Shown piece by piece: positions 1 to 43,620 of a stretch of 43,620 nt of DNA. Position numbers and translations under genes: made by a program. The stretch is taken from the IMG/VR virus record IMGVR_UViG_3300005253_000068, positions 1 through 43,620 of that record; one strand, given 5' to 3'. The stretch's first letter is position 1. Each line of letters opens with the position of its first letter. The DNA comes from a virus. The notes beneath the pieces are model-generated. The model was not told the DNA's origin. It was given only the letters and a program-made list of their open reading frames with translations, and made no database searches.

Positions 1-121
1 GAACTTGCGGCTTTAATCCGCTACAAAACAAGTACTAATTCCACAACATTTACTGATGCAAATATATTGCCATTAGTTAATCTTTTTATTAAAGAAATTT
101 CTTCAATGATAGTTGAATTAA
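1..121. repeat. Direct terminal repeat, left copy
   Basis: Identical to 43500-43620 by direct reading. The HNH reading frame beginning at 43012 ends within the right copy, and the adaptor frame continues through the left copy, so the two ends join into one molecule. This is either the k-mer overlap of a circular assembly or a short physical terminal repeat. The uniform genome density favours a circular or circularly permuted genome. Confidence 0.95.
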
Positions 122-711
122 ATAATGGAATGTTTCTTGTTCCGGCCACTTTTAATTTAATTGCAGATCAGCGCGAGTATGGACTACCAGATGATTTATT
201 GAATCGTATGCAGAAGGTAACATTTAAGTTTGCTTCAGGAAACTCACGTTTTCCAGCAACATATATAAAAGATTATTATGGCTCTGAAACTGAAAGCGAG
301 ATTGTCCGAGTATTTAGTAATGCAGAGGGTGAATTTGCTTACGTTATAAGACGAAGGGCAATCCTAATTTTATCAGGAACTATTATCGCTGTTACAGGAG
401 GGGGAAGATTATGGTATCACGCATATCCAGCCGACCTAGCAAACCTCACAGGAAGCACAGACCTGTCCGTAGATCCATCAACTACGACCTTTGGGTTCCC
501 ACGTCAGTTCCATGAACTTTTAGCTCGTAGAGTAAGTATTGAGTATAAGGGATCAAGACCAAAACCAATTCTACTCAATAGGCATGAAAGGAATTACGAA
601 AACGATTTAAAAATTCAATTAGATGCCATTGCCTCAGTTGATAATTCGGCAGAAATAATAGGTGATTTACCTCCTGCAAAAGATTTAGGCAATGATGGCT
701 ATGATTATTAA
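67..711 (+). CDS. Head-tail adaptor-like protein, 5' end joined across the circle junction
   Basis: The TTG at 67 is only a fallback start. The frame is open back through base 1 and, on the circle, back to about 43449. The upstream peptide ([17 protein letters not shown], then TDANILPLVN) looks like the natural N-terminus of podovirus adaptor/connector proteins (SU10-type), which begin with a helix of this kind followed by (T)DADIL..(L)N. No ATG, GTG or better TTG lies in the upstream stretch, which overlaps the end of the HNH gene. Its place among tail genes fits a neck protein between portal and tail. The family assignment is by pattern and moderately sure; the true start is unresolved. Confidence 0.75.
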   Translation: MPLVNLFIKEISSMIVELNNGMFLVPATFNLIADQREYGLPDDLLNRMQKVTFKFASGNSRFPATYIKDYYGSETESEIVRVFSNAEGEFAYVIRRRAILILSGTIIAVTGGGRLWYHAYPADLANLTGSTDLSVDPSTTTFGFPRQFHELLARRVSIEYKGSRPKPILLNRHERNYENDLKIQLDAIASVDNSAEIIGDLPPAKDLGNDGYDY

Positions 712-713
712 AT

Positions 714-899
714 ATGGCTAAAGAAGCAAAACCTACAAATACATATACAAAAGAAAGATTAGAAAAGGAAACTGCCGGTGTGTTTGGTACTGGTAGGTTT
801 GGCAGAGCAAGATTTGACAGAAGAAGGAATACTCCGGCTAAAGAAGCGTTGCCTTCAAATTCGCAAACTAAAGAAGCTTTACCATCAAAAATAACATGA
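714..899 (+). CDS. Small basic repeat-containing phage protein, unknown function
   Basis: 61 aa, starting two bases after the adaptor stop (TAAATATG). It has short internal repeats of the type (A)KEALPSN / TKEALPSK plus an Arg/Gly-rich middle (FGTGRFGRARFDRRR). The Lys-Glu-Ala-Leu-Pro repeats look like a low-complexity linker. Its TGA stop overlaps the ATG of the next gene (ATGA), so the two are translationally coupled. Probably a minor virion or assembly protein because of its neighbours; no family recognised. Confidence 0.7.
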   Translation: MAKEAKPTNTYTKERLEKETAGVFGTGRFGRARFDRRRNTPAKEALPSNSQTKEALPSKIT

Positions 900-2755
900 A
901 TATAAAAAAAATACTTACTATTATATTGATAACTTTGCTTATTTTCTGGACTTCGTTAATAGTTTTCGCCGCTAATTCATTTCCTACAACCGTAAATACT
1001 TGGAGCGATGGAGATATTATTGAATCTGATTGGGCTAACGCTTTAGAATCTAAAATTGGAATTGATGGTTCTGCTACTACAACCTCATTAGATTATTTAA
1101 TAAAAAATTCTTCCTCATCTACTTATACTTTAGACAAGACAGATGGTGGATTTATTGTTGGTGATGGATCAGGTTGGGTTCTTGAATCTGGAGCAACTGC
1201 TAGGACTTCAATGGGATTAGGAAGTATAGCTACTGAAACAGCAACTGATTATTTGACTTTGGCCAATTATTATTCAACTACTACTTGGGCTGGAGGGACT
1301 CAAGCTTTAACCGTTGGTGGAATATTAACTGCTGATGGTGACTTAACTTTTAATGATGAAATAAAACCTGATGGAGATACTTGTTCAGATGGACAAATTC
1401 TTAAAAAGAATGTGAATGATGATTGGGATTGTGTGTATGAAGAAGATGATTCAACAATTGATTATTTTATTAACAATACGGCTGCTGGATTTGAAGATAC
1501 TTATACTATGAAAACTTCAGAAACAGGAGATGTTGAATCTTCTATTGCTTCTTCAACTCTTCCAACAGGAGACGACCAATTATTATTCGGTTTCTTATCA
1601 GATGTTGCTGCTTCATTTCATACAATTCAAGCAGGAACTTATCATTTACACGCCCAATTTGAAAAAACTGATGGAACAAGACCTACTGAAACTTACTGGA
1701 CTTTAACAGCCAGCTCAACAGATGGAACACAGACAAGGCTTTTGACGAGTGAAACAGTAACAGTTACAGATGTTAAAACACAGTTTTATATCCACGCAGC
1801 TACTTCAACTGCCTATACTTTCACAACAGGCGATAAGATTTTATTAAATATATATGCGAATGTGGGTGCAACAGGCAATGCTCCTGAAATAACAATTTAT
1901 ATGGAAGGAAATGATGATGCTCATTTAACTATTCTTACGCCAACATCAGCGATTCTTGATTTGAGTGTTTTGGTTGATGGGACTAATGCTTTATCTGCTA
2001 ACTGGAACGCAGGAAGTTATTATATTACAGCCACAGGATTTACCGGTGAAGCTTCAAGCACAAGTCAGATTAGCACATTAACTAATACTAAATGGTGTTC
2101 TACTGACGGAACCGTGATTACTTGTACAGAAGAAATACCAGGAGCTTTTGCTACTACAACAGCAGATTACTGGGGTTCGCAGAGAGCAGGAAATGACATT
2201 AGTTGGAGTTCAGGTTTTAATTTAGATGACCCATTAACTATTACTGGTTTAACTGTTACCTATTCCACAACAACAGGCACTATGGTTATTCCAACAAGTG
2301 CTTCATTACCTTTAGTTCAATCAGGACAATTTGGTTATGATACTACAACAGGCCAGTTAAGAATCCACGATGGGACTGCTGATAGAGTATTGTCTACTGG
2401 ATTAAAAGCATTTACCATTGGCTCTCTTGAAAATCCAGTTGCTGGAGACCAAATACCTAATCATTTTAAAGCTCCTTACGGAATGACAATTACACAGGTT
2501 GATTGCTTACTTGACCCTACTGATACAACAGGAATTGAATTGGATATAGATATTTTTGAGGCAGATGCAAACGGAGATTCAACTACAACTATATTTAATG
2601 TCCCCTTAACAGTTAAAAATACCAATACAGCAACATCTACATTTGCCAATGCGACAATAGATTCAGGAGATTGGGTTGGTTCTTATTATAGCAATGCTTC
2701 TGGGACAGCAAGTTGGATTAGTTGCACGGTAAAATATAGAATAACAGCTGATTAA
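896..2755 (+). CDS. Tail fibre/spike-like structural protein with signal peptide
   Basis: 619 aa. Residues 1-26 form a classic signal peptide (Lys-rich start, long Leu/Ile core, small residues ending VFA). It is followed by a WSDGDIIESDWANALESKIG motif that resembles the attachment-end repeat of many phage fibres. The rest is Thr/Ser-rich beta-repeat sequence (many TTT and STT runs), a jelly-roll-like stretch around residues 190-330 and a second beta domain at 500-619. It overlaps the previous gene by four bases. Likely a host-contact fibre. An export signal on a tail protein is unusual and is shared with four other genes here. Confidence 0.75.
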   Translation: MNIKKILTIILITLLIFWTSLIVFAANSFPTTVNTWSDGDIIESDWANALESKIGIDGSATTTSLDYLIKNSSSSTYTLDKTDGGFIVGDGSGWVLESGATARTSMGLGSIATETATDYLTLANYYSTTTWAGGTQALTVGGILTADGDLTFNDEIKPDGDTCSDGQILKKNVNDDWDCVYEEDDSTIDYFINNTAAGFEDTYTMKTSETGDVESSIASSTLPTGDDQLLFGFLSDVAASFHTIQAGTYHLHAQFEKTDGTRPTETYWTLTASSTDGTQTRLLTSETVTVTDVKTQFYIHAATSTAYTFTTGDKILLNIYANVGATGNAPEITIYMEGNDDAHLTILTPTSAILDLSVLVDGTNALSANWNAGSYYITATGFTGEASSTSQISTLTNTKWCSTDGTVITCTEEIPGAFATTTADYWGSQRAGNDISWSSGFNLDDPLTITGLTVTYSTTTGTMVIPTSASLPLVQSGQFGYDTTTGQLRIHDGTADRVLSTGLKAFTIGSLENPVAGDQIPNHFKAPYGMTITQVDCLLDPTDTTGIELDIDIFEADANGDSTTTIFNVPLTVKNTNTATSTFANATIDSGDWVGSYYSNASGTASWISCTVKYRITAD

Positions 2756-2757
2756 AT

Positions 2758-3870
2758 ATGAATATAAAATCTTGGATACTTAAAATATGGAAACAAGTAT
2801 TGATTATTTTAGGAATTGGAATAGTTGCTTCTATTAGCATTCTTAATATTCATTCCCATCCTCAAGCTGGAGACCAATGGGCAGTTTCTTTTGAAACTAC
2901 TGGATTGAGGGATTTGATTATTACTCCTGATGACCAAAATACCATTGATGATTTAGATTTCATTTCTTTAAAGTGTGGTGAAGAGGAAAGAACTCCACAG
3001 ATTCTTGAAAATGATGTTATTTTTTATCCTAATTGGTTCTGCACTGAGGAAGGACAAATTATTCATATAGTGAATCTTGCCAGAGGGCATATTCTTAAAT
3101 TTCAGTTTGGTGGTGAAGTAAAATATGCTTACAATTCTCCTGGAGATGTAAAAAATCACGCAACATTAACAAACAATTTAATATCTTATTGGGAGCTTGA
3201 AGAAACATCTGGTGAAAGAGCTGACTCTCACGGTTCAAATAATTTGACCGATAACAACACGGTACTAAGTGCAACAGGAAAGCAAGGAACAGCTGCTGAT
3301 TTTGAAAATAACGCTAATGAATATTTGTCTAAGACTGATACTGCTGATTTATCTATTACTGGTGATTTATCCTTCGCTATGTGGATTAAAATAGAGAGTT
3401 TTCCTGCGAATCAAACTCTGCTTGGCAAGTGGAATCCTTCAGGCGACCAACGTTCGTATTCCTTTTTTATAAGTACAGGTAATAAACTGCGTGCATTTAT
3501 TTCCGATGATGGTTCTAATGCAAATACAAGTAAGCTATTTTTTACTCATACCGCACTTACAACAGCAACTTGGTATCATATAGTAATAGCTTATGATGCC
3601 AGTGCTGGCACTATGGATTTATGGATAAATAATTCTGCACAAACACAAATATCAGGACATAAAACATCCATAGATGACAGTACCGCTGATTTTGGACTTG
3701 GTAATAATTTTGCTGATTTTGGTTATTTTGATGGCATTCAAGATGAAGTAGGTATTTGGAATAGGTTATTAATTACTTCAGAAGTATCAGATTTATATAA
3801 TTCAGGTGCTGGTATTCCTTATGATGAAATAGTAGTGCAAAGAATAATACCAGCACAATTTATAGAATAA
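2758..3870 (+). CDS. LamG/concanavalin-A-like lectin domain protein, membrane-anchored or exported
   Basis: 370 aa. A hydrophobic segment at residues 13-30 follows a basic start and could be a signal peptide or anchor. From about residue 140 the sequence is a LamG-like sandwich: LISYWELEETSG, then SITGDLSFAMWIKI, TWYHIVIAYDASAGTMDLWIN and DEVGIWNRLL, the usual order for LamG_3 domains. Such domains bind carbohydrate, so a receptor-binding or decoration role is likely. It starts two bases after the previous stop in the tail-gene operon. Confidence 0.8.
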   Translation: MNIKSWILKIWKQVLIILGIGIVASISILNIHSHPQAGDQWAVSFETTGLRDLIITPDDQNTIDDLDFISLKCGEEERTPQILENDVIFYPNWFCTEEGQIIHIVNLARGHILKFQFGGEVKYAYNSPGDVKNHATLTNNLISYWELEETSGERADSHGSNNLTDNNTVLSATGKQGTAADFENNANEYLSKTDTADLSITGDLSFAMWIKIESFPANQTLLGKWNPSGDQRSYSFFISTGNKLRAFISDDGSNANTSKLFFTHTALTTATWYHIVIAYDASAGTMDLWINNSAQTQISGHKTSIDDSTADFGLGNNFADFGYFDGIQDEVGIWNRLLITSEVSDLYNSGAGIPYDEIVVQRIIPAQFIE

Positions 3871-3872
3871 AT

Positions 3873-4091
3873 ATGAAAGATAAAATAAAAAACGCAACAA
3901 TTATAGGAACAATATTAGCTTCACTAGGAGGAACCTTTTACGCTGGCCAGGAAGTAGGAAAGCCAGAATGTGATTATGTGATTGTTTATGAAATGGAAGA
4001 AATTTGCATAACAGAAGAAATAAAACAAGCTATTGAAAGTGGTTTAAAGGCAAACGCTGGTTTTGGTGGAGTAAGATTTGGTGATAAATAA
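3873..4091 (+). CDS. Small exported or membrane protein, unknown function
   Basis: 72 aa. A Lys-rich start and a hydrophobic stretch (residues 8-25, ATIIGTILASLGGTFYAG) look like a signal or anchor sequence. The rest is short, acidic and has two Cys (residues 33 and 49). The C-terminal FGGVRFGDK recalls the FGTGRFGRARF stretch of the 61-aa protein at 714. Translation is probably coupled (TAAATATG spacing). No family recognised. Confidence 0.6.
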   Translation: MKDKIKNATIIGTILASLGGTFYAGQEVGKPECDYVIVYEMEEICITEEIKQAIESGLKANAGFGGVRFGDK

Positions 4092-4094
4092 ATT

Positions 4095-5504
4095 ATGCCA
4101 ATAGTATTACAAAACATAAATGGACAGGCAGATAGCAAATTCTCAGGTATTGCAGGAAGCGTTGCAGAAAGCGTGGGTTTAGATTTACATTCAACTCCTG
4201 GACTTACGAAAGTTCGTCAGGCTTTGACAAAAAGTAGTGGATCGACTGTTGACCGTTTGCCCAAAATAGCTATCTCTGCTTCAAATGGATATAGTTTTTG
4301 GTTTTCTGATAGCACTGGAAAAATATGGGCAAGGACTTCTGGAGGTACTTGGAGTCTTGCTCATACAACAACTCCAGCAGCTGGAACAGCATTTTGTCTT
4401 GGGGCAGCAGAGTATAATGGATATATTTATTGGGCTACTCAGAGCAGATTGCACAGAATTGCTATTGCTAATGCTGATGGTTCTTGGGCGAGTGAAGCTG
4501 AAGATTGGGCTACTTTTGAAGTCACTGATACAGATTGGCATCCCATGGCCAAACAAGACTTATCTTTGTTTATAGGAGATGGTAATCAAGTAGCTTCTGT
4601 TAATGAAAATGGTACTTTCAACGGAAATGCTTTAGATATTAAAACACCATTGCGAATAAAAGCGATGATTCCTTTTGAGATTGATGTTCTAATCGGAACG
4701 TATGTGGCTGATACGGTTAATAGAACAGAAGTGATTAGATGGGATGGTGTATCTCCAACCTGGAATACATCAGATCCTATTGAAGAAGTAGGTATCAATG
4801 CTTTCATTCGAGATGATAATTATGTTTATGCTAACGCTGGTAAATTAGGAAACATCTATTTTTACAATGGAGAACAACTGCTTCCTTATAAAAGGATTCC
4901 TGGAGATTACTCTGGGACTAATACGGTTGAATTATATCCTCATTCTACTGCTAATTTTAAAGGAGTTCCCATATTTGGTCTTTCTGATGTTTTTGGAGCA
5001 GGTGCAAAACATGGAGTATATAGCTTGGGTTCTTATTCAAGAGATTATCCAAAAGTGATGGATCTTTCCTGGGTAATATCTCCCGATAAAGTATCAGGAG
5101 ATTTGGAGATTGGCGCTATCTTAGTGCTTGGAAACTATTTAACTGTTGCCTGGAGAGATGCTAGCACTTATGGAGTTGATGTTATAAGTTACAATGCAAA
5201 ATACGCAAGTGCTTATTTTGAAACTAGAATGTTGTTTCAGGATCAACGAGATATATTGAAGACGCTCGGAGAGGTATCGGCCTTCTATGATTCATTACCA
5301 GCAAATTGTGGTTTTACAATTTCTTATAAAATAAATAATGGAAGTTATATTGCTATGACAGATGTTGATGATACAAAATTAAATGCTATTCGGGCGGAAT
5401 TGAGTGTTAACGAGATTGGCTCATTGCAGATAAAAGTCGCCTTTAATGTATCAGGTAATAATGCTCCGACAATGGAAGCGCTCGGGGTTTATTTAAGAGA
5501 ATAA
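4095..5504 (+). CDS. Tail hub/nozzle-type beta-propeller protein
   Basis: 469 aa with repeating blades of the type ..NGYIYWAT.., ..NYVYANAGKLGNIYFYNG.., ..HGVYSLGSYSRDYPKV.., followed by a C-terminal beta domain (ETRMLFQ..ISYKINNGSY..). P22 gp10-like stabilisation proteins and T7 gp12-like nozzles have propeller cores and a similar place next to adaptor and fibre genes. The N-terminus (MPIVLQNINGQADSKFSGIAG) resembles these tail proteins. The stop overlaps the next ATG (TAATG at 5502-5506). The role is inferred from fold pattern and context. Confidence 0.65.
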   Translation: MPIVLQNINGQADSKFSGIAGSVAESVGLDLHSTPGLTKVRQALTKSSGSTVDRLPKIAISASNGYSFWFSDSTGKIWARTSGGTWSLAHTTTPAAGTAFCLGAAEYNGYIYWATQSRLHRIAIANADGSWASEAEDWATFEVTDTDWHPMAKQDLSLFIGDGNQVASVNENGTFNGNALDIKTPLRIKAMIPFEIDVLIGTYVADTVNRTEVIRWDGVSPTWNTSDPIEEVGINAFIRDDNYVYANAGKLGNIYFYNGEQLLPYKRIPGDYSGTNTVELYPHSTANFKGVPIFGLSDVFGAGAKHGVYSLGSYSRDYPKVMDLSWVISPDKVSGDLEIGAILVLGNYLTVAWRDASTYGVDVISYNAKYASAYFETRMLFQDQRDILKTLGEVSAFYDSLPANCGFTISYKINNGSYIAMTDVDDTKLNAIRAELSVNEIGSLQIKVAFNVSGNNAPTMEALGVYLRE

Positions 5505-6067
5505 TGTCAGGAAATTATAAAAGGACAAAAGAATATAACAAGAAAATGAGTATTGCTTGCCAATGCAGATTTAAAAATGGTTGGATTTTTTCAAAAGAAC
5601 ATAGAAAAAAAATTAGTGAATCAAATAGAAGACGAATCTATACTTTAGAAATGAGGGAAAAAATGAGCGAAGCACATAAAGGCAACATTCATTCTGAAGA
5701 AACAAAAAGAAAAATGAGCGTTAGTCGAAAAGGACTCATTGTAGGTGAAAAACATTATCGTTGGAATCCAGATAGAGAGGCGGTAAGACGAGATTTAAGG
5801 AATGATGCTATTTATAAACAATGGGTTAAGTTAGTAAAAGACAGAGATAATTGGAAATGTAGAATTGCAAACGAAAACTGCAATGGAAAAGTAGTCGCAC
5901 ATCATATTTTATCATGGGCAGATTATCTAGAATTAAGATATGAAATTAACAATGGCATTACATTATGCCAAGCTCATCATCCGTTAAAGAGAGCTAAAGA
6001 GAAACGGCTAATTCCATTTTTTCAAGGATTAGTGCCAGTATTAAATGAAGTATTTTGCCAACAATAG
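5504..6067 (+). CDS. HNH homing endonuclease with NUMOD3 repeats
   Basis: 187 aa. Residues 1-80 carry NUMOD3-type DNA-binding repeats (FSKEHRKKISESNRRR, LEMREKMSEAHKGN, EETKRKMSVSRKG). They are followed by an HNH domain near 105-170 with WKCRIANENCNGKVVAHHILSW and NGITLCQAHH (His-His, Asn, His). It is wedged between two structural genes: it begins inside the stop of the tail protein and its last 13 bases overlap the next gene in another frame. It is a selfish DNA-cutting element, not a virion gene. Intact and probably active. Confidence 0.88.
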   Translation: MSGNYKRTKEYNKKMSIACQCRFKNGWIFSKEHRKKISESNRRRIYTLEMREKMSEAHKGNIHSEETKRKMSVSRKGLIVGEKHYRWNPDREAVRRDLRNDAIYKQWVKLVKDRDNWKCRIANENCNGKVVAHHILSWADYLELRYEINNGITLCQAHHPLKRAKEKRLIPFFQGLVPVLNEVFCQQ

Positions 6068-6777
6068 AACAACAACCATTACCGGAAATTAAAAGATACC
6101 CTAAATATGGGGAACAGCAACGTGGATTGTATAGTTTAAATTTGCGTTCTGGGAAACGTAAGATTCAAAAGATAAGAGCTAAAGGAAGCTTTGATAGAGA
6201 TGATCTTTATTGGTTTACTACTTTTGAAACTCTTGACGGATTTTTTCAGAACGGGGGAGGAATGACTTTCGATAGCGATGGCAGGGGAGTAAAGATGACT
6301 ACCGCAGCTTCTACAAACGATGAGCAGAGAGTATATAAGACATTTGGTACATACGCTCCAGATAAGATGACTTGGAACAAAGACCGTAAAATTAAGTTTA
6401 AATTCAGCGTTGATTCAGTTACGGCAATAAACCTTTGGTTAGGCAATGGAATTTTAAGTTCAGCAACAACAAAACATATTGGTATTAAGTTGGTAGACAA
6501 TGCTCTTACTGGAACGATAGCAGATGGATCAACAGAAGCTACATTAAGTTTAGGAAATATCACAGCAACAACGATTTATGAGATAGAAATTAGATTGATA
6601 GCTGGCGTTTCAGTAGAATTTCTTTTAGACGGAGTTAGTAAGGGTTTTATTGTTACGAATCTCCCAACAGGTTCAGCGATAGCTTCAACTTATCTTTTAT
6701 GGTTATCAGTAACAACAACTGAAAATGTCGCAAAAGTATTACAGGTTGGTTATTTTGAAACCTGGCAATTAGAATAA
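6055..6777 (+). CDS. Jelly-roll structural/adhesion protein, start displaced by HNH gene
   Basis: 240 aa. After a short N-terminal arm (LYSLNLRSGKRK) it is a beta-sandwich-like protein resembling concanavalin-type carbohydrate-binding folds: KIKFKFSVDSVTAINLWLG, TIYEIEIRLIAGVSVEFLLDG, and a C-terminal YFETWQLE. No ATG is available. The frame opens after a TGA at 6046, leaving ATT (6052) or TTG (6055), both inside the end of the HNH gene, so the native start was probably lost or replaced when HNH inserted. A tail-attached receptor-binding or capping protein is the likely role. Confidence 0.7.
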   Translation: MPTIEQQPLPEIKRYPKYGEQQRGLYSLNLRSGKRKIQKIRAKGSFDRDDLYWFTTFETLDGFFQNGGGMTFDSDGRGVKMTTAASTNDEQRVYKTFGTYAPDKMTWNKDRKIKFKFSVDSVTAINLWLGNGILSSATTKHIGIKLVDNALTGTIADGSTEATLSLGNITATTIYEIEIRLIAGVSVEFLLDGVSKGFIVTNLPTGSAIASTYLLWLSVTTTENVAKVLQVGYFETWQLE

Positions 6778-6787
6778 TAAAAAAAAC

Positions 6788-8248
6788 ATGGTAATAATAA
6801 AACAAAAAGATATTCAAAACAAAACATCAACCTCTCCTGTTATAGTTAAACCTAAACCATTATCAGAGGTGCCAGGATTCAAACGACCAGAAGGTTCTAT
6901 CCTTGATATTAAGCCAAAAACACCAACAGGTGAGGTTGATATAGGAGTTTCAGTAGAAGATTATCTTGTATCAATAGGTCAACCGGGAGATCTTCAATCG
7001 AGAGTAAAGATTGCTCGAGATTTAGGTATTACAAATTATATAGGTAATGAAGAGCAAAATCTTCGTATGCTTAGATTGCTTCGTGAAGGTCAGCAGGCAG
7101 AAGAAGAAAAGCCTGAGGTTAAACCAACGGTTGAACCAACAATAAAAACTCCAGGCCAACAAGAAATTGAACAACAGCAAGATACTCAGCAACAGATAGT
7201 GGATTTAAACAAAGATGCTGAAGAAGAACAGCAAGGTGAATACGAGATTCTTACTGAAGAAGGTGGCAAAGACGTTAAGGTATCAGATTCAACAAAACTT
7301 GTAACAAAACTAATTGAGTCATTAGAAGATAAACCAGAAAGAGATAAAACAACACTTGAAACTTTCCAAGAGCAAAGAGAGATATTAGGAATAGAAGATT
7401 TAGAAAATGAATTTGCTAGCGCTGAAGCAGATATTGAAAGACTTGATGCTGACTTCGCTTCTAAATTAGAAGAGGAGGAAGGACGTAAAGTATCTCTTAA
7501 ACAAGTAAGGAGAAGACAAACAGCAGAGGGAATAGCATACAATCGTAAAAGGCGTGAATTAGTAGTAGACAGGAATGCTTTAGCAAATCGGCTTAATATG
7601 AAATACAGTGTGCTTAACAATATAGTTAAGTATACTGGCCAGGATTATGATGACGCGCAACAAGATTATCAGTTCAAATTCAACGCAGCATTACAACTTA
7701 CCAGTCTTTTAACAGGTATTGAAGATAAGGCAAAAACAGCAGAGGAAAGGCAAATCGATAATGCCCGGGCAAATCTTCAAATTATGTATAATTTATTCAA
7801 AGGTGGAAATGTTAGTTATAGTTCTCTTGATAGTGCAACTCAATTAGATATTAAAAATATGGAATTACAGGCAGGACTTCCTACTGGATTTACAAAGTTT
7901 ATTGATGAAAACATTAAAGAAGATGTTGTATCTTTCCTACCAGCTTATACAAGTGAAGATGGCAATCGTATTCAACCGGTAGCAACTATAAGTGCAGATG
8001 GTAGATATTCAATTAAGAATGTTAATTTGGGACAAGCTGGAGCTACAACTAAAACTAAGTTAATTTCACAAGCAAAAATAAATACATTAGCTGCTTCAGG
8101 AGTTCCAGAAATTGTTGCATTAGACATTCAGCGTTCTCTTAATGAAGGTGTAACAAAAGAAACTATTATTGCTCATATAGATAAAAAGCTAGGAGAAGGC
8201 AAAGGAAAAGAAATGATGGAAATATACGAAAATATAATGATGCCTTAA
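6788..8248 (+). CDS. Coiled-coil internal virion/ejection-type protein
   Basis: 486 aa. Residues 1-110 are Pro-rich and disordered-like. Residues 110-330 are highly charged, Gln/Glu-rich coiled coil (QQEIEQQQDTQQQ; ENEFASAEADIERLDADF). The C-terminus is mixed alpha/beta and ends NIMMP. It lies first in a run of three large proteins after the tail genes, the usual place for podovirus internal or ejected proteins. No enzymatic motif is seen. Short leader AAAAAACATG with no Shine-Dalgarno. Confidence 0.6.
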   Translation: MVIIKQKDIQNKTSTSPVIVKPKPLSEVPGFKRPEGSILDIKPKTPTGEVDIGVSVEDYLVSIGQPGDLQSRVKIARDLGITNYIGNEEQNLRMLRLLREGQQAEEEKPEVKPTVEPTIKTPGQQEIEQQQDTQQQIVDLNKDAEEEQQGEYEILTEEGGKDVKVSDSTKLVTKLIESLEDKPERDKTTLETFQEQREILGIEDLENEFASAEADIERLDADFASKLEEEEGRKVSLKQVRRRQTAEGIAYNRKRRELVVDRNALANRLNMKYSVLNNIVKYTGQDYDDAQQDYQFKFNAALQLTSLLTGIEDKAKTAEERQIDNARANLQIMYNLFKGGNVSYSSLDSATQLDIKNMELQAGLPTGFTKFIDENIKEDVVSFLPAYTSEDGNRIQPVATISADGRYSIKNVNLGQAGATTKTKLISQAKINTLAASGVPEIVALDIQRSLNEGVTKETIIAHIDKKLGEGKGKEMMEIYENIMMP

Positions 8249-8252
8249 AATT

Positions 8253-10682
8253 ATGGCTTATCAACCTCTTACTCCAATAAAAGAATCTAGAATACAAGGT
8301 TCTATAATACCTGAAGCATATACTCCTTTATATAAAGAAACAGATGAATATAAAGAGTTATTGCAAACTGAAATTGCCAACAGGGTTGGTAGTGTTGATG
8401 TTTTATCAGAAAGCGGAAGGAAAGATATTTGGGATAATTTTTATCTTGGTATGAGAAATGTACTTCATAAAACTAAAAACTATTTTCTTAACACATTACC
8501 AAATATAGTTTTTAAAGATATTAAAGAGGGAGATGCAATTCCATTTACAGGAGAACCAGCAACAAAGGAATATGCAGAAAATATCAATGAAAGGAATGAA
8601 AAATTAAGAAATAGTTTTAAAAAATCATATAATAAATCAAATGAAAAATATCAAGAATGGCTTGATAAGAATCCTCAAATACAACCGCCAAAAGATAAGC
8701 CGACATGGAACAAACCAGCTTGGGACGCAATAAGAGATGATCCAAGTCTTTTAGTTGATCCAGGATTTGTGCTTTTTAAAATGGCAGGATCAGTATCGTT
8801 TACCTTAGGAGTAATGGGAACTACGTTGGCAGTAGGAGCGATAACAGGAGATCCTGTAACTGCTGTTTTAGCTGGTGTTGCTGTTTCTTTACCTCTTATT
8901 TCGGAAGATCTTTATAATGATTTAATAGAAAATGGCGCTACTGAAGAACAAGCAGCAACTCTCACTCAATACATTGCTCCAATCATTGCAGGAGTAGAAG
9001 TTGCAGGTGATATGCCTATAATTAACCAATTAGGTGGTGATATATGGGCGAAAGCTTTAAGGAAAAATATTCAAGATGAGGTTGTTGATAGGACAACGTC
9101 TTATATTGTAAAAAAAGGAATCATAAAATTTGGCATAGCAGAACTTTCAGAAATAACAGAAGAAGTTGTTCAACAAGCTATTCAAGATGCAACGGTTAAG
9201 ACTGTTAATGAGAATAGAAAGATATTAAGTGATGTTAAGAATTTAATAGCAGAAACAGCCTTATCTGTTTTTCCATTCTCTTCAACTGCTGGAATTTCTG
9301 CTATTCATCAAGAAACAAAATTAGCAAAAGCAGAACCTAAACCAGAAATGAAATTAGAAGAACCTTCTGTTCAAGAAATTTCCATAGAACCACAACCTAA
9401 GGTTGAAATTAAAGAAGAACCAAAAATTGCTCCAACAGAAAAACCTATAAAAGAATTAACAAGAGAAGAGGTTCATGACATAGTAGTAAAGATCATTCCA
9501 AAAGATACAGAAAAGATGACTCCTAAGCTAATTGAAGCAAGTCTTATAGGAGAATTATTAGATAGAAACATACCATTAAGACAGGCCACAGTAATAGCAG
9601 AGAACGTAGCTCCTGACGCTGTGGCAGTGTTTAAAGAGGGAGAAGGAACAGAATCTAAAAGATTAAAAGATTTCACAGAAACTTTAGAAAATGAACTAAC
9701 TATTGGAATTTCTGAAATAAAACCTGAGGTAAAGCCGATTCCATCAAAAGAAATTATTAAAAAGAAACCAAAAATTAGTGCAAAAGAAAAAGCAATCCTT
9801 GAAGAGAAAGAAGTATTACAGGTAGCCAATATAGGAACAGGAGAATTTAAGGTAGGAGAGGTATATGTTCAGGAAGTGGCTAGAGGTAAAAGACCTATTT
9901 TAATAAATAAAGTTAATCCTGATGGTAGTGTAGAGGGTTGGTATCTTGGCGCTCCTTTCAAAGAAGAAGCACAATTTGGAATAGGTTTAGCTTCTCTTCA
10001 ACCAGCTAAGTGGACTAAACCAAGCAAGGAATTATTAAAAGCAGAGTTTTCTCAAGAAACACTAGACAAGTTTATATCTAAAGTTTTTAAAGTTGAAAAA
10101 AAGAAACAATTAAAAGCTCCTGAAAAACCAAAAGTTAAACCAAAAGGAAAGCCAGCTAAAGTGGCAAAAAGTATTGAAGCTAAAGCAAAAGAAAAAGGTA
10201 TAGTAGAAGCATTTGAAAAATTGGCTGAATTTACTCCGGTTGTCATTAAAGAGCAAGTTGCTAAAATAGAAAAACTAATGGAAGATAATATAGAGAGAGC
10301 AAAAGCAATGGCTATTGGAGAAGAACCTCTTGATCCAGACATTAAAGGCGCCATACTTGTAAAAATGATAGAAGATTATGCTATGGAGAATGAAGACGGA
10401 GAACTTATATTAGCACTAGCAAACTCTCCATTAGTATCTGAAACAAGTATAGCTGGACAAACTTTACGTCTTATAGGCGAGAGAGTTCCAGATTCTGCCA
10501 CAGCTAAAATCAAAGAAGTAGAAAGAGAAAGAAAAAAGGTTGCAAAAAAGAAATTAAAAGGTCGAACTGCAATACAAGAAAAAGAGCAAATCAAAAAAGG
10601 TCTAAAAGAAGAATTAAAAGAAAAAACTAAAAAAATCAGTAAGCATTCCTGGGAAGCGCTTATTGATGAATTAACCTGTTAA
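8253..10682 (+). CDS. Large ejection-type protein with hydrophobic glycine-rich segment
   Basis: 809 aa. Around residues 175-225 there is a long hydrophobic, Gly/Ala-rich stretch (VSFTLGVMGTTLAVGAITG, then PVTAVLAGVAVSLPLI), followed by another at about 235-260. These could insert into a membrane during genome delivery. The second half is Lys/Glu/Pro-rich with coiled-coil stretches and ends in a very basic tail (ERERKKVAKKKLKG). Such mixed membrane-active and charged proteins are typical of podovirus ejection proteins. No lytic transglycosylase motif could be recognised. The function is inferred. Confidence 0.6.
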   Translation: MAYQPLTPIKESRIQGSIIPEAYTPLYKETDEYKELLQTEIANRVGSVDVLSESGRKDIWDNFYLGMRNVLHKTKNYFLNTLPNIVFKDIKEGDAIPFTGEPATKEYAENINERNEKLRNSFKKSYNKSNEKYQEWLDKNPQIQPPKDKPTWNKPAWDAIRDDPSLLVDPGFVLFKMAGSVSFTLGVMGTTLAVGAITGDPVTAVLAGVAVSLPLISEDLYNDLIENGATEEQAATLTQYIAPIIAGVEVAGDMPIINQLGGDIWAKALRKNIQDEVVDRTTSYIVKKGIIKFGIAELSEITEEVVQQAIQDATVKTVNENRKILSDVKNLIAETALSVFPFSSTAGISAIHQETKLAKAEPKPEMKLEEPSVQEISIEPQPKVEIKEEPKIAPTEKPIKELTREEVHDIVVKIIPKDTEKMTPKLIEASLIGELLDRNIPLRQATVIAENVAPDAVAVFKEGEGTESKRLKDFTETLENELTIGISEIKPEVKPIPSKEIIKKKPKISAKEKAILEEKEVLQVANIGTGEFKVGEVYVQEVARGKRPILINKVNPDGSVEGWYLGAPFKEEAQFGIGLASLQPAKWTKPSKELLKAEFSQETLDKFISKVFKVEKKKQLKAPEKPKVKPKGKPAKVAKSIEAKAKEKGIVEAFEKLAEFTPVVIKEQVAKIEKLMEDNIERAKAMAIGEEPLDPDIKGAILVKMIEDYAMENEDGELILALANSPLVSETSIAGQTLRLIGERVPDSATAKIKEVERERKKVAKKKLKGRTAIQEKEQIKKGLKEELKEKTKKISKHSWEALIDELTC

Positions 10683-10684
10683 TT

Positions 10685-10768
10685 ATGCACAAATATACAT
10701 CATTAGAAGAATCAGAACAAATTTGGATTGTGCTTATCGTCGCAATTATATTCGCCTTAATTACATAA
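10685..10768 (+). CDS. 27-aa single-pass membrane peptide
   Basis: ATG two bases after the preceding TAA, and a stop three bases before the next ATG, so it fits exactly between two long genes. Polar N-terminus (HKYTSLEESEQ), then one hydrophobic helix (IWIVLIVAIIFALIT) to the end. The exact spacing supports translation. It could be a minor membrane or lysis-related peptide; function unknown. Confidence 0.5.
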   Translation: MHKYTSLEESEQIWIVLIVAIIFALIT

Positions 10769-10771
10769 AGT

Positions 10772-12778
10772 ATGGCATTTTGCCTACCAATAGAAGAGGC
10801 CAATAAAATAAAGGAAGCAATTAGGAGTGGTAAATTATCTCCTGAAAAATTGAATGAAATGACTTCTCAAGAAAGAAGGAACTTTTTAGCTAACTTTATT
10901 GGGAAAGAAAATGCCAAAGAAGTCAATCTTTTGTTTGAGAAAAAGCTTCTTTTAAAAAATCAGGAAAGAGCTATGTCTGATTGGGCTAGAGAAATAACTG
11001 GTTTATCAAAAGAACAAAAAGAAGCAACTCTTGAGAAGATTCGCAAAACTTATGCTGAGAAAAAAAGACGATTGCAGGATCCAAAAGAAAATGAAAAGTT
11101 TTTGAACGAAATAGTGAGTGATATTTATTCAAGGAAATTTAAAACAGAAACTACTCTTGAAGAAGCACAAATAATTACTGAACTTTCTCAAGACTTAAAG
11201 AGAGCAAGAGAAAAAATGAATGAGGATTTTACATGGAAAACTGAGGAAGATGGTTTAAATTTTGGTGCAGCTAAAGTGGCAGTTGATAATTATATTGGTG
11301 GATTAAAAGCTGAAGCAAATAAAGAACTCTTTGTTAATCCTCTAAAAGTTCGTGGGTTAATGGAAAAAGCTAGAGCAATATCTGTTGATGCTAAAATTGC
11401 ACTTAATTTTATAGCAGACAATTCAAGATCTATTAAAGCTTCAGTTGATAATTCTCTATGGGGTAGACAAGGAATTAAGGCTTTATTTACTAAACCTAAG
11501 ATTTGGGCTAATAATTTTGCTAAATCTTGGCAAGATATTTCCACTACAATACAAAAAGGAAACGAAGCAGGTGAAGCAATTCTCGATGGAGTAAAAGCTG
11601 AAATATATTCAAGAAAAAATTACTTAAATGGCAGATATGAATTAGGCAAAAAACTTGATATAGGAACAGGAGAAGAAGAATTTCCTACATCTTTGCCAAG
11701 TAAGATACCAGGACTAGGTCGTTTATTTAAAGCAGCAGAAGTTTCTTATGAGGCAGGCGCCATGAGATTAAGAGCTGATATTGCTGATGTATATTATGAT
11801 CTTGCAGAACAGGCTGGTATTGATATGACTAATAAGATAGAGATTGGAAGTATAAATGAAATGGTAAATTCACTTACTGGTAGAGGAAGATTAGGAAGAT
11901 TAGAAGGTGCTGGAAAAGCAATAAACAGCGTATTCTTTTCAGCCAAGTTCTTCAAATCAAATTTAGACACATTGACAGTACACGCTTTCAGTGGTGATTT
12001 TAGTAATTTTGCGAAAAAACAAGCTGCTATTAACTTGTTAAAGATGATTTCAGCTATTAGTATTCTTTTCCTTATTTCCTCAGGTTTTGACGAAGATTCT
12101 GTTGAATGGGACACAAGAAGCGCCAACTTCGGAAAAATAAGATTAGGAAATAAAAGATTTGATCTTACTGGTGGAATGTCATCTTTAATAATTTTAGCTT
12201 CAAGAATAGTAACACAACAAACTAAAAGTTCTGTTACTGGAATAATAAAAGATTTAGATGGTGGGTTTGGAAGTCCAACCGGAATGGACATACTTTGGAA
12301 CTTTACAGAAAATAAGTTTTCTCCAATGTTCTCTGTTATTAAAGAATTGATAGCTCAAAAAACATTTGATGGAGAAGAACCAACACTTGTAAATCAATTA
12401 ACAAACTTAATAGTTCCAATAATAATAGAATCTGGCATTGATGCTTCTAAAAAAGAGGACTTAGCAAATACCCTACTTGTTTTAATAGCAGATGGTCTTG
12501 GAATATCTGCTAATGTTTATTCTTATAATAATGACTGGAATATAAAGCCCGGAAAAGAATTAACACAATTTAAAGAGAAAGTTGGTGAAGATAAATTTAA
12601 AGAAGCTAATGACAAATACAATAGATTAGTTAATGAAAAAATTGTAGAATTAAATAAAGATTCAGATTATAAAAAGCTAGACGAAGAAGATAAACAGAAA
12701 AAACTTACTTCAGAAAAAGGCAAGATCAAGAGTAAGATTTTTAGAGAACATAGGTTTAAATATAAAAGAACAAAATAA
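10772..12778 (+). CDS. Large polyvalent-type ejection protein
   Basis: 668 aa, mostly helical. The N-terminal 200 residues are charged, with the coiled-coil stretch LKRAREKMNEDF. The middle contains FKAAEVSYEAGAMRLRADIADVYYDLAEQ. A hydrophobic segment at about residues 425-440 (LLKMISAISILFLISSG) precedes a beta-rich GKIRLGNKRFDLTGGMSSL stretch. This order resembles the large-polyvalent-protein-associated domains at the C-terminal ends of phage ejection polyproteins, here as a single gene. The C-terminus is very basic. Third of three large internal-protein candidates; its job in DNA delivery is inferred. Confidence 0.6.
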   Translation: MAFCLPIEEANKIKEAIRSGKLSPEKLNEMTSQERRNFLANFIGKENAKEVNLLFEKKLLLKNQERAMSDWAREITGLSKEQKEATLEKIRKTYAEKKRRLQDPKENEKFLNEIVSDIYSRKFKTETTLEEAQIITELSQDLKRAREKMNEDFTWKTEEDGLNFGAAKVAVDNYIGGLKAEANKELFVNPLKVRGLMEKARAISVDAKIALNFIADNSRSIKASVDNSLWGRQGIKALFTKPKIWANNFAKSWQDISTTIQKGNEAGEAILDGVKAEIYSRKNYLNGRYELGKKLDIGTGEEEFPTSLPSKIPGLGRLFKAAEVSYEAGAMRLRADIADVYYDLAEQAGIDMTNKIEIGSINEMVNSLTGRGRLGRLEGAGKAINSVFFSAKFFKSNLDTLTVHAFSGDFSNFAKKQAAINLLKMISAISILFLISSGFDEDSVEWDTRSANFGKIRLGNKRFDLTGGMSSLIILASRIVTQQTKSSVTGIIKDLDGGFGSPTGMDILWNFTENKFSPMFSVIKELIAQKTFDGEEPTLVNQLTNLIVPIIIESGIDASKKEDLANTLLVLIADGLGISANVYSYNNDWNIKPGKELTQFKEKVGEDKFKEANDKYNRLVNEKIVELNKDSDYKKLDEEDKQKKLTSEKGKIKSKIFREHRFKYKRTK

Positions 12779-12779
12779 C

Positions 12780-12980
12780 ATGCAATTCGATATACAAACA
12801 ATTATTCAAGGTGGAGCAGTAGGGATTAGTGTGCTTTTAATAGTTCTTTTTGGTTTTGTTATAAAAAAGATATTTACCTTTATGGAAAATCATATAGATC
12901 ATAATACAAAATCAAACCAAGAACTGATAGATGTTATTAGAGAATTAAAAGATATTTTTATGCATAGAAACGGAAAGTAG
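12780..12980 (+). CDS. Single-TM holin/spanin-like membrane protein
   Basis: 66 aa. One transmembrane helix at about residues 10-32 (GGAVGISVLLIVLFGFVIKKIF), then a hydrophilic helical tail (NTKSNQELIDVIRELKDIFMHR). This resembles XhlA-like or small holin-associated proteins, and it sits directly before the endolysin region. The start at 12780 follows the previous TAA by one base. A lysis role comes from position and topology only. Confidence 0.55.
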   Translation: MQFDIQTIIQGGAVGISVLLIVLFGFVIKKIFTFMENHIDHNTKSNQELIDVIRELKDIFMHRNGK

Positions 12981-12984
12981 TTCT

Positions 12985-13148
12985 TTTACAGGCGAAAGAA
13001 TAGCTGGTCTAAATCTGAAGGAGGTGATGTATATTAGATGTATACTGGATGTATATAGTATATATCCTCATTATAAGATTAGGACTCCAGCTATCCCGCC
13101 AATTAAAAAAAGAGAGGTGAGTTAAATGTTCCGAATTGGCATTATATT
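12985..13148 (+). ncRNA. Structured RNA region with full anti-16S match before the endolysin
   Basis: Nested helices can be read: ATAGCTGG (13000-13007) with CCAGCTAT (13087-13094) closes a domain; inside it TCTAAATCT (13008-13016) pairs with AGATTAGGA (13076-13084) with one mismatch, and GAGG (13021) with CCTC (13066). A second hairpin pairs GCCAATT (13098) with AATTGGC (13134). AAGGAGGTGAT at 13018-13028 is the complete complement of the common 16S rRNA 3' end and sits inside the structured part. Two tiny ORFs (13027-13125 and 13126-13197) overlap it. It may be a leader controlling lysis genes or a small RNA; no known family recognised. Confidence 0.5.
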
Positions 13149-13197
13149 ATTAGGGGATAGAAAGTATATTGTCTTAATTATTTTCTATCCTCCCTAA
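13126..13197 (+). CDS. Possible 23-aa hydrophobic leader peptide
   Basis: ATG after GAGAGGTGAG with a four-base spacer, one of very few good ribosome-binding sites in the genome. The peptide MFRIGIILLGDRKYIVLIIF followed by YPP has two short hydrophobic runs. It overlaps hairpin arms and the terminator stem, so translation would melt them, as in leader-peptide regulation. It could equally be chance within an RNA element. Confidence 0.25.
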   Translation: MFRIGIILLGDRKYIVLIIFYPP

Positions 13198-13203
13198 TTT
13201 TTT
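13150..13203 (+). terminator. Rho-independent-type terminator before the amidase gene
   Basis: TTAGGG plus GATAGAAA (13150-13163) pairs with TTTCTATC (13182-13189) and CCCTAA (13192-13197), leaving a two-base bulge. Six T follow at 13198-13203. It lies just seven bases before the endolysin start, so it would act as an attenuator for the lysis genes rather than an end-of-operon stop. Confidence 0.6.
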
Positions 13204-13209
13204 AAAATT

Positions 13210-13752
13210 ATGGCAAAAAATATACTAGAAAACTTAATAGAGAAATTGGAAAAAGCAAAATTACAGCTCTTGATATTGCAGCTTCAATTAAGAGTTATAT
13301 TTTTGCAACAAAAATTAACAATTCCTAATTTACCAATGCCAAAGATATTAGTGATTCATCATGGAGGAGGTAGTTGGGGTTTTGATCAAGTAAATAATCA
13401 TCATAGAAACAAATGGGGATTTAAAAGTTCACTTGGTTTCTATCTTGGCTATCAGAAATGGATTGAATATACCGGACAATTATACATAGCAAGACGTGAT
13501 AACGAAGAAGGCGCGCATTTGGCCGTTGAGGGTAAACCTCATTGGTGGAATAGAAATTCAGTAGGACTATGTCTACAAGGCAACCTTGAGATAAAAAAGC
13601 CAACAGAATGGCAGTTAATGACCTTAAAAGACGAATTAGACTCGTATGTGGCAAGGGGATTTGAAATAGAATATCATGGTAATATTGAACCTACTGCCTG
13701 TCCAGGCAAGTATTTAGTAGAGTGGTTAAAGCAAAATAAATATATTAAGTAA
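13210..13752 (+). CDS. N-acetylmuramoyl-L-alanine amidase endolysin (Amidase_2)
   Basis: 180 aa zinc amidase that cuts the bond between MurNAc and the peptide stem in peptidoglycan. The Amidase_2/PGRP pattern is visible: ILVIHHGGG (zinc His near residue 50), GAH at 101-103, SVGLCLQGN at 117-125, and YHGNIEPTACPGKYL with His156 and Cys164 as further ligands. Residues 1-38 form an unusual amphipathic Leu/Gln-rich helix that could be a membrane tether or signal-arrest-like segment. Followed by small membrane proteins, a standard lysis cassette. Confidence 0.92.
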   Translation: MAKNILENLIEKLEKAKLQLLILQLQLRVIFLQQKLTIPNLPMPKILVIHHGGGSWGFDQVNNHHRNKWGFKSSLGFYLGYQKWIEYTGQLYIARRDNEEGAHLAVEGKPHWWNRNSVGLCLQGNLEIKKPTEWQLMTLKDELDSYVARGFEIEYHGNIEPTACPGKYLVEWLKQNKYIK

Positions 13753-13781
13753 GTCGCACGATATTAAATAATTAAGCTATT

Positions 13782-14048
13782 ATGTTACCCAAATTTTTAA
13801 CATCAAGCGTAGATTCAGAAAAATTGAGTTTGACCATTAAAGGTTTATTAACAGGCCTTATTCCAATTTTCCTTTTACTTACTCAATTTAAAGGAGTATC
13901 AATTTCCGAAATAGAGATTTCCGGCATTATTGATGGTATTGGTGTAGTTATTATGGCAGCAACAGCATTGATCTCTTCGATTGCAACTCTTTATGGATTA
14001 GTCAGAAAGATAATGGTAAAATTAACAAATGACAAGCCTCCTTTATAG
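13782..14048 (+). CDS. Two-TM holin candidate
   Basis: 88 aa with two hydrophobic helices (about 22-40, LLTGLIPIFLLLTQF; and 48-73, IIDGIGVVIMAATALISSIATLYGLV), a short loop and a basic C-terminus (RKIMVKLTNDK). Size, topology and position right after the endolysin fit a holin that opens the inner membrane. The leader begins with a GTCGCA motif at 13753. The C-terminal end overlaps the next gene by 20 bases. Confidence 0.65.
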   Translation: MLPKFLTSSVDSEKLSLTIKGLLTGLIPIFLLLTQFKGVSISEIEISGIIDGIGVVIMAATALISSIATLYGLVRKIMVKLTNDKPPL

Positions 14049-14256
14049 ATTATTTGTAATACCAATTATGTTTATACCTATTGTGGCCTGGTATCTTGTT
14101 ATGACTAATGCCAGAGAAGAAGAATATCCGAAGTGGCTACAAAGAATTTTTAATCAAAGTCGTTTTGGTAAAATGATAGAAAATATTTTAATTTTCTTAG
14201 CTGTTATAATAGTTCTATATATGATTATTTTCTTTAGATTACCATTAGAGTTTTAG
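14029..14256 (+). CDS. Small two-TM membrane protein of the lysis module
   Basis: 75 aa. It starts at an ATG inside the end of the holin candidate in another frame. Two hydrophobic helices (LYRLFVIPIMFIPIVAWYLV and ILIFLAVIIVLYMIIFF) flank a charged loop with NAREEEYPKWLQRIFNQ. It could be a second holin, an antiholin or a spanin substitute. No family recognised. Confidence 0.6.
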   Translation: MTSLLYRLFVIPIMFIPIVAWYLVMTNAREEEYPKWLQRIFNQSRFGKMIENILIFLAVIIVLYMIIFFRLPLEF

Positions 14257-14287
14257 TCGCATTTATAATTAAATTATTATTACTTTT

Positions 14288-14563
14288 ATGAATAGTTCTG
14301 AAGAATTGCAAGAGTGGTTAAAAATGGTATTATCAGCAATGGTATCAAGGCCTGACGAAATAGAAGTAGAGAAAAAGTCAGACGAAATGGGCGTTCTCTA
14401 TACTGTTAGAATGGCAAAGGAAGATCGCGGTATGTTGATTGGCAGAGGAGGTATAAATGTAAACGCAGTTCGTACTCTTTTACGACATATCGGAAGAATG
14501 ATAGATGTTCGTGCATCATTAGTTCTTGAAATGCCACCACTTAAAAGTCAGACAGATAATTAA
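14288..14563 (+). CDS. khpA-like: KhpA-like KH-domain RNA-binding protein
   Basis: 91 aa, the usual size for bacterial KhpA (UPF0109). The KH core is clear: SDEMGVLYTVRMAKEDRGML leads into the GXXG loop IGRGG (residues 51-55), followed by the helix INVNAVRTLLRHIG. In bacteria KhpA (often with KhpB) binds many RNAs and affects small RNAs and cell division. A phage copy is rare and fits a genome rich in structured RNA. Its leader holds GTCGCA (14256). Short KH proteins of this form are common in Patescibacteria, suggesting acquisition from such a host. Confidence 0.88.
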   Translation: MNSSEELQEWLKMVLSAMVSRPDEIEVEKKSDEMGVLYTVRMAKEDRGMLIGRGGINVNAVRTLLRHIGRMIDVRASLVLEMPPLKSQTDN

Positions 14564-14581
14564 AATAACAAGACTTGTCTA

Positions 14582-14887
14582 ATGATTATTTACATTAAAT
14601 TCTTAGCAGAAGGGTATGTAACAGAATTTACAACCGCTCTTGAAGCAAAAGAACATCTTAATGAGTGTGGAGATGATGGGGAATTTTACATTTTATTTTC
14701 TGCTGAACCGGTTGAAGATAAAGAGTTTAAAGGCTATCCTTTTTTAAAGTTTGAAAAGGATCAGATAGAGAAAGCACGTGCAAAAATTGATGAAGTGATT
14801 GCTAATCCAGGTTCTATTAAATCTTCCGCAAAGCTTGGTGAAGAGGAAGAGATTGACACAAGTCCTATTCCAGAGAAAAATGAATAA
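14582..14887 (+). CDS. Hypothetical acidic protein
   Basis: 101 aa. An alpha/beta N-terminus (MIIYIKFLAEGYVTEFTTALEAKEHL) is followed by an acidic linker and a disordered tail (LGEEEEIDTSPIPEKNE). It sits between the KH gene and a tiny acidic ORF before a strong terminator. No domain recognised. Confidence 0.6.
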   Translation: MIIYIKFLAEGYVTEFTTALEAKEHLNECGDDGEFYILFSAEPVEDKEFKGYPFLKFEKDQIEKARAKIDEVIANPGSIKSSAKLGEEEEIDTSPIPEKNE

Positions 14888-14926
14888 AGGTCGTTTCTAG
14901 TTTTATTAACTAAAATTCTTATTATT

Positions 14927-15037
14927 ATGTTTGACGAAGAAAAAAAAGAGGGGGAAACCCCTGAAACCCCTGAAGAGGGAAAGAAAGAAGGGGAACAGAC
15001 TGAAGGGGGAGGGGAAGAAGAATCTTCAAAAGAGTAA
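14927..15037 (+). CDS. 36-aa highly acidic Gly/Glu-rich peptide
   Basis: ATG after TTATTATT. The peptide is mostly Glu, Gly, Lys and Pro, with a repeated GETPETPEEG motif and GGGEEE run, and no hydrophobic core. The open frame and its place right before the terminator support expression. It could be a small acidic decoy, for example a DNA or RNA mimic. Low complexity makes it uncertain. Confidence 0.4.
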   Translation: MFDEEKKEGETPETPEEGKKEGEQTEGGGEEESSKE

Positions 15038-15060
15038 AATATAGTTACATTCTTTATTGC

Positions 15061-15090
15061 AAAAACCCGCCTTTTCGGCGGTTTTTTGTT
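15061..15090 (+). terminator. Strong rho-independent terminator ending the late/lysis operon
   Basis: CCGCC (15067-15071), loop TTTTC, GGCGG (15077-15081), then TTTTTTGTTTT. A canonical intrinsic terminator separating late and lysis genes from the early region, whose promoter follows about 45 bases later. Confidence 0.92.
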
Positions 15091-15130
15091 TTATAGGAAC
15101 TGTGGAAAAGTGCGTAAAATAGGAAAGGAT

Positions 15131-15158
15131 TTGACAGGGTTAGTAGGTTTGCTAAAAT
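15131..15158 (+). promoter_or_regulatory. Extended -10 sigma70-type promoter for the early region
   Basis: TTGACA at 15131-15136, 16-base spacer, TGC then TAAAAT at 15153-15158 (extended -10). It lies between the terminator at 15061 and the HTH gene at 15173 and should drive the whole accessory/replication block. The form argues against a Bacteroidetes-type host, whose promoters differ. Confidence 0.8.
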
Positions 15159-15172
15159 GCTAAATAGATAAT

Positions 15173-15349
15173 ATGAAAAGAAAAAAAGGAGCAAATAAAA
15201 AAGGGACTAAGAGAATAAACGAAACCGAAAGGCAAAGGATTCTTAATATGAGAAAGCAAGGTTTCACATTACGACAAATTGCTGGAGCTTTTGATTTAAC
15301 AAACCCAGCAGTTTTTTATATTTTAAAAAAGGCCGAAACAAAAAAATAA
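15173..15349 (+). CDS. Small helix-turn-helix DNA-binding protein
   Basis: 58 aa, first gene after the early promoter; ATG at 15173, about eight bases from the likely transcript start. Very basic N-terminus (KRKKGANKKGTKR), then ERQRILNMRKQGFTLRQIAG and FDLTNPAVFYILKK, which reads as an HTH of resolvase/TrpR-like type near residues 30-52. Most likely the early regulator; autoregulation at the promoter is inference. It is also the only obvious transcription factor in the window. Confidence 0.65.
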   Translation: MKRKKGANKKGTKRINETERQRILNMRKQGFTLRQIAGAFDLTNPAVFYILKKAETKK

Positions 15350-15362
15350 CCAACAATAAAAT

Positions 15363-15587
15363 ATGAAGGTAACACAAACAAAACTATCAAAACAAAAGAG
15401 TAAGCAGAAATGGATTATTGAAATGAATGGTAGTGAATTTGCAATGTTTATTGATGAGTTAAGTGACACAAAACTAACAATAATCAATAATGCAGTAAGA
15501 AAAGCTATTGCTAGAGTGTTAAGTGCCAATAAGAATTTTGCTAAAGTGAAAAGGGAATATAAAAAACTAATTAACAAAAAGCTATGA
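15363..15587 (+). CDS. Hypothetical basic helical protein
   Basis: 74 aa, Lys-rich and helical (TIINNAVRKAIARVLSANKN). Its TGA overlaps the ATG of the next gene (ATGA). No motif recognised; it may bind nucleic acid because of its charge. Confidence 0.6.
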   Translation: MKVTQTKLSKQKSKQKWIIEMNGSEFAMFIDELSDTKLTIINNAVRKAIARVLSANKNFAKVKREYKKLINKKL

Positions 15588-15742
15588 ACTTCTACAAATA
15601 TCGCCAACCACACAGATACAAAAGAGAAAGCAAATTCTGGAAAATCGTAATAGAATATGGAGTTCCAATAGTGTTTGGACTTATGACTGGAGTAGTATTA
15701 GCAACACTTTTCTGGTTAGGGAAAGCACAGGGAATTTACTAA
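15584..15742 (+). CDS. 52-aa single-TM membrane protein
   Basis: ATGA overlap with the gene before. Basic N-terminal half (YKYRQPHRYKRESKFWK), then one transmembrane helix (YGVPIVFGLMTGVVLATLFWLG). Positive-inside logic puts the N-terminus in the cytoplasm. Early position suggests a host-interaction or superinfection role, unproven. Confidence 0.55.
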   Translation: MNFYKYRQPHRYKRESKFWKIVIEYGVPIVFGLMTGVVLATLFWLGKAQGIY

Positions 15743-15765
15743 ATAATTAAAAACAAATAAACACT

Positions 15766-15999
15766 ATGGAAGCAAAATTTGAACAATTTTTACAAGAAAA
15801 ACATCAAGAGGAGTTACCTCAGATTCTTGATGATAATTTGCCAGATTCTTTTGAAAGTTGGCTGGAGAATTTAGGAACTGATGACTTTATTGAATATGCT
15901 GATGAGTATGTTGAGAAAATAAATTCAGAATTAAAACAGATTGTCATAGAAGATGTGCCACATCAATATCAAGATAGATTATTAAAAGTATTAAAATAA
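15766..15999 (+). CDS. Hypothetical acidic protein
   Basis: 77 aa, acidic and helical with aromatic/acidic repeats (DSFESWLENLGTDDFIEYADEYVEKI). Often proteins of this size and charge sit before recombination genes in phages. No family assigned. Confidence 0.6.
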   Translation: MEAKFEQFLQEKHQEELPQILDDNLPDSFESWLENLGTDDFIEYADEYVEKINSELKQIVIEDVPHQYQDRLLKVLK

Positions 16000-16008
16000 A
16001 TTACAATT

Positions 16009-16608
16009 ATGGAAATAAAATTTAACAAAAAAGAAGTGGCATTGGTCAAACGTCAAGCATCAGGAGCTATGACTGCTGCCCAATCACTTAAAATAAAAAC
16101 TAAAGAGGATCTCAAAAAGGGAGTAGAGCTTCTTACAAAAATCAAAACAGCATTGAAGCTCTTAAAAGAAAAAAAAGAAAAAACTACTAAACCAGCAAAT
16201 GCAATTCTTAAAGAGGCCAGAGAATTTTATAGACCACTTGAAGAAAGTTGCAAAGAAGCTGAAAGAATTGTCAAAGCAAAGATGATTGATTTTGATAATA
16301 AGGAGGAAGCAAAAGCTAAAATTAAAGAAGCTAAGATTTCAAAGCAAGTAGAAGATGGGGATTTGTCATTTAAAAAAGCAGCAGACAAACTAGAGAAAAT
16401 AATTCCTGAAAAGACAGTTAAAACTAAAGGCGGTGCATCAATTCAATATAGAACACGCAAAACTATTGAAATTACAGATGAAACAAAAATTCCAAGAAAC
16501 TACTTAAAACTTGATATGGTTAAAATCAGAACTGATGCTTTAGCTGGTAAAGTAATTCCAGGCGTAAAGGTTGTAGAAAGAAAAGAAGTAGCTGGTTCTA
16601 CTTACTAA
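16009..16608 (+). CDS. Coiled-coil protein upstream of the Rad52-like gene (Gp157-like)
   Basis: 199 aa. Residues 30-130 are Lys/Glu-rich coiled coil. The C-terminus has TKIPRNYLKLDMVKIRTDAL and IPGVKVVERKEV, a pattern (IPR.(Y/F)L...K.....G..IPG) seen in phage Gp157-like and recombination-associated coiled-coil proteins. It ends one base before the annealing protein gene, so the two probably form a recombination operon. Specific function unknown. Confidence 0.6.
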   Translation: MEIKFNKKEVALVKRQASGAMTAAQSLKIKTKEDLKKGVELLTKIKTALKLLKEKKEKTTKPANAILKEAREFYRPLEESCKEAERIVKAKMIDFDNKEEAKAKIKEAKISKQVEDGDLSFKKAADKLEKIIPEKTVKTKGGASIQYRTRKTIEITDETKIPRNYLKLDMVKIRTDALAGKVIPGVKVVERKEVAGSTY

Positions 16609-16609
16609 C

Positions 16610-17302
16610 ATGGCAAAAAAACCACAAAGACAAACAAGCAGAGCAATCATTATTAGGCCAGTAAAGCTTGCTGCAAGACAAAGAAAAACTATCGCTATTA
16701 GAACCCCTCTAGAGTTCATAAAACAAAGAAAGGGTAAGGGAGGCAAGACGTTCAGATACGTTGAAGGAGGATATGTTGTAGCGCGTCTAAACGAGATTTT
16801 CAGCCCTATTGGGTGGGATTTTTCAATCATAGATGAAAGAGTTGAAAAGAATGAAGTTGTTGTAAGAGGAAAGCTAATGATTAAGGATTATAAGCATGGT
16901 TATAGTGTTTCAAAGACTCAATATGGAACCAAGATAAGGAATACAGGAGTTCCACTTGGTGATACTTTAAAAGCAGCTGCAACAGATTGTCTTAAAAAGT
17001 GTGCTTCTCTATTTGGAATAGCTCTTGATGTTTACTGGCCAGATTTAGATAGAGCGTCAAAAGGGAATGGAGATGAGATAGTTATAGGTAAAACAAAGCC
17101 AACAACAAAGAGAATCAAGACAAAAGATTTAGTAGAATTTACTATGAACAAAATCAAGAATGAAGAGAATGGTGACATTCTTTACCGTATGATGCTAAAT
17201 ATTAGAAAACAAAAGGCTGGAAAATTACTTAGTCAAACAGCAAAAGACAAATTGATTAAGGCAATAATGGATAAGTTGGGAATGAAAAATGAAGAATTGT
17301 AA
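16610..17302 (+). CDS. Rad52/Rad22-family single-strand annealing protein
   Basis: 230 aa. Core Rad52-family signature: TFRYVEGGYVVARLNEIFSP and IGWDFSIIDERV at residues 48-78, then VPLGDTLKAAATDCLKKCAS at 114-133, leading to the helix of LFGIALDVYWP. These proteins form rings and anneal complementary single strands. With the nuclease downstream it makes a phage recombination pair (annealase plus exonuclease). The HNH gene at 17289 overlaps its 3' end and separates the pair. Confidence 0.85.
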   Translation: MAKKPQRQTSRAIIIRPVKLAARQRKTIAIRTPLEFIKQRKGKGGKTFRYVEGGYVVARLNEIFSPIGWDFSIIDERVEKNEVVVRGKLMIKDYKHGYSVSKTQYGTKIRNTGVPLGDTLKAAATDCLKKCASLFGIALDVYWPDLDRASKGNGDEIVIGKTKPTTKRIKTKDLVEFTMNKIKNEENGDILYRMMLNIRKQKAGKLLSQTAKDKLIKAIMDKLGMKNEEL

Positions 17303-17813
17303 AAAATATAGTAGGGGTAAGCACCCTAATAGTCATAAACACGGATTATTTAAAAAAGGACATAAAACGAATGTTGGTAGAGTTCCTTCTAAAAAGACAA
17401 GGGGAAAAATCAGTAAAGCAAACAAAGGAAAAGCACATAAGAAAGGATGGAACCATTCATCAATATCAAAAAAGAAAATGAGAGAAGAAAAGTTGGGAGA
17501 GAAAAATCCTCAATGGAAAGGTGGAATTACTCCATTGTATAAAAGAATATATCAATCTTTTAAATATCGACAATGGCGGTCAGATATTTTTACAAGAGAT
17601 GAGTTCACTTGTCAGGATTGTGGTAAGAATAAATGTTCAATAGTAGCTCATCACATTAAAGGATTTTCAGAGATAATATCAGAATATAAAATCAAAACGA
17701 TAGAACAAGCAATGAATTGTGATGAATTGTGGAACATAAATAATGGAAAGACTCTTTGTAAGAAGTGTCATAAAAAAACAGAAAGTTATGGCAAACATTT
17801 TGAAGAAAGATAA
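17289..17813 (+). CDS. HNH homing endonuclease with NUMOD3 motifs
   Basis: 174 aa. Glycine/lysine-rich NUMOD3-like start (SHKHGLFKKGHKTN, RGKISKANKGKAHK, KKKMREEKLGEKNPQWKGG), then an HNH with CQDCGKNKCSIVAHHIKGF and NNGKTLCKKCHKK (two zinc-knuckle Cys pairs). It is inserted between annealase and nuclease, overlapping the first by 14 bases and the nuclease start by about 26. Mobile DNA element, intact. Confidence 0.88.
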   Translation: MKNCKKYSRGKHPNSHKHGLFKKGHKTNVGRVPSKKTRGKISKANKGKAHKKGWNHSSISKKKMREEKLGEKNPQWKGGITPLYKRIYQSFKYRQWRSDIFTRDEFTCQDCGKNKCSIVAHHIKGFSEIISEYKIKTIEQAMNCDELWNINNGKTLCKKCHKKTESYGKHFEER

Positions 17814-18417
17814 TGCACTTCCTAGGGGATATCTTAGCTGGAGCCAGCTGAGCCTCTGGGAAAAGGATCCAAATCTCTATTATCAGATTTATATTGATGG
17901 AATGGATATGATTAGAACCCCTTATCTGAAACTAGGAACAAGATTAGATGAAGCAATCCAAAACGGCCAGGACGAGTTCGGAGATCCAATGATAAATTAT
18001 CTTGTGATAATGTTTCCAAAATATCCTAAAATGCAGTATCGAATAGAAATAGAATTTGAAGGTATTAACTTAGTTGGAGTATTAGACGGATTCAGCAGTT
18101 TAAGAAAGAAATTAGTAATAGGTGAATATAAGTCCGGACAGAAGTTTACTCAATCAAAAGCAGACAAGTTAGGCCAGTTAGATATGTATGCTTTACTGGT
18201 TTGGAAAAAGTTTGGAAGGTTGCCAGATAAAATTAAACTTCATTGGGCTGAAACAAAAGTTAAAGAGAACGAAGAGGGCAAAAAAGAAGTGTTCTTTACA
18301 GGAAAAATAAAGACATTTGAAACCACTAGAACAATGAAAAACCTTATCTTAATGGGTGGAAGAATACACAAGGCCTATAAAGAAATAAGTAAAATGTGGA
18401 AAGGATTTGGATATTAA
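17788..18417 (+). CDS. PD-(D/E)XK nuclease, likely recombination exonuclease
   Basis: About 209 aa from ATG 17788; an ATG at 17743 exists but reads through HNH sequence and is less likely. Features: RGYLSWSQLSLWEKDP, typical of the RecB-like/PDDEXK_1 start; GTRLDEA; GVLDGF and IGEYKSG carrying the Asp, Glu and Lys (about residues 100, 113, 115); GQLDMYALL, the QxxxY motif. A 5'-3' exonuclease partner for the Rad52-like annealase is the likely role. Its stop is followed at once by the clamp RNA at 18416. Confidence 0.82.
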   Translation: MANILKKDNALPRGYLSWSQLSLWEKDPNLYYQIYIDGMDMIRTPYLKLGTRLDEAIQNGQDEFGDPMINYLVIMFPKYPKMQYRIEIEFEGINLVGVLDGFSSLRKKLVIGEYKSGQKFTQSKADKLGQLDMYALLVWKKFGRLPDKIKLHWAETKVKENEEGKKEVFFTGKIKTFETTRTMKNLILMGGRIHKAYKEISKMWKGFGY

Positions 18418-18637
18418 GGATTTAAGTGAGAAATAGTACGGTGGGGGCGGTCTGGAAACAGATGCTACGGCAACGTCGTACGTTGGTCACTTTCAAACAA
18501 GCTTTACTCAGGCTTACCCGTATAATGGGCATGATGAGTAAGAAATGACGTCTTAGTTTGAAACACAGCACAACCCTGAATGCTGATGATGCATTCCTAA
18601 AGCAACATAGCAGGGACTATTTCTCGCCTAGGTTCTT
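18416..18637 (+). ncRNA. Clamp RNA element A with multi-branched cargo
   Basis: A 22-pair helix (18416-18437 with 18616-18637, one A.C mismatch) closes the element. Conserved clamp parts are GGATTTAAGTGAG on the 5' arm and CTCGCCTAGGTT on the 3' arm. Cargo helices: GTACG with CGTAC around two GNRA hairpins (TCTG-GAAA-CAGA and ACG-GCAA-CGT); TTTCAAAC with GTTTGAAA; inside it TTACTCA with TGAGTAA; CCCTG with CAGGG around GAATGC/GCATTC. No ORF fits. It precedes the initiator-like gene by 15 bases. No known RNA family recognised. Confidence 0.75.
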
Positions 18638-18652
18638 AAAAGAATAATAAAG

Positions 18653-19192
18653 ATGATTATGGAAAATCAAAAAGAACAAGCAAAAGAAATATTAACCTAT
18701 ACCTTGATAATACATAGAGCAAGAATAAGTCTTGGAATTACCTTTACAGAATATTGTTTAGCTGATTCAATTTATCACTTATCTAATAATCCAAGAGGTA
18801 AAATTCAAGGTTGGTGTACTGCTGCAAAAAAAACACTTGGTTTTTATGCCGGTATTAAAAGATGGCAAGTTAATAATCTTTTAAAAAAGCTTATTGAGAA
18901 AAAATTAGTAGAGAAAGACAAACAAACTTCTTATTTAAGAACAACTAATAAATGGTATGACAAAGTTATATTATTAAGAATGAGAATTAAGAATCAAACA
19001 GATAGTGTGAAAACCACACATATAGTAAAAAGGAAGCGAAAAAATCACACACCAATAGCGAAAAAATCACACACCAATAGCGAAAAAATCACACACAATA
19101 AATATAGTAATAAAGATAATATAAATATTAAAGGATTAAAAAAATTAAAAACGATTAAAGAATTAGTATTTTCTAAAGGTCGTAGTAAATAA
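18653..19192 (+). CDS. Replication initiator-like winged-helix protein
   Basis: 179 aa. The N-terminal ~110 residues resemble a phage replication-protein winged helix (ILTYTLIIHRARISLGITFTE, KTLGFYAGIKRWQVNNLLKK, LIEKKLVEKDKQTSYLRTTN). After it comes a basic linker coded by the iteron repeats (19035-19100), then a short tail. Lambda O has the same plan, with origin repeats inside the initiator gene. No helicase loader or polymerase follows, so host replication enzymes are presumably recruited. The start could also be the second Met (18659). Confidence 0.65.
   Translation: MIMENQKEQAKEILTYTLIIHRARISLGITFTEYCLADSIYHLSNNPRGKIQGWCTAAKKTLGFYAGIKRWQVNNLLKKLIEKKLVEKDKQTSYLRTTNKWYDKVILLRMRIKNQTDSVKTTHIVKRKRKNHTPIAKKSHTNSEKITHNKYSNKDNINIKGLKKLKTIKELVFSKGRSK
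19035..19100 (+). repeat. Iteron array, candidate origin of replication
   Basis: A 22-base unit (AGCGAAAAAATCACACACCA plus AT) occurs at 19035-19056 and 19057-19078 exactly, and a third copy at 19079-19100 matches over its first 18 bases. Upstream, GTGTGAAAACCACAC (about 19006-19020) is an inverted repeat sharing the CACAC core. AT-rich DNA follows downstream. Iterons inside an initiator-like gene are a classic origin layout. Confidence 0.65.
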
Positions 19193-19208
19193 TTAAGCGA
19201 ACAAAATT

Positions 19209-19406
19209 ATGACAAAACAAATTTTTAATCTAGGTAAGTGGTATACAATTATATGCTTCGGTTCAAGTGCTTTACTGAATCTCTTTAGTTTTACTTCGGT
19301 AGGAACTTTTGCTTTCTTCATACTTCTGCCTACAATAATTTGGCTATTCAGTTTGAAACTTATCACAGAAAAACAAAAAGAAGAGATAGAAATTAAAGTT
19401 AAGTAA
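19209..19406 (+). CDS. Small two-TM membrane protein
   Basis: 65 aa with hydrophobic runs YTIICFGSSALLNLFSF and GTFAFFILLPTIIWLFSL, then a charged tail. It starts after an AAATT leader. Function unknown; its position near origin and YopX genes suggests an early accessory role. Confidence 0.55.
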   Translation: MTKQIFNLGKWYTIICFGSSALLNLFSFTSVGTFAFFILLPTIIWLFSLKLITEKQKEEIEIKVK

Positions 19407-19408
19407 TT

Positions 19409-19801
19409 ATGAATCAAAGAGAAACAAAATATAGAGCTTGGGATAGAATAAGAAAAAAAATGTATTATTCAGCAAAGTTTGAATTTATTATTTATTCTAC
19501 AATGTGGTTTGTGCGCGATCGGATTAGTAAAGATATATTACTTGATATAGGCAGTGGGATTTTAATGCAATACGTTGGCTCAAAAGACAAGAATAAAGTT
19601 GAGATATATGGAGGGGATATTGTTGAGAATAAAGAATGGGGAAAAGGAATTGTTATTTGGGATGAAATAGGGTTTGATATTGAATCAATTAAATGGAAAA
19701 GAAGAAGTTTATCGGATTGGGATTTGCCAGATTTTTTAAAGAAAGGTGAAGTCATCGGCGATATATATAAAAATAAAGACTTGTTAAAAAATGGAAAATA
19801 A
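19409..19801 (+). CDS. yopX-like: YopX family protein
   Basis: 130 aa with the YopX pattern: KYRAWDRIRKKMYYSAKF at the start, then MQYVGSKDKNKVEIYGGDIV, a GIVIWDE strand and the closing GEVIGDIYKNKDLLK. This family is widespread in phages and has no settled function. Full length for the family. Confidence 0.88.
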   Translation: MNQRETKYRAWDRIRKKMYYSAKFEFIIYSTMWFVRDRISKDILLDIGSGILMQYVGSKDKNKVEIYGGDIVENKEWGKGIVIWDEIGFDIESIKWKRRSLSDWDLPDFLKKGEVIGDIYKNKDLLKNGK

Positions 19802-19845
19802 ACACCGCCCATAACTAATAGCTACATTCAACAAACTCAAGAAAA

Positions 19846-19938
19846 ATGGCTTATTTAAAAGTCATAGGACTTACGAAGAGTGGGAAAAAAGAAATGAAAA
19901 AAAAGAAGAAAAACCTAAAAAGAAAAAATGAAAATTGA
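19846..19938 (+). CDS. Possible 30-aa basic peptide
   Basis: Open frame from an ATG preceded by an A-rich leader, ending in the next gene (11-base overlap). Sequence starts MAYLKVIGLTKSGKKE and becomes almost pure Lys/Arg/Asn. It may be a nucleic-acid-binding peptide or simply the leader of the gene at 19928. Confidence 0.3.
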   Translation: MAYLKVIGLTKSGKKEMKKKKKNLKRKNEN

Positions 19939-20380
19939 AGATATATTTTTCTGTCTTTGTCTGGGATTCTTAATAGCTACTTTGCTAGTCATTTTTAGTG
20001 GTTATTTTACAGGGTGTAATTTTGCTAAAAATAATTATTCAAGTTTAATGACTAAAAATTTAATAAACGAAAGCGCTTTATCGGAATGTAGAAGAGAAGG
20101 TATAAAATATAACTTATTTCAACACGCACTTTCAAAGATAGGCAAAAGACCTTATACCGATGAATATAATTGCCTAGATCACGCCAAAGATTTAGTAAAA
20201 GAATTAGAAAAGGTCGATATATCAAGTAGTATTCTTATTAACGAGGATAGGAGCCATTCTTTAGTAGCAGTTTGGATAGAATCAACTAACGGTCAATTTG
20301 TCAGTCCAAATTATGATTTTAAAATCTTAGAAGTCAGAGATGGGGATATGAAAGTTATGTGTCATGTAGATTATAAATAA
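19928..20380 (+). CDS. Membrane-anchored or lipoprotein-like cysteine-peptidase-like protein
   Basis: 150 aa. Hydrophobic N-terminus (residues 6-27) ending GYFTGC with Cys30 as a possible lipid or anchor site. The C-terminal half reads like a small transglutaminase/papain-like core: YNCLDHAKDLVKELEK with Cys82 at a helix start, SHSLVAVWIES with His110 on a strand, and FVSPNYDF with Asn/Asp after it. This Cys-His-Asp/Asn order matches transglutaminase-like peptidases, but similarity is weak and the substrate unknown. It would act outside the membrane. Confidence 0.5.
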   Translation: MKIEDIFFCLCLGFLIATLLVIFSGYFTGCNFAKNNYSSLMTKNLINESALSECRREGIKYNLFQHALSKIGKRPYTDEYNCLDHAKDLVKELEKVDISSSILINEDRSHSLVAVWIESTNGQFVSPNYDFKILEVRDGDMKVMCHVDYK

Positions 20381-20381
20381 A

Positions 20382-20777
20382 ATGAAAATCATAACTCCAA
20401 ATTGGAAAAAGCAGGCCAGAAAGAAAAAAAGATTGCGAAAAGAAGCTCTTAAATGGTGGAAAATTAGAATCATTGAAAAAGCTCATTATTCTTGTGAACT
20501 TTGTGGTGGACATTGGAAGATAACAGCTCATCATTTCTATTTTAAAAGCGCGGCAATACATTTACTTTTAGATTTAGATAATGGGATATGTTTGTGTGGA
20601 AAGTGTCACTCTGCTCTTCATTGGAACGGCAAAGACCAAAAATTAGTAGAAGACAAGATAATCGTTATTAGGGGTAAAAAATGGCACAATAGATTGACGA
20701 AAAAAGCTAAAAATTATCCTAAATCAGGTTTTCAAACAATCGGTTATTATCAAGATATAATAAAGAAATTAACTTAA
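20382..20777 (+). CDS. HNH endonuclease
   Basis: 131 aa. A basic helical N-terminus (KKQARKKKRLRKEALKWWK) is followed by a zinc-knuckle HNH: CELCGGHWKITAHHFYF and GICLCGKCHSALHW. No NUMOD repeats, and it does not overlap its neighbours, unlike the three NUMOD3-type or junction copies. Could be a homing nuclease or a packaging/recombination nuclease. Confidence 0.85.
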   Translation: MKIITPNWKKQARKKKRLRKEALKWWKIRIIEKAHYSCELCGGHWKITAHHFYFKSAAIHLLLDLDNGICLCGKCHSALHWNGKDQKLVEDKIIVIRGKKWHNRLTKKAKNYPKSGFQTIGYYQDIIKKLT

Positions 20778-20781
20778 AATT

Positions 20782-21030
20782 ATGGTTGAAGCAATAAGAG
20801 GGAAAATACAATTATGTATTCATTGCAACGACAAGGCTGTGGGAAGTAGCAAGTTTTGTGCTAATTGTAAAACCGCAGAAGGAAGAAGAGAAATGGACGA
20901 AGCTAATGTAAAGCATTTCAAGGATCATAGATTAGAATATCATTGTGTTTATTGTGAAGGTCAAGTAAGAGAAAGAGAGGAAAAGGCTGAAAGAGATAAA
21001 AGGTTTTCTGGGGTAGAGTCAACTAATTAA
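20782..21030 (+). CDS. Small zinc-finger-like protein
   Basis: 82 aa with CIHC...CANC (treble-clef-like pairs near residues 12 and 26) and a further HCVYC pair near 54, with charged helices between. DNA- or RNA-binding role is likely from the metal-binding pairs only. Confidence 0.6.
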   Translation: MVEAIRGKIQLCIHCNDKAVGSSKFCANCKTAEGRREMDEANVKHFKDHRLEYHCVYCEGQVREREEKAERDKRFSGVESTN

Positions 21031-21048
21031 CTAATTAAAATAAAAGAT

Positions 21049-21564
21049 ATGTTTTCAAATGTAAAATCATACAAAAATACAACTATTAGCTCGGATAAAT
21101 CTCAAGCTCAAATAATGAAGTTGTTGAGGGAAAAAGACATTCAAGATACTCGTTTCACTAATATTTCTTATGAAACTGCTGTGAGGGCAGGAATGAAAAT
21201 GCATGAAGATACTTGTGCTATAATGCTTGAGTTTTTCAAACCAATTACTTTATCAGATGGAGTTGGGGGAACTATTCCTGTAAGAATTATTATTCCTAAT
21301 ATCCCAGCAGACGAGAAAAAAAAGAATCAGGCATATAGAATCTTCTATTGGTATCTAAAAACCAAATTTGAAGCCATTGAGACGGGTCTAATTGAATTTG
21401 AGCAGGAGTTTATGCCTCATATTGCTTTAGGTAAAAGTGGGGGAGTTGGAACTGTTTGGAATCAATTTAAAAATAAAATCCTGCCAAGAATTTTAAAAGG
21501 TGAAGTTAGTGATATTAGTTTATTAGAAGCTCCTAAAAAAAAGAAAGATGACAACGAAAATTAA
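21049..21564 (+). CDS. Conserved-looking phage protein, unknown function
   Basis: 171 aa, soluble alpha/beta. A central RIFYWYLKTKFEAIETGLIE helix followed by FEQEFMPHIAL is a pattern I associate with early proteins of phages of environmental bacteria and archaea. The C-terminus ends in a basic/acidic tail (APKKKKDDNEN), as in single-strand-binding-type proteins, but no OB-fold can be demonstrated. Leader AATTAAAATAAAAGATATG resembles those after the clamp RNAs. Confidence 0.6.
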   Translation: MFSNVKSYKNTTISSDKSQAQIMKLLREKDIQDTRFTNISYETAVRAGMKMHEDTCAIMLEFFKPITLSDGVGGTIPVRIIIPNIPADEKKKNQAYRIFYWYLKTKFEAIETGLIEFEQEFMPHIALGKSGGVGTVWNQFKNKILPRILKGEVSDISLLEAPKKKKDDNEN

Positions 21565-21757
21565 AATAATAAACAAAAAGGAAGATGAGGCATTTTACAA
21601 AGTGGCAAAAAGTATTGCTGATTTTATGGAATTAAAGGGTTGGAAGGTCTTGATCATAGCTGGTATAAGGGTTCAAAAACAACCGCTGTCCTTAAAATAT
21701 AATTACGAACTTATTATTAAATTTACTGGGAAAAAAATTCTTAAAAAGATTAACTAA
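21548..21757 (+). CDS. Hypothetical small basic protein
   Basis: 69 aa, overlapping the previous gene by 17 bases. Alpha/beta with KSIADFMELKGWKVLIIAGIRV and a YNYELIIKFTGKK strand. No family recognised. Confidence 0.6.
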   Translation: MTTKIKIINKKEDEAFYKVAKSIADFMELKGWKVLIIAGIRVQKQPLSLKYNYELIIKFTGKKILKKIN

Positions 21758-21770
21758 CTAAATAAGAATT

Positions 21771-22100
21771 ATGGCAAAAGAAATATTAAAAAACGAAAAG
21801 AAAATCTCAGAAATCAAAACAAAGCTTGAGGGTGTTATTAAAAGAAGAAGTGATTTTTTTCTTAGTGCTTGGGTGCCTTGTCTTATTACTCTTTTACTTT
21901 TTAAGTTAATTGAGCAAAAACCTACAAAACAGATTATAGGAAATGAAATAGTTAATAAAGATTCTCAACGATTAGATTTTTTAATTGAATGGTTAGGTCA
22001 TAATGATACGCTTGATGATTCTGGAATAGATAACTGGTTTAATGAAAAAGATGCAAGAGAAAAAATTGATGAAGCTATTATTCAATCTAAAGATAACTAA
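21771..22100 (+). CDS. Hypothetical protein with one hydrophobic segment
   Basis: 109 aa. Charged N-terminal helix, then a possible membrane helix (FFLSAWVPCLITLLLFKLIE, about residues 29-48), then an acidic soluble tail (FLIEWLGHNDTLDDSGIDNW). Directly before RtcB in the same transcription unit. Confidence 0.55.
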   Translation: MAKEILKNEKKISEIKTKLEGVIKRRSDFFLSAWVPCLITLLLFKLIEQKPTKQIIGNEIVNKDSQRLDFLIEWLGHNDTLDDSGIDNWFNEKDAREKIDEAIIQSKDN

Positions 22101-22116
22101 TTAACCAAATAAAATT

Positions 22117-23286
22117 ATGGAAAACGTTATTTCAACAGAAAAATTACCGATAAAATTGTGGTTAAATGACATAGAAGATGGAGCATTAGAACAAGCCAAA
22201 AATCTTGCCAATCTTCCTTATATTTATAAGCACATAGCTATTATGCCAGATTCTCATCAGGGCTACGGAATGCCTATTGGAGGAGTTATGGCTACTCAAG
22301 GGGTTATAGTTCCTAACGCAGTTGGTGTTGATATTGGCTGCGGAATGTGTGCGGTCAAAACTTCTTTAACAGAAATTGATACAGAAACTCTTAAAAAAAT
22401 AATGGGAGAGATTAGAAAAGTGATTCCTGTTGGATTTAATAAACATAAAGAAAAGCAAGATGATTTAGTAATGCCCAGATATGATAAGTTAGATGATATG
22501 CCAATTGTTCGTACAGAATATGGCAATGCTTTAAAGTCTATTGGAACTCTTGGAGGAGGCAATCATTTTATAGAAATTCAAAAAGGTTCAGATGGTTTTA
22601 TTTGGATAATGATACATTCAGGTAGCAGGAATTTAGGATTTAAAGTTGCTGCACATTATAACAAGTCTGCGATTAGATTAAATGAAAAATGGCATAGCAA
22701 AGTTCCTAAAAAATGGGAATTAGCATTTTTACCTATTGAAACCAAAGAAGGGTTAACATATTTAAGAGAAATGCAATATGCAGTAGATTTTGCTTTAGCT
22801 AATAGGAAGTTGATGATGGATAGGGTTTTAGATATTTTTTGTAAAGAATATAGTAGTAGATGGAGTTTTGCACCAATGATAAACATAGCCCATAACTATG
22901 CTTCTTTAGAACATCATTTTGGCAAAGATGTATGGATTCACAGGAAAGGAGCTACTTTAGCCAGAGAAGGAACTGTTGGAATTATCCCGGGATCACAAGG
23001 AACAAATAGTTATATTGTTGAAGGTAGGGGAAATTTTGATAGCTTTAAGTCTTGTTCTCACGGAGCTGGAAGAAAGATGGGCAGGAAAGATGCTCAAAGG
23101 CGATTGAATTTAGATGAAGAAGTTAAAAATTTAAACGACAAAGGTATTATCCATTCTATTAGAAGTGTTAGAGATTTAGATGAAGCTCCTGGTAGTTATA
23201 AAGATATTGATGTTGTGATGAAAAATCAAGAAGATTTAGTTGACATTTCAGTAGAGTTAAGACCATTAGCAGTTATTAAAGGATAA
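22117..23286 (+). CDS. rtcB: RtcB-type RNA-splicing ligase
   Basis: 389 aa, near the normal bacterial length. All main RtcB motifs are present: PDSHQGYGMPIGG (44-56), VGVDIGCGM with the manganese Asp72 and Cys75, GGGNHF (146-151), HSGSRNLG (167-174), HNYAS (259-263), HRKGAT (275-280) and CSHGAGR with the guanylylated His315. The enzyme joins 2',3'-cyclic-phosphate ends to 5'-OH ends with GTP, repairing cleaved tRNA or rRNA and circularising RNA. It is followed within 20 bases by a 20-bp RNA helix (23302) and surrounded by clamp RNAs. Phage use against host RNases or for its own RNAs is inference. Confidence 0.95.
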   Translation: MENVISTEKLPIKLWLNDIEDGALEQAKNLANLPYIYKHIAIMPDSHQGYGMPIGGVMATQGVIVPNAVGVDIGCGMCAVKTSLTEIDTETLKKIMGEIRKVIPVGFNKHKEKQDDLVMPRYDKLDDMPIVRTEYGNALKSIGTLGGGNHFIEIQKGSDGFIWIMIHSGSRNLGFKVAAHYNKSAIRLNEKWHSKVPKKWELAFLPIETKEGLTYLREMQYAVDFALANRKLMMDRVLDIFCKEYSSRWSFAPMINIAHNYASLEHHFGKDVWIHRKGATLAREGTVGIIPGSQGTNSYIVEGRGNFDSFKSCSHGAGRKMGRKDAQRRLNLDEEVKNLNDKGIIHSIRSVRDLDEAPGSYKDIDVVMKNQEDLVDISVELRPLAVIKG

Positions 23287-23301
23287 GTTGCACAAGCGTT
23301 A

Positions 23302-23409
23302 TTGATAGTTCTTTTTTGGGGGAGAGAGCCGTATGAGGTTAAAGGTCTAACTTAACCATAACCCAGTAGATTAGTAATCTTACGGACTTCCCCAAAAGAG
23401 AATTATCAA
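23302..23409 (+). ncRNA. Structured RNA B with 20-bp closing helix and three-way junction
   Basis: 23302-23321 pairs with 23390-23409 over 20 base pairs with two G.T wobbles and no mismatch. Inside, CCGTA with TACGG encloses two hairpins: GGTTAA with TTAACC, and AGATT with AATCT (3-base loop). The single strand before the second hairpin reads ATAACCCAGTAGATT, close to ATAGCCCAGTAGGTT in element C. It starts 15 bases after the rtcB stop. No ORF fits. The known alternatives (terminator, riboswitch) do not match; no T-run follows. Confidence 0.7.
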
Positions 23410-23435
23410 GGTACTCTGAAAAATGGGAGTACCTT
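23408..23435 (+). ncRNA. Hairpin AAGGTACTC/GAGTACCTT, shared with 41756-41783
   Basis: Perfect nine-base arms (23408-23416 and 23427-23435) around a ten-base loop. Nearly the same arms recur upstream of the signal-peptide gene at 41843. It overlaps the foot of RNA B by two bases. No T-tract follows, so not a typical terminator; a protein- or RNase-recognition hairpin is possible. Confidence 0.55.
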
Positions 23436-23450
23436 CCAACAAGTATTAAC

Positions 23451-23478
23451 TTTAGTGACAGTGCGCACTGTCATTAAA
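23451..23478. repeat. Long palindrome with perfect 18-base core
   Basis: TGACAGTGCGCACTGTCA (23456-23473) is a perfect palindrome, extended by five further bases on each side with one G/T mismatch. It could be an operator for a dimeric protein such as the small HTH protein, or an RNA hairpin. It lies in the RNA-rich gap after rtcB. Confidence 0.6.
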
Positions 23479-23502
23479 GAAAAATTAAGGCAAATTGAAG
23501 AA

Positions 23503-23533
23503 AGAGAATCTAAAAGCATCGCCTAAGTCCTCA
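23503..23533 (+). ncRNA. Possible empty clamp element
   Basis: GAGAATCTA can pair with TAAGTCCTC (7 of 9 positions) around only AAAGCATCGCC. The 3' arm and what follows are identical to the 3' flank of element C for 47 bases (23519-23565 = 24416-24462). This looks like a clamp without cargo, or a remnant after cargo loss, sitting 32 bases before the next ATG. Confidence 0.4.
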
Positions 23534-23565
23534 ATAAGAATAATTAAAATAAACAAAAGATATAT
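23519..23565 (+). repeat. 47-base direct repeat, copy 1 (clamp 3' module and leader)
   Basis: Identical to 24416-24462. It contains TCGCCTAAGTCCTCAATAAG and then an A-rich leader ending GATATAT just before an ATG. A shorter related form occurs at 24889-24926 (TAAGTCCTTAATAAGAATAA). A recent duplication with the next small gene's leader is likely. Confidence 0.9.
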
Positions 23566-23566
23566 T

Positions 23567-23896
23567 ATGGCTAAAAAAAATACTCAAAAAATTGAATGGG
23601 CCAAAGATGGAAAAGAGAAAGATACAGATAGAAAAATTATAGGTATTAACATTTTTGATGAAGAAGAAAAAATAGAAAGATATCCAACTGGATATTGTGG
23701 AAGTATAGAAATTACTAGTAATAAATTACAAATTTGGACAAATGGTCGTTATCAATTTTTATCAAAAGAAGTAGGAATTGTATTGTGTAATGAGTTACTA
23801 AATTTTTGGGGAGTAGGATTAGGAGAAATAAATAAAAGAATCACAAAATTAGAAAAAGCAACAAAGAAAGCTTCATTACAAGTAAAGCAACATTAA
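23567..23896 (+). CDS. Hypothetical protein behind clamp leader
   Basis: 109 aa from ATG 23567. The longer frame from 23495 would translate the repeat and RNA and is rejected. Basic N-terminus, strands around IIGINIFDEEEKIERYPTGY and LQIWTNGRYQFL, and a C-terminal helix with KRITKLEKATKKASLQVK. No family recognised. Confidence 0.6.
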   Translation: MAKKNTQKIEWAKDGKEKDTDRKIIGINIFDEEEKIERYPTGYCGSIEITSNKLQIWTNGRYQFLSKEVGIVLCNELLNFWGVGLGEINKRITKLEKATKKASLQVKQH

Positions 23897-23899
23897 ATT

Positions 23900-24142
23900 A
23901 TGAAAAAACCAAGAACAAAAATAGAAGAAAGACAATTTTGTGACCAAGGATGTCCTTGTGAAAAATGTCATATAGGAAATCCTGATATTAAACTATGTGA
24001 TTTTTGTGTATTTGAGCTATGGAAGAAAAGAATGACCGATACAAGGATTATGAAAAGACATAAAAAAGAACGGAAAGAACTTAATAAGCGTCAAACAAAA
24101 GAATTAGCAGCTTTTTTAAACAAAAGAGTCGCACAAGCTTAA
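23900..24142 (+). CDS. Small Cys-rich zinc-binding-like protein
   Basis: 80 aa. CDQGCPCEKC and CDFC near residues 14-37 make a compact metal site, followed by a basic helix (KRHKKERKELNKRQTKELAAF). The stop region holds GTCGCA (24128) and its inverted partner TGCGAC (24146), which can form a hairpin across the gene end. Confidence 0.55.
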   Translation: MKKPRTKIEERQFCDQGCPCEKCHIGNPDIKLCDFCVFELWKKRMTDTRIMKRHKKERKELNKRQTKELAAFLNKRVAQA

Positions 24143-24160
24143 TTTTGCGACATTAAATTT

Positions 24161-24286
24161 ATGAAACTAATAAGAATAATTGGAATAATAGGTATAGTAA
24201 TGTCAGTAGCTTTTGAAAATATATATACATTACTGGGTCTTGGTTTTTTACTTTTATTAGAATCAATAGAAGATTTAAAACATTGA
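24161..24286 (+). CDS. 41-aa small membrane protein
   Basis: ATG after GCGACATTAAATTT. Almost wholly hydrophobic (IRIIGIIGIVMSVAF and LLGLGFLLLL) with an acidic end. Its TGA overlaps the first bases of clamp element C, so ribosomes would run into the 5' arm of that RNA. Confidence 0.45.
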   Translation: MKLIRIIGIIGIVMSVAFENIYTLLGLGFLLLLESIEDLKH

Positions 24287-24429
24287 GGATTTAAGTGAGA
24301 GCTGTGGCTTCAAAATAACACCTTGCTTGTCGGTTATCACAGATGACCAATGAGGTGAAAGTGGTCTGATAGCTAAGCCCTCAAATAGCCCAGTAGGTTT
24401 GAATCCTACCAGCTCTCGCCTAAGTCCTC
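24285..24429 (+). ncRNA. Clamp RNA element C with T-arm-like hairpin and pseudoknot
   Basis: 20-pair closing helix (24285-24304 with 24410-24429) with a single A.C mismatch at the same place as in element A: GAGGATTTAAGTGAGAGCTG against CAGCTCTCGCCTAAGTCCTC. Right next to the 3' arm is GTAGG-TTTGAAT-CCTAC, shaped like a tRNA T-arm with a seven-base loop. GGCTT pairs with AAGCC, ATAAC with GTTAT, GACC with GGTC, and CACCTT may reach GAGGTG as a pseudoknot. No anticodon arm or CCA is evident. It ends 35 bases before the next ATG. Confidence 0.75.
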
Positions 24430-24462
24430 AATAAGAATAATTAAAATAAACAAAAGATATAT
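24416..24462 (+). repeat. 47-base direct repeat, copy 2
   Basis: Identical to 23519-23565. It forms the 3' clamp arm of element C plus the A-rich leader of the gene at 24465. Confidence 0.9.
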
Positions 24463-24464
24463 AT

Positions 24465-24575
24465 ATGGAAACAATTATATTAGAGGGAACAAAACTTTTT
24501 ATAGTAATGCTTGGATTAATATTAACCTATTTTTTGGCGGCTTTAACAGGATATTATTTTGGCAGAAATAAATAA
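24465..24575 (+). CDS. 36-aa single-TM membrane peptide
   Basis: ATG after GATATATAT. One hydrophobic helix (LFIVMLGLILTYFLAALTGYYFG) with a short charged tail. It is translated, if at all, directly downstream of clamp element C. Function unknown. Confidence 0.45.
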   Translation: METIILEGTKLFIVMLGLILTYFLAALTGYYFGRNK

Positions 24576-24594
24576 CTAATATATTAAGAGGATT

Positions 24595-24762
24595 ATGGAG
24601 AAAGATAAAATAAATCAAAAAGTTCAAGATATTTTAGTTAAGTTGACTGATAAGATAGGTTTTAATCATAGTAAAAAACATCAAGAGGCTTATGATGAGG
24701 CGTATGATGAATTAATGGCAATGATAGAAAACATTGAAAGACAAGCTCGCCTAAAAGTATAA
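24595..24762 (+). CDS. Hypothetical small helical protein
   Basis: 55 aa, charged helix (KVQDILVKLTDKIGFNHSKK) with a repeated DEAYDE segment. An AGAGG stretch lies three bases before the ATG. Its last codons contain AGACAAGCT, which can pair with AGCTTGTCT at 24883, linking the gene end with the RNA behind it. Confidence 0.5.
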   Translation: MEKDKINQKVQDILVKLTDKIGFNHSKKHQEAYDEAYDELMAMIENIERQARLKV

Positions 24763-24795
24763 GTCCTTAAAAGGTAACATACGTTACCATACAAC

Positions 24796-24876
24796 ATTGA
24801 GAATTTAGTATGGCGGGTTGAAAGCTGGCAAGCTAAGGGGTTCGAATCCTCAAGCCTGCCATACTAAGTCCTTAAT
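24796..24876 (+). ncRNA. Clamp RNA element D with tRNA-elbow-like fold, no anticodon arm
   Basis: 24796-24819 pairs with 24853-24876 over 24 positions with one A.C mismatch and several G.U wobbles. Inside are only two hairpins: AGCT-GGCA-AGCT, like a D-arm with the GG in the loop, and GGGG-TTCGAAT-CCTC, whose seven-base loop matches the canonical tRNA T-loop (TTCGAAT). GGCGGGTT with AGCCTGCC would be the acceptor part. No anticodon arm or encoded CCA. A GGTAAC-ATAC-GTTACC hairpin (24773-24788) precedes it. The 3' side reads TAAGTCCTTAAT, as in element C. Confidence 0.75.
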
Positions 24877-24928
24877 TGTATAAGCTTGTCTAAGTCCTTA
24901 ATAAGAATAATTAAAATAACTAATAAAT

Positions 24929-25078
24929 ATGGAAATAAAAGTAAAAGTAAAATGTATATCTTGTGGACATAAAAAAGAGGTAAAAGCTGGGGAAGTTCCG
25001 AGAGGAGAAATGCCTATGTGTGATAAATGTTCTTCAGTTATGATAGCAGTAGAAGCTACTCTCAAGAATAATAAATAA
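24929..25078 (+). CDS. 49-aa zinc-ribbon protein
   Basis: CISCGHKKEVKAGEVPRGEM then CDKCSS: a compact two-CxxC zinc ribbon. Leader TTAAAATAACTAATAAATATG follows a third TAAGTCCTTA copy (24891). Probably a small nucleic-acid-binding or structural ribbon; one of several in this block. Confidence 0.6.
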   Translation: MEIKVKVKCISCGHKKEVKAGEVPRGEMPMCDKCSSVMIAVEATLKNNK

Positions 25079-25094
25079 CTTAACCTAAAAGATT

Positions 25095-25310
25095 ATGGCA
25101 AGAGAAATAGATTTTATAAGCATTGGTTATGATAAAGGCGAAATGGATTTTAGTGTTAATTGTAGTATTGCCGATTTAACCCTTAAAGAGTTTGATGAAT
25201 TAAGAATAATGACAATGGTAGCAATCGGGCAAGCAGAAAATATGTGGAGAAGAGAAAATAAACCAGAATGTAGAACATCAATACGAAAATCGCCTAATAA
25301 ACCTAAATAA
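25095..25310 (+). CDS. Hypothetical protein
   Basis: 71 aa. An N-terminal beta part (REIDFISIGYDKGEMDFSVN) with two adjacent helices (LTLKEFDELRIMTMVAIGQA) and a basic tail. No motif recognised. Confidence 0.55.
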   Translation: MAREIDFISIGYDKGEMDFSVNCSIADLTLKEFDELRIMTMVAIGQAENMWRRENKPECRTSIRKSPNKPK

Positions 25311-25317
25311 ACAATAT

Positions 25318-25500
25318 ATGGCTAAAGATAAAATAATAATTTATTTAATGAGGAAAGTAGAAGAACTTGGCGTAGCTTTTATTGTTCAAATGAAAGAAAC
25401 TAATGCAGAAACAATGGAAATGACACAGGAATTAGTAAGTAAAAAAATTAAAGATAAATATAAAATAACTGTTTCAGTTTCAAAAATTAAACCTAAATAA
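25318..25500 (+). CDS. Hypothetical small basic protein
   Basis: 60 aa helical protein (IIIYLMRKVEELGVAFIVQM) with a strand-like Lys-rich end. Preceded by the AATATATG leader form. No family recognised. Confidence 0.5.
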   Translation: MAKDKIIIYLMRKVEELGVAFIVQMKETNAETMEMTQELVSKKIKDKYKITVSVSKIKPK

Positions 25501-25503
25501 CCT

Positions 25504-25689
25504 ATGAAACATAATAAAGAGAAGAAAAAAATAAGGTTATATAGATTTTACAATATGAATGTTTCTAAAGATGGCGAGCCGTTTGCTATGTGTGATTATC
25601 ATAAGGAAACTTATCAAGTTCCGCCAAGTTGTATTATGAATAAAATTGCTGATAAAAGTAAAATAAGTTGTAATTTGTGTGATGAATAA
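25504..25689 (+). CDS. Small Cys-containing protein
   Basis: 61 aa. Short beta segments (IRLYRFYNMNV) and two Cys pairs spread out: CDYH near residue 29, then CIMNKIADKSKISCNLC. It may be a zinc ribbon of loose spacing. Its 3' end overlaps the next gene by 11 bases. Confidence 0.5.
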   Translation: MKHNKEKKKIRLYRFYNMNVSKDGEPFAMCDYHKETYQVPPSCIMNKIADKSKISCNLCDE

Positions 25690-25912
25690 CGAACAAGAAA
25701 AATTATTAGATACTTTGATAAAAAGAATTACATCAGTAGGATTTATACCCAAATCTGAAGTAAGAATATTGATAAATGAAATCCTAAAAGCCAAAGATAA
25801 AGAATTTATAGAGATATTAAATGGGTTAGAGATGGAATTGAATAAATATAAATGTGCAAAGCATAAAAAACTCAACAACAAAATTAAACAAATAAAACAA
25901 AAATATGATTAA
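25679..25912 (+). CDS. Hypothetical helical protein
   Basis: 77 aa, all-helical and charged (EKLLDTLIKRITSVGFIPKS; LINEILKAKDKEFIEILNGL). Overlaps both neighbours by a few bases, so it is part of a tight translational chain. Confidence 0.5.
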   Translation: MMNNEQEKLLDTLIKRITSVGFIPKSEVRILINEILKAKDKEFIEILNGLEMELNKYKCAKHKKLNNKIKQIKQKYD

Positions 25913-26072
25913 CAATGATGTAAAAAACTGGAGAGGAAAAACGATTGGTTTTCGTTGTCGTGAATGTGGAGATATATTCCAGTCAATGTGGGAAACAACT
26001 TGTAATAAATGTCGCCGAGAAGAAGAAAGACATCAAGAAATCTTAAAACAAACAAAAAATAAGTATGAATGA
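25905..26072 (+). CDS. 55-aa zinc-ribbon protein
   Basis: CREC (residues 18-21) and CNKC (33-36) with RGKTIGFR before and a charged helix after. It resembles short ribbons of nucleic-acid-binding phage proteins. Overlaps both neighbours by eight bases. Confidence 0.55.
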   Translation: MINNDVKNWRGKTIGFRCRECGDIFQSMWETTCNKCRREEERHQEILKQTKNKYE

Positions 26073-26250
26073 AAAACAAAAACAACAAATAAATTCTTTA
26101 TGTAATTCAGTTATAATGGTTGCAGAAAAATTCATAAATAAATGTAAAATTGGTAGAGCAAGAAGTATAGAAACTTTAAGCGATATGAAGAAAATTAAAA
26201 CTGAGGCTGAATTATTGAAGAAAAATATCCATCAAAAATATGCTAAATAA
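26065..26250 (+). CDS. Hypothetical small helical protein
   Basis: 61 aa, one long helix pair (QQINSLCNSVIMVAEKFINK; TLSDMKKIKTEAELLKKNI). Part of a chain of overlapping small genes. No family recognised. Confidence 0.5.
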   Translation: MNEKQKQQINSLCNSVIMVAEKFINKCKIGRARSIETLSDMKKIKTEAELLKKNIHQKYAK

Positions 26251-26476
26251 AGAACAAGAAAAATGGGAAAGTGTATCTTGGATTCAACGAAACTTTAGAC
26301 TTGGATACTTAACTGCATTTAAAATTAAAGAAGCTGTTGAAAAAATCCGTCAAGAAGAAAAAGAGAATATGATTAAAGTGATTGAGGGAATGAGTATGCC
26401 TGTTGGAAGTGAGGGAGCAGAAAAAAGAGCGTATGACCAAGCAATATCAGAAATAATAAAAGAATTAAAAGAATGA
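26240..26476 (+). CDS. Hypothetical protein before the methyltransferase
   Basis: 78 aa. WIQRNFRLGYLTAFKIKEAV reads like a Ftsk-gamma-type winged-helix fragment (S.LQR.FR.GY.RA...), though very short, followed by a charged helix. Its stop overlaps the ATG of the broken methyltransferase N-terminus (ATGA). Confidence 0.55.
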   Translation: MLNKEQEKWESVSWIQRNFRLGYLTAFKIKEAVEKIRQEEKENMIKVIEGMSMPVGSEGAEKRAYDQAISEIIKELKE

Positions 26477-26589
26477 AACCTAATCAGATCATACAAGGCG
26501 ATACACTGAAAGTTCTTAAAAAAATGCCTTCAGATTTAGTAGATACGATTATTACAAGCCAGTTTGACTTAAAATCTCTTATACCATAA
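26473..26589 (+). pseudogene. N-terminal fragment of DNA methyltransferase, cut by LAGLIDADG insertion
   Basis: 38 codons: MKPNQIIQGDTLKVLKKMPS then DLVDTIITS, the normal start of a beta-class methyltransferase up to motif IV. At the point where PPYW should follow, the frame turns into unrelated residues (QFDLKSLIP) and stops. A second, diverged copy of the same stretch lies after the endonuclease at 27056. It keeps the native start and leader, so it is the original 5' end. Confidence 0.85.
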
Positions 26590-26600
26590 AATATAAGTAT

Positions 26601-27047
26601 ATGGTTAAAGAAATTACAATATCATATTTGGCAGGAATAACAGATGGGGAAGGGTATATTGGAATTAAGAAATCTAAATGGGGAATGAAAAACAGAAAAG
26701 ATGTTCATTGTCCTACTTACCACGAAAGAATACAGATAAGAATGATTGATGAAGAAGCAATTAAATTATTCAAGCAATCTTTTGGTGGCAGTTATTATAA
26801 AGAAAAGGATTATATTTATTGTTATCAAATTTCTGACTTATCAGCGTCAAAAGCGTTAAGGATTTTACTTCCTTATTTGAGAATTAAAAAAAGGCAAGCT
26901 CAAATTTGTTTGAAATTAAGAAGAAATAAAGAAAGTTGTTTAGCAAAAAAAAGGGGTAGTCCGAAAGGTCGTAAAATGTCTAAAAAGATTTTAGATTATA
27001 GAGATAAGTTATGGAAACAAATAAAAGAAATTCATCAAAGAAAATAG
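26601..27047 (+). CDS. LAGLIDADG homing endonuclease inside the methyltransferase
   Basis: 148 aa with one clear LAGLIDADG motif (YLAGITDGEGYIGI, residues 9-22), so it should work as a dimer; the rest is RIQIRMIDEEAIKLFKQSFG, typical of the family, and a basic tail. It is flanked by two copies of the methyltransferase 5' end. Only about 12 bases separate it from the first, and nine from the start of the second, so no group I intron core can be present. A freestanding gene that brought along replacement host-gene sequence is the simplest reading. Confidence 0.9.
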   Translation: MVKEITISYLAGITDGEGYIGIKKSKWGMKNRKDVHCPTYHERIQIRMIDEEAIKLFKQSFGGSYYKEKDYIYCYQISDLSASKALRILLPYLRIKKRQAQICLKLRRNKESCLAKKRGSPKGRKMSKKILDYRDKLWKQIKEIHQRK

Positions 27048-27055
27048 GGCGGTTC

Positions 27056-27151
27056 GTGAACTCCATTATTCAGGGGGACATGCTGGAAGTGTTAAAAACG
27101 CTCCCAGAAGAATGTGTTGATACAATCATCACATCACCGCCCTATTGGTAG
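27056..27151 (+). pseudogene. Second copy of methyltransferase N-terminus with in-frame TAG
   Basis: From GTG 27056: VNSIIQGDMLEVLKTLPEE then CVDTIITSPPYW, containing the catalytic motif IV (TSPPYW) missing from the first fragment, then TAG at 27149-27151. Directly behind comes TGG and GLRDYG in the same frame, so the text reads W-stop-W. Six extra bases (TAGTGG) relative to the expected PPYWGLRDYG explain it. Readthrough or amber suppression would restore the enzyme. Confidence 0.8.
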
Positions 27152-27157
27152 TGGGGA

Positions 27158-28528
27158 TTGAGAGATTATGGAGTTAAAGGGCAAATTGGTTTAGAACCTA
27201 CTTTAGAAGAATTTATTAGTAAGCTTTTAAAAATTACTGCTGAATTAAAAAGAGTTTTAAAACCAACAGGAGTGATGTATTGGAATCACGGAGATTGTTA
27301 TGGGGGAAGTCAGGGAAGAGGAGAAGGAAAGGGAAATGAATATGGACAAATGAAATCTCAAAAGAAATCAATGGCTAAATGTTTAATGCTCCAAAACTAC
27401 CGCTTAATAATAGAGATGATAAATCAGGGTTGGATATTAAGAAATACAATAATTTGGCACAAACCAAACCATATGCCCAGTTCAGTAAAAGACAGATTTT
27501 CAAATAGTTATGAGCCAGTATTTATGTTAGTGAAAAATAATAATCCGCAGTATTATTACAATACGAAAACTGGCTTGATGATGGATAGAAAACCGAAGGA
27601 ATTGAAAAAGGGAATTGATTGGGGGTTTGAAGAGATCGGAATTATAGATAAAAATACTTTTAATGTGAGGGTTAAAGATGCAAAGAAAAAAAGGTTTTTA
27701 CAAGGAGCAACTAAAGAAGAAATTGAGAATTATAAAAAAGGGAAAATCAAGAAAGTTAATTACTGGCAATCAATTAAGTATTGGTTTGATTTAGATGCTG
27801 TGAGAGTGCCGTCGCAAGAACCGAATCAAGAAAGACCAAGAATGGGTCAAGGAAATCAAACTATTTATAAACAAAAAAGAACCAAAATTCCTAAAGAAAA
27901 TGCAGAAAGTTTTGGAAGTCCAAGAGCAAGACGATATAGAAAAACTCAAGATAAAGAATATTTAGAACATTTTAGAAAAAAAGGAAGTGGTGGTCATTAT
28001 GATTATGGAGGAATAAATGACCCAAAAGCCAGAAAAGAAATTATTAAGAGAATGATACAGCGAGGCAAAAATCCGGGCGATGTATGGAAAATAGCAACCC
28101 AACCATTTCCAGAAGCTCACTTTGCTACATTTCCTGTAAAGCTAATAACACCGATGATATTGAGCAGCTGCCCTAAAGAGATTTGTAAGAAGTGTGGGAA
28201 AGCGAGGGTGAGGATAGTAAAAGGAATACAAGATAAGAAGCCATCAAATTACAGAAGAGATGGTGGGGGAATAATGGGAAGAAAAGAAGATCAACGTGGA
28301 GGTTTAAGTGGGTATAAAAAAACAGACTTTCAAACTCTTGGTTGGACAGATTGTAAATGTAAAGCAGGATTTGAAGCAGGAATAACATTAGATCCATTTA
28401 TAGGAAGCGGAACAGTAGGAGTGGTTGCTCGCAGATATGGAAGAAATTGGCTCGGCATAGAATTAAATCCAAAATATATTAAAATGGCCAAACAAAGAAT
28501 AACTGCACAACCTGTGCCAATGTTATAA
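27158..28528 (+). CDS. Beta-class DNA methyltransferase body (m4C/m6A type)
   Basis: 456 aa from TTG 27158, in frame with 27056 but after the TAG. Features: LRDYGVKGQIGLEP, EEFISKLLKITAELKRVLKP, GVMYWNHGDCYGG, then a variable target region, a zinc-knuckle-like CPKEICKKCGK...CKC, and motif I near the end (LDPFIGSGTVGVVARRYGRN then GIELNPKYI). The order motif IV then motif I defines the beta class; SPPYW suggests N4-cytosine. Without the upstream SPPYW the protein should be inactive, so it is either a decaying gene or depends on readthrough. Confidence 0.85.
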   Translation: MRDYGVKGQIGLEPTLEEFISKLLKITAELKRVLKPTGVMYWNHGDCYGGSQGRGEGKGNEYGQMKSQKKSMAKCLMLQNYRLIIEMINQGWILRNTIIWHKPNHMPSSVKDRFSNSYEPVFMLVKNNNPQYYYNTKTGLMMDRKPKELKKGIDWGFEEIGIIDKNTFNVRVKDAKKKRFLQGATKEEIENYKKGKIKKVNYWQSIKYWFDLDAVRVPSQEPNQERPRMGQGNQTIYKQKRTKIPKENAESFGSPRARRYRKTQDKEYLEHFRKKGSGGHYDYGGINDPKARKEIIKRMIQRGKNPGDVWKIATQPFPEAHFATFPVKLITPMILSSCPKEICKKCGKARVRIVKGIQDKKPSNYRRDGGGIMGRKEDQRGGLSGYKKTDFQTLGWTDCKCKAGFEAGITLDPFIGSGTVGVVARRYGRNWLGIELNPKYIKMAKQRITAQPVPML

Positions 28529-28549
28529 AAAAACCACCAATACGGTGGT
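28527..28549 (-). terminator. Minus-strand terminator hairpin
   Basis: ACCACC (28533-28538), loop AATAC, GGTGGT (28544-28549). On the minus strand it is followed by seven T (the A-run 28527-28533). On the plus strand no T-run follows, so it points at the reverse promoter nearby. It may still slow + strand transcription after the methyltransferase. Confidence 0.6.
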
Positions 28550-28571
28550 GCAAAATACATTATTTTAGCTT

Positions 28572-28599
28572 ATTATAATATATGACGAGAAAAAGTCAA
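28572..28599 (-). promoter_or_regulatory. Reverse sigma70-type promoter
   Basis: On the minus strand TTGACT (28594-28599), 16-base spacer, TATAAT (28572-28577). Together with the terminator at 28527 it would make a transcript of only about 40 bases. It is the only strong reverse promoter noted in a genome read entirely from the + strand. Confidence 0.5.
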
Positions 28600-28619
28600 G
28601 TTTATTACACTTAGAATAT

Positions 28620-28793
28620 ATGGATAATTGTAAAATGTTGTACAATAAGGAAGAAATATCGCAAGAGTTGAAAAATGGATTGTGTTCTATCCACGAAACC
28701 AGGCCACAGGATTGTAGGGATTATGATTGTACCGATCCTAAATATCCAAAGCCTTTTACAGAAGTAATATTAAAAGTAACAAAGGTCGAATAA
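28620..28793 (+). CDS. 57-aa Cys-rich protein resembling the YkgJ core
   Basis: C..ML..KEEISQELKNG, then LCSIHETRPQDCRDYDC: the pattern C....RP..CR.(Y)..C is the centre of YkgJ/zinc- or iron-chelating domains, here in very short form. Probably metal binding; function unknown. ATG after TTAGAATAT. Confidence 0.5.
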   Translation: MDNCKMLYNKEEISQELKNGLCSIHETRPQDCRDYDCTDPKYPKPFTEVILKVTKVE

Positions 28794-28817
28794 TTAAAAG
28801 TTAAACTTATTAAATTT

Positions 28818-29072
28818 ATGGCTGAATCATCACACGAACATTTAAAAAAATCTAAAGAAGCATCTACCCTTGCTGAAATGTTTCACGAAATGAGAAAATC
28901 TATTGATGCTTTAATCCAATGGACGAAAAAACTACAACAAAACGATAGTAGTTATGGTAGAGAAATATCGTTAGTTCACACAAAGCTTCAAGAAGCAAAG
29001 ATGTGGGCTGGTAAGTGCTTGGAAGCTATTGGAAGTAAATTGCCAGAGGAGTTCCGGGACAAAGCTGAATAG
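28818..29072 (+). CDS. acb2-like: Acb2-like protein, candidate anti-CBASS cyclic-nucleotide sponge
   Basis: 84 aa, all-helical. Residues 48-66 (REISLVHTKLQEAKMWAGK) strongly recall the Acb2/DUF7681 signature R.SLA.TKL.EA.MWAN, the C-terminal helix that builds the nucleotide-binding surface. Acb2 proteins, such as the T4 Vs.4 type, form hexamers that bind cyclic di- and trinucleotides and block CBASS immunity. Length and the polar N-terminal helix (STLAEMFHEMRKSIDALIQW) fit. It sits in an accessory block. I rely on pattern memory, so I rate the family likely but not proven. Confidence 0.65.
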   Translation: MAESSHEHLKKSKEASTLAEMFHEMRKSIDALIQWTKKLQQNDSSYGREISLVHTKLQEAKMWAGKCLEAIGSKLPEEFRDKAE

Positions 29073-29129
29073 CTTTTTACTCTGCTTCTGATTGGAGGCA
29101 AGATAAGTAGATATTAAAACCTAAAAAAT

Positions 29130-29489
29130 ATGACAAATGAACAAATATTAAAAGAAGCAATAGAGAAAGCAGTTAAGAATGGATGGGAAAGAACATCTAT
29201 TGAGCCTGGAGAAGATTTTGAATTAAAACTTGACTGGAATGAGTTTAAGATAATAACGGAAATGTATTTAATAGGTGGAGCAAAAGGAAAAGATTATGTT
29301 GAAACATTTAACTTATATGAAATTCTTTTTTCTCACGATTTTGCTAAAGCACTTTGGACTCAAAAATTGATTACAAGAAAATGTAGGAGGTGTGGTTATA
29401 AAGCTAAGCCTCATTATTACTATCAATACCATCTTCGACAGATGGTATTAGAAAAAGAACCATTAAAATATATAAAGAAATTTTTATGA
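29130..29489 (+). CDS. Hypothetical phage protein with YEILFSHDFAKALW motif
   Basis: 119 aa. N-terminus EQILKEAIEKAVKNGWERTS; the motif LYEILFSHDFAKALW is one I associate with early proteins of many environmental phages. The C-terminal half has a single CRRCG pair and many Tyr/His (KPHYYYQYHLRQM). The stop overlaps the next ATG. Function unknown. Confidence 0.6.
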   Translation: MTNEQILKEAIEKAVKNGWERTSIEPGEDFELKLDWNEFKIITEMYLIGGAKGKDYVETFNLYEILFSHDFAKALWTQKLITRKCRRCGYKAKPHYYYQYHLRQMVLEKEPLKYIKKFL

Positions 29490-29995
29490 AAATAATAAGA
29501 CCATATCATCATAATCCGGCAACCAAAGTAGAAAGTTGGGAAGAGATTAAAGACCAGGCCTTAGAATTAAGAGATTTCATAAAGAATACAAAGTTCGAAG
29601 GATATTACGAAAGAGTTTACGCGCTTTCTCATGCATACGTTTCCAAAGAACCAAAAGATTTCTTTGTTGTTAATGAGAATATTCCACATGAAACAGAAGA
29701 TGGGAAAAAAGGTAGAAGTGATTTTCTGGTAAAAGGCTTTGGCCATTGGTGCATTATCAATCCAAAAATAATAAAAGAAGATGTCCCAGCTCCTTTTTCA
29801 GACGGTTGCCTCTTCTTTTCTTATAGAAAACCAAAAAAACTTGAAAGGTTTTATTACATAGAAGTAGAGTATTACATTCCATTTTGGTTTGGAAAATTAA
29901 GAAAAAAGGTCGCAAAATTAGAAGGAATACCTGCCTTTATTGTGCAACATGAAATAGAGCATAGTTTGGGCAAAGACGCTTATGGAACTAAATAA
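29486..29995 (+). CDS. def-like: Peptide-deformylase-like metalloprotein
   Basis: 169 aa. The PDF C-terminal half is visible: WCIINPKII, DGCLFFS (for EGCLS, Cys108), a YIEVEYYIP strand, KLEGIPAFIVQHEIEHSLG with the HExxH metal site (His155, Glu156, His159). The usual first motif GxGxAAxQ is not present; ALSHAYVSKEP stands there. So the metal site is intact but the substrate pocket is altered. Bacterial PDF removes the formyl group from new proteins; phage copies are known. It may be a true deformylase or a related hydrolase. ATGA overlap with the gene before. Confidence 0.75.
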   Translation: MKIIRPYHHNPATKVESWEEIKDQALELRDFIKNTKFEGYYERVYALSHAYVSKEPKDFFVVNENIPHETEDGKKGRSDFLVKGFGHWCIINPKIIKEDVPAPFSDGCLFFSYRKPKKLERFYYIEVEYYIPFWFGKLRKKVAKLEGIPAFIVQHEIEHSLGKDAYGTK

Positions 29996-30434
29996 CATAC
30001 AAAAAACTAAAAGATTAGAGTTAGAACGTAAGGATAGATTAAAGTTCTATGGTATATTATCGCTTCGCAAAGGTGAATTAGAAGCAGAAATAGCAAAAAA
30101 AAGTTTTATTCTCTCAATTTCAATAACTTACACTGATTCAGAAGCAATTATGGCATCAAGGACTGCAATTAAGCATATTGGAGTAAATCCTGATGACTAT
30201 TTAATACCTGCTTTACTAATGAAAGTTGATGTTGACGAAATAATAAGAGTTCCTGAAGGGAAAGTGATCAAGTCACCTCCACTACCACAGCCAGCAATAA
30301 TAAAAATTCAAAAGTCAAACCAGGATATGATTTCTTACATCAGATTAGTTTTTGATCAAGTTGGTACAGAATCTGAGAAAAAGGTCGCGGAAAGAGTAAT
30401 TAAAAAATTCAAGGAAAAAAATGTTCAATCATGA
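29982..30434 (+). CDS. Hypothetical protein
   Basis: 150 aa, overlaps its neighbours. N-terminal charged helix, then SFILSISITYTDSEAIMASR and an IIRVPEGKVIKSPPLPQP stretch, then a basic helix. No motif recognised; co-expressed with the deformylase-like gene. Confidence 0.55.
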   Translation: MELNNIQKTKRLELERKDRLKFYGILSLRKGELEAEIAKKSFILSISITYTDSEAIMASRTAIKHIGVNPDDYLIPALLMKVDVDEIIRVPEGKVIKSPPLPQPAIIKIQKSNQDMISYIRLVFDQVGTESEKKVAERVIKKFKEKNVQS

Positions 30435-30690
30435 CGATATAAAATTTAGATTGATTAAATTAGAAAGAGAGCTTTCTCCTGGGAGATCTCGGGATAGGAC
30501 TTTTGGTTTAAGATTTGAAGCACCGTCATTAAGGAGTCAAATTTTAAGAAATGGAAAAGTTCTAGATTTGATCCTTAGAAAGCTTAATTTAGAACATATA
30601 AGAATCACGGAAGAGAGAGAGGACAGAATAACAATCATTAGAGAATTTTTAAGAGAAGAATTAAAAGAAGAAAAAGATGGCAAAAAATAA
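30421..30690 (+). CDS. Hypothetical basic protein
   Basis: 89 aa, charged and helical, containing SPGRSRDRTFGLRFEAPSLR and a Glu/Lys-rich end. Overlaps the previous gene by 14 bases and the next by 14. No family recognised. Confidence 0.5.
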   Translation: MFNHDDIKFRLIKLERELSPGRSRDRTFGLRFEAPSLRSQILRNGKVLDLILRKLNLEHIRITEEREDRITIIREFLREELKEEKDGKK

Positions 30691-30856
30691 ATCAGTTCAC
30701 TGTGTAGAATGTACAAAGGTTATTTTTACTACTAAAGATGATAGAGAAGTGTTTGATTTAATTATCAAATGTCCGGAATGTAAAACTTTGCAAAGCATTG
30801 AAGCAAAAATAGTCATTAAAAGAAAGATAATTGTAGAAAGACTTGACAAGGTATAG
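30677..30856 (+). CDS. 59-aa zinc-ribbon protein (Com-like)
   Basis: CVEC (residues 9-12) and CPEC (33-36) in a beta ribbon, SIEAKIVIKRKII at the end. The pattern resembles Mu Com, a translational regulator, but similarity is limited to the ribbon. Its last codons hold the promoter for the RNA region that follows. Confidence 0.55.
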   Translation: MAKNKSVHCVECTKVIFTTKDDREVFDLIIKCPECKTLQSIEAKIVIKRKIIVERLDKV

Positions 30857-30872
30857 TGATAATCGTTAAAAT
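30843..30872 (+). promoter_or_regulatory. Promoter for the 30.9-31.2 kb RNA region
   Basis: TTGACA (30843-30848), 18-base spacer, TAAAAT (30867-30872). It sits across the end of the zinc-ribbon gene, and no ORF starts for about 350 bases downstream, so it probably makes a non-coding transcript. Confidence 0.55.
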
Positions 30873-30879
30873 TAAGATG

Positions 30880-31000
30880 TTGATACTGATGATACGTTTC
30901 TAAGGGAACGGCGCAGATCGTAATCTCACTTCCAAGGGAGTGGTCAGCTATCAGCTTACAGTATTTTTGCTGTGGGTTGGTATTTGATCGCTCCTTTTTA
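30880..31000 (+). ncRNA. Promoter-driven structured small RNA
   Basis: Starts about eight bases after the -10 at 30867. AAGGGA (30902) pairs with TCCTTT (30992) and GATC (30916) with GATC (30986), closing hairpins CACTTC-CAAG-GGAGTG (30927-30942) and ACAG...CTGT (30958-30973). It ends in TTTTTA, so it may carry its own weak terminator. With the following RNA it fills the 365-base stretch without a gene (30857-31221). No known family recognised. Confidence 0.5.
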
Positions 31001-31019
31001 ATTTGTAATTTTATTTATG

Positions 31020-31200
31020 TCCCCTCCATAAAGGAAAGAGTTCAGCATACTTTACGGGCTTATTCACAATGTTTAAGTTTTTAGCATTGCTGTAAAACCT
31101 TCTTAAAAGTCGATAGCCCAACCGTTATATGTGGTGCGACGCCTTACTTATTAGGCAACTATCAAGCAAGGAAAGCCATATTTAATGGAGCTAGAGGGGA
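31020..31200 (+). ncRNA. Pseudoknotted structured RNA
   Basis: TCCCCTC (31020-31026) pairs with GAGGGGA (31194-31200). Inside, TTTAC (31051) pairs with GTAAA (31092), enclosing CAATG/CATTG; the next bases GGGCT (31056-31060) can pair with AGCCC (31115-31119), which crosses the first helix as a pseudoknot. Further hairpins GCCT/AGGC (31141/31153) and CCAT/ATGG (31176/31185). It precedes the gene at 31222. Could be a leader sensor or an independent RNA. Confidence 0.55.
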
Positions 31201-31221
31201 TCTAAGTAAGATTATAAATCA

Positions 31222-31374
31222 ATGGCATACGATCAAACAAAATTTAGAACCAGACCACCAAAACCAAATAGAACTATGATGTGTGGCTGCGAACAAAAAG
31301 AAGACGTGCATAAAGGCACAGGATATTTTATTTGGATAACAGTTAAGCCGTGTAAGGAACACAAATTAAAGTGA
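31222..31374 (+). CDS. 50-aa Cys-containing small protein
   Basis: RTRPPKPNRTMMCGCEQKED, TGYFIWITVKPCKEHKLK. A CGC plus PCKEH pattern suggests a small metal-binding knuckle. Its TGA overlaps the GTG start of the next gene. Confidence 0.5.
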   Translation: MAYDQTKFRTRPPKPNRTMMCGCEQKEDVHKGTGYFIWITVKPCKEHKLK

Positions 31375-31769
31375 AAGAAAACAAAGGAGAGTGGATGTCA
31401 TTAAGAGAAATGTTCAAAAGAGGACATACACACAAGACAGGATTCAAGTTCCGTACTTCAAATGAAGTTCTAAAAAAAAGAGGAGGAACTAAGGAAATAT
31501 CAACCAAAAGAATCTGTAATAATTGTAAGGACAGAATAGTAGGAGATAGATTTGAAGTTCATTTTCTAAATAATCCAGTTTCAAAAATGATTGTAGATGA
31601 AGGTTGTCTATTTTTATTGAAAGACAGGGGAATAGTATCTTATTACCAAACACTTACAGAAAAAAAGCAAATTAAAAAAGGTCAACGTGAGCGTTTAGAA
31701 TATCTTACTGAAGAATCATTGAAGATTCACATGGAGAAAATAAGAGAGTCTATTAAAACAAAAAAATAA
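31371..31769 (+). CDS. Hypothetical protein with CxxC
   Basis: 132 aa from a GTG overlapping the previous stop. Basic N-terminus, CNNCKDRIVGDRFEVHFL near residue 50, then VDEGCLFLLKDRGIV and a charged helix. A zinc-binding fold is possible (two Cys plus others); no family recognised. Confidence 0.55.
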   Translation: MKENKGEWMSLREMFKRGHTHKTGFKFRTSNEVLKKRGGTKEISTKRICNNCKDRIVGDRFEVHFLNNPVSKMIVDEGCLFLLKDRGIVSYYQTLTEKKQIKKGQRERLEYLTEESLKIHMEKIRESIKTKK

Positions 31770-31798
31770 CATGGATCCATTTTATCAAGACATATTTT

Positions 31799-31972
31799 AT
31801 GACTAAAAAAATAAAATTCCGCCTAATATTAAAAGAATCAGATAACAGAGCAGTAATGATTGATCTATCAAGCTTTGCTTCTTTAGGTAGTGGAGCAGGA
31901 GAAAAGAAATTAAAAAAAGCTTACGAAGATTTAATGGTTGCAGAAAAAAAATATAAAAAAGAAAATGCTTAA
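31799..31972 (+). CDS. 57-aa hypothetical protein
   Basis: Strand-rich start (KKIKFRLILKESDNRAVMID), SSFASLGSGAG, then a Lys-rich helix. Translational chain with the genes around it; unknown function. Confidence 0.45.
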   Translation: MTKKIKFRLILKESDNRAVMIDLSSFASLGSGAGEKKLKKAYEDLMVAEKKYKKENA

Positions 31973-31978
31973 GAAATA

Positions 31979-32197
31979 ATGAAAAGATATACAAAAATAA
32001 TTCAAGGAATAGAAGTTCAATTTATCTTAATAGGAAATCATATTGGTTGGTTCTTTAATTTAAAAGGAAAAGAGTATGGAGATTATGTAGTATTGGAAAA
32101 GGAACAACCAAAGCGGACAGACGAAAAAATTGTTATAGATGCTTTTGAGGTTATTGAAGAGCAAGCAGAGAGTACAATTAAGAAATTAAAAGAATAA
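31979..32197 (+). CDS. 72-aa hypothetical protein
   Basis: Beta segment (IIQGIEVQFILIGNHIGWFF) then an acidic helix. Close behind the previous stop. No family recognised. Confidence 0.5.
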   Translation: MKRYTKIIQGIEVQFILIGNHIGWFFNLKGKEYGDYVVLEKEQPKRTDEKIVIDAFEVIEEQAESTIKKLKE

Positions 32198-32199
32198 AG

Positions 32200-32355
32200 A
32201 TGCCAAAGACTAAAAAAAAGATTATTATTATCGATGAATCAAACAAAGTAAGTAAGGCAGCTTGGGAGTATTTACAAAGAGAGATGTTAAAAGATTTTTT
32301 TACAGAGAATAAAGTTTTAAAAAGATTTAAGAATTTCAAATATGGCAAAAACTAA
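32200..32355 (+). CDS. 51-aa hypothetical basic protein before terminase
   Basis: Basic start (PKTKKKIIIIDESNK), AAWEYLQREMLKDFFTENKV. Its end overlaps the start of the small terminase frame (ATG 32342). No family recognised. Confidence 0.5.
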   Translation: MPKTKKKIIIIDESNKVSKAAWEYLQREMLKDFFTENKVLKRFKNFKYGKN

Positions 32356-32934
32356 AAAAAAAAAGAAAAAAAGGTATTAGATAAAAAGAGAAATGCAGTA
32401 AAGTTAAGACATAAAAGAATACTCAAGAGAATATCAGCTAGTATCGGAAAGGGAAAGAGTTTAGCTGATGCTATGTTAGAAGAGGGATATTCACCAAGCT
32501 ATGCAGAATCAGGTCATATTAAGGACACAGAGTCATGGGAAGATTTATTAGAAAAGCATTTACCAGATAAAGATTTAGCAAAAGGGCATAGAGAATTATT
32601 TGATAAGAAAGAAATTGAATATCAGAACTTTCCAAAATCAGAGTCAGACAAATCAATCATCGCAACAATCAAAGCATTTGGATTTCAAATAATTAAAATT
32701 AAAAAGTTAGGTAATTGGAAACGTGCTTACTTTCCTATATTAGAAACGCAAGCTAGGAAGGCAGCGCTGGAAATGGCTTACAAATTAAAGAAAAAATATG
32801 GAGATATTACAATCAAGCACGAGTTTGGCGAACTCTCAAATGAAGATCTTGAAGAAGCACTCGCCAAAACTATATCAAGAATATCTAAAGGGCTTGCGAA
32901 TCTCAAAGGAATTGGAAAGAAGAAAAAACAGTAA
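32342..32934 (+). CDS. terS: Terminase small subunit, needs -1 frameshift at A11-G
   Basis: The C-terminal part (KSLADAMLEEGYSPSYAESG, then HIKDTESWEDLLEKHLP) is a typical terminase small-subunit helix-turn-helix. In the frame from ATG 32342 (MAKTKKKK...) translation stops soon at TAG 32379-32381. The reading frame with GAA AAA AAG GTA TTA GAT joins only if the ribosome slips back one base on A AAA AAG at about 32357-32363, the dnaX-type sequence. The product MAKTKKKKEKKVLDKKRNAV leads into the HTH. Without it only an ATG at 32473, inside the HTH, is left. It overlaps the large subunit by about 137 bases. Confidence 0.75.
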
Positions 32935-34336
32935 CTTATCAAAGAATCATATTCCAAACGGAAAGGCAGCCGAGTTTATCAAGATGGTGGGAATGAATGA
33001 AACGTTTGTTAGTATGATGATAGGAGCCAACTCTACCAGCAAGACAGCGACTGGAGCCAACATTCTTGCAAATCTAATTTACGGAGTTCAGAACAAGTAC
33101 TTTGATTATCCAATCTTTCAAAAATGGCCATACATCAAGAAAGGCAGAATTATCTCAGATCCAACAACTATTAAAGAAAAGATTATTCCAGAGTTAGAGA
33201 AATGGTTTCCAAAGAATGAAGCTGCCAGGTTGCCAAAGGCAAATTACGAAACAGCAAAGCAGGGGAAGAATTACATTTCAAAATTCAAATCAAACACAGG
33301 TTGGGAGTTCGATATAATGAGTAATGAGCAGGACGTTAAAGAGTTTGAGTCCGTAGATCTAGGATTTGTATGGATAGATGAGCCAATGCCAAAAGACAGG
33401 TTTATGGCCACAATAGCTCGAGGACGTTTAGGAATGATTATATGGTGGTCATTAACACCTCTAACTTATTCAGCCTGGATTAAAGACTGGAGAGATAATA
33501 ATCCTGATTTGGTTGATTACGTTGAGGCAGAGATGGAAGATAATTGTAAAATCCATGGAGTCAGAGGAATCTTAGAACATAAATATATTCAAATTATATC
33601 TGACGCATTTCCAGAAGATGAGAGGCAAGCACGTGTATTCGGTAAGTTCGGCCACTTGATAGGCAGGGTTCACAAGGGATTCAAAAGAAAAATCCATGTA
33701 GTGAAACCTTTTCCAATCGATGAAAGAAGATTTACAACTTATATGGCGCTAGATCCACACCCGAGAGTTGATGACCACGTTCTTTACATGAGCGTAGATA
33801 AAAACAACACTAAATATTTTACAGCTGAATTATTAAGCGATGGATTGGTCAAGTTGTTATATGAGAGAATGAAGGCGTTAGAAATCAAAATGAAGTTCCG
33901 TATTGAAAACAGATTGATTGATCCAGCAGGATATATAGATGACCAACACAAAAAAGAAAAGAGCGTAGGTTCAGAGCTATTCGATCTAGGAATGAATTTC
34001 ATTAAGGGTAGTAAGGATTTGATGGCTGGTATAAAAAAAACAAACGAAGCTTTGGATTACGAGTTAAAACAGGGTAAAATGTTTAGGGCGCCGGAAGCTT
34101 ACATCTTTGATACGTGTATAGTATTTATTAAACAAATTGATGAGTATGTCTGGAGTGAGCATAAGGGTGCTATGAAAGACGAGAAGCAACCAAAGGGCAG
34201 GCCTAAAGATATAAACGATCATCAAGTAGAAAACATGCATCGCCTGTTATTGCACAATACTCCATTTATTCCTTATTCGTTAAGAAGGTCGAGTGCAATA
34301 CCACATAGTAGTTTTAATCCAGATCCATACGATTAA
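32798..34336 (+). CDS. terL: Terminase large subunit
   Basis: 512 aa from ATG 32798; start uncertain, since ATG 32840 or TTG 32894 inside TerS could be used. ATPase: Walker A GANSTSKT (76-83), Walker B VWIDEP (191-196), SLTP coupling motif (218-221). Nuclease: LDP (Asp319), VDDHV, RLIDPAG (Asp375) and a C-terminal DINDHQVENMHRLLLH. The motor packages DNA into the procapsid through the portal. It ends with SSFNPDPYD, a motif also at the scaffold N-terminus. Confidence 0.93.
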   Translation: MEILQSSTSLANSQMKILKKHSPKLYQEYLKGLRISKELERRKNSNLSKNHIPNGKAAEFIKMVGMNETFVSMMIGANSTSKTATGANILANLIYGVQNKYFDYPIFQKWPYIKKGRIISDPTTIKEKIIPELEKWFPKNEAARLPKANYETAKQGKNYISKFKSNTGWEFDIMSNEQDVKEFESVDLGFVWIDEPMPKDRFMATIARGRLGMIIWWSLTPLTYSAWIKDWRDNNPDLVDYVEAEMEDNCKIHGVRGILEHKYIQIISDAFPEDERQARVFGKFGHLIGRVHKGFKRKIHVVKPFPIDERRFTTYMALDPHPRVDDHVLYMSVDKNNTKYFTAELLSDGLVKLLYERMKALEIKMKFRIENRLIDPAGYIDDQHKKEKSVGSELFDLGMNFIKGSKDLMAGIKKTNEALDYELKQGKMFRAPEAYIFDTCIVFIKQIDEYVWSEHKGAMKDEKQPKGRPKDINDHQVENMHRLLLHNTPFIPYSLRRSSAIPHSSFNPDPYD

Positions 34337-34338
34337 AT

Positions 34339-34659
34339 ATGTTTAAAGGTACACCATTAAAAAATAGAAATAAGGCCTGGCACACAAAGCACATGGCCAG
34401 ATTAAAAAAAAGGAAAGCACACAGGGAGGAAAGGACTGCGAGAAGTCGTATATTGCTAAAAAAGAGCAGGGCAATGAGTAAGAAATATAATGCAAAGGAA
34501 ACTGAACAAAGGAAGCTGTTAGAGAAAGACGTTGGGAGAGGCAAGTTATATTGGTTGTTTGTTAGATGGAGAGGCAGGGTTCTAAGTGTGTTCAACAAAG
34601 TCGCCAACAAAATTAAAAGTTTATTTAAGAAACCAAATGCCATTAAAGCTAAAGCTTAA
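34339..34659 (+). CDS. Basic hypothetical protein
   Basis: 106 aa, very rich in Arg and Lys (RLKKRKAHREERTARSRILL), with a hydrophobic patch (LYWLFVRWRGRVLSVF). Directly behind terL. Its charge suggests DNA contact in packaging or a capsid-bound role; no family recognised. Confidence 0.55.
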   Translation: MFKGTPLKNRNKAWHTKHMARLKKRKAHREERTARSRILLKKSRAMSKKYNAKETEQRKLLEKDVGRGKLYWLFVRWRGRVLSVFNKVANKIKSLFKKPNAIKAKA

Positions 34660-34972
34660 AAAGATACCAGTAAAACCAATGCCTAAAGAAATGAAAGTGG
34701 GGATAGAAGATTCTCCATCTATATTTCCACTTTCATTTAACATTGACGAAAACCAAATGCCAGAGATTAAGAAATGGGACGTTGGTGAGAAATATCGTTT
34801 AGTTGTTGATATTGAAATGAAGAGTAAGAATGAAACACAGCTTGATAAAATCAATGGGCAATTCGACTTAACTGCCTACAAGTATATTCCAAAGAAAAGC
34901 GTTCTTGATATGAACGATAAAGAGTTCGAAGAAGAGGAGGGTAAGAGAATGGAGGAAATGAGTAGGTCTTAA
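34637..34972 (+). CDS. Hypothetical beta-rich protein
   Basis: 111 aa from ATG 34637, which overlaps the gene before by 23 bases; the longer frame from 34586 is rejected because it reads back through that gene. VGEKYRLVVDIEMKSKNETQ then GQFDLTAYKYI suggests a small beta barrel. Acidic end. Possibly a minor head or assembly protein. Confidence 0.55.
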   Translation: MPLKLKLKKIPVKPMPKEMKVGIEDSPSIFPLSFNIDENQMPEIKKWDVGEKYRLVVDIEMKSKNETQLDKINGQFDLTAYKYIPKKSVLDMNDKEFEEEEGKRMEEMSRS

Positions 34973-34984
34973 AAAGGATAATTT

Positions 34985-35422
34985 ATGAAGATAGAGGTAC
35001 TCAGAAAAATGCGATATGGTAAGTCATTCATTTATATTCTTCAGTTTGAATACATATTTCAGTATCTGTTTTCACATGAAGGAGAGGTTCATCAAGACAG
35101 GCTAGAGGTTTTTCCAGGATTCTTTAAAAGGGTTTTATGGAGATTAGGGATCATCAAAAATCTTTTCACTAAAGAACAGATTGGACAATATGAAACTGCT
35201 GTGATGTGTGGGGCAATGGAAAAGATTGATAAATTAAATGATCCTAAATATAAAAAAGAACGTCGCAAAAAAACAGAACAATTACAATCAGCGAGAGATA
35301 AATTACGTCTAAAGAGTTGTATGTGGCAGACAAGAGTATTCAAAGACAAACCTTATTACTATTGCTTAACTCATAAAGAAGTTGTTAGAATGAAAGATGG
35401 TGTAGCTCCGGTGCATAAATAA
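34985..35422 (+). CDS. Hypothetical protein upstream of portal
   Basis: 145 aa, basic. Aromatic-rich N-terminus (YGKSFIYILQFEYIFQYLFS), a charged helix in the middle and KPYYYCLTHKEVV at the end. Two Cys. No family recognised; the position between terminase and portal suggests head assembly. Confidence 0.5.
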   Translation: MKIEVLRKMRYGKSFIYILQFEYIFQYLFSHEGEVHQDRLEVFPGFFKRVLWRLGIIKNLFTKEQIGQYETAVMCGAMEKIDKLNDPKYKKERRKKTEQLQSARDKLRLKSCMWQTRVFKDKPYYYCLTHKEVVRMKDGVAPVHK

Positions 35423-35454
35423 TATATTAGGTCGATTATCACCACAAAATAATA

Positions 35455-37398
35455 ATGGCTACTAAAACAAGATTACCATCAAAAATAATCTCAGCTTTTA
35501 AGGATATTGATAGAGATATTATTAGAAATGGAAAAGAAATTTCTAACACTATTGATGTTAAAACACAGCAAAGGATTATCAATCAAGTAGAAACAGAGTA
35601 TGATCTTTGTATTTCACATAACGAGGCCAAACGTACAATAAATCTCGCGCGTCTTAAACTATATAACAATCAACGAAGGGATTCCAAAGCAGTTGGGGAT
35701 CCTCTTTTATTTACAGTATTTAATACTATTCACGCATCACTCTATGAAGATCGCTTAAATGCAGGGTGGGAAGGCAGAGGTGGCCAGGGTGATGAAGATG
35801 TTGAGGATAATTTGAATGCTCTTTCAAAATTCGATTACGACGTAATGCAAAAAAATAAGCTAGATTATTTCTGGAATTGGGACGCAGAGTTCTTCGGACG
35901 TGGACTTGTATTGATGATGGAGTTCAATAGAGAAGTGAACAAGATGTCGCCTATACCTGAATTGATTGATGCCATTACTTTCATCAGAGATCCACGCGCA
36001 ACATCTGTTAATGGTATTAATGGAAAGGGAGCAATGAGATTCGGTGGTTGGGAAGTTGGTGCAAGTTATTATGAATTGAAAGGAATGCGTGCCTACTTTA
36101 ATCTTTCATCATTAAGAAAAGATAAAGACATAAAATCATTATTAGATGAGGCCAGGTCAGCACGTAGATTAGCTCAAGGGTTAGAAGATTTTTATCCAAA
36201 AGAAGAAAGTTTAGGTAAGTTTGATAATTATGAGTTCCGTTTAATTAATTGGTTCACTACTATCAAAGGAGAAAAATATCTTGTTACTTTAGGAAACAGA
36301 AGAACATCTATCATTCGTCTTTTAAAATTAGATTACAATGGTTGGTGGCCAATGGCTGATAGAACAATATATCCAATGTCTAATGACTGGGATTCAGTAT
36401 CTATTCCAGATTTAACTGAAGACAAGCAGAGGGCAAAAGCAGTCTTACTCAATCTTGGCTTAATGTCAGCAAAGTCTGATGTAATACCATCTTACTTATA
36501 TGACCAGACGAGAATTAAAAATAAAAATGATTTAAACTTTAAAGTTAATAAGTTCATTGGGGTAGATGGTAGGGTTGATAATGCTATTATGGCAGTTCAA
36601 AAATCTACTGCTCATCAGTATGTGAATCTTATTACAGAAATTCTTGATGCTGCTGCACAGAGAGCTACTGCTACTCCAGAGATTCAGCAGGGCATTCAGC
36701 CAACAAAGGAAAGAACATTAGGGGAATTAGAATTAGTATCTTCAAAGGTTGATACTCGTTATTCAATGTCAGCCAAAGTATATGGCTGGAGTGAAAGAGA
36801 TTTCTGGCTATTATGGTATGTACTTTACAAGAAACACTTTAAAGACGAGATTGATGAAAAGATTGTTCGTATTAGAGGTGCAATGACTCCTGTATTCAGA
36901 CCACTAAAACGTGAAAATATTATTGCAATGGTTGATCCAGATGTTAGAATTGAATCAAGAGTAGTATCAGAAGCAAAAAGACTTCAAAAACAAAGGTCTT
37001 TCGATCCTTTCGCAGCAGTTGTTTTACAGGATCCAGACAATAATAAAAGATTTGTTCAGAAGTTTATGGCTAAATTAAGAGGATTAACAAAGGAAGAAAT
37101 TACTTTAATATTTCCTCCGACAGTTGATGAGCTTCAGGCAGAAGACGAGAACGTTTTATTGAATGAAAGCAAACTGCCTGAGATTAAAGTAACAGACGAT
37201 CATAAGACACATCTTGAAATACACGCAAAGGCCGATCAAAATAAAGAATCAGTTATTCATATAAGAGCGCATAAAAAGCAGATGATTGTAAGGCGTGATA
37301 GGCCAGACTTGTTTCCACCAGATCAAACTCCTGGCTTTCAGTTACCAGGACAAGGTCAGCAAGTTAGACCACAGCAATTAACACCTGCAACACGATAA
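35455..37398 (+). CDS. Portal protein
   Basis: 647 aa. Portal-like order: N-terminal helices (VETEYDLCISHNEAKRTINL), a wing with PLLFTVFNTIHASLYEDRL, YFWNWDAEFFGRGLVLMMEF, a clip region with FIRDPRATSVNG, a stem/crown helix LITEILDAAAQRATATPEIQ, and a Gln/Pro-rich C-terminus. It sits between terminase and scaffold genes, and its size fits podovirus portals (P22 gp1-like). Twelve copies would form the DNA channel. Confidence 0.8.
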   Translation: MATKTRLPSKIISAFKDIDRDIIRNGKEISNTIDVKTQQRIINQVETEYDLCISHNEAKRTINLARLKLYNNQRRDSKAVGDPLLFTVFNTIHASLYEDRLNAGWEGRGGQGDEDVEDNLNALSKFDYDVMQKNKLDYFWNWDAEFFGRGLVLMMEFNREVNKMSPIPELIDAITFIRDPRATSVNGINGKGAMRFGGWEVGASYYELKGMRAYFNLSSLRKDKDIKSLLDEARSARRLAQGLEDFYPKEESLGKFDNYEFRLINWFTTIKGEKYLVTLGNRRTSIIRLLKLDYNGWWPMADRTIYPMSNDWDSVSIPDLTEDKQRAKAVLLNLGLMSAKSDVIPSYLYDQTRIKNKNDLNFKVNKFIGVDGRVDNAIMAVQKSTAHQYVNLITEILDAAAQRATATPEIQQGIQPTKERTLGELELVSSKVDTRYSMSAKVYGWSERDFWLLWYVLYKKHFKDEIDEKIVRIRGAMTPVFRPLKRENIIAMVDPDVRIESRVVSEAKRLQKQRSFDPFAAVVLQDPDNNKRFVQKFMAKLRGLTKEEITLIFPPTVDELQAEDENVLLNESKLPEIKVTDDHKTHLEIHAKADQNKESVIHIRAHKKQMIVRRDRPDLFPPDQTPGFQLPGQGQQVRPQQLTPATR

Positions 37399-37400
37399 AT

Positions 37401-37700
37401 ATGTTAGATATAAACAACGAAAAAGATTTCGATGCAATAAGAGAAGTAGTAAAATTAGGAATGAAAGGGGATTTCTGGAATCTTATTCTTCAGGATTTAA
37501 AGGAAGCTAAAAAATATTTACAAAAGAAAAGGAATAGTGATGACTTAATGGAATTGCCAGCAGATCAATACAAGATGAAAAGTGAATTAATAAAAGCAAA
37601 AATCAAGTACCTTAACATTTTAATAAATGTACCAAAAAACTTGATATCAGGTTTGGAAAAACCAGATAACAAGAAACCTACATTTGATCCATACTACTAA
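37401..37700 (+). CDS. Small helical protein after portal
   Basis: 99 aa: DAIREVVKLGMKGDFWNLIL then QDLKEAKKYLQKKRNSDDLM; ends KKPTFDPYY. Genes of this size and helical content commonly follow portals in P22/T7-like phages. No precise role. Confidence 0.6.
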   Translation: MLDINNEKDFDAIREVVKLGMKGDFWNLILQDLKEAKKYLQKKRNSDDLMELPADQYKMKSELIKAKIKYLNILINVPKNLISGLEKPDNKKPTFDPYY

Positions 37701-37818
37701 TTAGGTCTTTGTGTTGGGGGTAATGTTTAAGAAAACAAAGCATCTATCCCTAATACAAAGTCCTAATTGGGCTTATATACCGTCTGGCCAATGCGTTCTC
37801 GCCATTTCGCAGAAGCCA
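37701..37818 (+). ncRNA. Two strong hairpins before the scaffold gene
   Basis: 37701-37719 pairs with 37748-37766 (18 of 19 positions including wobbles; TTAGG.CTTTGT against ACAAAG.CCTAA). A second hairpin joins TGGC..TGCG (37785-37795) and CGCA..GCCA (37808-37818). They fill the gap between two late genes, suggesting a processing site or expression control of scaffold and coat; no T-run for a terminator. Confidence 0.55.
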
Positions 37819-37835
37819 TGTAATACCAAAAACTT

Positions 37836-38606
37836 ATGGCAGTTCAAAAAAAGAAGAAATCCAGCTTTAATCCAGATCCAGAGGTTGAAGCCCCTGAAGA
37901 TCAAAAAGCTGAGGGTGCTGAGGGTGAGGCACCTGAAACAGAAACACCCGAAACCGAATCATCTAAAGAAGGAGAAGGCGAAGAAGGCGAAGAAGGAGAT
38001 AAAGACAAGGAAGGTGATAAGGATAAAGACAAAGATGTTGTGCCTGACAACATTCCAGTTAGGAAAAGTACTCAACAACAGATTATTGGTAGGCAGAAAC
38101 GAACTATCAAAAAGCTTCGTGATAAAAAAGATGAGGGAGATGGTAAATCTGCCGATTCTGAAGAAGATGATAATGAGTTATCTCCTGAAGCCAGTGATGC
38201 TGTTGAAAAAGCTATTGATAAGAAAGTCAAGCCAGTGATCGATGCTCTTGCTTCGACAGTAGATGCTCAAGAGCTTAAAGACCTATGTGCAGAAGATTCT
38301 AATGTGAAAAAGTATAAAAAAAGGATTGAAGCATATATGGCCAATAAACACTGGAAAGGCGTTCCTGTCCTGGCTATCTATCGTTACCTTGCTTGGGAAG
38401 ACAAGAAAGCTGTTAATAAAGAACTTGAAGATATTGCTAACAAGGAAGCCGAACATACTAAGAGTCCTGGGAGAACTTTAAAGAAAAAGAAAACCTCTAA
38501 GGCCTCTACCGGCGCTCCAACTGTTGAAGAAGTGAGAGATATGACTGATCCAGAGATTGAAGCCCTTGGTCAAAGAGCAGAGCAAGGTGAATTTATTCAA
38601 GAATAA
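37836..38606 (+). CDS. Scaffolding protein
   Basis: 256 aa, highly acidic in the first 70 residues (Glu/Asp/Lys runs such as EGEEGEEGDKDKEGDKDKDK), then helical, then a basic C-terminus (GRTLKKKKTSKAS) suited to bind coat protein. Place right before the coat gene and composition are typical of podovirus scaffolds. N-terminal SSFNPDPEVE shares SSFNPDP with the large terminase end. Confidence 0.75.
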   Translation: MAVQKKKKSSFNPDPEVEAPEDQKAEGAEGEAPETETPETESSKEGEGEEGEEGDKDKEGDKDKDKDVVPDNIPVRKSTQQQIIGRQKRTIKKLRDKKDEGDGKSADSEEDDNELSPEASDAVEKAIDKKVKPVIDALASTVDAQELKDLCAEDSNVKKYKKRIEAYMANKHWKGVPVLAIYRYLAWEDKKAVNKELEDIANKEAEHTKSPGRTLKKKKTSKASTGAPTVEEVRDMTDPEIEALGQRAEQGEFIQE

Positions 38607-38610
38607 ATAT

Positions 38611-38660
38611 AGGGGATTGTCGCAATTCTCTATGACGGTATAGGTTACAGCCGAAATGTA
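38611..38660 (+). promoter_or_regulatory. Hairpins in the coat-gene leader
   Basis: AGGGGATTG-TCG-CAATTCTCT (38611-38631) forms a nine-pair stem with two wobbles, with GTCGCA (38619-38624) across the loop. A second hairpin pairs GGTTACA with TGTAGCC. They lie in the 67-base gap before the most strongly needed gene; a stabilising leader structure is likely. Confidence 0.5.
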
Positions 38661-38673
38661 GCCACATTAAAAA

Positions 38674-39627
38674 ATGGCCGATACTACATTAACTCAAATT
38701 ACTCCTGGAGTGAATGTCTTTTATGTTAGAAAAATGTTGCAAGCTGCTCGTCCTCTATTGGTTCATACTAGGTGGGCGCAGGTAAAGGATATTCCAAAAA
38801 AGAATACTTTGGCGATTAGATTTAGAAGATATACTTTACTTTCACCTGCAACAACTCCTCTAAGCGAAGGTATTACTCCTTCAGGTTCACGATTAAGTAT
38901 TACTAATATAAACGCTACTGTTGCTCAGTACGGAGATTACGTTACACTCACTGACTTAGTAGTACTTACTACTTTAGATCCACTTCTTACTGAAAATACT
39001 TCTGTTTTAGGTCAGCAAACCGGTAATACTTTAGATCAGCTTTGTCGTGATGTTATTACAGCTGGAACTACTATTCAGTATTCCTCAACATCTACTCAAA
39101 CAAGTGAAATTACCGCAGGAATGAAATTAAATAGTGATGAAGTTAAAGAAGCTGTTAGAACATTACAAGGCAATGATGCACATAAAATGATGACTATGAT
39201 AAATCCTTCAACAGGGTTTAACACTACTCCTATTGCTGCTGCATATATTGGTATTATTTCTCACAGCACTTTATTTGATTTAAAGAATGATACTGCCTGG
39301 ATTCCTGTTCAAGAATATGCAACTCAAAAGGGTGTTATGGATGGAGAAGTAGGCGCAATGGACGATGTTAGATTTGTAATGACTACAAATGCTGCTACTG
39401 AATCATCAACAGTTACTGTTCATAAGACATTGATTCTAGCTCAGAACTTTTATGGAATTTCAAGAATCTCTGGTGCTGCAATAGAAAATATTGTTATGCC
39501 ATTAGGTTCTGGTGGATCAAGTGATCCATTGAAGCAACGTGCTACTCAGGGTTGGAAAGCAACTTTTGTCGCTAAGATTCTTAACGAGAACTTTGCAGTA
39601 TTGATTGAACACGCTGTATCAAGCTAG
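38674..39627 (+). CDS. Major capsid protein, N4-gp56 family
   Basis: 317 aa with clear N4-gp56/P22-coat pattern: RKMLQAARPLLVHTRWAQVK, NTLAIRFRRYTLLSPATTPL, SEGITPSGSRLSITNINATV, AQYGDYVTLTDLV, TLDQLCRDVITAGTTIQYSS and C-terminal KATFVAKILNENFAVLIEH. HK97-like fold; it builds the icosahedral head. The usual second half with long insertion is of normal length. Confidence 0.92.
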   Translation: MADTTLTQITPGVNVFYVRKMLQAARPLLVHTRWAQVKDIPKKNTLAIRFRRYTLLSPATTPLSEGITPSGSRLSITNINATVAQYGDYVTLTDLVVLTTLDPLLTENTSVLGQQTGNTLDQLCRDVITAGTTIQYSSTSTQTSEITAGMKLNSDEVKEAVRTLQGNDAHKMMTMINPSTGFNTTPIAAAYIGIISHSTLFDLKNDTAWIPVQEYATQKGVMDGEVGAMDDVRFVMTTNAATESSTVTVHKTLILAQNFYGISRISGAAIENIVMPLGSGGSSDPLKQRATQGWKATFVAKILNENFAVLIEHAVSS

Positions 39628-39637
39628 TAGATTTTTA

Positions 39638-39704
39638 GTTAAGTAGGATTATAGATAGACCAATTTCACCGCATGGTGAAAATGGTTCTCACTAATCCTC
39701 TTAA
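39638..39704 (+). ncRNA. Stem-loop element after the coat gene
   Basis: TTAAG.AGGATTA (39639-39651) pairs with TAATCCTCTTAA (39693-39704), one bulged base; inside, CACC-GCAT-GGTG extends through an imperfect CCAATTT/AAATGG stem. GTCGCA follows at 39708 and an ATTTTTTATT run at 39727. Works as a possible late terminator/attenuator or a stabiliser of coat mRNA. Confidence 0.55.
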
Positions 39705-39737
39705 CAGGTCGCATTACTAATTACTTATTTTTTATTC

Positions 39738-40304
39738 ATGGCTAAATTAAACAAAACACAACTTGTCGCAGAATTGAAAAAACTAGGTGTTGAAGTAGAT
39801 CCTGCAAAAAAGTTGACTAATCCAAAGCTCGAAAAGATGTTGGCTAAAGCAGAGGGAGAATCAAGTGGTTCTGAAGAAGATACAGAGAGTAGAGAAACTC
39901 CTGCTAGACTTAAGCCAGACGCTCCAGCCAAATCAGAAGCATCTGCTTCAGTTACTGCTAAGGGAGATTATCTTCAGAAATATCAGTATGGAAAAGATGT
40001 GCCTTTGGGAGATCCTAGTACTAATCCATCTCCAGGAAGTAAGGCATATAGAATGAAACAGGCATTACTGAAACAAGAACCAGTTAAAATTATTGTTATG
40101 AGAGAACCTGGTGAAGCTCCGTCTATTCTAAAGTCTATAAATTTGAATGGTTACAGATTGGATTTACCAAAGCAGGAATATCTTGAAGTACCAGAACAGA
40201 TTGCAAGAATTATAATGAAATCTCAGAAACAACAGGACGAAGCTCTAAAGTTTATGAGAATTGATATTGCAGATGACAAAACAAAAAAGCAATTGGGCGC
40301 ATAA
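39738..40304 (+). CDS. HeH/LEM-type N-terminal capsid-associated protein
   Basis: 188 aa. Residues 1-35 (MAKLNKTQLVAELKKLGVEV, then DPAKKLTNPKLEKML) resemble a HeH/LEM helix-extended-loop-helix domain common in phage head genes. A Ser/Glu linker follows, then a beta-rich part (EPVKIIVMREPGEAPSILKS). It lies right after the coat gene, so a head or decoration protein is likely. Confidence 0.65.
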   Translation: MAKLNKTQLVAELKKLGVEVDPAKKLTNPKLEKMLAKAEGESSGSEEDTESRETPARLKPDAPAKSEASASVTAKGDYLQKYQYGKDVPLGDPSTNPSPGSKAYRMKQALLKQEPVKIIVMREPGEAPSILKSINLNGYRLDLPKQEYLEVPEQIARIIMKSQKQQDEALKFMRIDIADDKTKKQLGA

Positions 40305-40336
40305 GTCGCATAGATAATAACTAATAAAATACTTCA

Positions 40337-40672
40337 ATGACTATCACATCAACCCAATCAAAAAATCCTGCTTCCGTTTTTAACATGGCAGTAGGAAGAT
40401 ATTTAGACACTGGAACTGTTGCTGCTTTCACTCTTACTGTTGGTTTTAAAGCTCGATATGTAAGAATACAAAACCTTAATAGTTCAGGATTTGTAAGAAT
40501 GGAATGGTATGAAGGAATGGCTGCCGCTTCAGGAGTAAAAACTGCTAAAACAGGAGATCAGAGTTTAATTACAACTCTTGGTATTACTGTTGCAGCAAAA
40601 ACAATTCTAGTAGGATTTGATACAGATCTTCTTGTTACAAGCGAACAGCTTAGTTGGTTAGCAATAGGCTAA
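40337..40672 (+). CDS. Small beta-rich virion protein
   Basis: 111 aa. Beta strands (AFTLTVGFKARYVRIQNL; FVRMEWYEGMAAASGVKTA) and ILVGFDTDLLVTSEQLSWLA. The pattern resembles small coat-associated structural proteins. Followed by GTCGCA (40676). Confidence 0.6.
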   Translation: MTITSTQSKNPASVFNMAVGRYLDTGTVAAFTLTVGFKARYVRIQNLNSSGFVRMEWYEGMAAASGVKTAKTGDQSLITTLGITVAAKTILVGFDTDLLVTSEQLSWLAIG

Positions 40673-40710
40673 CACGTCGCAAATTCAAAGTCGCCATATT
40701 AAATAATTTA

Positions 40711-40747
40711 TTATCCAGTAGTGAGGCGAACACTTCTTGCTGGATAA
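40711..40747 (+). promoter_or_regulatory. Hairpin in leader of the beta-helix gene
   Basis: TTATCCAG (40711-40718) pairs with CTGGATAA (40740-40747), with inner AGTG/CACT (40720/40731) around AGGCGAA. GTCGCA/GTCGCC (40676, 40690) precede it. Leader structure of unknown role. Confidence 0.55.
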
Positions 40748-40759
40748 TACAATAGTCAA

Positions 40760-41731
40760 ATGACATTTAAAGAAGGAATTTCAAATGCAGTAGTATCAAA
40801 ACTACTTGATCCGGTTTTAAGAGCAAACTACTTGTCTGCTGGTGAGATGTTTTGGGTTTTTGAAGATTCTGATACAGGACTTCAAAAGATGCAGAAGGAT
40901 CATCCAAAAAATACTTTCGTAACAGTTGCAGAAGCTAATACTGCTGTTACTACTAACCGTAATGATATTATTTTCTTGGGTGGATATAGCTCACACTCTA
41001 ACGCATTAGTGACAGTTTCTAAGAACAGAGTTCACTTTATTGGGTTAGACGGTGGAGGCAGAAAGAACTCTCAAGGTTCTAAGATGATTACACCTGCAAC
41101 ATCAGTTGCAGCAACGGTTGCTGTTGTTAGTAATACTGGTACTAGGAATACTTATAAGAATATTAAGTTTATCCAGAACGGAACCAATGCAGCCCAGACA
41201 AGTGCTTTCATTGATACAGGTGAAGGAACTTATGTAAAGAATTGTAGTTTCCATCACAATAGCCTTTTGTCTACTGCTAATACTCAAGCTTTATTATTTA
41301 AGGGAGATACTTGTCACTATGAAGATTGTCAGATTGGTAACTCTACCGTTTATCACACGGTTGCCAATCAGGCTCCATTGGTAATAAAGACTCCTGCCAG
41401 ATATACCTACTTTATTAACTGCACGATTATACAGTATTCATCTCAAACAACTGCTTCTTGTATTGACGTACCAGATGCAGATGGAATTATAGGTTGGATT
41501 AAGTTTGAGAATGTTTCACTTATGAATGCTAACTTAGGTGATGGTGCTACTGCTGGAGGCGCAATGGCTGAGGCTGTAACATCTGTTTGTACTTCAGGTT
41601 ATCTATACTTTGATAATAGATGTACTTCTTACAGAGCCGTTATATTCGCAGAACTTGATTCTTCTATTATGAATGCTGCTCCTGCTGGGGCTGCAACTGC
41701 TGGAGGTGGAGAAGCTGTGGCAGGTGCCTAG
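40760..41731 (+). CDS. Right-handed beta-helix-like structural protein
   Basis: 323 aa. N-terminal helix (FKEGISNAVVSKLLDPVLRA), then repeated short strands with Asn/Thr turns (RNTYKNIKFIQNG; GTYVKNCSFHHNSL; CHYEDCQIGNSTVY; YTYFINCTIIQYSS), the cadence of a pectin-lyase-like beta helix, ending in a Gly/Ala tail. A head fibre, decoration or spike role fits. Its start follows the hairpin at 40711. Confidence 0.7.
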   Translation: MTFKEGISNAVVSKLLDPVLRANYLSAGEMFWVFEDSDTGLQKMQKDHPKNTFVTVAEANTAVTTNRNDIIFLGGYSSHSNALVTVSKNRVHFIGLDGGGRKNSQGSKMITPATSVAATVAVVSNTGTRNTYKNIKFIQNGTNAAQTSAFIDTGEGTYVKNCSFHHNSLLSTANTQALLFKGDTCHYEDCQIGNSTVYHTVANQAPLVIKTPARYTYFINCTIIQYSSQTTASCIDVPDADGIIGWIKFENVSLMNANLGDGATAGGAMAEAVTSVCTSGYLYFDNRCTSYRAVIFAELDSSIMNAAPAGAATAGGGEAVAGA

Positions 41732-41748
41732 TAATTTCCGTATTCACT

Positions 41749-41788
41749 CAGTCCAAAGGTACTCCCAATCTTCGGAGTACCTTGACTG
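41749..41788 (+). ncRNA. Hairpin with AAGGTACTCC/GGAGTACCTT arms
   Basis: CAGTC (41749) pairs with GACTG (41784); AAGGTACTCC (41756-41765) pairs with GGAGTACCTT (41774-41783), two-base bulge, eight-base loop. Nine of ten arm bases match the hairpin at 23408-23435. Two GTCGCA copies follow (41808, 41821) before the next ATG. Confidence 0.6.
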
Positions 41789-41842
41789 GGACGAGTTCGT
41801 AAATAAAGTCGCAATTATTAGTCGCAATTAAATAATAAAAAA

Positions 41843-42376
41843 ATGAATAACTTTAAAAAATTCTTAATTGGAATAATTTTAATAGGATTATTCTTAATCG
41901 GATATGGCCAAGTACAAGGTCTTAGCAGATTAGAAGTTGATAATCAAATGAGAACTTCTACATCTACACCAGTTACTTTGAGCCTTTATTCTCGTTCTGC
42001 TGGACAATCTGCTACAACTACACAGAATGCTACTACTACATTTCAGACCATAGGAATTGATCTTGTTGATTTAAACATTCAATTCAAGGGAAGTAGTACT
42101 GACGCAACTTTAAACTGGGTTTATCAGTTCTCTGACAACAACATGGATTGGTATGGTGAAGATCTAGCTCAAACTGCTTCTGCTCGTACTATTACTCACT
42201 CAAGTACAACATTAGCTCATTCCTGGAATCCTGAAGTAGCCTCAACCACAGTAGTCAGAAAAAACATCAGCATTGATCCAATAGCAAGTAGATATATGAG
42301 AATTATATTTACCACAACTAATGCTACTAGTTCAGTACACGCTAGAGTCGCACTCAAATCAGAAGTAAACAGATAG
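41843..42376 (+). CDS. Secreted-type structural protein
   Basis: 177 aa. Signal peptide at residues 1-27 (KKFLIGIILIGLFLIGYGQV, likely cleavage near VQG). Then a beta sandwich with many Thr/Ser (QNATTTFQTIGIDLVDLNIQ; STDATLNWVYQFSDNNMDWY) ending in a strand typical of galactose-binding-like folds (ASRYMRIIFTTTNATSSVHA). Exported during infection or processed; possibly an outer head fibre. Function inferred. Confidence 0.65.
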   Translation: MNNFKKFLIGIILIGLFLIGYGQVQGLSRLEVDNQMRTSTSTPVTLSLYSRSAGQSATTTQNATTTFQTIGIDLVDLNIQFKGSSTDATLNWVYQFSDNNMDWYGEDLAQTASARTITHSSTTLAHSWNPEVASTTVVRKNISIDPIASRYMRIIFTTTNATSSVHARVALKSEVNR

Positions 42377-42380
42377 GACT

Positions 42381-42983
42381 ATGAAAAATACAATTAAAAA
42401 CATTTTAATCGTTGTTTTGTCTTTGAGTCTTGTTGGGGGATTTATTCTGGCCGGTGGTGGAAACTACAATAATTACAGTAGTTTCTTTAATAGAAGCAAT
42501 GGTGCTTTAATTCCTGTTAATTCTGCTGACACAATAGGAAATACTAGTAATTATCTCGCTGAAATTTGGGCGACCTTACTTTATATAAATGGTGAAATAC
42601 AAGCTCAAAGAATTGTTGCTGGAGGTAGTGTAACTGTTATAGGTTACGGAACTACCACTGCTTCTGCTGCCGAAATTTGTGATAACTCAGTTATACAGAT
42701 TGGATTGCTTTCTGATCCAGTAGCTACATTGACTTTACCAGCTACTACAACACTTCACGCTGATTGTTTGGGGGCTAATGGTAAAGGTCAGACTATCCTG
42801 GTGCAGAACATTGCTACTAGCACAATGCCATTGGTAATCGTAGCTGGTGCTGGAATAGATTTACAAGAACCTGTTGGTGGTGATGTATCAGTAGCAGAGT
42901 TAGAATATGCGAGAATATGGTTTACCAGAATTAGTTCCGTTACTTCCACTGCTGAAGTTCACAATTACAGAGTTGGAGATTAG
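42381..42983 (+). CDS. Secreted-type structural protein with conserved beta domain
   Basis: 200 aa. Signal or anchor sequence (KNILIVVLSLSLVGGFILAG, residues 6-25). The remainder is beta-rich: GYGTTTASAAEICDNSVIQI, ATLTLPATTTLHADCLGANG, and a closing AEVHNYRVGD. Two Cys pairs could be oxidised outside. It is close to the 177-aa gene before it (four bases apart) and probably acts with it. Confidence 0.65.
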   Translation: MKNTIKNILIVVLSLSLVGGFILAGGGNYNNYSSFFNRSNGALIPVNSADTIGNTSNYLAEIWATLLYINGEIQAQRIVAGGSVTVIGYGTTTASAAEICDNSVIQIGLLSDPVATLTLPATTTLHADCLGANGKGQTILVQNIATSTMPLVIVAGAGIDLQEPVGGDVSVAELEYARIWFTRISSVTSTAEVHNYRVGD

Positions 42984-43011
42984 TAAACTAATAAATTAAA
43001 GAATTAAGACA

Positions 43012-43515
43012 ATGAGATTGAGAAGTTATAATCATGGAAATACTTGTGGAGTTTGTAGCAAAAGAACTGTCAATGGTCATTTTCGATGTAGAAATCATAG
43101 AATTACAACAGATGAGGCTCGAAAGAATATGAGTTTAGAGAAACAAAAGAGATTAGAAGATGGCACTTGGAAGAATCAATACGGAGGATATAAGGGTGGT
43201 TATGAAAATAAGTTAATGCACGTTAGAAAAAGAAGAGTTCTAAAGTTGGGGGTGATTGGTTCACATACCCTTCGGGAATGGGAAAAATTGAAAAAGTTTT
43301 ACAATTATATGTGTCTTTGTTGCAAAAGGTTTGAACCTGAAATTACGTTAAGTGAAGACCATATAATTCCGATTACAAAAAGAGGAACTGATAATATCTC
43401 AAACATTCAACCACTTTGCAGAAGTTGTAATAGTCGCAAACACACTAAAATAATCAACTATATTCCAGAAATGGAAATGGTAAATTTATCACAGGAACAG
43501 AACTTGCGGCTTTAA
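43012..43515 (+). CDS. HNH endonuclease at the circle junction
   Basis: 167 aa, stop at 43515 (= base 16 of the left repeat). Zinc knuckle [23 protein letters not shown] (residues 103-122), then [18 protein letters not shown]-terminal [18 protein letters not shown]. Its last ~67 bases (43449 on) overlap the adaptor frame. The HNH codons GTA AAT TTA contain A AAT TTA, which could shift -1 directly into the adaptor frame. Mobile element that has taken over the 5' end of the next gene. Confidence 0.88.
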
Positions 43516-43620
43516 TCCGCTACAAAACAAGTACTAATTCCACAACATTTACTGATGCAAATATATTGCCATTAGTTAATCTTTTTATTAAAGAAATTTC
43601 TTCAATGATAGTTGAATTAA
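43500..43620. repeat. Direct terminal repeat, right copy
   Basis: Identical to 1-121; closes the circle. Contains the HNH stop and the start of the adaptor frame. Confidence 0.95.

Follow-up and report, generated by a model that had tools for sequence, protein, structure and literature searches.

The window, by which we mean the whole virus record analysed here (43,620 bases, 34% GC), belongs to a tailed phage, with Pfam matches to SU10-like portal and adaptor proteins and to Rad52-like, YopX and RtcB proteins. The gene rtcB, encoding an RNA 3'-phosphate ligase (22117-23286, plus strand; Pfam RtcB, 8.6e-114), is accompanied downstream by a run of small co-directional genes. Three structured blocks, here named RNA0 (23302-23520), RNA1 (24282-24432) and RNA2 (24796-24876), all on the plus strand, fill gaps of 280, 178 and 166 nt in this run, in which the remaining gaps are at most 19 nt. 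RNA1 and RNA2 are located 1-1.5 kb from rtcB (about 1.5 kb for RNA2), and both lie between co-directional genes. The gene preceding RNA2 is a 55-aa ORF (24595-24762, plus strand) with its stop 33 nt 5' of the element; the gene following it is a 49-aa ORF (24929-25078, plus strand) that starts 52 nt 3' of it and carries CxxC pairs, so that its product appears zinc-ribbon-like by eye. The corresponding distance from RNA1 to the next start codon is 32 nt. Farther along the window, a LAGLIDADG homing-endonuclease ORF (26601-27047) is found just 5' of a DNA methylase ORF (27158-28528), which it possibly interrupts.

RNA2 is a complete structured unit, predicted to consist, from 5' to 3', of one strand of a long stem, a D-arm-like hairpin, two unpaired A residues, a T-arm, a single bulged A (24852) and the return strand of the stem. 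The long stem (24796-24819 with 24853-24876) spans 24 positions, including one A-C mismatch and four G-U pairs. In its conserved outer part, ATTGAGAATTTA (24796-24807, plus strand) pairs with TAAGTCCTTAAT (24865-24876); this part is marked by direct and inverted repeats and by its register with RNA1. The D-arm-like hairpin AGCT-GGCA-AGCT (24823-24834, plus strand) has a GGCA loop that is also found in mini-elements of other phages (see below). In the T-arm GGGG-TTCGAAT-CCTC (24837-24851, plus strand), a stem with one G-U pair (24837-24840 with 24848-24851) closes the loop TTCGAAT (24841-24847), which fits TTCRANY, and the arm is joined to the acceptor helix as in tRNA. With just AA between the D-like hairpin and the T-stem, an anticodon arm with its 7-nt loop is not possible. 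At the 12-bp mark of the helix, the bases are U(-1), G(1) and A(73), followed by T.

The folding energy of RNA2 is -36.3 kcal/mol (MFE and centroid structures identical; z = -5.2), and none of 200 shuffled sequences is equally stable. A scan for the layout as a whole (a T-arm with an adjoining acceptor helix and a GG-containing hairpin, and no space for an anticodon arm) returns exactly one match in the window, RNA2 (score 12.4), while 1,200 first-order Markov shuffles contain no match; the criteria were written after RNA2 had been seen. ARAGORN predicts neither tRNA nor tmRNA genes in the window. No Rfam model, that for tRNA included, reaches its gathering threshold on RNA2, and the matches at E≤10 are noise, the best from the tRNA clan being tRNA-Sec, which scores 14.9 bits where 47 are required. 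As modelled, RNA2 forms a genuine RNA structure that amounts to a tRNA elbow on an acceptor-like helix with no anticodon arm; it is not a tRNA. A preliminary description of the locus had placed such an elbow on a long acceptor-like helix, and had noted that no CCA is encoded. Both statements are borne out here, while the span given for the element (24773-24892) proves slightly wide. The full tRNA with an intron that it named as counter-evidence was found by neither ARAGORN nor Rfam, and there is no space for it. Binding to EF-Tu or to the CCA-adding enzyme, which was also suggested, finds no support, the acceptor end being buried in the 24-bp helix and CCA being absent.

RNA1 (z = -5.6), which the preliminary description missed, is a sister of RNA2. 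It has the same outer stem (24282-24293 with 24421-24432), an inner stem formed by GAGAGCTG and CAGCTCTC (24297-24304 with 24410-24417), and a T-arm, GTAGG-TTTGAAT-CCTAC (24393-24409), that stacks directly on the inner stem. The place of the D-like hairpin of RNA2 is taken by a large additional domain of uncertain fold (MFE and centroid structures disagree). The inner stem is followed by G-CC (24418-24420), and at the 13-bp mark of T-stem plus acceptor the bases are G, G and CC. The 12-bp outer stem common to both elements (ATTGAG[G/A]ATTTA / TAAGTCCT[C/T]AAT) could derive from a recent duplication. In the inner 11-12 bp, the sequences differ and pairing is kept. Aligned in register, the two stems have 21 pairs in common, with eight double (compensatory) and two single changes. 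Based on these compensatory changes, selection probably acts on the stem at the RNA level, a suggestive result from two copies, the number available since no homologues were detectable.

RNA0, immediately 3' of rtcB, is composed of three strong hairpins, a long one at 23302-23410 (z = -7.7) and two more extending to about 23480. It contains no T-loop and has no Rfam match. Its first hairpin includes GAGCCGTATGAGG, as do some group II intron domains. Each of the three RNAs is followed by the leader (G)CCTAAGTCCT[C/T]AATAAGAATAATTAAAATAA, or a close copy of it, which extends as far as the start codon of the small gene that follows: the copy 3' of RNA1 is CTAAGTCCTCAATAAGAATAATTAAAATAA (24420-24449, plus strand), and others lie 3' of RNA0 (at about 23523) and of RNA2 (at 24890). 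The leaders are AT-rich and have no obvious Shine-Dalgarno sequence. From these properties and from the relatives of its RtcB, our guess is that the phage infects Bacteroidota. The palindrome TAAGTCCTTA, exact copies of which cluster at the RNAs, was considered as a dispersed operator and rejected, since copies with up to two mismatches are no more frequent in the window than expected by chance.

Homologues of RNA1 and RNA2 were sought in several ways. Exact patterns taken from the flanks, the leader or RNA1 retrieved no homologous DNA, and a BLAST comparison of the region with INPHARED, with 295 genomes and with the records of 19 related phages gave no convincing match; the 295 genomes represent the class of Flexithrix, a weak test as the proposed host is a guess. 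No such element was found in the terminase relatives (L029-L036). An element at 11599-11653 of L022, considered as a second armless RNA, is doubtful given a competing 8-bp hairpin, and another at 5217-5260 of L139 is close to the chance level of a relaxed scan.

When patterns combining the GGCA loop with the T-arm were applied to other phages, they uncovered a set of 41-nt elements in Streptomyces phages of the Arquatrovirinae (phiHau3 and Joe, both of which can be propagated on laboratory strains) and in IMG/VR contigs (L186-L187, L189-L194 and L196). They are multi-copy, and placed between early genes, in L197, L198, L186, L190-L194 and L196, with up to 15 per genome. In each element, a 5-bp acceptor precedes a linker of 11 nt, most often A C/G N GGCA G/C N C A, which leads to a 6-bp T-stem with the loop TTCRAGY, the return strands and an A. 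BLAST with a single element matched 149 INPHARED records, 113 of which are Streptomyces phages. Position 1 is G and the base after the discriminator is C in all 48 elements compared, and the discriminator is A in 46 of the 48. The 39 distinct sequences have a covariation score of 0.611, against 0.155 when shuffled. As acceptor and T-stem pairing was imposed by the search, the fact that it is complete proves little; two-sided changes in these stems are informative within the set so selected. Pair 7-13, which the search did not impose, is formed in 39 of 39 sequences (CG in 26, GC in 12, GU in one) and is, judged from the sequences, a minimal one-pair D-stem.

All eight elements of Joe are intergenic and 32-50 nt 5' of the next start codon, and seven of them begin 6-15 nt 3' of the preceding stop. 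Most of the 41-nt matches have no annotated feature beneath them, and in some records they fall under an Ocr-like or hypothetical gene. The elements thus apparently form an unannotated family; they are not mentioned in the paper on phiJoe (PMC5311408), and a description elsewhere in the literature is possible. A covariance model of the family (R1) has a single match on L189 (50 bits; 1487-1527, minus strand), a 31-kb viral contig with flanks that look AT-rich and that is apparently outside the Streptomyces phage group; it has no match on phiC31. On the window, R1 detects the T-arm of RNA2 and no other part of it, at 7.9 bits, which falls short of membership in the family.

The 41-nt elements resemble RNA2 in combining an acceptor, a GGCA D-like loop and a T-loop in the absence of an anticodon arm. 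They also resemble RNA2 and RNA1 in place, being intergenic, on the coding strand, shortly 5' of a start codon (32-54 nt, against 52 nt for RNA2 and 32 nt for RNA1) and present several times per genome. In contrast to RNA2, they have a one-pair D-stem and a 5-bp acceptor, are GC-rich and lack a long outer stem. Because R1 sees nothing of RNA2 beyond its T-arm, we limit the parallel to plan and position: the two share their plan, the GGCA loop, the T-loop and their location, and common ancestry is not proven.

The proximity of rtcB together with tRNA mimicry suggested a comparison with the bacterial Y RNA YrlA, for which we used the RF02553 consensus and alignment, two sequences above the cut-off (L113 and L114) and three just below it (L115-L117). 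YrlA is likewise a non-coding RNA with a T-arm and a D-arm on a long stem and no anticodon arm, and it is often genetically linked to rtcB, as RNA2 is in this record. However, YrlA is circularly permuted (stem, T-arm, closed acceptor-like hairpin, D-arm, stem), whereas RNA2 keeps the order of a normal tRNA (stem, D-like hairpin, T-arm, stem). The long Ro-binding stem of YrlA occupies the anticodon position, while that of RNA2 is the acceptor. RF02553 has no match on RNA2 at E≤10. Based on the order of modules and the absent model match, RNA2 is not a YrlA.

YrlA-like RNAs do occur near relatives of this RtcB. Tandem modules, under the Rfam cut-off, lie 5' of a Band_7 (slipin)-rtcB gene pair in Flexithrix dorotheae and in a Flammeovirgaceae MAG (L046, 6150-6290; L052, 680-820), where RtcB is 63% identical to that of the phage. 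The modules in L107, L112 and L109 are real YrlA-like modules as well; the other weak RF02553 matches of that search, where they could be checked, are pairs of ordinary tRNAs and were set aside.

tRNA genes are also found in or around rtcB. In two phages, complete tRNA-Pro(UGG) genes lie within the rtcB frame (L002, 6361-6437; L008, 534-608), in frame, stop-free and at two different sites. tRNA-Pro(UGG) genes lie just 5' of rtcB or of an rtcB fragment in L003 (5899-5972) and L028 (3586-3663). Several bacterial genomes have tRNA-His(GUG) near rtcB (L061, L067 and L102; farther off in L048, L075 and L078); three of these genomes have it about 100-240 nt upstream of the gene. In addition, phages with a related RtcB encode tRNA-like genes with abnormal anticodon arms (L001, 1022-1093; L004, 1884-1955; L014, 5503-5598; L018, 8262-8324; L008, 2144-2226). 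These have 4- or 6-nt loops or broken stems, one has no D-stem, and ARAGORN misses them. A tRNA-Asn-like gene with an anticodon arm and a T-arm and no D-arm is part of a tRNA array in L142 (1969-2026), which belongs to the phage of L007.

We tentatively favour a reading in which RNA2 is a cis-acting, tRNA-mimicking mark in a polycistronic phage mRNA, used by enzymes of tRNA maturation. RNA2 would be co-transcribed with its neighbours in a polycistronic early mRNA and would act in cis. The host tRNA-maturation machinery would recognise its elbow (T-loop and D-loop) together with its acceptor helix, in the first place through RNase P, with RNase Z or RNase III as candidates for the long stem. 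The enzyme would act on the message between genes, by cutting or capping it, and each downstream gene would begin with a leader of its own and with a 5' end that is structured and protected. We prefer this cis role to that of a free decoy RNA because of the intergenic repetition and the conserved spacing to the next start, and because the leaders are shared and the elements are placed on the coding strand.

Punctuation of a tRNA-like kind is favoured because the 41-nt family keeps features read by RNase P, an enzyme that also cuts RNAs other than tRNA. The features read by bacterial RNase P include the T-loop, the GG-loop, G1, A73 and C74. Its substrates extend to mRNAs, intergenic RNAs, phage C4 and M3 RNA and tRNA-like structures (PMC11143913; PMC12710915). 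Like RNA2, non-tRNA substrates such as C4 and M3 RNA, polycistronic intergenic regions and the tRNA-like structures of plant viruses present a tRNA-like helix in a non-tRNA transcript. Unlike them, RNA2 has a helix too long for a standard substrate and is a candidate only. The outer 12 bp push the helix far past the length of a tRNA acceptor, an expected obstacle to RNase P acting at the 12-bp mark, and a helix of 24 bp would be a more natural substrate for RNase III. Either enzyme could release or cap the downstream message. RNase P and RtcB, both named as possible partners in the preliminary description, are two reasonable leads, the former given the determinants kept in the intergenic elements of other phages, the latter given the neighbouring gene.

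The main rival is a trans-acting tRNA mimic, in which RNA2 (and RNA1) would be set free as small RNAs and would bind to RtcB, to an anticodon nuclease or to some other protein that binds tRNA, serving as a decoy or tether, Y RNA-like in action without being a Y RNA. The short distance to rtcB fits such a role, and there is precedent in the bacterial rsr-yrlBA-rtcBA operons, which pair RtcB with a tRNA-mimicking RNA, and in the proposal that YrlA competitively inhibits an anticodon nuclease (PMC7790460). The YrlA-like modules and tRNA-Pro genes adjoining relatives of this RtcB point the same way. Against this, no Ro60/TROVE gene is present in the phage record itself, and RNA2 differs from YrlA in module order. 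A promoter or terminator belonging to RNA2 could not be recognised (a weak test), and the repeated sites before start codons with common leaders fit a cis role better. We consider action in trans rather unlikely.

Alternatively, RNA2 might be what is left of a tRNA gene after loss of the anticodon arm, caught in a leader cassette that was duplicated and now serving no function. Decaying tRNA genes are common in phages, the tRNA arrays of other phages include tRNAs that are odd or lack the anticodon arm, relatives of this RtcB phage have odd tRNAs too, and the G-CC end of RNA1 resembles the 3' end of tRNA-Ser. A decaying gene, however, should neither keep a 24-bp stem of such stability nor have that stem covary with RNA1, and we regard this origin as improbable.

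An ordinary stem-loop (an RNase III site, an mRNA stabiliser or a terminator lacking poly-U) in which the likeness to T-loop and D-loop arose by chance is, in our view, slightly more improbable still. The long stem alone could suffice for such functions, and RNA0, which belongs to the series, combines strong stems with the lack of a T-loop. Yet a T-arm beside an acceptor helix with a score of at least 9 is expected 0.015 times per shuffled window, and two or more in none of 400, while RNA1 and RNA2 each have one; nor was the complete layout seen among the shuffled windows. An attachment site or captured host tRNA 3' end is very improbable, for although phage attP sites often contain T-arm and acceptor segments of tRNA, none of the 30 window ORFs searched against Pfam matched an integrase, the 5' acceptor strands are present as well, and the genomes of the Flexithrix class yielded no match (again a weak test).

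Cis-acting tRNA-like punctuation, the reading we prefer, can be set beside other known elements. The SAS/ESAS of cluster K mycobacteriophages are, like this RNA series, repeated conserved elements 5' of early-gene start codons, some with inverted repeats; their sequence differs, and no T-loop or tRNA resemblance is reported for them (PMC3203893). The tRNA-like domain of tmRNA, and tRNA-Sec, likewise retain a T-arm and acceptor with the rest reduced or unusual. Both are longer than RNA2, and in contrast to it tmRNA has a CCA, an SmpB site and a tag ORF, and tRNA-Sec has an anticodon arm.

A broader possibility, which we advance with considerable doubt, is that unrelated phages have independently placed anticodon-less tRNA elbows in the spacers of early operons, as repeated punctuation that borrows host tRNA-maturation enzymes to cut and cap the messages of individual genes. 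The window would then hold an AT-rich, long-stemmed version of this arrangement beside RtcB. Known tRNA mimics include Y RNAs, tmRNA and the 3' ends of plant-virus RNAs. If the broader possibility is true, tRNA mimicry would have a new use, in multi-copy anticodon-less elbows that mark the spaces between genes of phage operons and that have escaped tRNA finders and Rfam, and phages could separate their messages with neither a terminator nor an RNase of their own.
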